IMG/VR virus record: IMGVR_UViG_3300029449_000246
Span: 1 to 36,075 of that record
DNA from: a virus
DNA: 36,075 nt
Strand: one strand, 5' to 3'
Positions 1-36,075 of this stretch are shown piece by piece. The notes under the pieces are model-generated. The model made no database searches and was not told the origin of the DNA. It worked only from the letters and a program-made list of their open reading frames with translations. Made by a program: the position numbers and the translations under genes. The first letter of the stretch is position 1. The number at the start of each line of letters is the position of its first letter.

Positions 1-423
1 TTATGATAAAAATGCTAGATCATAACTGATATTCAAATGATCTGACAAAGTAGTCTCTAGTTCACTTTCCAATGTAGTAGAAACAAGCCCCAGTACTGTT
101 TTCGCGGTTATTCTAGCTTGTAATATTTCCGCTTTTTCTTCGATTGCTAATAACTCATTTTCAAGCCTTGCTTTTTTTTCTGCATCAGATTCTATATAAG
201 GCTCAACCTCTTCAATTATTTCTTCTATTTTTTCTATTTCTCCGTCTACAACTTCAAAATCATAGTATTCAGAGTTAGCAAGATAAACTCCATGAATGTC
301 TGAATCATAGTTTTTCATTAACTTTTCATATTCCTCGTTGTCATACCTAGTTTTTGAAACAGACGAATAAGGTATTATTTTTTCTGTTCTTTTTTCTGTT
401 TTATTTACAATGAATATCTTCAT
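1..423 (-). CDS. Small protein after tail fibre, possible fibre-assembly protein
   Basis: 140 residues, last gene seen in the late operon. The start is backed by AGGAGGT five bases upstream; the 17-base block from AAAAGG to the ATG is the same as at the preceding fibre gene. The N-terminus is polar, and residues about 60-120 are acidic and helix-rich (EIEKIEEIIEEVEP). No family is recognised with certainty. Position directly downstream of tail-fibre genes, size, and an acidic helical middle part fit fibre-assembly or fibre-chaperone proteins of P2/Mu-type phages, which help the fibre trimer fold. That role is inferred from place, not from a motif. The stop lies at the window edge and the gene is complete. 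Confidence 0.6.
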   Translation of the reverse strand: MKIFIVNKTEKRTEKIIPYSSVSKTRYDNEEYEKLMKNYDSDIHGVYLANSEYYDFEVVDGEIEKIEEIIEEVEPYIESDAEKKARLENELLAIEEKAEILQARITAKTVLGLVSTTLESELETTLSDHLNISYDLAFLS

Positions 424-467
424 TTTTACCTCCTTTTAAAAATTTAACTTCGTATAAATTTTAGAAT

Positions 468-1241
468 TTATTTTATATGGATTACAACGTACCTAGTGCC
501 TGATAATAAATTTGTTATTTGCAATTTTTCATTATCGGAATCATACGAAACAGTTATATACCCAGATAACGGGTCACCCTCTTGAATAACAACTAGATTA
601 GTACGGCGCCTATAATACGAACCATAACCACCAGTACCATCAAATAGAATATCTATCCATAAATAATCTCTAAAAGAAGACAAGTCTATTTCTATTGTAC
701 CGCTTTCTGGTATAGCTAAAATTTCGTTGTAAAGTACAATGTTTTTTTCTTGTAAATTCTCTACTTTATTTGAAATTGACTTAGCTGTAAATTCTTCAAA
801 ATCAGAATCAGGGTTATCGTCTCCAAGGGTCCATGTCTTGTCAGAATTGCACAAATAGTAAGTATGATTTGAAGAATCTTCTTCAAGATTATAACCATTG
901 TATACAGTATTAGTGGATACACTTTCTTGTTCAGATAAATTTCCTCCAAAGCTGTAACCTAATCTCAACAAATTCTGTATTTGGTCTGAAAGCTCTCCAC
1001 TACTCGAAGAAAAACCCGGAGTCGCCAGTTTGGCTTCCCCCCTTACGGTTTTTCCGTAGATTTTCCCTGAAGAGGCTTTCAAGTATCGTTTCTCTCCAGG
1101 ATATAATATAATCGCATCATCTGAACTAGTAGGCTCAGTAGTCGAATCAGCAAGAAGAATACCATTACTTGTATCTTTGTTAAGAAATGTTCCTTTCGTC
1201 TCAGATAATTCTGTCCATGTTTCATTATTTAATTTATACAT
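468..1241 (-). CDS. Tail fibre-like protein, paralogue of the next fibre's distal part
   Basis: 257 residues. An internal segment of about 70 residues (about 90-160, LLRLGYSFGGNLSEQ through SNKVE) is nearly the same as one in the 440-residue fibre protein encoded just upstream, and the DNA is near-identical for about 75 bases, pointing to recent duplication. The N-terminal 80 residues (WTELSETKGTF, GILLADSTTEPTSSDD) and the C-terminal beta-rich end differ from the fibre. It has AAGGAGG before the ATG. Likely a second fibre or receptor-binding component at the baseplate; it lacks the usual fibre N-terminus that docks to gpI/J, so it may bind the first fibre instead. The role is inferred. Confidence 0.65.
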   Translation of the reverse strand: MYKLNNETWTELSETKGTFLNKDTSNGILLADSTTEPTSSDDAIILYPGEKRYLKASSGKIYGKTVRGEAKLATPGFSSSSGELSDQIQNLLRLGYSFGGNLSEQESVSTNTVYNGYNLEEDSSNHTYYLCNSDKTWTLGDDNPDSDFEEFTAKSISNKVENLQEKNIVLYNEILAIPESGTIEIDLSSFRDYLWIDILFDGTGGYGSYYRRRTNLVVIQEGDPLSGYITVSYDSDNEKLQITNLLSGTRYVVIHIK

Positions 1242-1848
1242 TTTTACCTCCTTATAAAATTAATTTTTTCATAAAGTTTAAAGTTTATCCTATATATCCT
1301 ATCCCGATTACTTTTGAAATTACAGCGGTGACTCTTTCAGTTATATATATTTCATCTCTATTAGTATCTCTAAAGCACCCACTTATATATCTGTCGCCAG
1401 TAGCTTCATATAATCTATACTCATAGTCATTATTTCCAGATGTTAAGTCTGAAGCTACTATATAACTTGTATAAAATTTAAAATGTCTTATATTTGCTCC
1501 AGCAGTTTCATAACCTATAATCAATATTTCTTTGTAGTTATCCCAATTATCTGAAAGCGTTAAGACACCAGTTGAGGATTGAGAACCACTAAAAAGCTCT
1601 ACTTCCTCAAGGTTTTCAGTAAATAAAGTTTCTACTTTATTCGAAATTGACTTAGCTGTAAATTCTTCAAAATCAGAATCAGGGTTATCGTCTCCAAGGG
1701 TCCACGACTTACCTGTATTGCACAAATAATAAACATGATCTGCAGAATCTTCTTCAAGATCATAAGCGTTATAAATATAATTAGAAACTACAGTCTCTTG
1801 TTCAGAAAGATTGCCTCCAAATGTATACCCAAGCCGTAACAAATTTTC
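760..1848. repeat. Duplicated fibre segment (760-975 and 1631-1848)
   Basis: About 215 bases occur twice in direct orientation, once in each fibre gene. The first 74 bases (760-833 against 1631-1704) differ at about one position. The remainder diverges but still encodes matching protein. Such a repeat can recombine, deleting or swapping fibre tips. Confidence 0.85.
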
Positions 1849-2607
1849 TATGTCACTTGTTTCTAATTTGTTTTCATCTAAACTTTTAATTTCTTCAGAA
1901 AGTTTGAAGTTAGTAATACATTTAAAGTCAGTTTCATCAGCTCCGGACCATGATCCACTTGCAGTGTTCAAAGCTCTGTAATATTGAGAAGAATTTGTCG
2001 AGAGATATATTTTATCTTCTTCGATATCGGTTACTTCCTCAATGATACCTCCGTAGTTATCACCAAAAATATAGTTATGATTAGCCGATATTCCATCATC
2101 GCTGACAGTTATACTTTGATCAGATGATTTTACAGCATCCTCTATATCGAAAATAGTTGCATACACTGTGCTTGAATCTAATATAGTCTCAGCAGTCGCC
2201 CCTGAAATTGTAGTTAATACATCTCTCACCCTTTCCACGATGCTCCCACTATCACCACTTGGAAGTTCTTCCCCGTCTCCATCATTTATATAGCAGAAGA
2301 GACATTCTTCTATTTCGTCTGTTTTAGCAAATACTCCGACTTCTCTTACCCACTGAGAAGCTTCAAGTCCGTCATTGGAATATACTCCTCTTATTCTTAA
2401 AACATCATCTGTTTTACTTACAGATGTTACCTCTATATCTTTCCAGTAACTTATTAATCCTGTAAATTCAGCTGGAATATCTGTTTCTGTCAGTTCTCCG
2501 TCCCCTAGTTTTATCGTTGTAAACTGTAAAGGTACCTCCCTGCTCAGTGCATCTGCAAGTAAAATAGCTCCCGCATCTGTTAGTACGCTTCCTCCTGTGT
2601 CTAACAT
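1285..2607 (-). CDS. Tail fibre protein (P2 H-like, DUF3751-type N-terminus)
   Basis: 440 residues. The N-terminus (MLDTGGSVLTDAGAILLADA, then a stretch with FTTIKLGDGEL) has the form of the phage tail-collar/fibre N-terminal domain that anchors fibres to the P2-type baseplate. The middle is a linker with short repeats. Residues about 265-335 are the segment shared with the downstream paralogue. The last 90 residues are rich in Tyr, Thr and Ser, as in receptor-binding tips. It follows gpI by 13 bases and has AAGGAGG before the ATG. At 440 residues it is short for P2 H (669), so part of the shaft may be missing or carried by the second protein. Confidence 0.85.
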   Translation of the reverse strand: MLDTGGSVLTDAGAILLADALSREVPLQFTTIKLGDGELTETDIPAEFTGLISYWKDIEVTSVSKTDDVLRIRGVYSNDGLEASQWVREVGVFAKTDEIEECLFCYINDGDGEELPSGDSGSIVERVRDVLTTISGATAETILDSSTVYATIFDIEDAVKSSDQSITVSDDGISANHNYIFGDNYGGIIEEVTDIEEDKIYLSTNSSQYYRALNTASGSWSGADETDFKCITNFKLSEEIKSLDENKLETSDIENLLRLGYTFGGNLSEQETVVSNYIYNAYDLEEDSADHVYYLCNTGKSWTLGDDNPDSDFEEFTAKSISNKVETLFTENLEEVELFSGSQSSTGVLTLSDNWDNYKEILIIGYETAGANIRHFKFYTSYIVASDLTSGNNDYEYRLYEATGDRYISGCFRDTNRDEIYITERVTAVISKVIGIGYIG

Positions 2608-2620
2608 TATTTCCTCCTTA

Positions 2621-3184
2621 TTATGCTTGTGACGTTATTGTTCTGCCAGATGAATGAGACCCGCTTGAATATTGTTGTGTCATACTATCACTAGTAGAAA
2701 CAGTAAACCCATCCATATAAGATCTTTTGCTTTTATAACAATCCACCATTGCATATATTCTTTCTATTTCATCTGCACTGGGAACAGCATCTTCGACTAC
2801 CAGCTTAAAATAAAATGCATTTCCTCCATATTCAAACCATTCTAGAATTTGGATATCATCAAAAACGCTGTCTAAGGCATCTTGTAGGGCCCCTCTTGTG
2901 CCTTTCTGACTATGTGCTTTATAAGCATTTTCTACCATTGCTGCTTTTTCAGTTGTTGTCATATCCTCATCATAAAAATCAACATGCCATGCTGTTGCCA
3001 GTTCATCGAGCAGTTCATCTTCCATATCTTCAAAATCACTGTATAAAAATACATTTTGAACTTTAGGAAGTATTTTTTCTTTTATTTCATCTCCAAATAT
3101 AGTTACCATCGATACTATATTGTCATACTTTTTAAGATGATCAGGGAGAAGTTCGGTAAAATCCAATTCTGAAAGTTTAGTCAT
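2621..3184 (-). CDS. I: Baseplate/tail protein I
   Basis: 187 residues, P2 gpI family, a peripheral baseplate protein that links gpJ wedges to the fibre. Family signs: N-terminal LLPDHLKKYDNI, a middle LLDELATAWHVDFYDE close to the family's LPWLAWALSVDEWD-type stretch, and KGTRGALQDALDSV matching the KGT...ALE motif. I place the start at 3184, since GGAGG lies seven bases before that ATG; the longer reading from 3199 would put this site inside the gene. It overlaps the end of J by 8 bases, as in P2-like operons. Confidence 0.9.
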   Translation of the reverse strand: MTKLSELDFTELLPDHLKKYDNIVSMVTIFGDEIKEKILPKVQNVFLYSDFEDMEDELLDELATAWHVDFYDEDMTTTEKAAMVENAYKAHSQKGTRGALQDALDSVFDDIQILEWFEYGGNAFYFKLVVEDAVPSADEIERIYAMVDCYKSKRSYMDGFTVSTSDSMTQQYSSGSHSSGRTITSQA

Positions 3185-4298
3185 CTTCAATACCTCCATA
3201 AGTGAGGTTGAAACTTGTATTAGAAGCTACTTGATAACCTAAAACCTCTGTAAAAACAGGGCTTGTTATTACAAGTCTTTTGGCTCCAGCGGTTCTGCAC
3301 AGACTTATAAGTTCCTGAGGTTCTATGTCTCTTCCTAGAGTTGCCTTTTGCCATGTAAGGTAAGATTCTCCTGCTGCTTCTACAGCAGTTTTTATACTGC
3401 TTAGCAGAGTTTCATTCGAAGAACCGACGTAATAGGTCGCTTCTACTGTATATTCAACCTGTTCTGGAGCAACTACGCTCACAGAATCAGTAAGAGGCCT
3501 CATATAGTCGCCAGAAAGATATTCCTCTATAGTAGATAACATCTCTTCACCTGGAATCTCCCCGTCACTCAATAAAGGCCTTACCTCTATTTCTCCGGCC
3601 GATGGGGAACTTACATACACATCCTCTACACTGGAATGAGCGGCTTTGGCATGATACTCATACGCCCCTTTAGGTCCGGCAACAGAAAATCCTTCTGGAG
3701 CCTCTTCTATCCTTTCTGCAAAGTCTTCTTCACTTTCCTCTTCAGCTCCTCCCTCACTCTCTGTAAGGTTCGTAACACTCTCAACAAAAGCGATGGGCTC
3801 TACCATTGTATTTATTTGCCCTGCTAAAAATCCGTTTCCTACAGTACCGGTTTCTGTACAGGTTACAGCTACGTCTACATATGATTCCCCTATAGCCAGT
3901 TCTGCATCCTCATAACTAGAAAAGAATACTTCCCCTCCTGCAGTTACCTGACTCCCTGCTGGTATTGTCTGAATCGACCCGAAAGTTTTTGAGAAAGTAT
4001 ATCTCATAGTAGTAACAGCAGCTACTGCCGTATCCTTTTCTATTCCTTTAAAAGCCCCTAAATGGGTTAGGTAATCCCCGGTAGAATATCTTGGGAGGTT
4101 CATTTTACCCGTTGTATTTATGTGGTTTGCGAGCATCAAAACCACTGCCGCTGTAAATTCAACGAAATCCCTTTCACCGTCTCCTTCTGCCAAGGTCTTG
4201 CCTGTCATTTCCTCATATAAATTTATAAGGGTTGTTTTCGTGTCATCTGCGTCCATACTTATAAAATCAATATCAGGAAGATCACTAAGACTCATCAT
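3177..4298 (-). CDS. J: Baseplate assembly protein J
   Basis: 373 residues, Baseplate_J family (P2 gpJ), a wedge protein. Visible signs: GEGERDFVEF-like N-terminal stretch, LTHLGAFKGIEKD in the position of the family's LD.LG...G, and the middle VEPIAFVESVTNLTESEGGAEEESEEDFAERI, which matches the conserved loop ending in 'GG...ES...R'. The C-terminal part has YVGSSNETLLSSIKTAVEA. The start is one of two ATGs at 4298/4295 with GGGGTGA upstream; a TTG at 4301 is less likely. It overlaps W by 14 bases. Confidence 0.92.
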   Translation of the reverse strand: MMSLSDLPDIDFISMDADDTKTTLINLYEEMTGKTLAEGDGERDFVEFTAAVVLMLANHINTTGKMNLPRYSTGDYLTHLGAFKGIEKDTAVAAVTTMRYTFSKTFGSIQTIPAGSQVTAGGEVFFSSYEDAELAIGESYVDVAVTCTETGTVGNGFLAGQINTMVEPIAFVESVTNLTESEGGAEEESEEDFAERIEEAPEGFSVAGPKGAYEYHAKAAHSSVEDVYVSSPSAGEIEVRPLLSDGEIPGEEMLSTIEEYLSGDYMRPLTDSVSVVAPEQVEYTVEATYYVGSSNETLLSSIKTAVEAAGESYLTWQKATLGRDIEPQELISLCRTAGAKRLVITSPVFTEVLGYQVASNTSFNLTYGGIEDD

Positions 4299-4569
4299 CA
4301 ATCACCCCGTTTAGAGTAGGAGTTATTTTCCCGTTGTCGTCATATTCAAAATCAACACTTTCCACTGTATATCTCGACTCCTCTCTCTCTATTTCTTCCA
4401 CAACCTCTACAGCCATTTTAGCCTCTATAGTATTTTGCGGAGCATCTATATAGCTGTTTGAGATTCCCTTCCCGCGATTAAAGGGAAGAGTCCCTCTCGT
4501 CCTTGCCAATGCATTGTTTACGTTCTGCATTATCTTTAAATCCCCGGTCAAATTAAAATCAAAGTCCAT
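4285..4569 (-). CDS. W: Baseplate wedge protein W (gp25-like)
   Basis: 94 residues, GPW/gp25 family, the core wedge protein that initiates sheath assembly in contractile tails. The N-terminus LTGDLKIMQNVNNALARTRG followed by LPFNRGKG is the family pattern (I...I..iL.T..G.R...P..G). P2 W is 115 residues, so this is a little short. ATG overlaps the stop of U (TAATG), indicating translational coupling, with AAGGAG upstream. It sits between U and J. Confidence 0.88.
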   Translation of the reverse strand: MDFDFNLTGDLKIMQNVNNALARTRGTLPFNRGKGISNSYIDAPQNTIEAKMAVEVVEEIEREESRYTVESVDFEYDDNGKITPTLNGVIDDES

Positions 4570-4961
4570 TATACATACTCCTTTAAATTTAAAGTCACGT
4601 TGGCTTTTATCAGCTTCCCTGCTTTGGTATAAGCTTTATGACTTTCAGATATACTCTGAATTACAAACTTACCTGACCCGACCACAGTGTTGCCCAATAT
4701 AAAAGTCAATATTTCTCCTGTATCTCTGTAATTTCTTAAAGTTTCAAGTTCTGTAGCTGGAGTCACATTAAAAATAGTATTCAGGTGTATATCCATACTA
4801 ATCTCTTCCAGGGATGGCCCCAAAAATTCAAGTTTGGGTTTATCCCCGATTATATTATGCTCAGCCCATCTGCTCGAACCATTTCTTTTCAGATTATCAA
4901 ATGTAAGTATTTTAAATACATTTGCTTCAAATGCTACATCTCCCAAAGCCCCTATAGCCAT
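4569..4961 (-). CDS. U: Tail protein U (tail terminator-like, P2 GpU)
   Basis: 130 residues. P2 GpU family pattern: IGALGDVAFE at the N-terminus, then RWAEHNIIGDKPKLEFLGPS and an ILTFILGNTVVGSGKFVIQSI stretch. P2 U is a tail completion protein of similar size (159). AGGAGG lies before the ATG. Here the gene lies between V and W, not next to X and D as in P2, a common rearrangement in P2-like tails of Gram-positive and fusobacterial phages. Confidence 0.85.
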   Translation of the reverse strand: MAIGALGDVAFEANVFKILTFDNLKRNGSSRWAEHNIIGDKPKLEFLGPSLEEISMDIHLNTIFNVTPATELETLRNYRDTGEILTFILGNTVVGSGKFVIQSISESHKAYTKAGKLIKANVTLNLKEYV

Positions 4962-4972
4962 GTATTAACCTC

Positions 4973-5530
4973 CTACGATGCCGACGGTGGTCCACTTTTA
5001 CTAAGACCTGCTGTAACTTTAGTAGTTACGTGTGTACTCAGAGGAATTCCACTTGCAGTTACCTCTCCATCTGAATTTTCATAATCACCATTTTCCTGCG
5101 ACACATCTCCATCAAGAGTTATTCCGTTGCTTGCACTTATTTTTATAGTTTCAGCAGAAAAATCCATGTTACTGCTACTTGTAACAGACACATCCCCCAC
5201 ACATTCCACTGTTAGTTTGCTTTCTGTTTTGTCATACTCTACCTTTGTTCCATCATCAAAGACCACCATTCTTTTACCTTTTCCTGCTCCCTCTGGGATG
5301 GTGTCCGCACTAGAATAGCCTGACCCTAAATAAAATCCCTGAGAACTTCCTGGCAAAAATAGAGCTAATCCAAGCTCGTCAATATCAGGCATATCATAAT
5401 CTTTAGAAGATTTTGATCTCCCCTGGAGAACTATCAGATCACCGCTTATCAGATCATCTCTGTCAGGCATCTTTACCTTTACTGTTCCTGCTGCGTAATT
5501 TACTGTAGATACAATTCCCATGCTTAACAT
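4973..5530 (-). CDS. V: Baseplate spike protein V
   Basis: 185 residues. GpV-type central spike that punctures the outer layer: N-terminal OB-fold (GIVSTVNYAAGTVKVKMPDR, then LPGSSQGFYLGSGYS) followed by a beta-helical needle (DGTKVEYDKTESKLTVECVG, SSNMDFSAETIKISA). I do not see the HxH iron-binding tip of P2 V, and the last 30 residues are Ser/Thr/Gly-rich. Start at 5530 (MLSMG) is set by GGAGGG six bases upstream; its ATG shares a base with the stop of D (TAATG). The upstream in-frame ATG at 5548 has no such site. Confidence 0.85.
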   Translation of the reverse strand: MLSMGIVSTVNYAAGTVKVKMPDRDDLISGDLIVLQGRSKSSKDYDMPDIDELGLALFLPGSSQGFYLGSGYSSADTIPEGAGKGKRMVVFDDGTKVEYDKTESKLTVECVGDVSVTSSSNMDFSAETIKISASNGITLDGDVSQENGDYENSDGEVTASGIPLSTHVTTKVTAGLSKSGPPSAS

Positions 5531-6576
5531 TAATATCCCTCCAGACATTCACGGGCTTGAAGGCTTACCTGATACCCGTTCCCAAGTTTATGTGAAGCTT
5601 TTGTGATTATATATTTTCCCTCGTACATTCCAAAGCCGCTTACATCGCAAGTCAGACCTGCAGAAATAAAGCTACTTGGATAAAAAATTTCAAAATCTCC
5701 TGTAAGGGTATTTTTATTTTTATTTCTGAGTATTTTCTTTGCTTTTCTTTCTGTATTAAGTTCCTTTTCTGTAACGCTTTCCCCTGGGACACTTGCCCTT
5801 TCTTTTAGAACTAGTTCCCTACCGGTTTCTTCCCTGTATCGGGATCTGTCACTTGCAGTAAAAGTTTTTTCTATTTTCTCACCCAAAACAGGGTCTGTAT
5901 AAGTTACTCTCGACTTTAAATAAGTGTCAGTATCGTCATCTGAGAAAGAATAACTTTTACAAATATCTTTTGTTATTGTGAAGGTGCCGTCTGAGCTTTC
6001 GTATTCAGCTTCATCAAATACGACTATAGTGCTGTTGAAAACTTTGACTGATATTCCATTTTCAGAGCATATTTTTTTTAAAAAATTCCAGTAACTTTCA
6101 TCTTTCATCTCAAGCCTGTCAAAATAACCATTCCATGAAGTCTCTAACATGGTTTCAAGGTCTAAATTTTCACCAAGTTCAGATATTATTTTTGAAAAAG
6201 TTATGTTTTCCCAGGCTTTGTTCTTCTTTTCATCTGCCATATTCAAGCTTAAAGGGACAGATATTCCCCTCAGTGTTAATACGTCAGGAGGGCCGGAAAA
6301 CGTCGGGTTATCTATTTCAAAAGTTCCACATGGAAGTGATATTTCGCCCTCTTCACCGTCCCAGTTTTCAAGGACTATAGTTGCAGTTATTCTGTCACCC
6401 TTTTGAGGTTGCCAGTCCTGCAGCCAGTTTCCGTCCCTGTCATCCAGGGTTATTTCTATATCATCAAATTCATCTAAATTATCGTTATAGGTGAATCCAA
6501 GAAGAAAAGGGGCAACATCAGTTGTAATGTCCACCCCTTCATATTCTATCTCCACCCTTGAGTTTCTAGCTTTCAA
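5530..6576 (-). CDS. D: Tail hub / late control protein D
   Basis: 348 residues, P2 gpD (phage late control D; T4 gp27-like hub) that joins spike and tube. Visible: N-terminal ARNSRVEIEYEGVDITTDVA, FLLGFTYNDNLDEFDDIEITLDDRDG, and LRGISVPLSLNMADEKKNKAWEN, which matches the family's conserved 'K...W....tl..i...iA' part. Late control is a historic name. The start is TTG (6574-6576) with GGAG seven bases upstream; no in-frame ATG precedes it. The gene follows X by 4 bases. Confidence 0.9.
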   Translation of the reverse strand: MKARNSRVEIEYEGVDITTDVAPFLLGFTYNDNLDEFDDIEITLDDRDGNWLQDWQPQKGDRITATIVLENWDGEEGEISLPCGTFEIDNPTFSGPPDVLTLRGISVPLSLNMADEKKNKAWENITFSKIISELGENLDLETMLETSWNGYFDRLEMKDESYWNFLKKICSENGISVKVFNSTIVVFDEAEYESSDGTFTITKDICKSYSFSDDDTDTYLKSRVTYTDPVLGEKIEKTFTASDRSRYREETGRELVLKERASVPGESVTEKELNTERKAKKILRNKNKNTLTGDFEIFYPSSFISAGLTCDVSGFGMYEGKYIITKASHKLGNGYQVSLQARECLEGY

Positions 6577-6580
6577 CTTA

Positions 6581-6787
6581 TCACTCCTTCCAAGGTGGCA
6601 GATTAGTAGCCGAGGTGTCTATTGTGATATCCGGTACACTCAGGACCACTCCAGCACTGAATATGGCGACATCGCTATAGCCAAGATTTGCACTCATCAG
6701 ATCTCCTGTATAACTTGAGTTCCCCCAAAGATTGTATGCGATTAAATCCCAGGTATCTCCCTGGATAGTAGTATAACTATCTGCCAT
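6581..6787 (-). CDS. X: Tail protein X (LysM-like)
   Basis: 68 residues, P2 gpX family, a LysM-like fold (YTTIQGDTWDLIAYNLWGNS ... LMSANLGYSDVAIFSAGVVL) that holds the tape measure to the hub. P2 X is 67 residues, so the length agrees. It overlaps the tape-measure stop by 11 bases and has AGGAGA upstream. Place between tape measure and D is typical. Confidence 0.92.
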   Translation of the reverse strand: MADSYTTIQGDTWDLIAYNLWGNSSYTGDLMSANLGYSDVAIFSAGVVLSVPDITIDTSATNLPPWKE

Positions 6788-9134
6788 GTCCTCTTCTCCT
6801 TTTATCTCTTTCTATATCTCTCAATACTTTTTCAAAGTCGGTTTTATCTCTCTGGAGAACCCTTTCAACTCCTGACGAGTCATTTGCATGTATCACAGGA
6901 GCATAAGTCACATGAAACGTTCCTCCTGAAGAGATTCCACCTGATCCTGCCCCGGAATTCATCCCAAGAGCATCTCCTGCTTTTTGCCACAGAGATATAG
7001 ACCTCTGAGATCCTCCGTCATGGGGAATAATGCTTTCAGAATATCTTCCTTCTCCAACCATAGCAAGAGTAGGACTGCTAACTATTCCACCTTCTGCGAA
7101 TTCAGGGATAATTCCTTTGAAAAATCCTACAACATTATTTTTTACATTTCCCGCCTTGTCTTTAATAGCTCCGGCTATTTCAAAAGCCTTTTTACCTAAT
7201 TCTGCTGCTTTCTCCCATTTTCCTATGAGCCAGTCAAGTACAGGTTGCATGAATTCTTTAATTTTAAGTCCTAACTCCTTGGACTTTTCAGAAATAGTAT
7301 CCCAGTTTTTATATAATAATATCCCTGCTGCCACTACTCCGCCTATTGCGACTGCATACCATGTGATAGGATTAGCAAGTAAAGCTACTCCCATTTTTCC
7401 TACACTTCCCGTTACTGTGCTCAAGATTCCTGGTACTTTACCTGCAACTTCAGCAATAGACCCCCAGTTTTTATAAACTCCGGAACCTAAAGAGATAAGC
7501 TTTCCGAACCCCATTTGTCCTATTCCCACAGCTGCATTAGCCGCTACCAAACCTCCGACAACTTTAAATATTGTTGAAGCTAGTTTTGGGTTTTCATTTT
7601 TCCATTCTACAAATTTACTTGATAATTCTGCGACCTTTTCAGCACCTTTAACCACATAAGGTAAAAAATCTTTTCCTATACTGTCGGCAGCTATAGCAAG
7701 GGATGCTGTTGCTATTTTCACAGAATTGTTACTCGTGCTATTTCTGTTTTCAAATTCTTTTAAAGCTGACCCGGCATAATTTGATTTTTCTCTTACTTTG
7801 TCAAAACTGGAACCTAAGAAATCCAGGTTTTGCAGAAGTGAAGACGCTGCTTTTTGAGTTCCTGCTTCACTTCCGAACAATCCTTTGATTACACTTACCT
7901 GTTGCGTTTTATCCAAAGATTGTATTTTTTCAAACACAGCATTTAGAGTTCCTTCAGCATCTTTTTGCATGTCAGAAGCTATTGTTTTAGGATCAAAACC
8001 TAACATGGCATATGCTGATTCCTGATTTTTAGTAACCATATCCCCAGCTGTAAGGCCTTTTAGAATGTTCTTTAATCCTGTAGAAGCATCCTCAGAACCC
8101 ATTCCGAAAGATAGTAGCGAAGCCCCAAGAGCTGCGGTTTTAGAAACTGCAAGACCTGAGTTTCTACCTACAGCTCCTATCCTTGTCACAAAATCTGCCA
8201 ATTCAGGAGCTTTTGCACTTGTGGTATCAGAAAGGAAGTTGATTTGATCTGTAAGGTCCCCTAGCTCTTCTCTACCCATTCCAAAAGCATTTTTCCATGT
8301 GAACATCATATCAGCAGATTGTTCTCTTGACATGTCAAAAGCTATTGCCATTCTTGCAGCATCTGCCACAAATTCAGAAACATCCCCTTTAGCTATTCCG
8401 GCTTGTCCTGCACTGGCTCCCATTGCATATAGCTCGTTCAAAGATAAGGCTATATTCTGCTTAGTTATAAGGTTTTGTAACTCCTTCTTATAAGCATCTT
8501 CTTCAGCTTTATCTTTGAAATCCATTACCTTTTTTACATCTGCAAAGGCATCTTCAGCATCCATTGCCATCTTCACAGGAACCAGGAGAGCAGCCCCTGC
8601 CACAGCGGATTTTGCAACCCTGCCCTGTCCGGCAGAGGCCATATTTTGTCCGACCTCTTTTATAGCCGCAGCCTTTGCGAATCTCTCTCTCTTTTTTGTC
8701 GCCTGTTCGATTTCATTTCCTAGTTTCTTGTAGCTTTTACCCAAGTTAGCCAGGGGAACACCCTGTTTTCCAAGCTCCTTTCTGGAAGCCTGGAGTTTTT
8801 CTCTTTGGGTATTCAGTTTTTTACTTAGCGATTCCACTTCTTTTTTAGCTTTATTTTGTTCAGTAATCATTTTCTTTGTAGGGCTGTCTGTAGACTTTAT
8901 TTCTCTTGTCAGATTTTTAAGTTTTGTCTTGGCGTCTATAAGCTTTTTCTCTGTCTCTCCAAGCCCGCCCCGTAGTTTTTCAAAATTCTTCAGATCACTT
9001 TGGGCTTTATTTAGGTCTCTTATCTCTTTATTTACAGTTGCTACTGCTTTATTCGCCTTTCCAAAGGAGGAAGCGAAGCCCGAGCCTATCTTTCCTCCTA
9101 TAGCAAAAGCTACCTGGTAGGTTTTCCTAGCCAT
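6777..9134 (-). CDS. T: Tail tape measure protein (TP901 type)
   Basis: 785 residues. The protein sets tail length and probably forms the DNA channel in the host membrane. Residues about 30-165 are coiled coil (many K/E/L heptads). The core (about 175-420; ALGASLLSFGMGSEDASTGL, GMGREELGDLTDQI) is the TP901 tape-measure domain. Two hydrophobic stretches (about 530-560 and 590-615, YAVAIGGVVAAGILLYKNWD) can span a membrane. The C-terminus has GGIVSSPTLAMVGEGRYSE, a motif common at the end of these proteins. AGGAGG lies just before the ATG, which also overlaps the end of the frameshifted chaperone. Confidence 0.95.
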   Translation of the reverse strand: MARKTYQVAFAIGGKIGSGFASSFGKANKAVATVNKEIRDLNKAQSDLKNFEKLRGGLGETEKKLIDAKTKLKNLTREIKSTDSPTKKMITEQNKAKKEVESLSKKLNTQREKLQASRKELGKQGVPLANLGKSYKKLGNEIEQATKKRERFAKAAAIKEVGQNMASAGQGRVAKSAVAGAALLVPVKMAMDAEDAFADVKKVMDFKDKAEEDAYKKELQNLITKQNIALSLNELYAMGASAGQAGIAKGDVSEFVADAARMAIAFDMSREQSADMMFTWKNAFGMGREELGDLTDQINFLSDTTSAKAPELADFVTRIGAVGRNSGLAVSKTAALGASLLSFGMGSEDASTGLKNILKGLTAGDMVTKNQESAYAMLGFDPKTIASDMQKDAEGTLNAVFEKIQSLDKTQQVSVIKGLFGSEAGTQKAASSLLQNLDFLGSSFDKVREKSNYAGSALKEFENRNSTSNNSVKIATASLAIAADSIGKDFLPYVVKGAEKVAELSSKFVEWKNENPKLASTIFKVVGGLVAANAAVGIGQMGFGKLISLGSGVYKNWGSIAEVAGKVPGILSTVTGSVGKMGVALLANPITWYAVAIGGVVAAGILLYKNWDTISEKSKELGLKIKEFMQPVLDWLIGKWEKAAELGKKAFEIAGAIKDKAGNVKNNVVGFFKGIIPEFAEGGIVSSPTLAMVGEGRYSESIIPHDGGSQRSISLWQKAGDALGMNSGAGSGGISSGGTFHVTYAPVIHANDSSGVERVLQRDKTDFEKVLRDIERDKRRRGHGR

Positions 9135-9572
9135 CCTTACCTCCTTCAGAAATTATATCTAGCCAGTCATCTATCTCAAAGAGTGTCATCTTAAGCCAGA
9201 ACTCTATAGATGAATTTGTTTTTTCTGCTAGATTTAAACAGATTTTTTTGAGTTCTCTGCTAAGCTTTCCAGGAGTTCCGCTAATTCCGTTCCTTCTAAA
9301 AAACCCTTTGTTGCAGAACTCACCTTTACCCAGTCCTTGGCTTTTAAATTGCCTATAGTCTCTGCTCTTACTCCAGCTGCCTTTGCAGCCATGTGTTTCC
9401 TGAATGACAGAGAAGACTCTATTCCAAGAGAGGAAAAAGTTTCTCCTGAAAGGAGAAGCTCTTTCTCAGCATTTATAAAATCCTGTGTTGTAAGAGAGTC
9501 AAAATCAAGATTCAGCTCTTTTATTTCATCGTCTCCGTTTTTTATAGGTGTATTAAGTGTTATTTTTTCCAT
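9127..9572 (-). CDS. Tail assembly chaperone fusion made by -1 frameshift (E+E'-like)
   Basis: The upstream chaperone has the heptamer A AAA AAA (9249-9243) five codons before its stop, with zero-frame codons placed as a -1 slip site requires (TCA AAA AAA TCT). A -1 slip reads through the stop and adds 38 codons, ending at TAG 9129-9127 inside the tape-measure start. The added part (EFWLKMTLFEIDDWLDII) has the aromatic/acidic pattern of P2 E' and lambda T extensions. Product about 148 residues. In P2 and lambda such fusions load onto the tape measure while the tube grows. A weak 6-bp stem directly follows the slip site; no convincing pseudoknot is seen. Confidence 0.85.
9234..9572 (-). CDS. 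E: Tail assembly chaperone, unshifted form (P2 E-like)
   Basis: 112 residues. Acidic helical protein with LNTPIKNGDDEIKELNLDFDSLTTQDF at the N-terminus, the pattern of the P2 E / Mu-like tail chaperones, and a Lys-rich end carrying the slip site. It lies between tube and tape measure as in P2. AGGAGG precedes the ATG. The protein shields the tape measure before tube polymerisation and is absent from the mature virion in studied phages. Confidence 0.88.
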   Translation of the reverse strand: MEKITLNTPIKNGDDEIKELNLDFDSLTTQDFINAEKELLLSGETFSSLGIESSLSFRKHMAAKAAGVRAETIGNLKAKDWVKVSSATKGFLEGTELAELLESLAENSKKSV

Positions 9573-9580
9573 TGTTCCTC

Positions 9581-10099
9581 CTACATTCCAAGTGCTGTTT
9601 TGATGTCATCCAGCATATCTTCACCATCTATAGAATCGATGAAGTTAAGCTGGTCTATTTCTCTTACTACTTCATCATCAAGTTCTATTTTGATATAAGT
9701 TGTCGTGTATTCTACACTGGACCCGGTTCCTTTACCTACTTCCAGTTTGCCAAGCCCTACTTTTTTTGCCTGGGTTCTTACAGCTACTCTCAATTTTTGT
9801 ATAGATACGTCCCCTGTGGATTGATCTGTCTTTTTTATGGCCCCGTAAAATTCAAGCTCCTGTTTCTCATAAGGGGATATATTCAAAGCCTCGTCAATCA
9901 TCACTCTATAGTTTACTGTAAGTGCCATTGCCCCATAATGCCCAGGGGTGATACTTTCTATTTCACCGGCTATTCCTGCACCGCTTATAGTTTCTGACAT
10001 GGCTTCCAGATCAGGGAGTGTTACGTCTACTAAAGCTGCGGGAGTTGCACTCCCGCTTTTATACATCTTAAAGTTTATTAACTGCTCAGGTATAGTCAT
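9581..10099 (-). CDS. FII: Major tail tube protein FII
   Basis: 172 residues, P2 FII tube family (P2: 172). Family signs: N-terminal IPEQLINFKMYKSGS, then GIAGEIESITPGHYGAMALTVNYR and LRVAVRTQAKKVGLGKLEVG with a C-terminal YIKIELDDEVVREIDQLNFI. It stacks as hexameric rings inside the sheath. AGGAGG lies four bases before ATG. It follows the sheath gene by 18 bases. Confidence 0.95.
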   Translation of the reverse strand: MTIPEQLINFKMYKSGSATPAALVDVTLPDLEAMSETISGAGIAGEIESITPGHYGAMALTVNYRVMIDEALNISPYEKQELEFYGAIKKTDQSTGDVSIQKLRVAVRTQAKKVGLGKLEVGKGTGSSVEYTTTYIKIELDDEVVREIDQLNFIDSIDGEDMLDDIKTALGM

Positions 10100-10117
10100 T
10101 GTTACCTCCTATCTTTT

Positions 10118-11566
10118 TTATGCTGCTATCGAATCAAAATAATCTGTATCCAGTTCCAATAAGAACTCTATCTCTTTTGCAGGGTTTGGAGTTGCGAAAT
10201 ACAAGTGGAAAGTCAGTTTCCCGTCAAGCAGATCCGCAGTTGTATTTTCAGAATCCAGGAATTCAACTCTTCCGCCCAGTAGGTATTCTTTGTTAGTCAA
10301 CCCTTTCAGCCATATATTTACCGAATCCGTAATAGTTTTTATAAGCCTTCTGTTGGTAGGGGCATCCACCTTAGTTGCATAAGTTAAAATCAGAGAGTTT
10401 GATACCCAGTTAAACATCATTCTTTGAACCATCCATGAGTTTTTAGGGTCACTGTCCGATGGATAAGCTCCAGTTCTGTTTCCCCACATGGTCCACCCAT
10501 TGGAAAAATTAAGAGCAGTAATTATTCCTTGAGAGTTTAGATAATTAGCCTCGTCTACCCCTAGCTTGACCTCTGTCCCATTACTAAGTACAGACGAATC
10601 AGCCTGTAAACTTTTGTTAGATATAGATTTGCATGGTACATCATCAGTATCAGAAAAAGTTCTCATCATTATTGCAGCTGCCTGGGTAGATAGATGGTAC
10701 TGATAATCCCCCAAAGCTACCTTTGGCCAGAAAACAGCTTCATAGGTATTTACAAAATTATTTGTGCTCTTCCATGCAGATGCATCACTGTATTTCACGA
10801 CCTCATCCGTAGGAAGATCTACCAAAGCAATAGCTTTAAACATTCCGTTTATGCTTGCGGCCTTTGCTTTCATGACAGCTTCAACAGATGTTTTATGGCT
10901 CCATCCTGGACATGAAATTGTAGTTGGCACCAGTTTGTGAGTCGGGTATACCTCGTGAACCAGTTCAAGACCTTCTCTTGCACCACTTGTAGCATCTACT
11001 CCGCCTATTATGTCGTCTTCATCCACTAAAGACGGATCTAAGTTTGAATAATATGCCAGACATGTTTCTGCAGAATCCATTGCACCACCATCGACTATTG
11101 TTACAACAGTATATCCGTCATCGTCAAAAGATAATACATAGTCAGTATCTTCTTCGTATGTGATTGCTCCTTCAGAATTTTTTATCACAACAGTATCCTG
11201 CAGTATACCGAAAGTTTCAATCGTAGCTGCACCCGATGTAAAAGTTATTGTTTCGTCTGAAACATCTTCCTTATGAACTTCAGGATCGAGAACATTTACT
11301 ATTGCAAGAGGCCCATACCCAAATAAACTGAAATGTGCATATATTTTTTCATTAATATTATAATTATCAAAGTCTTTAGTGCTTCCAAACAGTTCTACTG
11401 CATCAGTATAGCTATATACCAGCTCTACTTCGTTTACAGAATATTCTCTGTCCGGGTTCATATTCACAGCCCCTGTCCCAACTACAAAATCAAGTGTCCC
11501 TGATTCTATAGCCGTTAGTATGCCTGTATCTACTTCACTTGTTGTTACTCCGTGCTCATAGCTCAT
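10118..11566 (-). CDS. FI: Tail sheath protein FI
   Basis: 482 residues, contractile sheath family (P2 FI is 396). Visible: N-terminal SYEHGVTTSEVDTGILTAIE, the middle GLELVHEVYPTHKLVPTTISCPGWS that matches 'P.l..aPG.s', and the C-terminal core with NGWTMWGNRTGAYPSDSDPKN (family WGnRT) and RMMFNWVSNSL, then TNKEYLLGGRVEF. Residues about 100-185 are an inserted Asp/Thr-rich surface domain, which accounts for the extra length. The protein contracts to drive the tube into the cell. GGGGG lies before ATG. Confidence 0.95.
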   Translation of the reverse strand: MSYEHGVTTSEVDTGILTAIESGTLDFVVGTGAVNMNPDREYSVNEVELVYSYTDAVELFGSTKDFDNYNINEKIYAHFSLFGYGPLAIVNVLDPEVHKEDVSDETITFTSGAATIETFGILQDTVVIKNSEGAITYEEDTDYVLSFDDDGYTVVTIVDGGAMDSAETCLAYYSNLDPSLVDEDDIIGGVDATSGAREGLELVHEVYPTHKLVPTTISCPGWSHKTSVEAVMKAKAASINGMFKAIALVDLPTDEVVKYSDASAWKSTNNFVNTYEAVFWPKVALGDYQYHLSTQAAAIMMRTFSDTDDVPCKSISNKSLQADSSVLSNGTEVKLGVDEANYLNSQGIITALNFSNGWTMWGNRTGAYPSDSDPKNSWMVQRMMFNWVSNSLILTYATKVDAPTNRRLIKTITDSVNIWLKGLTNKEYLLGGRVEFLDSENTTADLLDGKLTFHLYFATPNPAKEIEFLLELDTDYFDSIAA

Positions 11567-11931
11567 TTAGTTTCCCCCTTCTTTATATTTTGCACCTTTT
11601 TATTAGCTCCACCTTTCATCAGTCTTTGAACTTTTTTGTATGTCACATATTCAAAACTTGATTTTACGTCGAGTTTTCTCTTTGCTTCATGCAGCTTGTC
11701 CAGATCTATTACCAATTTTTTAGCAAGGGGGTATTTTTCAAAGAAAACCTCGGCAGTTTTAGGGATACCTCCTTTGAATATGGCATCTTTCACAACTCCG
11801 AATTTAGACGATCCTGGACCTATGTAGACTTTTCTTTCGATTTTTTCTTTCGTATTTTTCTTTATGGTTTTTTTTACATCTTTTTTAGCTGCAGTTGCTG
11901 TGGTTTTTTTATTTTCTTCTTTTTTTTCCAA
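11563..11931 (-). CDS. Small basic protein of the sheath operon
   Basis: 122 residues, start TTG (11929-11931) coupled to the upstream stop and preceded by GGAGGAGG. The first 35 residues are mostly Lys/Thr/Ala, probably disordered. The rest (KVYIGPGSSKFGVVKDAIFK, then FEKYPLAKKLVIDLDKL) resembles small proteins that lie before the sheath gene in many myoviruses; their job is not established. It overlaps the sheath start by 4 bases. The high charge could suit binding to DNA or an acidic partner, but this is a guess. Confidence 0.7.
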   Translation of the reverse strand: MEKKEENKKTTATAAKKDVKKTIKKNTKEKIERKVYIGPGSSKFGVVKDAIFKGGIPKTAEVFFEKYPLAKKLVIDLDKLHEAKRKLDVKSSFEYVTYKKVQRLMKGGANKKVQNIKKGETK

Positions 11932-12411
11932 TTATAGTTCCTCCTCCAATAATGATAGAGCACTTCTGTTTACAGTAGGGGCATTGAAGTTCATAGTGAC
12001 TTCTCCCATCCACACTGGGTAAAACTGCTCTTCGTAGGGTGTTAATTCGCAAGGATAATCTACCGTGAAAGCCCCAAAGGCATATTTTCCAAAGATCTTA
12101 TTTTTAATATCTGAAAGATAATTCATAAGAGTGGAATATCCCTCAACGGTATCTGTGTCGTAGATTGCAACATAAAATCTTATTTTTATATTTCCGTCAT
12201 CATGAGATTTTTCACTCTGTTCCAAAGTTCGTAAGACTATGCATGGCACTTGAGAGCTCGCCTTTTCAGGTGGAAGATATCCTGTTGATACTTTTATGGC
12301 CCTTTCTTCTTCAGAGTCTTCGGTGGTTTTTTTAGGTACTGTCAGCATTGTCCCACTGAATTCTTCTTCCAGAAACTCCTTTAGGGCAGTCTCTAATAAT
12401 AAAGCTAACAT
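11932..12411 (-). CDS. Probable tail terminator/completion protein
   Basis: 159 residues. I do not see a signature motif. Pattern and place fit the tail-terminator-like proteins found between GpZ and the sheath: N-terminal helix (LLETALKEFLEEEF), middle beta strand IKIRFYVAIYDTD followed by a helix with LMNYLSDIKNKI, and a last strand EVTMNFNAP. Such proteins cap the tail and bind the head connector. ATG overlaps the Z stop (TAATG) after GGAGG. Function is inferred. Confidence 0.65.
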   Translation of the reverse strand: MLALLLETALKEFLEEEFSGTMLTVPKKTTEDSEEERAIKVSTGYLPPEKASSQVPCIVLRTLEQSEKSHDDGNIKIRFYVAIYDTDTVEGYSTLMNYLSDIKNKIFGKYAFGAFTVDYPCELTPYEEQFYPVWMGEVTMNFNAPTVNRSALSLLEEEL

Positions 12412-12953
12412 TATTTAATACCTCCTAAAATTCTGCCTATCTCATGATCCAGCCTTTCAGATATCTTTTCCATAGCCATCCCCTCTACATACCCTGTGAC
12501 AGTTCTGCTCCCTAGCATGGTAGGTATAGAAGGCCCGTATTTACCTTCAATGGGTGTTCTTGATTTGCCAATTCTTTTAAATATCCCCACATGCCCGCTT
12601 TGCATCTTTGCCCGAAAAGCTCCAGGAAGAGGCTTGAGACCTCCCCCTTTTTTTACAGAAACTTTAAGTACCGGTTTCCCGGAGTTTACTTTGAATTTTG
12701 TAAGTTGCATTGCGTGACCTGTCGCCTTTATTGTGGCTTCCAGTTTTGAGAATGTGGCTTTTTTTATTTGGATCGTATTCCTTACATCTGTGGTTTTTAC
12801 GTTGTATTCAGAGGCTACCTTTCTAGATGCCATTGTTCTGGCAAAAGTAGCGGATCTGTTCACCGTAGAGCTGACAGCTCTTTCCACTCCGTTTTCTATT
12901 CCTGAGAGTATTTTTTCAACTCTTTTGAGGTCATCTGATGATATTTCTACCAT
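12411..12953 (-). CDS. Z: Minor tail protein Z-like
   Basis: 180 residues, prophage minor tail protein Z family: N-terminal helix with AVSSTVNRSATFARTMASRK (family 'a...AlNrta...r....r.vs..y.v....v'), then LKPLPGAFRAKMQSGHVGIFKR and SRTPIEGKYGPSIPTMLGS, the conserved 'GAF.A.m..Gh.gvf.R......I....Gpsip' pattern. In lambda, Z completes the tail end that joins the head. The ATG lies 8 bases after GGAGGAG and overlaps the preceding gene by 7 bases. Confidence 0.9.
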   Translation of the reverse strand: MVEISSDDLKRVEKILSGIENGVERAVSSTVNRSATFARTMASRKVASEYNVKTTDVRNTIQIKKATFSKLEATIKATGHAMQLTKFKVNSGKPVLKVSVKKGGGLKPLPGAFRAKMQSGHVGIFKRIGKSRTPIEGKYGPSIPTMLGSRTVTGYVEGMAMEKISERLDHEIGRILGGIK

Positions 12954-13270
12954 ACCGAATTCTCCTCCAGTTCTATAGTGGTGATCCCGGATATTTCAGT
13001 CGAAGATGATACCAGGTAAGGGAAATCGTCTAAAATTACTGCCTTCCCCTGTTCGAAACTACCTGAAATATCAGAAGTTTTAATATGAAGGGTCTTGGTT
13101 CTTTTCAAAATTCCCTCTTTTACCTCTTCGCCGTATGCACCAGATATGTCCTTGGTCCCAGATATTACCACAGCCGTATAAGTGACATCATCCAGGGTGA
13201 TCTCTTCTCCGAATTCATCTGGGTTTATAAATATATCCAGGTCGTCTTCAATCATTTCCTGAAAATTCAT
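12947..13270 (-). CDS. Probable head-tail connector (FII/Gifsy-2 type)
   Basis: 107 residues, mostly beta strand. It has the layout of the lambda FII / Gifsy-2 head-tail joining family: an N-terminal helix with MIEDDLDIFINPDEFGEE, then TYTAVVISGTKDI, a loop with KTLHIKTSDIS, and a closing strand ITTIELEENS. 'Inept FGE...D' is the typical start (F...eFae.....G). It sits between the capsid group and Z, where the connector is expected. AGGTGAG precedes the ATG. Confidence 0.7.
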   Translation of the reverse strand: MNFQEMIEDDLDIFINPDEFGEEITLDDVTYTAVVISGTKDISGAYGEEVKEGILKRTKTLHIKTSDISGSFEQGKAVILDDFPYLVSSSTEISGITTIELEENSVW

Positions 13271-13279
13271 TTATCTCAC

Positions 13280-13546
13280 CTACTCTCCAGTCTTCTTAGC
13301 CACACCTTTTTTTATCAGAAACTGCACTGTCTCATCAGGAAGTACAGGAGAATCTCCTTTTTTATATTTTTCCCCGTTATGTCTTATGTTTCCCAGCAGC
13401 ACAATTTCAATATGTCCGCTTTCTTCTTTGGAATTTTCAGCTGCTTCATTTGAAACAGCTTCCTCACCTATATCTTTAATTTCAATATTTTTTTCTTGTG
13501 ATAACTCAAGTTTTTCTTCTTCTTTTACTGCTTTAGCTCTTGCCAT
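13280..13546 (-). CDS. Small protein between capsid and connector genes
   Basis: 88 residues. The first 45 are charged and probably disordered (KEEEKLELSQEKN, SKEESGH). The last 40 (IEIVLLGNIRHNGEKYKKGD ... FLIKKGVAK) match a small beta domain seen next to phage capsid genes, where it holds the place of lambda FI. Lambda FI assists DNA packaging, but no sequence likeness to FI is visible. It ends 9 bases before the connector start. Confidence 0.65.
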   Translation of the reverse strand: MARAKAVKEEEKLELSQEKNIEIKDIGEEAVSNEAAENSKEESGHIEIVLLGNIRHNGEKYKKGDSPVLPDETVQFLIKKGVAKKTGE

Positions 13547-13562
13547 TATTCAGATTCCCTCC

Positions 13563-14585
13563 TTACACTACTGTCGAATAGAACCATCCGTCAGAATCTT
13601 CAGGTACTATCGCAGGTGCCGATGCGAGTCTGATACAGTCGTGGTCATCCCCGGGATTTCCCCATACTTTAGGGATTCTGTCACCGATAAAGACACTTTG
13701 AACTTTGTCTACTTTTTGAGCTATAGCCCCATAATGTGCCTCAAAACTTTTAGATTTCACACCGATGATTCCTCCGTCTGTGATCAAACTTGTTGATTCT
13801 TCTGTATCAGGGTCTTCAGCCCAGTCTACAAATGAATATATATCCATCTGTAGTTCAGGGATTGTTCCGATATATTTTGCTCCGTCTCCAAGACTTCTAG
13901 GTTCTATTCTCAGCACGTCTGCAGTTGTATATTTAAGCACCTCTTTTACAGAGTCGTGATCCTGAAAAGCCGCACTTGCAGAAGGAGTAAGAATAACGCT
14001 GTCTATGAGCATCCCTGTTTTTTCCAGGATAGAATTTTGTTTTGTTCTTAGATATCCTACAGGATCAGATGCAGAATCTGACCACAGATCAGTTCCGCTT
14101 AAAGTTTCAAAATTGTCCTCGTCTGAACTGTAGCTTATAGCCCTGTCTACTCCCTCACCCACAATAGGCATTACCCCAGTAGTTAGAAGCTTAGAAAGTA
14201 ACCAAAGTTCTCTTCTTGCAATTGTATCTGTTAGGTCTGCAAGCTCTTTAGCGACTTGTCTTTCTGCAGCAGCTTCAGGAGTTACATAATCTCCGTATTC
14301 GGTTTGACCAAATTGTTGCTGTAGTAATTCTTCAGCTCTGGCTATTCTATATGGTTTCATTACACCTGGTTCTATTTCTTGTGTTGAGAAACTGTCTTTT
14401 TCTATATAACTACCTGCAATATAAGGTCCTACAAATGGAGCCATTCTTCTTTTTGCTTTTTTAGTGTGAACCTCAAATTTTCCCTTTGTTTCGTTGACTG
14501 TTTTTCCGATCAGAAGATTCCAAAGAAACCTGTTTGGCTTTTTAGTCTGTTTTGTAGCTGCAATCAATACCTTTAAATCGTACAT
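13563..14585 (-). CDS. E: Major capsid protein (lambda E type)
   Basis: 340 residues (lambda E: 341). HK97-fold capsid of the lambda E family. Visible: KPNRFLWNLLIGKTVNETKG and FVGPYIAGSYIEKDSFSTQEIEPGVMKPYR, the family N-terminal part; ARRELWLLSKLLTTG helix; VILTPSASAAFQDHDSVKEVL; and the C-terminal DRIPKVWGNPGDDHDCIRLASAP, which is the family's 'P.....npd.....v.s.Pl.....d'. AGGAGG before the ATG. Product of the most highly expressed gene of the head module by expectation. Confidence 0.95.
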   Translation of the reverse strand: MYDLKVLIAATKQTKKPNRFLWNLLIGKTVNETKGKFEVHTKKAKRRMAPFVGPYIAGSYIEKDSFSTQEIEPGVMKPYRIARAEELLQQQFGQTEYGDYVTPEAAAERQVAKELADLTDTIARRELWLLSKLLTTGVMPIVGEGVDRAISYSSDEDNFETLSGTDLWSDSASDPVGYLRTKQNSILEKTGMLIDSVILTPSASAAFQDHDSVKEVLKYTTADVLRIEPRSLGDGAKYIGTIPELQMDIYSFVDWAEDPDTEESTSLITDGGIIGVKSKSFEAHYGAIAQKVDKVQSVFIGDRIPKVWGNPGDDHDCIRLASAPAIVPEDSDGWFYSTVV

Positions 14586-14610
14586 ATACCCTCCTTATTT
14601 TCTAAAAAAA

Positions 14611-14934
14611 TTATTTTATGAATATGTTAAGTTTTCTCCCGTAGTCCACGATAGTATCTACATCAAAATCTGTGTCTACAATAAGTTCGTCTTTATTAAA
14701 TTCCCCTGTAAAATAAGCCGGTACTGCTCCCTCTTCTTCCAATGTAGCATCTTCAGCCAAAATACAGTCAAAAGTATCAGCTGTATAAGTTGTGTCGCTT
14801 ATCATCCCGTATACTCCTGATACCTTCCCCAGGGCGGTTCCTCTTTCCCATGTCCCTGCAGGTAATGTGATCCCTTTTGCCAATGGTGTTATTATTACTC
14901 CGTTTATTAGGTTGTCTGCTTTAATTTCACTCAT
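14611..14934 (-). CDS. D: Head decoration protein (lambda D type)
   Basis: 107 residues (lambda D: 110). The lambda D family pattern is visible as PLAKGITLPAGTWERGTALGK, FDCILAEDATLEEEGAVPAYFTGEFNKDEL and a C-terminal DYGRKLNIF. Trimers bind at threefold sites and stabilise the filled head. It starts 3 bases after the scaffold gene, with GGGGGATG as the ribosome site. Confidence 0.92.
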   Translation of the reverse strand: MSEIKADNLINGVIITPLAKGITLPAGTWERGTALGKVSGVYGMISDTTYTADTFDCILAEDATLEEEGAVPAYFTGEFNKDELIVDTDFDVDTIVDYGRKLNIFIK

Positions 14935-14937
14935 TTA

Positions 14938-15390
14938 TTACATCCCCCTCTCTTGATTTGCCAGTCCTGCTATTCTTTCCGCTTTCATTTTTGCTTCTTT
15001 CTCTTTTTTTTCTTCATCTGTCATAACTGCCCCCACAGAGCCAGGAACATTGTTGGCGTTACCTTGCATTGCATCTTTCATTTTCTGTGCCAAAAGAGCT
15101 TCACCGGTAGTTTGTGCTACTGTAAGCCCTGCTGCAACTGTTGCTGGTTTGATCTCTTGTGATGCCTCCAAAGGTTTAATGTCCCCGTTTTTAATGGCTT
15201 TAAGCATTAGTATTGATACTTCCCCGGCATTTTTCGGTTCTTCAAATTTGTACTTTGATAAAAAATCTTCAGTCCCAGGTATTGAAAGTTCTTCAATTCC
15301 ATGCATTCTTGCCCTTTCTTCCGAAACCCCTTCTTGGTAGATCTCATTATAAAGATCCGGGTGTTTCTCTTTCATTTCAGCTTTTGTCAT
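14938..15390 (-). CDS. Nested scaffold protein from an internal start (Nu3-like)
   Basis: An in-frame ATG at 15390 (residue 233 of the protease gene) is preceded by GAGGAGGT five to six bases upstream, a near-perfect ribosome site inside a coding region. It would give the 150-residue scaffold on its own, starting MTKAEMKEKHPDLYNEI. Lambda makes Nu3 from within C in the same way. The linker before it (KNEEVK) marks the domain border. A second in-frame Met follows five residues later but has no such site. Confidence 0.8.
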   Translation of the reverse strand: MTKAEMKEKHPDLYNEIYQEGVSEERARMHGIEELSIPGTEDFLSKYKFEEPKNAGEVSILMLKAIKNGDIKPLEASQEIKPATVAAGLTVAQTTGEALLAQKMKDAMQGNANNVPGSVGAVMTDEEKKEKEAKMKAERIAGLANQERGM

Positions 15391-16086
15391 CTTTACCTCC
15401 TCGTTTTTTATTGAAATTTGTTGTAAACCTAAGTTTTCAAACTTATTCATCAATATTGCTTGACCAGGAAACTTTGAATAATCTATCTTTTTCCCATCCA
15501 TCATGACCATTTTATTAACAGGATCTATCTGTGGTTTCTCGTTGTACTTGATAATTTCATCTATAAACCCGTATTCCAGGGCTTCTTCTGCAGTAAGATA
15601 TGTTTCTTCATTCATCAGTTCTTTTATCTTTTCAATATCTGTTCCGGTTCTGTCCGAATATATCTTTGCAGCTGTATCTTTCATTTTGTCCAGAGTGTCA
15701 GCATATCTTCTAAGTTCTTCGGAACCTCCCATGCATCCACCAAGAGGATTGTGTATCATTATCATTCCGGCATCGGACATCTTTATGATATCCCCTGTCA
15801 TGGCTAATATTGACCCCATGCTGGCTGCAATCCCGTCCACATATACAGTTTTTTTAGCTTTATGGCTTTTCAGAAGATTAAACATGGCATATCCTGCTGT
15901 TATCTCCCCTCCAGGAGAATTGATTCTTATATCAAGTTCGTCTATTTCTCCGATATTTTCCAGATCAGTTTTAAATTGTTTCGGGGTAACTTCTGCCCAA
16001 TACTCCCCAATATCACCGTATATGGCTATTTCTCCCTTGCTTTTGCCTAACATTTTCATACTGTAGGCATTGTTTTTAATCCTCAC
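14938..16086 (-). CDS. ClpP-type head maturation protease with C-terminal scaffold
   Basis: 382 residues. Residues about 18-180 are an S14 ClpP-like protease: INSPGGEITAGYAMFNLL, the nucleophile in GIAASMGS (Ser89), and the catalytic His in MIHNPLGG (His112); a likely Asp is near 150. The C-terminal 150 residues are charged and helical, with a disordered end, as in scaffold domains. This is the plan of lambda C with Nu3. Start is GTG (16084-16086) with AAGGAG upstream, overlapping the portal gene by 11 bases. The protease cuts scaffold and portal during head maturation. Confidence 0.92.
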   Translation of the reverse strand: MRIKNNAYSMKMLGKSKGEIAIYGDIGEYWAEVTPKQFKTDLENIGEIDELDIRINSPGGEITAGYAMFNLLKSHKAKKTVYVDGIAASMGSILAMTGDIIKMSDAGMIMIHNPLGGCMGGSEELRRYADTLDKMKDTAAKIYSDRTGTDIEKIKELMNEETYLTAEEALEYGFIDEIIKYNEKPQIDPVNKMVMMDGKKIDYSKFPGQAILMNKFENLGLQQISIKNEEVKMTKAEMKEKHPDLYNEIYQEGVSEERARMHGIEELSIPGTEDFLSKYKFEEPKNAGEVSILMLKAIKNGDIKPLEASQEIKPATVAAGLTVAQTTGEALLAQKMKDAMQGNANNVPGSVGAVMTDEEKKEKEAKMKAERIAGLANQERGM

Positions 16087-17602
16087 TTTCGATCAGCTCC
16101 TTTCTGTTTTTTTCCTCGATGATTCTCTGCTTGATATTGTCATTCCATGAGCTTCCGTTCATCTCTCTAGCTTCTCTGCTTCGTGTTGAAAAATCATTTT
16201 CCACTCTTTTTATTGCGGCAGATACTTCTTGGAGCGGATTCAGCTGACCTTGTGTAGGACCATACCATTCACACTTCAGATAAGCCTTTCTCATTAATGG
16301 ATTGTCAAAATATCCTGGAGCATTTATATATCCCTTTGCCACAGCCTCGTCCATGAATTCATGAAATACAGGGTTACAGAAATCATCCACAAACCAGGAT
16401 CTCCTCATCTTATACATTTTCCATGCCTCCAATAATGCAGCCCTGGAAGCTGAATATGAAGAATTAAAAGCGTTCAAAAGAACTTCATGAGGCAGTTCCA
16501 GAGCTGACCCGATTTGCATACACATTGCTTTCATGAATCCTTCAAAAGCTGTATTAGGTCTGTTTGGATTTGATTCCTTTATGCTCTGACCTTCGTCAAG
16601 CTCCACTACAGTCCCGTTACCCAAACCTATATCCTTGGTTTGCTCTCTTCCCAATGTTGGGTGTGGAGCAGGAGGAAGTCCGTTAAATGCATTCCCGGTT
16701 GTTTCAGGTATTTTATTTTCAACAAATACTGTAAACATAGCACTTACAACTGCTGCCGTAAGTTCTGCGTTGGTGTATCTCCCAAGCTGTTTTATAGCTT
16801 CCATTACCGGAGCCAGTAGAGGTACTCCTCTTCTTTGTCCTATTCTTTCTTTTTCCATTAGTAACAGGGCATTTTTTCTTCCTGTCGTAGCTCCGTAAGC
16901 TTCTACCCTGGTATATTCTGTTTCACCTGTATAAACCCAGTTATATGGAGGTGCGAAATGATAGGCTTTTATCTCACCGTTTTTACCAATTTCCACTCCA
17001 TTCCTTATATTCTCAGAAATCGATATACTTGGAGGACTTTGACATCTTTCGCTTTCTACAAGCTGTATTTTTAGATCAAATACTTCTCCGGCTCTTTTTT
17101 CAAGCGGCAATAGTGCAAAACAGTCCCCGTCTATGAGAGTGCTTAAAATAGCAATACTCTGTAATTCATAAAAATTACTCATTCTAGACATGTCACACGA
17201 TGTGCTTTCCGCCCATAGCTCCCACACTTTTTCTATATGTTTCTCAAGGACGGCTTTTTCTTCAGAAGTAATTCCTATAGTTTCAGAATCTATAGTCGAT
17301 TTTAATCTCAGACCAATTCCCACTACATTTGTTCTTATTTTTCTTACAGCCCCGAGTGCCAACGGAGTCCCCATTACAAGATCCCTTGATCTTCCTGTAA
17401 GAGTATCTTTATGATTTCCTATATCATCATCTGGAGACCTGACTTTTGGATTCCAGTACCTGAAAGCCTTTTTTCTATGGCTTCCAGCATGTTCCCCGTA
17501 GTTCGTAGGCTTCATTTTCTTTACTATGTCCAGTTGATATCTTTCGATAGCTCTTTTCTTTGCCAGGCTAGGGGAAATTTTTTCAATAAATCCTTCAAAC
17601 AT
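16076..17602 (-). CDS. B: Portal protein (lambda B type)
   Basis: 508 residues (lambda B: 533). Family signs: YGEHAGSHRKKAFRYWNPKV at the N-terminus, SRDLVMGTPLALGAVRKIRT (R.L.rn...a..av......vvG.G), LIDGDCFALLPL, RRGVPLLAPVMEAIKQLGRY, and a C-terminal LNAFNSSYSASRAALLEAWK followed by 'R..f...f..Pv...w'. Dodecameric gate for DNA entry and exit at the capsid vertex. It lies directly before the protease as in lambda. Confidence 0.95.
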   Translation of the reverse strand: MFEGFIEKISPSLAKKRAIERYQLDIVKKMKPTNYGEHAGSHRKKAFRYWNPKVRSPDDDIGNHKDTLTGRSRDLVMGTPLALGAVRKIRTNVVGIGLRLKSTIDSETIGITSEEKAVLEKHIEKVWELWAESTSCDMSRMSNFYELQSIAILSTLIDGDCFALLPLEKRAGEVFDLKIQLVESERCQSPPSISISENIRNGVEIGKNGEIKAYHFAPPYNWVYTGETEYTRVEAYGATTGRKNALLLMEKERIGQRRGVPLLAPVMEAIKQLGRYTNAELTAAVVSAMFTVFVENKIPETTGNAFNGLPPAPHPTLGREQTKDIGLGNGTVVELDEGQSIKESNPNRPNTAFEGFMKAMCMQIGSALELPHEVLLNAFNSSYSASRAALLEAWKMYKMRRSWFVDDFCNPVFHEFMDEAVAKGYINAPGYFDNPLMRKAYLKCEWYGPTQGQLNPLQEVSAAIKRVENDFSTRSREAREMNGSSWNDNIKQRIIEEKNRKELIESED

Positions 17603-17612
17603 CTTTTCCCTC

Positions 17613-17837
17613 CTAATCCATTGGAATAATACTTGTTACTTTTGCACCACGAGTTCCAGCCAATCTGTTACACATGTTCTCCCAGTAGCTCAGTCCGTTT
17701 CTTACCTCTGTGAGGTTTGCCCTGGTCAGGGTACGGCCTTTTATCTCATAGCTTTGTCCTGCTAGAATCTTTTCTTCTGCAGTCAAGTATGCTGCATATC
17801 TTGCTTGTGCCTCTGCCAAAGTTAATCCAGTACTCAT
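17613..17837 (-). CDS. GpW-like / DUF6148 head-tail joining protein
   Basis: 74 residues. Two-helix small protein with LAEAQARYAAYLTAEEKILA and GQSYEIKGRTLTRANLTEVR, the pattern of lambda W and the DUF6148 group. Lambda W (68 residues) plugs the portal and is required for tail joining. It overlaps the TerL stop by 4 bases and precedes the portal gene, the lambda order A-W-B. Confidence 0.88.
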   Translation of the reverse strand: MSTGLTLAEAQARYAAYLTAEEKILAGQSYEIKGRTLTRANLTEVRNGLSYWENMCNRLAGTRGAKVTSIIPMD

Positions 17838-19666
17838 ACCTCAACTCCTTTGCTTTTTATTTTCTTTTTCACCTTTTTAGGCTCTGCGATGCTAGTATCT
17901 GCCAGTCTGCTGAGCTCTTCTTTTTTTAGCTGCACTAAATAATCGAAATTTGGGTCAAGTATTTCCATTGCTGCCGTGTTATAGTTACGAATATCCAGCT
18001 GTTCATTTGCCCTCATCTGTTTCCATTCCACATAACCTTTTCCCCGTCTCATTCCTATGACTTTCTTCTCTGCTGTAAGGCCTTTGAAATATTTGTCTCC
18101 ATATCCTGCATAAGAATTAAGTGGGAAATGGCAGTAACCTGGGGTCCCATCTTCCGTTGATAGTCTTGAATAAGTCAGATCTTTTAATGCATTTACCCCG
18201 AGACTCCATAACATAACTTTTTTATTTTTCTTGGCCTGTGTAACACCGTTTAATATTGGCTTACCTTCTCCACCGATTCCTTTGATTGCATATATTCTTC
18301 TTGTGTACTGCCTTTGTTCTATGAAGTCATAGGCTGATTGTGTATGATGTCCCCCTGTATCTATACAGGTTGATGCTATTTTTATAGGTGTCCCGTCACC
18401 GTAATAGAACTCTTTATTGAGAAACTCATCAAGATCCTGCCATACTTGAGGGCTTCCAGGATCTCCAGGAAATACTCTGTACTGTATTCCCCAACTTTCT
18501 TTCCCGTGGCCCCATCCGACTACTTCACATTCAAGCCTGTTGTCTTGGATATCCACAGCACTTGTTACGAGAAGTACGCCATCTGGAACCTGTGCTTTAT
18601 ATTCTTCTCTTCTTGCAAGAAGCACTTCCCAGTCAAGTTCCTTTCCTTCTTCCTCTACCCAAGCCTCACCAAGGGAGGTATTTACCCAAACTTTCAGGGT
18701 TTCTCTGTCTTGTTTTGCAGTCTTGAAGTTTTCTATGATCTCTTCCCAGGTCACCCACGGTGATGCAAATTCATTTAGGTGGAATCCTCTGTGTTTCTTG
18801 TTTTCCTGTCTGCCTTTCCATTTCCCGTACTTGCTCCCTGATTTCCACTCGTATTCAGAGTGAAGAGTTCCGCAGGTATTACATTCCATACCCACAGGGT
18901 TAAAATTTATTCTTCCCCATTCATAGGGCTGTAATTCTCCACAGCTTGGACATGGTACACACCATTGCTCCATTGTAGAGTTGTTGTATAGTGTTTCTAT
19001 CCTGCTACGCCCTGATATAGTTGGAGTAGATACCCTGACCAGCTTTCTGTTACGGAAAGTTGTGGTTCTTTTTTCCACTAGTGAAAGCGGATCTCCCTCT
19101 TCCCCTGCTGATCCAGGGAATCTGTCTACCTCGTCTGCTATTACTACCCTTATAGGTCTACTTGCCAGGGAGCTAGGAGAGTTTGCTCCCACAAAAGCCA
19201 TGTATCCTCCAGGAAAGCTTTTTTCTTTTACGGTGTTTTCAGCCCCTTTTTTATTTGGGTCTTTTACCTTATCCCGTAGCACTGGAGAATCTCTCAGCAT
19301 AGGGGCTACTCTTTTTTTAGAAAAATATTCACTCATATCCACAGTTGGGAGAATGATTATTATCGGGCTTGGATCCTGGTGGACAAAATAACCTATATAG
19401 TTTAGTTCTATAGCTGTCTTCCCTACCTGAGCAGAAGCCATTACTGTTATCTCTTCCACGCCCTGTTGATTTATAGCGTCCATTATCCCTTTTTGGTAAG
19501 GGGCTCTTGAGGTTTTCCACCTTCCAGGCTCGGCAGAATCTTCAGGAGAAAGCATTCTGTAGGTATCTGCCCACTCTGATACCGTTAAATCAGGTGGAGG
19601 AGTAAATTTATTCATCAGTTTTTCGAGGTCGAATTTGTGATTTCTTTTCACTTGCCTACTCAGCAT
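17834..19666 (-). CDS. A: Terminase large subunit (lambda A / GpA type)
   Basis: 610 residues (lambda A: 641). N-terminal packaging ATPase: Walker A-like SAQVGKT (about 78-84), Walker B VVIADEVD (about 174-181). A zinc-knuckle follows (CPSCGELQ ... CNTCG). The C-terminal nuclease has SAVDIQDNRLECEVVGWG with the likely metal Asp. GpA-type terminases usually make cos ends. I choose ATG 19666, 11 bases inside the end of the Nu1-like gene, with GGTGAT upstream; a reading from 19708 would overlap that gene by 53 bases. Confidence 0.95.
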   Translation of the reverse strand: MLSRQVKRNHKFDLEKLMNKFTPPPDLTVSEWADTYRMLSPEDSAEPGRWKTSRAPYQKGIMDAINQQGVEEITVMASAQVGKTAIELNYIGYFVHQDPSPIIIILPTVDMSEYFSKKRVAPMLRDSPVLRDKVKDPNKKGAENTVKEKSFPGGYMAFVGANSPSSLASRPIRVVIADEVDRFPGSAGEEGDPLSLVEKRTTTFRNRKLVRVSTPTISGRSRIETLYNNSTMEQWCVPCPSCGELQPYEWGRINFNPVGMECNTCGTLHSEYEWKSGSKYGKWKGRQENKKHRGFHLNEFASPWVTWEEIIENFKTAKQDRETLKVWVNTSLGEAWVEEEGKELDWEVLLARREEYKAQVPDGVLLVTSAVDIQDNRLECEVVGWGHGKESWGIQYRVFPGDPGSPQVWQDLDEFLNKEFYYGDGTPIKIASTCIDTGGHHTQSAYDFIEQRQYTRRIYAIKGIGGEGKPILNGVTQAKKNKKVMLWSLGVNALKDLTYSRLSTEDGTPGYCHFPLNSYAGYGDKYFKGLTAEKKVIGMRRGKGYVEWKQMRANEQLDIRNYNTAAMEILDPNFDYLVQLKKEELSRLADTSIAEPKKVKKKIKSKGVEV

Positions 19667-20114
19667 CTTTATCACCAAACCCTCTAGATAATTCCTCAAG
19701 TGCCTCATATATCTCTTTTTTCAGCTCTTGCTCTATATTGTCCTCATTATCCATGTGCTTTAGCTGTGGTGATACTTTTTTAGGTATTGTCAGCAGCCTT
19801 GACCTGGTTACAGTTATCATTTTCTGATAGAAGTCTTCCACCTCTGCTACTGATATGACTCTGTTTTCCATCTCATCTATCTGTATCTGAAGTTTTCTTT
19901 TCTGTAGATCCTTTAGTTCTTTATCATCTTTGGAGTTTTTTTGTTCCAAGTATTTGATATATTTTTTTACAGATTCCCCAAAGTCGTAATATCCAGTCTC
20001 CAGTCTAACAAGGATATTTCTTGAAGCCATGTCTCTGACTGTTCTCTCAGATATTCCTAGCACTTCCGCCAGTTTTCCGGAGGTTGTTTTGACGATATTC
20101 ACTTTTTTTGCCAT
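19656..20114 (-). CDS. Terminase small subunit (lambda Nu1-like)
   Basis: 152 residues. N-terminal winged helix-turn-helix (SGKLAEVLGISERTVRDMAS), then coiled helices (LKDLQKRKLQIQIDEMENRV) and a C-terminal VTRSRLLTIPKKVSPQLKHM, the pattern of lambda Nu1 (181 residues): DNA recognition, self-association, TerL binding. AAGGAGG lies six bases before the chosen ATG at 20114; the frame is open to 20180 but has no ribosome site there. It would bind cosB-like sites upstream. Confidence 0.85.
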   Translation of the reverse strand: MAKKVNIVKTTSGKLAEVLGISERTVRDMASRNILVRLETGYYDFGESVKKYIKYLEQKNSKDDKELKDLQKRKLQIQIDEMENRVISVAEVEDFYQKMITVTRSRLLTIPKKVSPQLKHMDNEDNIEQELKKEIYEALEELSRGFGDKDAE

Positions 20115-20146
20115 AGAAAACCTCCTTGTGGCGGCAGCCATTTTTG

Positions 20147-20210
20147 ACGGCAAACCTAAAAATTTTTTAATATCTCCCACCGTTCGGGCTCATTCTGACC
20201 CGCAAGCCGT
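20147..20210. other. Candidate cos/packaging-site region with inverted repeats
   Basis: Short GC-rich gap before the Nu1-like gene. ACGGC (20147-20151) pairs with GCCGT (20206-20210) and CGGG (20185-20188) with CCCG (20199-20202). In lambda the cos site lies just before Nu1. This is position plus base composition only. Confidence 0.3.
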
Positions 20211-20228
20211 AAAATTCCCTGGAAGAAC

Positions 20229-20783
20229 CTATTCATATATGATCTCTTCTTCATCACTCTTGTCTGTTGTTAGGCCTGCCTTGTGTTGATCTACTTTCAG
20301 CTTCTCAGCCTCTATCTTCTTCTTGGCTGTGAGTTCTGCTTCTTTTAGTTCTTGCTTCTTGGCATCTGATACAGAGTCAAGTGAAGCCTTGCTCGATATC
20401 TCAGGGCCAAGTATTCTCTCTAAGATGTCATAATAGTTCTTGGCATCCTTGGAATCCGGATGCATGTCTTTTTCTGAATAAATAAATCTACTGAGTTCTT
20501 TATCGTAGTTAACCAGCCTTCTGGCATCTATCCCGATACTCTCTCGTAGTCTGTTGCTTACACCTTTCACTAGTTCAACCAGATCTATTCCAGAATTTTT
20601 TAATATTTCAGATCTTCTCATCATGATATATTCTTGAAACTCAGGTTCTCTAAAAAGTTTATATGCATATGCAGCTGGTTTTTTTATCAGAGGATCTATC
20701 TCTTTTATAGCTTCTACCCTGTTTCCTCTGTTTCGGAGATAAGCTTCTGCTATATCTATTTTCTTTTCTGTCAATCTAGCCAT
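20229..20783 (-). CDS. Terminase_2-like small-subunit protein (XtmA type)
   Basis: 184 residues, first gene of the late operon. N-terminal part (LTEKKIDIAEAYLRNRGNRV, EAIKEIDPLIKKPAAYAYKL, EFQEYIMMRR) follows the Terminase_2 pattern 'F...Yl...n...A...aGys...a...a..LL....v..yi'. Middle helices match its oligomer part and the C-terminus is acidic (KSDEEEIIYE). It is unusual that a second small-subunit candidate of Nu1 type lies next to it; one may have taken another role, such as a DNA-binding regulator of the late operon. GAGAGG six bases before the ATG. Confidence 0.7.
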   Translation of the reverse strand: MARLTEKKIDIAEAYLRNRGNRVEAIKEIDPLIKKPAAYAYKLFREPEFQEYIMMRRSEILKNSGIDLVELVKGVSNRLRESIGIDARRLVNYDKELSRFIYSEKDMHPDSKDAKNYYDILERILGPEISSKASLDSVSDAKKQELKEAELTAKKKIEAEKLKVDQHKAGLTTDKSDEEEIIYE

Positions 20784-20926
20784 ATAAAACCTCTCTTAAA
20801 ATCAACCGTATTCAACTAAAACTTTTACAGGCCGTTGGCCTACATATTATTATCACGCGAGAAAATAGATGTGACTCTAGTATTAATGGTGTCTACAGAG
20901 TTTTGACTTTACAAAAACCCCTCACT
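20784..20926 (-). promoter_or_regulatory. Likely late promoter region
   Basis: 143 bases between the last accessory gene and the late operon. It holds a perfect 5-bp hairpin AGGCC-GTT-GGCCT (20829-20841) and an AT-rich stretch with TAATAT-like -10 candidates, but no good -35, as expected for an activator-dependent promoter. I could not find a clear P2-type TGT-N12-ACA site. Confidence 0.4.
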
Positions 20927-22021
20927 TTAATGATGGCTTTTTTTCAAAATTAAACTCAGACCTTGAGTATATTTCAGTCTGATTTCTATTTCTAAAAGCA
21001 ATATCTCTCTACAAAATTCTTCGAGTCTTTCTAAGTTATTGAAATTATCCCTCATGGGGCTTGACCTCTGTTGTGATTCCATTAATGCTTTTCTTATTGT
21101 TTTTCTATATCTTTCAGTTTGACAATTACTAACATTTGATACATTGGTAACTGCAAGATTCATTACTCTGTCGTCCAGTGCCCACTCTTGATAATCTTTG
21201 ACTAGGCTTTTTAATTCTCTTGGATTGAAGCCTTTCAGCTTTCTTTCCAGGTATTCCAAATTGTTATGCATCTCTTTGGATAATGCATCAAATAACTTTA
21301 AGCCGTTGAAGTCCTGGAGTTCTGATGAAAGATACTCCAGTGTCAATTCGTGAGGCTTTGCTGTGGAATAGAGTGACCTTAGTCCTCCTTTTGTTAAATC
21401 CCACTCGCCCCTGAGCTTGCCACCGACTTCTTTGTCCAAAGTCTTTTTATTGTGCTCATGCAGCTTACTGTAGACCTTGAGGTTCATACCTTTTAGAAGT
21501 TTAAAAGCAAACCCCGTAGAATAAAATCTGTCTAACATGGATGAATAATCTCCGTAGAAACATTTTTTTTGGTCAATAGGCTCAAAGTTTTTATGAAGTA
21601 GTCTGTAGATGAAGATAAGTATGTTATGCATCTTGTAGAATGAACCTACATAAATCTGCATACATAACTCTATATTTCCATACTCTAAGTCTGGCCTTGT
21701 AAATTCTTCATCTGTTATTTGTGAAAGTACTGTGCATATAGCTTCTTCCACTTCTTTTTTTTCAGTGTTTTTTTTTACAGGTTCGATATTGTCATCTCTG
21801 TAGTATCTGGGGTAATTGAAATCAATCATAATCCTGGACTTGATTTGCTTGTCCACTACTCTGAAGTGATTTATCCATTTGTGATCAACACGGATGATTT
21901 CATCCCCTCTTTTGAACTTTTCACTGTTTGACAGTTTGAAGTCTCTGAGGATAGAAGCAACTACCATGTCAGATTCTGTATTTGTAACAGCCCAGACACT
22001 TGCTCTGTCTAATCCGATCAT
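20927..22021 (-). CDS. Rolling-circle-type (filamentous phage) replication initiator-like protein
   Basis: 364 residues. No exact motif proves the family. The order of parts is like the phage CRI (gene II) replication group: a strand with KSRIMIDFNYPRYYRDDNIE (as in 'r.e.slpkll.g.N...l'), helix VEEAICTVLSQIT, TRPDLEYGNIELCMQIYV ('i.R.Dva.nf'), then LKGMNLKVYSKLHEH ('...k.YdK..e') and GKLRGEWDLTKGGLRSLY ('lR.E..l....L'). The Tyr in VYSK is the likely catalytic region by comparison. It is not P2 gpA. It starts 1 base after a 61-residue gene. An unrelated replication gene lies in the early operon, so this looks like a second, captured replication unit. Function is inferred. Confidence 0.5.
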   Translation of the reverse strand: MIGLDRASVWAVTNTESDMVVASILRDFKLSNSEKFKRGDEIIRVDHKWINHFRVVDKQIKSRIMIDFNYPRYYRDDNIEPVKKNTEKKEVEEAICTVLSQITDEEFTRPDLEYGNIELCMQIYVGSFYKMHNILIFIYRLLHKNFEPIDQKKCFYGDYSSMLDRFYSTGFAFKLLKGMNLKVYSKLHEHNKKTLDKEVGGKLRGEWDLTKGGLRSLYSTAKPHELTLEYLSSELQDFNGLKLFDALSKEMHNNLEYLERKLKGFNPRELKSLVKDYQEWALDDRVMNLAVTNVSNVSNCQTERYRKTIRKALMESQQRSSPMRDNFNNLERLEEFCREILLLEIEIRLKYTQGLSLILKKSHH

Positions 22022-22022
22022 T

Positions 22023-22208
22023 TCATTCCCATTCCCCCATTCCCGGTCTTATTTTTTTCTGAGAGGTCCATCGTATTTTTCTATTTTTGTTTCCTGCATG
22101 TCTTTTGGCAGCTTTACGGGTAGTGCCTAAATAACCAAACGAATCATATTCAATCTCATATTCTCCATTTTTAAACCTATAACACCAGTTAGAAAAATCA
22201 TCTTTCAT
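22023..22208 (-). CDS. Small basic protein before the Rep-like gene
   Basis: 61 residues, GGGAGGGG before ATG. Rich in Lys, Arg and aromatic residues (NWCYRFKNGEYEIEYDSFGY, RKAAKRHAGNKNRKIRW), so nucleic-acid binding is possible. Not recognised. It is tightly linked to the Rep-like gene (1-base gap) and follows the hairpin leader, so both are probably translated from one transcript. Confidence 0.65.
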   Translation of the reverse strand: MKDDFSNWCYRFKNGEYEIEYDSFGYLGTTRKAAKRHAGNKNRKIRWTSQKKIRPGMGEWE

Positions 22209-22245
22209 ACTACCCCTCCCTGATATTTTTTTAAACTTTCACCCA

Positions 22246-22316
22246 GGACGACAAAGGTTGGTAAAAGGACTTGATCTCAAGTAAATTATTTGGATCCTTA
22301 CTCTCCCTTGTCGTCC
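22246..22316 (-). promoter_or_regulatory. Long hairpin in the leader of the Rep-like unit
   Basis: Outer arms of 12 bases (22246-22257 and 22305-22316) pair with one G-U. Inside, AAGGA pairs with TCCTT and encloses the palindrome ACTTGA-GA-TCAAGT (22269-22282). It lies 38 bases before the 61-residue gene. It may be an RNA control element or a rolling-circle origin hairpin. Confidence 0.65.
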
Positions 22317-22339
22317 GACATGAAAATTTAAAATAAAAA

Positions 22340-22394
22340 AGGGCCACTTAAAAAATAAAATTACATAAAGTAAAATTACTTTTTAAGCAGCCCT
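22340..22394 (-). terminator. Intrinsic terminator after the structured RNA segment
   Basis: On the minus strand AGGGC-TG-CTTAAAAA pairs with TTTTTAAG-TG-GCCCT, then a T-rich run (TTTTTTATTTT). The arms are 5 and 8 bp with a 2x2 internal loop, and the loop holds a further TTAC/GTAA pair. It ends transcription coming from the DUF2292-like gene. Confidence 0.75.
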
Positions 22395-22486
22395 GGTTCT
22401 CTCCTAGTCACTACTCAAATATTTAATTGTCTTTGTTTTCATAAACTAAAGGTAAAATATGAATACCGCTGGTCCTTTCCTAGCCA
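22393..22486 (-). ncRNA. Candidate small RNA with two direct repeats
   Basis: Between the DUF2292-like gene and the terminator, no reading frame is seen. Two 18-base copies (22393-22410, CTGGTTCTCTCCTAGTCA; 22469-22486, CTGGTCCTTTCCTAGCCA) differ at three places, all C/T changes, 76 bases apart. The right copy can fold on itself (CTGG/CCAG with flanking AATAC/GTATT). This is structure without a named family. Confidence 0.4.
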
Positions 22487-22497
22487 GTATTTATATT

Positions 22498-22635
22498 TTA
22501 GTCTATGGAAACTACTTTTGAAGGTCTTATGAAACATACCTTCCCGTTTTTTATGCATATTTCTATACTTCCGTACCCCTTATCTTCCGATACATACGAT
22601 ATTTGCTTTTCTATTTTTTCAAGTATTTTTTTCAA
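22498..22635 (-). CDS. DUF2292-like small protein
   Basis: 45 residues, TTG start with GGGGG seven to eight bases upstream. The pattern KKILEKIEKQISYVSEDKGY then GSIEICIKNGKVCFI matches the DUF2292 group, short proteins of the form 'IL..l..i.yGsv.iiihdGkvvqI.r'. Function of the group is unknown. It is the last gene seen before the structured RNA segment and terminator. Cys at residues 27 and 34 are not family constants as far as I know. Confidence 0.65.
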   Translation of the reverse strand: MKKILEKIEKQISYVSEDKGYGSIEICIKNGKVCFIRPSKVVSID

Positions 22636-22676
22636 GTTATGTCCCCCTTAATCTACTCTATAAAATTATTTTTGTC

Positions 22677-22693
22677 AATAATGGGTCATTATT
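22677..22693. promoter_or_regulatory. Operator-like palindrome before the DUF2292-like gene
   Basis: AATAATG-GGT-CATTATT, seven-base perfect arms. On the minus strand it overlaps a perfect TTGACA (22678-22673). No good -10 is placed before the TTG start, so promoter assignment stays open. Confidence 0.35.
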
Positions 22694-22787
22694 TTTTTTC
22701 ATAATTAGTATTTTTTGTATCCTGTTAATGCCTTCAAAAGAATTATATATCCTTTGTATTTAAAAATCTAGGGGGTATAAAAAGTTT

Positions 22788-22820
22788 TTTACTAGAAATA
22801 GTAAACTTTTTTTATTTTTT
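22788..22820 (+). terminator. AT-rich plus-strand terminator-like hairpin
   Basis: TTTACTA-GAAA-TAGTAAA followed by C and seven T, then ATTTTTT. It faces antisense to the local genes, and the arms have only two G/C pairs, so the call is weak. Otherwise the 221 bases 22636-22856 hold no gene. Confidence 0.3.
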
Positions 22821-22832
22821 GAAAAACACCAC

Positions 22833-22856
22833 AAAAAAAGAGCACTTTTTGTGCTC
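22833..22856 (-). terminator. Intrinsic terminator of the Panacea/TM operon
   Basis: GAGCAC-AAAAA-GTGCTC on the minus strand (22856-22840) followed by seven T. It begins directly after the stop of the membrane protein gene. Ends the two-gene operon. Confidence 0.88.
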
Positions 22857-23552
22857 TCAGGAACTTTTGTTAGTAAAAATAGACTTTAGCATTAAGATAA
22901 AATTTAATATATTTTGAGGGTGAACTATAGATATAATAATAATTGTTAATATTAAATAAGCCGCCATTATATAAATTAAAGGCTTTAAATTTATTTCATC
23001 GTCTGACATTAATGATTTGAAAAGAACTGTCATTAAAATGAGCCCGCCTACAAAAGTAAAATTTAGAAGAGAAACTACCGTTAATATATGACTTATACGA
23101 AGTTGTCCTATGTCATTAAAGACATTAAAATTAATAAAGATGAATCCCAAAAGTCCTGTAAAAACAGAAATAATATTAACAAAACTATTTTTCATTTTAC
23201 TAATTTCTTTTAATTCCGTTTCAACTTCTTTTAATTTGCTAGTTAATTCGATTTCAACATTTTTTCTGTTATTTTCAGCTTTTTCAGCTCTATAATGATC
23301 ATGGAATTTTTCACTTTTCCTCATTACCTGAGTAAATCTTTCGGCTTCATTTTCTTTGAATTCCAATGTTCTCATTAAAGCTTGACTTTTAATTTTATCA
23401 ATCTCACTGTTAATTGAATCATCTAAATCCATACATTCATCAAACTTCTTTTCTTCTATTAATGCTTCAAAAGAATCTACTTTAGAATCTAATTCACTTA
23501 AAAATTTTGATATATCATCAATTTTATCTTCAACTTTTAGTAATCCGGTCAT
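22857..23552 (-). CDS. Coiled-coil protein with three membrane segments, candidate toxin
   Basis: 231 residues, not recognised as a named family. Residues about 5-120 are acidic/charged helices likely to form a coiled coil (SKVDSFEALIEEKKFDECMD, ELTSKLKEVETELKEISKMK). Three hydrophobic segments follow, at about 125-145, 155-180 and 188-210, ending in a short basic tail. It starts 12 bases after the Panacea gene, with GGAGTG before the ATG. Panacea antitoxins pair with many unlike toxins, among them membrane-acting ones, and the second gene of such a pair is usually the toxin. This makes a membrane-damaging toxin or an abortive-infection effector plausible. Not shown by any motif. Confidence 0.75.
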   Translation of the reverse strand: MTGLLKVEDKIDDISKFLSELDSKVDSFEALIEEKKFDECMDLDDSINSEIDKIKSQALMRTLEFKENEAERFTQVMRKSEKFHDHYRAEKAENNRKNVEIELTSKLKEVETELKEISKMKNSFVNIISVFTGLLGFIFINFNVFNDIGQLRISHILTVVSLLNFTFVGGLILMTVLFKSLMSDDEINLKPLIYIMAAYLILTIIIISIVHPQNILNFILMLKSIFTNKSS

Positions 23553-23564
23553 AAAAACACTCCA

Positions 23565-24074
23565 TTACGCAAACCTGTAAGCTAGTACTGGATTTTTTGA
23601 CCCGTTGTCACATAGCTTTCTATCAAGTTGTTTATAAAAATTCTTTATCTCTGCTTCATTAATTTTTTGAGTAGATGAGTGCATAGAACCATAACCTTTT
23701 CTAGCTGATATCCAAGGAGTTTCATTATGAGATGCTTCTACCAAGGTTGTATCATTATATTGTCCATATAAAAAAGCCACCTTTTCAATAAAACGTTTAA
23801 TATCGTCTGAAAGGCCTGCAACTTCTTCATCTGAAACACTTTCAGAAGTGTATGACCAATTATATTCATAGGTTAATACCCTATAAGCATCCCTTACAAC
23901 AGGTCCATTTATCCAGGCTTCAAAATGTTCTCCAAACAACTCCGTGTCTCTTTCTTGGTAAAAATGTCCTTTAGCAAAATATAATATTTTCATTATTTTT
24001 ACTTTTGAGCAAGTATAATTGAATTTTTGTAACATTTTAATTACATATTTAGTTACTAAAAATAAATTGTTCAT
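23565..24074 (-). CDS. Panacea-domain (SocA-like, DUF4065) antitoxin-like protein
   Basis: 169 residues. The Panacea domain is clear: VKIMKILYFAKGHFYQERDT ('klqKLlyfaqg.yl...g..lf'), FGEHFEAWINGPVVRDAYRV (family 'e.feAW..GPVvp.vy'), GQYNDTTLVEASHNETPWIS ('l...sH.e.PW'). Panacea proteins neutralise bound toxins in PanAT pairs, often carried by prophages; SocA instead works as a proteolytic adaptor for SocB. AGGTGAG precedes the ATG, and a good promoter lies upstream. First gene of the operon with the TM protein. Confidence 0.88.
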   Translation of the reverse strand: MNNLFLVTKYVIKMLQKFNYTCSKVKIMKILYFAKGHFYQERDTELFGEHFEAWINGPVVRDAYRVLTYEYNWSYTSESVSDEEVAGLSDDIKRFIEKVAFLYGQYNDTTLVEASHNETPWISARKGYGSMHSSTQKINEAEIKNFYKQLDRKLCDNGSKNPVLAYRFA

Positions 24075-24107
24075 GCTCTCACCTGCTTTCTAATTTTTTA
24101 TAGCTAT

Positions 24108-24144
24108 CGATAATTAATTATAACATTTATTTGACATTTCTCAA
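24108..24144 (-). promoter_or_regulatory. Promoter with palindrome for the Panacea/TM operon
   Basis: TTGAGA (24144-24139), 16 bases, TATAAT (24122-24117) on the minus strand. A 12-base perfect palindrome ATAATTAATTAT (24110-24121) covers the -10 box, a fit place for autorepression. Confidence 0.65.
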
Positions 24145-24161
24145 AAGTTTATTTTATGTTT

Positions 24162-24509
24162 CTAAAACCTACTACAAGGCTTGTATCCTCTACTCTCAGC
24201 CTCTTCTATAATATAACTTCCTCCAATGGATCTCAGGTAACCGCAACCTTTGTGATGGTATTTCTTTCCGCTTTTAGTCACATACACCATCTCTTCTGTC
24301 TTTTTGAGGTTCTCCTGTGAAACTGTTTTATATGGATTGTTTTCAACGGTTTTTGTACTGGTATCTCGAGTAGCTGTCGGTGTTACAGGCGTCTTGCTGA
24401 ACATAATTTTAAAGTTCTTTTCGTTGGTTTTTTCAATTAAGTTTTCTTTACTACTAAAACAAATGGAGAAAAATAATATAATTCCTGATATGATCAATAT
24501 TCTCCTCAT
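24162..24509 (-). CDS. Exported protein with C-terminal Cys/His motif
   Basis: 115 residues. N-terminal signal or anchor (RRILIISGIILFFSICF). Residues 25-75 are a Thr/Ser/Lys linker. Residues 75-115 carry YVTKSGKKYHHKGCGYL and EAESRGYKPCSRF, the small 'Y.t.sG..YH...C.yl......a...Gy.PC..C' domain, possibly metal-binding, found at the end of many secreted nucleases and phage proteins. The usual last Cys is replaced by Phe. GGAGGG precedes ATG. Likely a lysogenic-conversion gene acting at the cell surface; the target is unknown. Confidence 0.7.
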   Translation of the reverse strand: MRRILIISGIILFFSICFSSKENLIEKTNEKNFKIMFSKTPVTPTATRDTSTKTVENNPYKTVSQENLKKTEEMVYVTKSGKKYHHKGCGYLRSIGGSYIIEEAESRGYKPCSRF

Positions 24510-24574
24510 ATAGGGCCCTCCTTAATTTAATTATAATAATTGTAAAAATATCCTAATCAATTTATTATTACCTA

Positions 24575-25774
24575 TTATTTTTGAATTTTATTATCATAAA
24601 ATTTTTTTAAAGCTTTATCAAATTTATCTCTGTGACAAACTTCTGCTCCACTAGGAAATTTAAAATATGGGACATTATACTTTTCTACTATTTTTCGTAT
24701 AGTTCCAACATTAAAGTCCCCTTTATATCTTGTTTTTACTTGATTAATTGTTCTGTATAAGCCACAAGACTTCATAGTGACTATATTAGTTGGAACTGTA
24801 TCTATAAGAAATCTGATACTTGCCTCAATATAAAGATCATCTATTATATTTTCTGGGACATAAGAGACTGAATAATCATCAAAATCTTTATTTTTTTTAT
24901 AATTATCTATTCTGGTCATTAGGTTCTGTCTGACTTTAGAAATAAAAATCAACTTTTTATCTTTATATAATCTTAAAATTATAGGATAAGTAATTTCCCT
25001 TTCATCTACTTGTTTTTTAGAAAAAAACTTTTCATTTTTAAGATATTTATCTAGATCCTCTTCTTTGAATTCTACTTTTTTTTCATAGTATCTTTTTATA
25101 AAAGCTTCTTTTTCTTCATTTTTTTTCTTGGACCTTTCTTGTTCCATTGCAAATTCTTGCTCGGGGTTTGGAAAAAGTTTTTGTTCTATTTCATCAAAGT
25201 GTTCTCTAAGCTTTTTATGACTAGTTTTATGATATTCATAAAAATAATCGAGATTCCATCTTCCTTTATAATTATCTAAAAATTCAATACTTTTCCTCAT
25301 TTCTTTTATAGTATTGTAATCATAAGCTGAGGAATACCCCATGTATTGAGTTACCTCATATCTATTAGCTAAAATATTATTTATTTGTATTAAATCCTTC
25401 AATGCATTTTCATACCCTTCCCCTTCAAGCTTGTATGATGTAAAAAAATTTTTTATTTTTTCTTTTAGGTCATTTATTATATAATTTTCCATACGATATT
25501 CAGAATAAGAAGTTGTTTTATCTATTCCTTCTAGAATATAGTTTTTTATTTTTTCCAAATCAATTTCATCACTTTTTATATCTAAAAAGCCTTCATCATC
25601 AATTTCATCATTTATACTCTCAGCAAACCCAATTTGTTTTGTGAAATTATCACAAACAAAACATGAATTAGTCTTTTGTTCACTTAATTCGCATTTACCA
25701 AATAATGTTGACATAAATCCCATATTACTTTCTGAAAAATGTTCACAAGTAGCACAACACTTTGCAATATTCAT
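24575..25774 (-). CDS. Cys-rich N-terminal protein of unknown function
   Basis: 399 residues, no family recognised. Residues 6-41 hold six Cys (CC..C, C28, C38, C41), a likely zinc-binding knuckle. The middle (about 75-230) is helical and rich in Lys/Glu/Tyr, with a strongly charged stretch around 205-240. The C-terminus (YRTINQVKTRYKGDFNVGTI, RKIVEKYNVPYFKFPSGAEV) reads like a small winged-helix or excisionase-type DNA-binding domain. Much more AT-rich than the late genes. Between exported-protein and SWIM genes it looks like lysogenic cargo. GGAGGG eight bases before ATG. Confidence 0.7.
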   Translation of the reverse strand: MNIAKCCATCEHFSESNMGFMSTLFGKCELSEQKTNSCFVCDNFTKQIGFAESINDEIDDEGFLDIKSDEIDLEKIKNYILEGIDKTTSYSEYRMENYIINDLKEKIKNFFTSYKLEGEGYENALKDLIQINNILANRYEVTQYMGYSSAYDYNTIKEMRKSIEFLDNYKGRWNLDYFYEYHKTSHKKLREHFDEIEQKLFPNPEQEFAMEQERSKKKNEEKEAFIKRYYEKKVEFKEEDLDKYLKNEKFFSKKQVDEREITYPIILRLYKDKKLIFISKVRQNLMTRIDNYKKNKDFDDYSVSYVPENIIDDLYIEASIRFLIDTVPTNIVTMKSCGLYRTINQVKTRYKGDFNVGTIRKIVEKYNVPYFKFPSGAEVCHRDKFDKALKKFYDNKIQK

Positions 25775-25807
25775 CTTAAAATCCCTCCGAAATAAATCTA
25801 TAAAAAA

Positions 25808-25921
25808 CTATACTCTTTTACAAATATTATCAGGCTCTATATGCTGTTTTAACTGTGGAACCCACTCAGTTGTTCCCCCATCTATTAAGGTATTTTTAAT
25901 TTTCTTATTTTTAATCCATAT
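25808..25921 (-). pseudogene. Open frame without a start, possible gene remnant
   Basis: A frame reading IWIKNKKIKNTLIDGGTTEW and on to CKRV before TAG lies between the SWIM and Cys-rich genes. It looks protein-like, yet no ATG, GTG or TTG start and no ribosome site precede it. It may be the 3' part of a lost gene. Confidence 0.25.
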
Positions 25922-25922
25922 A

Positions 25923-26576
25923 TTATTTAGCTCTATTAGATAAAATGTTATTAAGTATTTCTCTCATTTCTTTTTTACTTTTATCAGCGATTTTCTTTGG
26001 AGCTGTAAAATTTTGCATACTCAATTCACTTTGTAAATACTCATAAAATCCATTTATCTTTATTAATGGAATCTCTTTTAATTTAGTTAACTCCTCTTTG
26101 GATAAGATTTTTTTATCCAAAGAGCATTTATAATTTAAAGATGAATCAAAAAAATCATAGTAATGCTTTTTAACCCCTCTCTCGTATCTTCTAACTATGT
26201 AATACTTGCCTAAAGAGTCTATTATTGATGTGGCTTCAGACAAATTCCATTGTTGTTCTTCAGAGTACATATTTTTAAAATTATTAAACTGGGATGAATA
26301 ATAATCTGTACTGCTGTATTTTTTATATGCATCCATATAGGAAGTTTTTATAAGACAATGGGCTAGTGAAGCTGCATCATCGTAATTTTCTGAAACCAAA
26401 TTTTCGATATCTCCTGCAAAAAGTGCATATATGTGCTTGCAGAAATATTTTCCTTTTCCAGCTGGGCAGGAGCACCTTACATCATTAAGCCCTCTATCAT
26501 CTACCCAAATTTTAACCATATATGGAGCTTCAGCACTTCCCTTTATGAAAAATTCCAAATTTTTCAAATTAATCAC
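25923..26576 (-). CDS. SWIM zinc-finger protein
   Basis: 217 residues. The SWIM motif is clear: C35-S-C37-P and C46-K-H48 in VRCSCPAGKGKYFCKHIYAL, a zinc site that binds DNA or protein. An N-terminal strand with YMVKIWVDDRG completes the domain. The remaining 160 residues have no known domain (YIVRRYERGVKKHYYDFFDS) and a basic end. SWIM proteins of bacteria include SWI2/SNF2 partners, but no helicase is encoded here. The ATG has only a weak site (GAGGTGATTA). Part of the cargo cluster next to the repressor. Confidence 0.8.
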   Translation of the reverse strand: MINLKNLEFFIKGSAEAPYMVKIWVDDRGLNDVRCSCPAGKGKYFCKHIYALFAGDIENLVSENYDDAASLAHCLIKTSYMDAYKKYSSTDYYSSQFNNFKNMYSEEQQWNLSEATSIIDSLGKYYIVRRYERGVKKHYYDFFDSSLNYKCSLDKKILSKEELTKLKEIPLIKINGFYEYLQSELSMQNFTAPKKIADKSKKEMREILNNILSNRAK

Positions 26577-26614
26577 CTCTTTTTCAAATTGAATCTTTAA
26601 CTAAAAAGTTAATA

Positions 26615-27073
26615 TTATTTTTCAGAATAAAATTCAAATAAATTATAGCCTTCACCTTTGCCAGTGCTAAATAAATCTTCAGTTTTCAAATTAAATATTT
26701 TTAAATAATATTCATCAAAAGCCAAATTACCTAAGCTATACTTAACTTCCATTTCTTTATTTTCTCCATCAACACTTTCTGCAATTGCCACATATCTCAT
26801 GCTGGAATTAGGAAGAGCAAATTCTACAAAATAATTTTTATATTTCGGATTTTCTTGTCTGTAATACTGTGCAATTTCCTGTAAAAGTTTCGGACTCGGC
26901 AACTTATTGTCTTTAAGATAAATTTCTATTGTTGTTTGATATTTTACGGATGAGTTATATTTATCAATTTGATTATGTTTTAGTAGATCATTCTCTTCCA
27001 ATTTTGATGACCCACAGGCAGTTAAAATAACAGTAACCAATAATCCAATTATCACATTTAATATTTTCTTCAT
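26615..27073 (-). CDS. Lipoprotein, possible superinfection-exclusion protein
   Basis: 152 residues. Signal peptide with a clear lipobox LTAC (Cys20), so lipid-anchored. The mature part is small, polar and mixed alpha/beta (YQTTIEIYLKDNKLPSPKLL, EMEVKYSLGNLAFDEYYLKI). Not recognised. A lipoprotein gene next to the phage repressor, read on the lysogenic strand, is where superinfection-exclusion lipoproteins of other temperate phages lie. This role is inferred from place and export only. GGGGGAG before the ATG. Confidence 0.75.
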   Translation of the reverse strand: MKKILNVIIGLLVTVILTACGSSKLEENDLLKHNQIDKYNSSVKYQTTIEIYLKDNKLPSPKLLQEIAQYYRQENPKYKNYFVEFALPNSSMRYVAIAESVDGENKEMEVKYSLGNLAFDEYYLKIFNLKTEDLFSTGKGEGYNLFEFYSEK

Positions 27074-27148
27074 AAATTCTCCCCCTTTTAATACCTAATC
27101 TATTTTTATTTTCAATTGAACATTCAAACAAAAAAAGATTAAAATCTG

Positions 27149-27184
27149 TTAATAAAAAAACACAAAATCCCGAAAATTCGGGAT
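27149..27184 (-). terminator. Intrinsic terminator of the repressor gene
   Basis: Perfect 8-bp hairpin ATCCCGAA-TT-TTCGGGAT on the minus strand (27184-27167), then TTTGTGTTTTTTT. Lies 12 bases after the repressor stop and separates it from the lipoprotein gene. Confidence 0.9.
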
Positions 27185-27196
27185 TCCAGCCTACTT

Positions 27197-27874
27197 TTAT
27201 TCTCCATCCTCATTTATCTGTCCTATAAAACGTCCTACCATTTCCAGGGTATCTCCTTCTTTTAAAACTATATCAGGATAATCCCTGTTATCACTTCTGA
27301 GAAATACTTCCCCGTCATTATTAAAATATCTCTTTAATACGGCCTTATTATTATAAATAAAAGCTCCTATCTTCTTGTTGGGTACTTCCACACCTTTTCT
27401 GATAAATACTATAGATTTATCCTCAATGGTATATTGCATGGAATCCCCAGATACTTTTATTGCAACAACGTCTCCTGAAAAGTGTTTTATCTCAGGAACA
27501 GCTATAAACTCTATTTCTTCACTTTCAAGCTCCTCTAACCCTAATCCCGCTGAGATAGAGCTGTACAGCGGTATCTGTTTATATTTGTAATTCAAATCTA
27601 AGTTACTTTCTATCTTAAGTTCATCTTCATCCAGATAACCAACTATTTTATAAAGCTCTTTATAATCGATTCTTAAGGCAGCAGCCAATTTTTGTAATTG
27701 ATAAGGGTTAATTCTTTTATTTGTTCCATTCATAATTTTATTTAAAACACTAACATTAATCTCAGCTTTTAATGCTAATTGATTAAAACCCATTTTTTTT
27801 TCATTTCTTATATTTTCTAAGTATTCTGCTAATTTTCTTCTTGAATTTTCAGGTACTTCTGTACTTTTTTTCAT
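27197..27874 (-). CDS. CI-like repressor (HTH + S24 LexA-type peptidase)
   Basis: 225 residues. N-terminal HTH_3 (about 10-75: FNQLALKAEINVSVLNKIMN). C-terminal S24 domain: self-cleavage Ala-Gly in SISAGLG (109-110), nucleophile Ser145 in SGDSMQYTI, and Lys181 in AVLKRY. Maintains lysogeny and would be cleaved after RecA activation, so the prophage is probably SOS-inducible. Start at 27874 is set by GGGAGGT six bases upstream; the frame runs open to 27889. Divergent from the Cro-like gene across a palindromic operator region. Confidence 0.93.
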   Translation of the reverse strand: MKKSTEVPENSRRKLAEYLENIRNEKKMGFNQLALKAEINVSVLNKIMNGTNKRINPYQLQKLAAALRIDYKELYKIVGYLDEDELKIESNLDLNYKYKQIPLYSSISAGLGLEELESEEIEFIAVPEIKHFSGDVVAIKVSGDSMQYTIEDKSIVFIRKGVEVPNKKIGAFIYNNKAVLKRYFNNDGEVFLRSDNRDYPDIVLKEGDTLEMVGRFIGQINEDGE

Positions 27875-27910
27875 TAATCGACCTCCCAATTACATTAACA
27901 TCTTACACCT

Positions 27911-28004
27911 AATTATTTTACAAGTAAAATAATTTTACAATTTCCACTTTACATATCAAATTATTTAAGGTATATTTTACATATAAAACGTTTTACATAT
28001 AAAA
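27911..28004. promoter_or_regulatory. CI/Cro operator array
   Basis: A 24-base perfect palindrome (27911-27934; core TTTTACAAGTAAAA at 27916-27929), an imperfect site at 27948-27960 (TTTACATATCAAA), and two copies of TTTTACATATAAAA at 27975-27988 and 27991-28004. Four related sites between divergent regulators are the usual operator layout. Confidence 0.8.
27948..27976 (+). promoter_or_regulatory. Early promoter (PR-like)
   Basis: TTTACA (27948-27953), 17 bases, TATATT (27971-27976). The -35 lies in one operator copy and the -10 runs into the next, so repressor binding would block it. Confidence 0.75.
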
Positions 28005-28020
28005 TAGAAAGGAGATATTT

Positions 28021-28212
28021 ATGACTGTAAAAGATAAAATTAAAATTGAAGTTATTAAAAAGAACTCCACATTAACATATTTAGCTAATCAACTAGGTAT
28101 GTCTAAGCAAAACTTAAATCATCATTTAGATAAGGAAACTCCTCAGGTAATTCATGAAATCGAAAAAATATTGCAGTTAAAAAACGGATATTTTACACAT
28201 GAAATAAATTAA
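28021..28212 (+). CDS. Cro-like HTH protein
   Basis: 63 residues. A helix-turn-helix is visible in LTYLANQLGMSKQNLNHHLD, with little else. AAAGGAGA lies before the ATG. First gene of the early operon, facing the CI-like gene, with two operator copies just upstream; thus a Cro-type switch protein. It could also be an activator, but size and place favour Cro. Confidence 0.82.
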   Translation: MTVKDKIKIEVIKKNSTLTYLANQLGMSKQNLNHHLDKETPQVIHEIEKILQLKNGYFTHEIN

Positions 28213-28267
28213 GCTATAAAAATCATAATTGGATTGGAATGGAAAATATTTAATTAGGGAGGGTGTA

Positions 28268-28450
28268 ATGAATGGGTTGAAAATACTCAGGCACAAAAGA
28301 AATTGTTTAATGAAAATAATTACTTTTAGGGATATTGATCCAGAGCTGAGAGAAAAACATTTAGAAACTATCAAATCACTTAATATCTTGATTGCAGAGT
28401 GGAGAAGGATAGATCTGAGCCTGGTTAGACTAGGGGAGAGGGTAGAATAA
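28268..28450 (+). CDS. Small early protein
   Basis: 60 residues, start chosen at 28268 from GGGAGGGTG; the open frame reaches back to 28229 without a site. Basic N-terminus (LKILRHKRN) followed by a helix-rich part (DPELREKHLETIKSLNILIA). Not recognised. Stop and the next ATG overlap (TAATG). Confidence 0.65.
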   Translation: MNGLKILRHKRNCLMKIITFRDIDPELREKHLETIKSLNILIAEWRRIDLSLVRLGERVE

Positions 28451-28647
28451 TGGAATTAATAAAGATTACATTATTAATTTTTATTTTGAGTGCTGCACAT
28501 TATTCCAAGTATATAAATAGATATCTTTTTAAATACATCAAGTTAAATAAACTAATAAATTTATTTTTATTTAAAACCTTTAAAAATACAGCACTTTTAA
28601 TAATTGTTATAGTTTTAATCAAATTATTGATAAATTATTGGTTTTAA
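28450..28647 (+). CDS. Small membrane protein
   Basis: 65 residues, translationally coupled to the gene before. Two hydrophobic segments (LIKITLLIFILSAAH and NTALLIIVIVLIKLLINYWF) with a basic part between (KYIKLNKLIN). Holin-like in size, yet its place in the early operon speaks against lysis. May change the host membrane early in infection. Not recognised. Confidence 0.6.
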   Translation: MELIKITLLIFILSAAHYSKYINRYLFKYIKLNKLINLFLFKTFKNTALLIIVIVLIKLLINYWF

Positions 28648-28685
28648 TTATTTTGTGGTGAATCGATTATAACATGTAGGGGGCA

Positions 28686-28756
28686 CCAACAAAAACAGCC
28701 TACTCTGTAGGCACTCTGATCAAGCCTGTCAGCAGTTTCCCACTATCCTTTGTTGG
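28686..28756 (+). ncRNA. 71-nt three-way-junction element
   Basis: Outer arms CCAACAAA (28686-28693) and TTTGTTGG (28749-28756) enclose a perfect hairpin GCCTAC-TCT-GTAGGC (28698-28712) and a second stem ACTCTGA/TCAGCAGT with one bulged C (28713-28736). It lies 44 bases before the next start. It could be a leader RNA, a regulatory switch, or a folded DNA site. No known class fits. Confidence 0.5.
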
Positions 28757-28800
28757 CAGGTTTTATCAGGGTCAAATATCAAAACATAGGGAGGTTTTAT

Positions 28801-29274
28801 ATGGCTAGACCTGAATGTGCATTGTCACTGGAATTGGAGCAACGTATGAATTTATTTGTAAGAATCGGAACTATCGAAGAACACATCATTTACGGCGGTG
28901 CAATAGACCAGTCAGATGATGAGAGAAGAAAAGAGAGCTTTGGCTTGGACAAATACAGTGAGGATATGATGATCTACTTCTCAAGGCTCCTGAAAAAAGC
29001 AATTCAAAACAGAGACTGGGAGCTCGTAGAGCAAATTGACAGAGAGATGGATGATTTTAGCAGAAAGTACTTTACTAAGAGAAAAGAACTCCAGGAAAAA
29101 GAGCTGTATTATGAGGATTTGGACGACAAGCTGAGAGTTTGGATCTTGGAATATATAGCCAAGTGCCTGGAAAAAACTCGTGACGAAAGCTCAAAGATAG
29201 ATCTGAAATTAATAAGAGAAAACCTGGCAAAAAAGAGGAGGACATCTGAATGTCAAAACAAAAGTACACCATAG
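28801..29274 (+). CDS. Early protein before the replication gene
   Basis: 157 residues, ATG with GGGAGG six bases upstream. Helical and highly charged (SRLLKKAIQNRDWELVEQID, FTKRKELQEKELYYEDLDDK). Not recognised. It overlaps the replication initiator by 25 bases, so the two are co-translated. Such helical partners of phage initiators can be helicase loaders, but no P-loop is seen here. The short conserved-looking start MARPECALSLELEQRM gives no further clue. Confidence 0.65.
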   Translation: MARPECALSLELEQRMNLFVRIGTIEEHIIYGGAIDQSDDERRKESFGLDKYSEDMMIYFSRLLKKAIQNRDWELVEQIDREMDDFSRKYFTKRKELQEKELYYEDLDDKLRVWILEYIAKCLEKTRDESSKIDLKLIRENLAKKRRTSECQNKSTP

Positions 29275-30203
29275 CTGATGTGCAGCAGGAAAAATTAATG
29301 GAATGGGGGCTGGATATCAAAGATGCATTTATTTTGAGCTATCTGAGAGAACTGAGTCAGCTAGATACAATTATAAAAAAAGAAATTGATGATAAAACTT
29401 TTATTTGGATTGATTATGATGCACTTCTATCCTATCTCCCAGTTTTGAATATTTCAAATTCTGAAGTTATAGGGAGAAGGTTTAAGAAATATGAAAAAGC
29501 AGGTCTTCTTGTAAAGCATCTCCATAAAACAAAAGTTTACGGAACTTACACATTTTTTTACTTAGAGGATAAGTTTTTCGATCTGTTTGAGATCTCTAAA
29601 ATAAAACCATCTAAAGAAGATATAAATAAGCAACTTGAGAAAATGGGTCTTTCCAAAAAATCGACTCAAAAGTCGGGTGGTTTCGACTCAAAAGTCGGGT
29701 CTTTATCGACTCAAAAGTCGGTAGGTAATACTCCTATAAATATACTCCCAAAAAAAGATAGTAGTAGCACAGACCCTGCTGCCGCCTCTTCAGATGATTT
29801 TGAAAAAGAATTAAAAACTCTAATTTCTAAAACAAGTATCAGCAAACTAAATCCCAACACACTAAAAAATATTAAAAACTATTCTCGAGGCGATATCGAA
29901 CAGGTAAAGAGAGCTATTAAGTTTATGCAACGAAAAAATAAAAGCATGACAGCTGATATCCTAGTGGCAATATTGAGAGACAAGGATTTTGATGAAAAAG
30001 AAGCACTGGACCCTATAAAATTAAAAGCAAGTGACAAGATAGATTTCATGATAAAAAAATTGGGGAAAGCTAAAGTTAAAGAATTGAGAGACGAAGTTCT
30101 GAAAGATATAGGATTTGATGGTCCTCCTGTAGATAACGAACTTGGTAATATTCTTTGCCGACATTTCAATAAATTCATACAAGAGGGAGGGGTTTATGTT
30201 TGA
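29250..30203 (+). CDS. Replication initiator, O-like, with internal iterons
   Basis: 317 residues. N-terminal 115 residues look like a winged-helix (IKDAFILSYLRELSQL, IGRRFKKYEKAGLLVKHLHK, YGTYTFFYLEDKFF), as in phage replication initiators of the lambda O/phage RepA type. The middle (about 130-175) is low-complexity and is where the DNA carries three iterons. The C-terminus (LNPNTLKNIKNYSRGDIEQV, FMQRKNKSMTADILVAILRD) is DnaD/helicase-loader-like in pattern. AGGAGG eight bases before ATG. No separate helicase is encoded, so it probably recruits the host DnaB. Confidence 0.75.
   Translation: MSKQKYTIADVQQEKLMEWGLDIKDAFILSYLRELSQLDTIIKKEIDDKTFIWIDYDALLSYLPVLNISNSEVIGRRFKKYEKAGLLVKHLHKTKVYGTYTFFYLEDKFFDLFEISKIKPSKEDINKQLEKMGLSKKSTQKSGGFDSKVGSLSTQKSVGNTPINILPKKDSSSTDPAAASSDDFEKELKTLISKTSISKLNPNTLKNIKNYSRGDIEQVKRAIKFMQRKNKSMTADILVAILRDKDFDEKEALDPIKLKASDKIDFMIKKLGKAKVKELRDEVLKDIGFDGPPVDNELGNILCRHFNKFIQEGGVYV
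29661..29721 (+). repeat. Three iterons, probable replication origin
   Basis: TCGACTCAAAAGTCGG occurs at 29661-29676, 29683-29698 and 29706-29721, 22 and 23 bases apart; the first two extend to 18 bases. Each is a small palindrome (CGACT-caaa-AGTCG). Spacing breaks the reading frame, so the protein differs while the DNA is kept. An AT-rich stretch follows. Confidence 0.85.
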
Positions 30204-30426
30204 GAAAGAAGTGAGGAAATCAATGAGAAATATTCACATATCAAAGGCTGTATCAAAGCTAGATGGTAAATCCAGGGAATATCTTGATTTCTTGGAAATA
30301 TTCGCTCATAAATACGGTAGGACAGCTGTGGAAACAGCTCTGGAAGAACTCTACACATACAATAGTGAGATCTACGATATAGAGCGTATAACAGTGGCCA
30401 CAATCATGAAACATTCACACCTATAA
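30196..30426 (+). CDS. Small early protein after the initiator
   Basis: 76 residues, start at 30196 with GGAGGGG upstream, overlapping the initiator stop by 8 bases. Helical (SKAVSKLDGKSREYLDFLEI, GRTAVETALEELYTY). No family recognised. The tight link to the initiator suggests a part in replication or its control. Confidence 0.65.
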   Translation: MFEKEVRKSMRNIHISKAVSKLDGKSREYLDFLEIFAHKYGRTAVETALEELYTYNSEIYDIERITVATIMKHSHL

Positions 30427-30440
30427 TTTGGAGGACAGAT

Positions 30441-30506
30441 ATGAAAAGACTATTTAATTTTTACAAGGTTTTCAATAGAAATAAAATCAAATATTACCTA
30501 AAGTGA
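30441..30506 (+). CDS. 21-residue mini-gene
   Basis: ATG six bases after GGAGG, reading MKRLFNFYKVFNRNKIKYYL plus Lys, then TGA. Basic and aromatic. Too short to prove by itself; the strong site and operon place support it. Confidence 0.4.
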   Translation: MKRLFNFYKVFNRNKIKYYLK

Positions 30507-30517
30507 GTTGATAAAAG

Positions 30518-30700
30518 ATGCAGAGATGTCCGAATTGCAGTACAAAAATAAAGCATTATTCAACTAAAAAGCTCTACAAATCAAATCGAAGATATTATAA
30601 ATGTGAAAACTGCGGTACCAATTTTATAACAGCATACGAAATCACAGAAGTTGTCATAAAAATCAATGGGGAGGAGAAAAATGATCTTGATGGTTGTTGA
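30518..30700 (+). CDS. Ogr/Delta-like zinc-finger protein, probable late activator
   Basis: 60 residues. Cys4-X2-Cys7 and Cys29-X2-Cys32 form one zinc site. Pattern MQRCPNCSTKIKHYSTKK and RRYYKCENCGTNFITAYEIT is close to P2 Ogr (CP.C......TS........RYHQC.N..C...FIT.ES), with which it also shares the FITxE part. Ogr/Delta proteins switch on P2-type late promoters by touching the RNA polymerase alpha subunit. A matching role for the late operon starting near 20800 is inferred. P2 Ogr is 72 residues. Alternative: a plain phage zinc-ribbon of other function. Confidence 0.6.
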   Translation: MQRCPNCSTKIKHYSTKKLYKSNRRYYKCENCGTNFITAYEITEVVIKINGEEKNDLDGC

Positions 30701-30821
30701 TAAAGACTTAAATGAATTCGAAAGGAGGTTTACAGAAATAGGTATGGCTAATATAGTTCTTCATACAGAATTTGGTAAAACCGGGGAATATTATTGGATG
30801 AGATTAGACTGTAAAGATTAG
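30681..30821 (+). CDS. Small early protein
   Basis: 46 residues (MILMVVDKDLNEFERRFTEI ... YYWMRLDCKD). GGGGAGGAG lies four bases before the ATG, and the gene overlaps the zinc-finger gene by 20 bases. Not recognised; looks like a compact alpha/beta protein. Confidence 0.55.
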   Translation: MILMVVDKDLNEFERRFTEIGMANIVLHTEFGKTGEYYWMRLDCKD

Positions 30822-30835
30822 TGGAGGTGAAATAA

Positions 30836-30994
30836 ATGAAAGGTTGTATCGTAGATTGGAAAAAGTTTCTTAAAACAGTGGAAATGATAGAAAGTATTCA
30901 AATTGGTGAAGATCTATATACTGATAAATCTCAGATGAAAGAGAGGGCATATGAAGCTTATAAGAATCAGGAAGTTATCGAGATCTTTTTTTAA
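30836..30994 (+). CDS. Small early protein
   Basis: 52 residues (MKGCIVDWKKFLKTVEMIES ... NQEVIEIFF), with GGAGGTG before ATG. Not recognised. The following 90 bases hold an A-rich run, a GC-rich patch (31003-31024) and the small hairpin ATCTC-TG-GAGAT (31050-31061). Confidence 0.55.
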   Translation: MKGCIVDWKKFLKTVEMIESIQIGEDLYTDKSQMKERAYEAYKNQEVIEIFF

Positions 30995-31083
30995 AATAAA
31001 AAAAGCCGAACCACGGATGGCCGACTTAACCTAGACATTTAAGTATACCATCTCTGGAGATAAAAAATCAAGGGAGGAATATT

Positions 31084-31212
31084 ATGGAGATAAGAAAAGG
31101 AATGAGTGGAAGAATAGATGAATTGGATCAATTAGTCGCTAAATACGGTGATATAACAATCCTAGAATGTATTGAAAAAGTTACAGCTGAAGAGTGTCTT
31201 AGGAGACGATAA
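31084..31212 (+). CDS. Small early protein
   Basis: 42 residues (MEIRKGMSGRIDELDQLVAK ... CLRRR), GGGAGG before the ATG. Helical and charged; not recognised. Confidence 0.5.
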   Translation: MEIRKGMSGRIDELDQLVAKYGDITILECIEKVTAEECLRRR

Positions 31213-31267
31213 GATAATGTTTTTAACAAATTAGAATAAAAATTCAAAGTCAATTTAGGGGAGAGCT

Positions 31268-31639
31268 ATGGAAAGCAAATTAAAAAGAATATTCAATCAT
31301 TACGGTTTTCATAATCAAGAAAATAAATTTAAAGAAGAGGTATTGGAATTTGGTGCTGCTGCACAGGCGTATCTTAATGAGCCCTCAAAAGAACACTTAA
31401 GAGAACTTAAAGAAGAGATTTCTGATCTGATTGTTGTGGATAAACAGTTTGCTTTAACACACAATCGTGAAAAGCTATTTAATAAGATGGAAGTGTTTTA
31501 TCGCGACATAGTTATTCATTACGAGGGTCTGATAAAAAGCATTTTTAGGGAAAATAGAAAAGAAATAGAAATTATTATGGACAGAAAGATAGAAAGAACA
31601 CTTGTAAGGATAGCTGCAAGTAAAGGGAATTGGAATTAA
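31268..31639 (+). CDS. MazG-like nucleotide pyrophosphohydrolase-like protein
   Basis: 123 residues, all-helical. KFKEEVLEFGAAAQAY and LKEEISDLIVVDKQF give the pairs E-E-x-x-E and E-E-x-x-D in the spacing of the MazG/dUTPase-2 fold, the Mg-binding residues of that group. Phage MazG proteins clear (p)ppGpp or damaged nucleotides in the cell. The rest of the sequence is more diverged and half the usual dimer contacts cannot be judged. GGGGAG before the ATG; its leader has a variant of the palindromic box found later. Confidence 0.6.
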   Translation: MESKLKRIFNHYGFHNQENKFKEEVLEFGAAAQAYLNEPSKEHLRELKEEISDLIVVDKQFALTHNREKLFNKMEVFYRDIVIHYEGLIKSIFRENRKEIEIIMDRKIERTLVRIAASKGNWN

Positions 31640-31665
31640 ATATAAGGATTAATGGGGATGATCTC

Positions 31666-31791
31666 ATGTTAACTATTAGCTATATAACAAACGATTTAAT
31701 TTTTACGGAAAACTTTAAAAATTATAGACAAGCAGCAAGTTATATACAAATTTTTGAGAAAACTAAAATCAGTGGACACAAGATATTATAG
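31666..31791 (+). CDS. Small early protein
   Basis: 41 residues (MLTISYITNDLIFTENFKNY ... KISGHKIL) with a modest site GGGGATGA. The layout, a strand pair then a helix with YRQAASYI, is often seen in tiny phage proteins. No function known. Confidence 0.45.
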   Translation: MLTISYITNDLIFTENFKNYRQAASYIQIFEKTKISGHKIL

Positions 31792-31810
31792 TAAAAAAAG
31801 GGGAGTCATC

Positions 31811-32209
31811 ATGAGGAAAAAGAAGATCAACAGGGTTACACTGGAAAAAAGAATACTTTTGGAAAAATACCTGAAAGAGGGGATACTTCCAAAATCAAAA
31901 ATAGCAGCGATAATAAAAATATCGCCTTCTACAGTGACTACAGAGCTAAAGAGATGCCAGGGACAGTACAATGCCATAGAAGCCCAGGAAGACTGCGAAA
32001 AAAAAATAAGACTTCAGATAGAAGGGCTGACAGGTGCCGCCAATGAGAAGGAGGTCCTTCTCCACGGTCACAGGATGCCGTCCCAGTTCATAGCCATCAA
32101 GACAGGGGAATATTATTACATGCACGACAACAGGAAGAGAAGAGATTCCTTCCTGGGAGTCGCCAGGGACAGGAATGATATACCTGATTTCTTTGAGATA
32201 ATAATTTAA
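31811..32209 (+). CDS. HTH protein resembling the IS30 transposase N-terminus
   Basis: 132 residues. The N-terminal 55 (RVTLEKRILLEKYLKEGILP, KSKIAAIIKISPSTVTTELK, RCQGQYNAIEAQED) follow the IS30-type HTH_38 form 'Lt..eR..Ie..l..g.s...IA..lgrs.sTv.rEi.R....Y.a..Aq'. No DDE catalytic domain follows; the C-terminal 60 residues (HRMPSQFIAIKTGEYYYMHD, FLGVARDRNDIPDFFEI) are unlike a transposase. So a regulator is more likely, perhaps a late or antirepressor-type switch. It is clearly more GC-rich than its neighbours (for example 32020-32120), pointing to a separate origin. GGGGAG before the ATG at 31811. Confidence 0.6.
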   Translation: MRKKKINRVTLEKRILLEKYLKEGILPKSKIAAIIKISPSTVTTELKRCQGQYNAIEAQEDCEKKIRLQIEGLTGAANEKEVLLHGHRMPSQFIAIKTGEYYYMHDNRKRRDSFLGVARDRNDIPDFFEIII

Positions 32210-32227
32210 TTCTATAGGGAGGATAGG

Positions 32228-32293
32228 ATGAGAAAAGAGATAGAAAGATACATAAACAGCACCTGTATAGAGGTGGTTAGTCTCTTTACATAA
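32228..32293 (+). CDS. 21-residue mini-gene
   Basis: ATG after GGGAGG, reading MRKEIERYINSTCIEVVSLF plus Thr, then TAA. The stop lies at the edge of a large hairpin, so it might act as a leader peptide. Weakly supported. Confidence 0.35.
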   Translation: MRKEIERYINSTCIEVVSLFT

Positions 32294-32326
32294 TATAAGC
32301 CACCTCAAAGAGATGGCTTATATTAT
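32290..32326 (+). promoter_or_regulatory. Large hairpin, terminator- or operator-like
   Basis: Arms of 13 perfect bases (ATAATATAAGCCA and TGGCTTATATTAT) around an 11-base loop that can add CTC/GAG. No T-run follows, so it is not a standard terminator on this strand. It separates the first block of early genes from the palindromic-leader block. Confidence 0.7.
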
Positions 32327-32486
32327 AAATAGTCCAATATTTAAGAAAGTTGTTACGAAAGGTCTCCGGGAACCACCCCATCACCGACCAGGTTTTACAT
32401 TAAAAGTATATATTAAAATCTAAAAAAAGTAAATCAAAAATACAAATAAATTGATGAATTTATACGAATACTTTAAGGGAGGAATG

Positions 32487-32759
32487 ATGGAAGTATCTAA
32501 AAGTTTAGCAATATTAGAAGTAATGAAAAGAATAGAAAATTCATACGGTGAAGGAGAAACTGACTTTATTCTTGATGACGATATAGAAAGTTGTATGGGT
32601 GGGGTTATAAATATGGGTGTTGATAACTTTGATAGTAATGTAAAAGATAAAATTCTATATCATGTCAAAAGATTGGGTGCTAAGAAAAATAAAATGAATT
32701 TAAAGCATTTTACAATCAGCGAAAAAGGGACTTTCTTCTGTGTTGAAAATATAAAATAA
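32487..32759 (+). CDS. Small early protein with palindromic leader
   Basis: 90 residues. Start at the second of two ATGs, with GGGAGG four to five bases upstream. LAILEVMKRIENSYGEGETD, then acidic IESCMGG, then basic VKRLGAKKNKMNLKHFTISE. Not recognised. Its leader carries the first of the palindromic boxes (32447-32462). Confidence 0.6.
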   Translation: MEVSKSLAILEVMKRIENSYGEGETDFILDDDIESCMGGVINMGVDNFDSNVKDKILYHVKRLGAKKNKMNLKHFTISEKGTFFCVENIK

Positions 32760-32803
32760 ATTATTAAGTGTAAATAAATTCAGAAATTTAAGGATGGTAT
32801 TTA

Positions 32804-33010
32804 ATGGAAAAGCAAAGAATTTTATTTAGCATTTCTCAACTAAGGTGGGCTTACAGGAGTGAGCCTAAAATATCAGATATGGATGATAACTGGATCTTAA
32901 ATTCGTTAAGGATGATTAGAGAAGGACGAGCGAAAGTTTGTGACTATCCTGAATTGGCCCATATATATATCTGCTTATTTGAGAAAGAAATAAACAAAAG
33001 AAAAGCTTGA
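32804..33010 (+). CDS. Small early protein with palindromic leader
   Basis: 68 residues (ILFSISQLRWAYRSEPKISD, DNWILNSLRMIREGRAKVCD). Helical, not recognised. Ribosome site AAGGATGG is weaker than at neighbours. The palindromic box is at 32775-32790. Confidence 0.6.
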   Translation: MEKQRILFSISQLRWAYRSEPKISDMDDNWILNSLRMIREGRAKVCDYPELAHIYICLFEKEINKRKA

Positions 33011-33100
33011 AAGATATAAAAACGGTGAATTGAATAAAGAATATATCAATTAAGTTCCTGACAAATCTAAAAACTAAATAAATTCAGAATTTATAAGGAG

Positions 33101-33295
33101 ATGGGACGAACTGTGAATTTTTATTATAAAATTTATTTTACAGCGGTATGTTTTTCTATTGCTGGTTTTATTTTAGGAGCGGTAATTCACATAGAGACTA
33201 ATGGACGTTTTGGTTATAAGTTTTCTGCCTGGTCAGCTTATGTGGCTTTTTTGCTAACTTGGATAGGTATTTTTTATTGTATTTGGTTGATATGA
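33101..33295 (+). CDS. Small membrane protein with palindromic leader
   Basis: 64 residues if the ATG at 33101 is used; that ATG touches AAGGAG, so a GTG at 33113 (60 residues, 12 bases from the site) is an alternative. Two membrane segments (YFTAVCFSIAGFILGAVIHI and WSAYVAFLLTWIGIFYCIWL). Not recognised. Confidence 0.55.
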   Translation: MGRTVNFYYKIYFTAVCFSIAGFILGAVIHIETNGRFGYKFSAWSAYVAFLLTWIGIFYCIWLI

Positions 33296-33334
33296 ATTAC
33301 GAATAAATTCAGAACTTTACAAGGAGTTAATATT

Positions 33335-33496
33335 ATGGAAGATTTATTGGAAAAATATAAATTTAGAACTTCGGATAATTGTGACAACTGCAAACACTCC
33401 GGTTGGGAAGGTGACTCAGGTGACTCAAGATGGATTTGTAAAATACTAAAAATAGAGGTTTCAGATTCCGATGTTTGCGACTTATATTCTGTATAA
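33335..33496 (+). CDS. Small Cys-rich protein with palindromic leader
   Basis: 53 residues. CDNCKHSG near residue 16 and later single Cys at about 35 and 48 could bind one zinc. AAGGAG before the ATG; leader box at 33304-33319. Similar small 'C..C' proteins are common in low-GC phages, function unknown. Confidence 0.6.
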   Translation: MEDLLEKYKFRTSDNCDNCKHSGWEGDSGDSRWICKILKIEVSDSDVCDLYSV

Positions 33497-33548
33497 AATC
33501 TGGATTTTTTAGCAATTGATGAATTTATAAGCATTTGGGAGGAATTAA

Positions 33549-33758
33549 ATGAAATGCCATATTTGTGATTCTAATGTTTTACAGTCTCATAATTATTGTA
33601 GACGATGTGGAAATGAGGTTTTAATAAATAGCAATTCTAGGGGATTAGCTAGATACAGACATAATTTAAAATGCTTACAAACAATAGCTGAACTTATTAA
33701 TGAAGAGCCGGAAGAAAAAAGAGAAGAATTTTTAAAAAGAATGAATAACACAAAATAA
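33549..33758 (+). CDS. Small zinc-ribbon protein with palindromic leader
   Basis: 69 residues. Cys3-X2-Cys6 and Cys17-X2-Cys20 (MKCHICDSN, YCRRCGNEV) make a zinc ribbon of the double-zinc-ribbon kind; the C-terminus is a charged helix (NEEPEEKREEFLKRMNN). GGGAGG before ATG; leader box 33514-33527. Placed before the integrase; a directionality or regulatory role is possible but unproven. Confidence 0.6.
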   Translation: MKCHICDSNVLQSHNYCRRCGNEVLINSNSRGLARYRHNLKCLQTIAELINEEPEEKREEFLKRMNNTK

Positions 33759-33807
33759 ATAATTGATACCCTACCAAATTAAATACATAGTTAAAGGAAG
33801 TGATATT

Positions 33808-33921
33808 ATGAACGCTGTTATTATAAAGCCTTCCACTGAATCAAGTAGAAAGAATGCATTACAGATATTAAAATACTATGAAAAGGTGGAATCAAATGAA
33901 AAAAGCTCTCGTTTACTTAAG
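33808..33921 (+). CDS. 37-residue protein overlapping the integrase start
   Basis: MNAVIIKPSTESSRKNALQI ... NEKKLSFT. AAAGGAAG lies six bases before ATG. The stop falls 26 bases inside the integrase gene, in another frame, so translation of the integrase is probably coupled to it. Not recognised. Confidence 0.5.
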
Positions 33922-35230
33922 GGTAAGTGACCAGATGCAAGAAGATAGAGACTCCCTAGCTAAGCAAGAATTACAAGCTAGGGAGTATGTCAAAAGAAAA
34001 GGTTACTTCTTATATGACATAAAAAAAGATACAGCATCTGGAAAAGATGTAAAAAAAAGATATGGCTTCCAGGAAGTAGAGGAAGAGATTGAAAAAAATA
34101 CCTTTGATATACTTATCTTCTATGAGCTTTCAAGACTAGCTAGAAATCAAAAAGACATACATCAGTTGATATATAAATTAGACTACAATAATATAGAGTT
34201 TGAGTCCATGACAGAAGACTTCTTAAATGGAAACAATCCTATGAGTCGTGTAATGCTTGGAATAATTGCTTCTTTAGCAGAGAATGAAAGTAATATGATC
34301 TCCAAAAGAGTTCGGCTTAGAATGAGGCAGTATGCATCAGAGGGCTATCACCTGCATGGAGCCCCTCCCTTTGGTTATGACAAGAAAGAAAAGGTTCTCT
34401 ATCCAAATGAGGATGCAGCTACATTAAGAGGGTATTATGAAAGAATCGCTAAGGGGGAAAGTATTAGAAAGCTGGCGAAAGAGCATGAAACTCACTATAA
34501 TAATATGAGAGTGCTTCTTTCAAATATTACATATACAGGAAAGATTAGGTTTGGATTTGAAGGTACTAACAGGGCTGGAAAGAGAGTTAAAAATCTTGAA
34601 GGCGAGATATTCGAAGGAAAACATGAAGCCATTGTAAGTGAGGAGCTTTTTAACCTAGTCCAATCTATAATCGATGAAAGAGGAGCAGAGCAGAGAAGAT
34701 ATATAAAAAGGTCTAAATATCTATTAACAGGTATAATAAAGCATGACTCTTGTGGAGGAGCCTATTACAAAAAAAATAATTATGGCACCGAATATTATAT
34801 TTGTCATAAGTGCAGTAAAGGTATCAATAAAGAAAAAGTTGATAAGTTGATAATCAAAGAGTTTAAAAAATATGTTAAAAGTTTAGGATTCTTAAAGACT
34901 GCTAAGACCAACCAAAAGGGAAAGGAGAAAAAACTTAAAGAACTTAAATTAAAAAAAGAAAGGCTTACAGAAGTATACTTAGATGGTATACTTAGCAGAG
35001 AAAAATATAATAAGAAATTAAAAGAAATTGAATACGCTATCCAAGAGCTCACAAATGAGAGAATCGATGTCTCTAATTCAGTTAAGAATAACTTCAATAA
35101 TATGATAGATAAAATATCACGATTTGAAGAGTTAGAGGTAAAAGAGCAAAATACTATCTTAAAATTATTCATAAATAAGATTGTATATCTTGATAATGAT
35201 AGTGATATTCAAATATTTTTTAAAGTATGA
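33896..35230 (+). CDS. int: Large serine recombinase (phage integrase)
   Basis: 444 residues. N-terminal resolvase domain with catalytic Ser11 in VYLRVSDQ and the Arg-bearing ELSRLARNQK; NMISKRVRLRMRQYASEGY marks the domain end. Then the Recombinase domain (GYDKKEKVLYPNEDAATLRG), a zinc-ribbon (HDSCGGAYY ... CHKCSKGI) and a C-terminal coiled coil (KKLKELKLKKERLTEVYLDG). Start at 33896 from AGGTGG six bases upstream. It inserts and excises the prophage at att sites; it ends near the prophage border. Somewhat short for the group (450-600). Confidence 0.95.
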   Translation: MKKALVYLRVSDQMQEDRDSLAKQELQAREYVKRKGYFLYDIKKDTASGKDVKKRYGFQEVEEEIEKNTFDILIFYELSRLARNQKDIHQLIYKLDYNNIEFESMTEDFLNGNNPMSRVMLGIIASLAENESNMISKRVRLRMRQYASEGYHLHGAPPFGYDKKEKVLYPNEDAATLRGYYERIAKGESIRKLAKEHETHYNNMRVLLSNITYTGKIRFGFEGTNRAGKRVKNLEGEIFEGKHEAIVSEELFNLVQSIIDERGAEQRRYIKRSKYLLTGIIKHDSCGGAYYKKNNYGTEYYICHKCSKGINKEKVDKLIIKEFKKYVKSLGFLKTAKTNQKGKEKKLKELKLKKERLTEVYLDGILSREKYNKKLKEIEYAIQELTNERIDVSNSVKNNFNNMIDKISRFEELEVKEQNTILKLFINKIVYLDNDSDIQIFFKV

Positions 35231-35341
35231 GTTCCAAAAGCACAGTGACAGACAACCTGCTATTAGAATTAAAGAAATTACAGTCGGTGGAAGAAAGTAA
35301 TTAATATGATTAAGAAAAACTAGGTTTTACCCTTTTTCAAG
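35231..35341. other. Probable attachment-site region
   Basis: Between integrase end and the terminator, no gene is seen. In phages with large serine integrases the att site often lies next to int, and the next gene looks like a host gene. The core cannot be defined, as the other prophage end is not in the window. Confidence 0.35.
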
Positions 35342-35384
35342 TATATAAGTATAGAGGTCTTAAACAGACCTCTATACTTATATA
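35342..35384. terminator. Bidirectional-type terminator
   Basis: 19-base perfect arms (TATATAAGTATAGAGGTCT) with loop TAAAC, AT-rich on both sides. It lies between the convergent integrase and methyltransferase genes. Confidence 0.8.
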
Positions 35385-35412
35385 TCTATTCTTTTATCTG
35401 ATGTGACTTTCC

Positions 35413-36075
35413 TCACCTTTTATAAACTGCAAAAAAATGAGGAACAGATGGCAACTGGGTATCGTTGTATGCTAAAAAGCTTTCTTCACTCAGACCACAC
35501 CTTATAAAACCATCTATCTCTTGTTTATCAAGAGGAAGTGGAATATCATCTTCTTGTTCTCCCTTCATACGACTTCTGCACGAAACAAGAATATATCCTC
35601 CAGGAGCAAGTAATGATATCATTGAATCGCGTGCTTTTATTCTGTATTTTCCCGGTAATACTTGAATTGTGTTACATTCATAGACAAGATCATAACTTTC
35701 AGCCCATTGTAATGGGTAATCAAAAAGATCTGCTATAAGGTAATTAACCTTAGTATTTGGATAGCGATTTTTACAAAGTCGTATGGCTTCAGGAGATATA
35801 TCAAAAGCAGTCACCTCATATCCTGCTGCACTAATAGCCTCTGCATCATCTCCAACTCCGCACCCTATAACAATTGCTTTGCCTCCTCTGGATTCACTGG
35901 CATGCTTTTCAAGCCATTCTAAAAGATACGGATTTGGTGTAAGGTCAGCCCAGAAAACATCCCTGTAATTCCCCTCTGCGTCAGTATATATGCTATCAAA
36001 CCAGCCTGTAGGGTCATCATCATCTTGATAAGATTTGACCATTCTTTTGTATGCAATAGGATCAAACTCTTTCAT
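35413..36075 (-). CDS. TPMT-like SAM methyltransferase, probable flanking host gene
   Basis: 220 residues, complete; ATG at the window edge. Class I methyltransferase: SAM motif I VIGCGVGDDAEAISAAGYEV, acidic FDISPEAI, motif with LIADLFDYP, then YDLVYECNTIQVLP and LLAPGGYILVSC. The N-terminal layout (FWADLTPNPYLLEWLEKHAS) is that of the thiopurine S-methyltransferase/TehB-like group. Substrate unknown. Different base use from the phage genes, opposite strand and a terminator between suggest it belongs to the host chromosome. Confidence 0.85.
   Translation of the reverse strand: MKEFDPIAYKRMVKSYQDDDDPTGWFDSIYTDAEGNYRDVFWADLTPNPYLLEWLEKHASESRGGKAIVIGCGVGDDAEAISAAGYEVTAFDISPEAIRLCKNRYPNTKVNYLIADLFDYPLQWAESYDLVYECNTIQVLPGKYRIKARDSMISLLAPGGYILVSCRSRMKGEQEDDIPLPLDKQEIDGFIRCGLSEESFLAYNDTQLPSVPHFFAVYKR

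Follow-up and report, generated by a model that had tools for sequence, protein, structure and literature searches.

Tailed phages are known to use HUH enzymes as rolling-circle initiators, gpA of phage P2 being an example. Tyrosine nickases of the Rep_trans class are on record from plasmids, conjugative transposons and filamentous phages, to which archaeal viruses have recently been added (PMC4797284, PMC13107129). The nucleophile of RepDE is Y191, its metal ligands are D46, D142 and E214, and R189, K193, E196 and R212 are conserved around the active site (PMC4797284); RepDE numbering corresponds to RepD numbering plus three. The TATA-binding proteins (TBPs) have a fold in common with Rep_trans (PMC13107129). 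With regard to tailed phages, we found no report of CRI/Rep_trans proteins in the open-licence literature. In this article, we focus on a 364-residue protein encoded in a virus record and on its relatives, and conclude that a CRI/Rep_trans-like nickase is kept beside the packaging genes in tailed phages of Fusobacterium and similar bacteria, an assignment that is well supported as far as the class is concerned.

The Locus and Its Gene Neighbourhood

The whole stretch of DNA analysed, hereafter the window, is a virus record of 36,075 bases. Profile searches of its ORFs revealed a tailed-phage gene layout, in which the minus strand carries the packaging genes and, following them, a long block of further genes. 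The following genes are relevant here:

17834-20783, minus strand: packaging genes downstream of the 364-residue protein gene (profile matches)
17834-19708, minus strand: large terminase
19656-20180, minus strand: second of two small-terminase-like genes
20229-20783, minus strand: first of two small-terminase-like genes
20927-22021, minus strand: gene for the predicted CRI/Rep_trans-like nickase (phrog_36664), 364 residues, ATG start (ORF call, PHROGs, alignments, models)
22023-22208, minus strand: basic ORF of 61 codons, without family match
27197-27889: S24-type repressor
33878-35230: serine integrase

The ORF of the 364-residue protein, described in an earlier note on this DNA, was confirmed, and it sits immediately before the two small-terminase-like genes and the large terminase. 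The small basic gene that the same note had placed ahead of it corresponds to the 61-codon ORF, which ends one base before the start codon and is probably translationally coupled to the nickase gene. Further upstream, the window contains a minus-strand ORF of 45 residues (22498-22635) with a weak match to DUF2292 (E 0.002, below the cut-off), as well as a SocA/Panacea-domain gene, of a type often found as antitoxin (23565-24074, minus strand, E 4e-18), adjoined by a predicted membrane protein of 231 residues (22857-23552).

Direct profile and sequence searches with the 364-residue protein gave no Pfam, NCBIfam or PDB sequence match. The protein corresponds to phrog_36664 (E 4e-68), the function of which is unknown in PHROGs. 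Neither the window protein nor ten aligned homologues reach the gathering score of PF05144 (Phage_CRI), and none of them is matched by the PF02486 (Rep_trans) model.

A Family with a Fixed Slot

Sixteen family members were found, in the window, Fusobacterium phage Funu1, the F. animalis plasmid record pSB029A and 13 IMG/VR contigs, and the aligned homologue sets show about 32-38% identity to the window protein. The gene is under strong purifying selection in the two groups of close relatives tested, with dN/dS values of 0.04-0.12. Among the relatives examined in detail, it lies shortly before the terminase genes in 12 out of 12, and a methylase gene or a remnant of one is found just after it in 10. 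Two small genes precede it in most members of the Fusobacterium type, one of them coding for a Cys-rich zinc-ribbon-like protein of 63 residues (phrog_32869; L003:13025-13216 and equivalents). The latter gene stands directly before the nickase gene in the Fusobacterium members, a place occupied in the window by the unrelated basic ORF of 61 residues.

When 80 loci were fetched via a similar large terminase, 29 had at least 2.5 kb of upstream sequence, and the family gene was present in two of these. Together with the constant slot, this proportion marks the gene as accessory in a single phage lineage, where its position does not change. Two scans of genome contigs confirmed no homologue, and the family was not traced in bacterial genomes. 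With regard to individual records, a 218-kb Fusobacterium animalis plasmid record (L004; NZ_CP077186.1, 1-12777) harbours a Funu1-like phage module comprising the nickase gene, terminase and portal, which is either a phage-plasmid or an integrated prophage. Furthermore, two different prophage contigs bearing the same genome number (L101 and L008; IMGVR_UViG_2724679221_000003 and _000007) each carry a member of the nickase family.

Proposed Active-Site Residues and Predicted Fold

The residues proposed to form the active site are encoded at the following positions, those of codons 184-206 being derived from codon numbers:

21404-21472, minus strand: codons 184-206, with the proposed nucleophile Y184, K186 and E189, then R204 and the proposed metal ligand E206
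21668-21670, minus strand: codon of E118, proposed metal ligand, invariant in the family
22007-22009, minus strand: codon of D5, a proposed metal ligand located on the first strand and invariant in the family

The order of parts claimed earlier for this protein (D ... E ... YxKxxE ... RxE) is present, and across 12 homologues its residues are fully or almost fully invariant. In 15 out of 15 unguided MAFFT runs, Y184, K186, E189, R204 and E206 were matched to their counterparts in RepD (Y188, K190, E193, R209 and E211, respectively) or in gene II protein of phage IKe (Y198, K200, E203, R244 and E246). D5 was placed on gene II D3 in nearly all MAFFT runs, including those with the default matrix, and on RepD D43 in some, and E118 on IKe gene II D144 in the default-matrix alignments and inconsistently with regard to RepD; the placement of both residues on RepD depends on the alignment settings.

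The family shares ten invariant columns with eight gene II proteins, as against a maximum of seven in 150 column shuffles, and the same test with four Rep_trans proteins was not significant. Profile-profile comparisons using hhalign were marginal, since about 2 of 100 shuffles scored as well against RepD and at least 5 of 100 against gene II, and hhalign alone was judged too weak for relying on. The HMM cross-scores with the family are about as weak as those observed between gene II and Rep_trans proteins themselves. The HUH motif is absent among the invariant residues of the family, and no profile match to HUH endonucleases (P2 gpA, Rep_1, Rep_2) was obtained.

A protein bridging the family and Phage_CRI is encoded by another tailed phage, IMGVR_UViG_2574179702 (L135), in a slot between the terminase genes and a gene read as methylase-like from its N-terminal sequence only. 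This protein scores above the Pfam Phage_CRI cut-off (22.5 versus 21.7 bits), matches PHROG 702, annotated as replication protein, at 6e-6, and carries the residues of the family, namely, D14, K76, N82, E120, R177, Y179, K181, E184, R205 and E207, the match of D14 being lost in one of three alignment runs. Its pairwise hhalign comparison with the family was not significant alone, as 27 of 200 shuffles were as good. No homologues of the bridging protein were found in phages or other viral contigs, and a scan of viral contigs confirmed no Rep_trans relatives.

Two structural models of the 364-residue protein were compared with known folds. For model 1 (AlphaFold, pLDDT 68), the best PDB match is RepDE (E 2e-4), followed by TATA-binding proteins. 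RepDE is not among the PDB matches listed for model 2, the better one (pLDDT 76), and the viral BFVD matches of this model include A0A345MNV4, a Rep_trans protein of an inovirus (PMC13107129). In both models, the proposed catalytic Tyr is located on a strand, and not on a helix as in HUH enzymes. The TM-scores of the fold matches are low throughout for both models, and a TBP-like two-sheet fold, as opposed to an HUH fold, is therefore indicated by the models, not proven.

Taken together, the shared invariant residues, the fold matches and the bridging Phage_CRI protein support the kinship with CRI and Rep_trans proteins proposed earlier, and the 364-residue protein very probably belongs to this class of tyrosine nickases, as a distant relative. 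That its active site is a working one is also probable, with somewhat less assurance. The homology of this site to that of RepDE-type enzymes is supported, and we infer the chemistry from it.

Hairpins Upstream of the Gene

Two hairpins separate the gene pair from the accessory genes located upstream:

22229-22333, minus strand: long imperfect hairpin with 29 stem positions, including mismatches, and a loop of 47 nt (hairpin scan, folding)
22340-22394, minus strand: terminator-like hairpin with a T-run after it, which closes off the accessory genes and lies just upstream of the long hairpin (hairpin scan, sequence)

The long hairpin pointed out in the earlier note is real, and even longer than reported there, its outer stem having been cut off by the coordinates given. 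Across the entire 36 kb it has the top hairpin score, 46 compared with at most 33 in three shuffled windows, and its fold reaches z = -4.2 as DNA and z = -5.9 as RNA. It represents a candidate origin or a candidate RNA element of the 5' leader.

Comparable hairpins precede the gene or its operon in only some relatives, and their sequence is not common between groups. In L029, L030 and L031, the hairpin starts 93 to 246 bases before the nickase gene, and the three share an identical loop of 24 nt and covarying stem bases with otherwise different flanks. A hairpin is also present before the nickase gene in L005. As in the window, a terminator-like hairpin is directly followed in L135 by a second hairpin, of 30 pairs, which heads the methylase-Rep operon about 1.3 kb before the Rep-like gene. 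The Fusobacterium members have no hairpin near the gene, and several of them possess a conserved one 3.4-5 kb upstream.

These observations bear on two readings of the window hairpin, origin or leader RNA involved in antitermination or attenuation, which we regard as about equally likely. We give even odds to the reading in which the nickase acts elsewhere and the hairpin, instead of being an origin, serves as an RNA element of this kind at the start of the late operon, or as an operator. The opening of an operon after a terminator-like hairpin in both the window and L135, the distance to the Rep-like gene in L135, the identical loop and covarying stem of the three close relatives, and the very stable RNA folds all argue for such an element, whereas the hairpins of L005, L029 and L030, placed immediately before the nickase gene, also suit an origin.

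Other features of the hairpins were observed. The loop of L029, L030 and L031, AGGTGGACCTCCTAAAACAAATCA, contains CCTCCT, which is complementary to a ribosome-binding site and lies a short distance ahead of the GGAGGGG belonging to the nickase gene; this loop might act in translation control. In L031, a small ORF upstream of the hairpin looks similar to the DUF2292-like ORF of the window. The conserved long hairpin of Fusobacterium prophages (L003:9184-9264, L011:4494-4574, L012:3028-3108 and L006:3094-3187) comprises about 28 stem positions and a loop of about 25, with an RNA fold z of -4.5 in L003; in Funu1, it comes directly after the gene of a small HTH regulator, where the rightward operon begins. 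In the Fusobacterium group, an internal hairpin that covers the codons preceding Y184 was considered and rejected, since it follows from the conserved FQP...GWK residues; the window lacks this hairpin, and the base changes in the stem do not compensate each other consistently.

Proposed Role

From its conserved residues and modelled two-sheet, TBP-like fold, the 364-residue protein would be an enzyme of the CRI/Rep_trans type that nicks DNA by means of a tyrosine. By analogy with RepDE, D5, E118 and E206 would bind a divalent metal, and Y184 would attack one DNA strand, the enzyme staying joined to the 5' end, while the freed 3'-OH could prime unidirectional copying. Most likely, the nickase would cut the circularised DNA of the phage itself after induction, leading to rolling-circle copying, and the resulting concatemers would feed the terminase encoded just downstream. 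Within the window, the hairpin at 22229-22333 may tentatively be considered the leading candidate for the nick site, and a separate replisome-organiser gene would start ordinary replication early. We consider it evenly balanced whether the protein is a tyrosine nickase starting rolling-circle copying of the phage genome and supplying concatemers to the terminase. The position of the gene suggests late transcription, which was counted against an initiator role, whereas P2 gpA, the comparable initiator known from tailed phages, belongs to the early genes.

The presence of two unlike replication genes, put forward in the earlier note, holds for six of 11 records, namely, Funu1 and five IMG/VR relatives, in which a Phage_rep_org_N replisome organiser is encoded separately. 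It could not be upheld for the window, where the gene called O-like (29250-30203) was recognised by no profile library and showed no match to the Phage_rep_org_N of Funu1. A division of labour between two initiators is suggested by the six records. In its full form, an early replisome organiser would be followed by a gene II-like nickase switching the phage to rolling-circle copying at a hairpin origin, a scheme that is possible but rather doubtful.

Among the alternatives to an initiator role, a nickase of the CRI/Rep_trans fold might serve packaging, nicking or preparing the packaging site like the HNH endonucleases found beside terminases in other phages. In relatives with readable context, the gene keeps to one slot a short way ahead of the small and large terminase genes, and several of these relatives have a different replication gene; both points are consistent with this function. 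However, the nearest families that are recognised comprise replication initiators or relaxases, and a methylase gene usually lies between the nickase gene and the terminase genes; we deem a packaging function unlikely. A little less likely still, the protein may have kept its fold and DNA binding while its main work is that of a regulator or a structural DNA-binding protein, nicking having become secondary or having been lost; the late-operon position of the gene and the strong hairpins at operon starts, suggestive of a regulated leader, fit this idea, but the proposed catalytic tyrosine, lysine and carboxylates are invariant despite the low identity to the window protein. Finally, a captured or satellite rolling-circle element inside the prophage, as suggested in the earlier note, would fit the kinship with filamentous-phage initiators and, in the window, a gene pair coming after a terminator and hairpin, but it is very improbable, given that the deeply diverged members share one pre-terminase slot, including that in the module on a large Fusobacterium plasmid record, that selection is strongly purifying in the two groups tested, that the window contains no long flanking repeats, that the neighbours in the window and relatives are tailed-phage genes with no other inovirus-like genes, and that a search of phages, plasmids, viral contigs and genome contigs revealed the gene only in tailed-phage modules.

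The assignment as a CRI/Rep_trans-like nickase provides phrog_36664, a family of unknown function, with a likely enzyme class, and extends these nickases to tailed phages having a second replication gene. To our knowledge, no dedicated nickase is known for the change from theta to rolling-circle replication in lambda-like phages. If the proposed role is true, a single point mutation (Y184F) could probe this change, and if two initiators do share the work, the theta-to-sigma switch would be an encoded and testable step. Were packaging the actual function, the nickase would represent an unusual partner of terminase.

Comparison with Known Systems

The window protein would share its task with initiators of the P2 gpA type, likewise in a tailed temperate phage; however, gpA is an HUH enzyme, whereas the window family lacks both the HUH motif and a profile match to such enzymes. 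Rep-Arvir of archaeal viruses is likewise a divergent family of Rep_trans fold, present in viruses and plasmids and recognised by structure, and the same inovirus Rep_trans protein is found among its matches (PMC13107129). It differs in being archaeal, in its fusion to a winged-helix domain and in the KHYYM motif that replaces YxK; moreover, its activity has been demonstrated genetically (PMC13107129), whereas the window family is known from sequence and models.

RepD and RepDE (PF02486), from pC221-type plasmids, share with the window protein the YxKxxE and RxE motifs in register, with a spacing of 22 residues in the window protein and 23 in RepD, and RepDE is the best PDB match of one model. 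In contrast to Rep_trans proteins, the window family gives no profile match to this class and no significant result in the sequence column test, its helical C-terminus is unlike that of RepD, and if E118 and Q122 are read as D139 and D143, E and Q would replace the two aspartates of the central strand.

With regard to gene II proteins (PF05144), the window family has no Pfam or PHROG match to them and is hosted by tailed dsDNA phages, and the tyrosine and the E of RxE are 22 residues apart in the window protein, compared with 48 in IKe gene II and 28 in the bridging protein. Both nevertheless share the order D ... K/R-N ... D/E ... YxKxxE ... RxE, to which the ten common invariant columns add further likeness.
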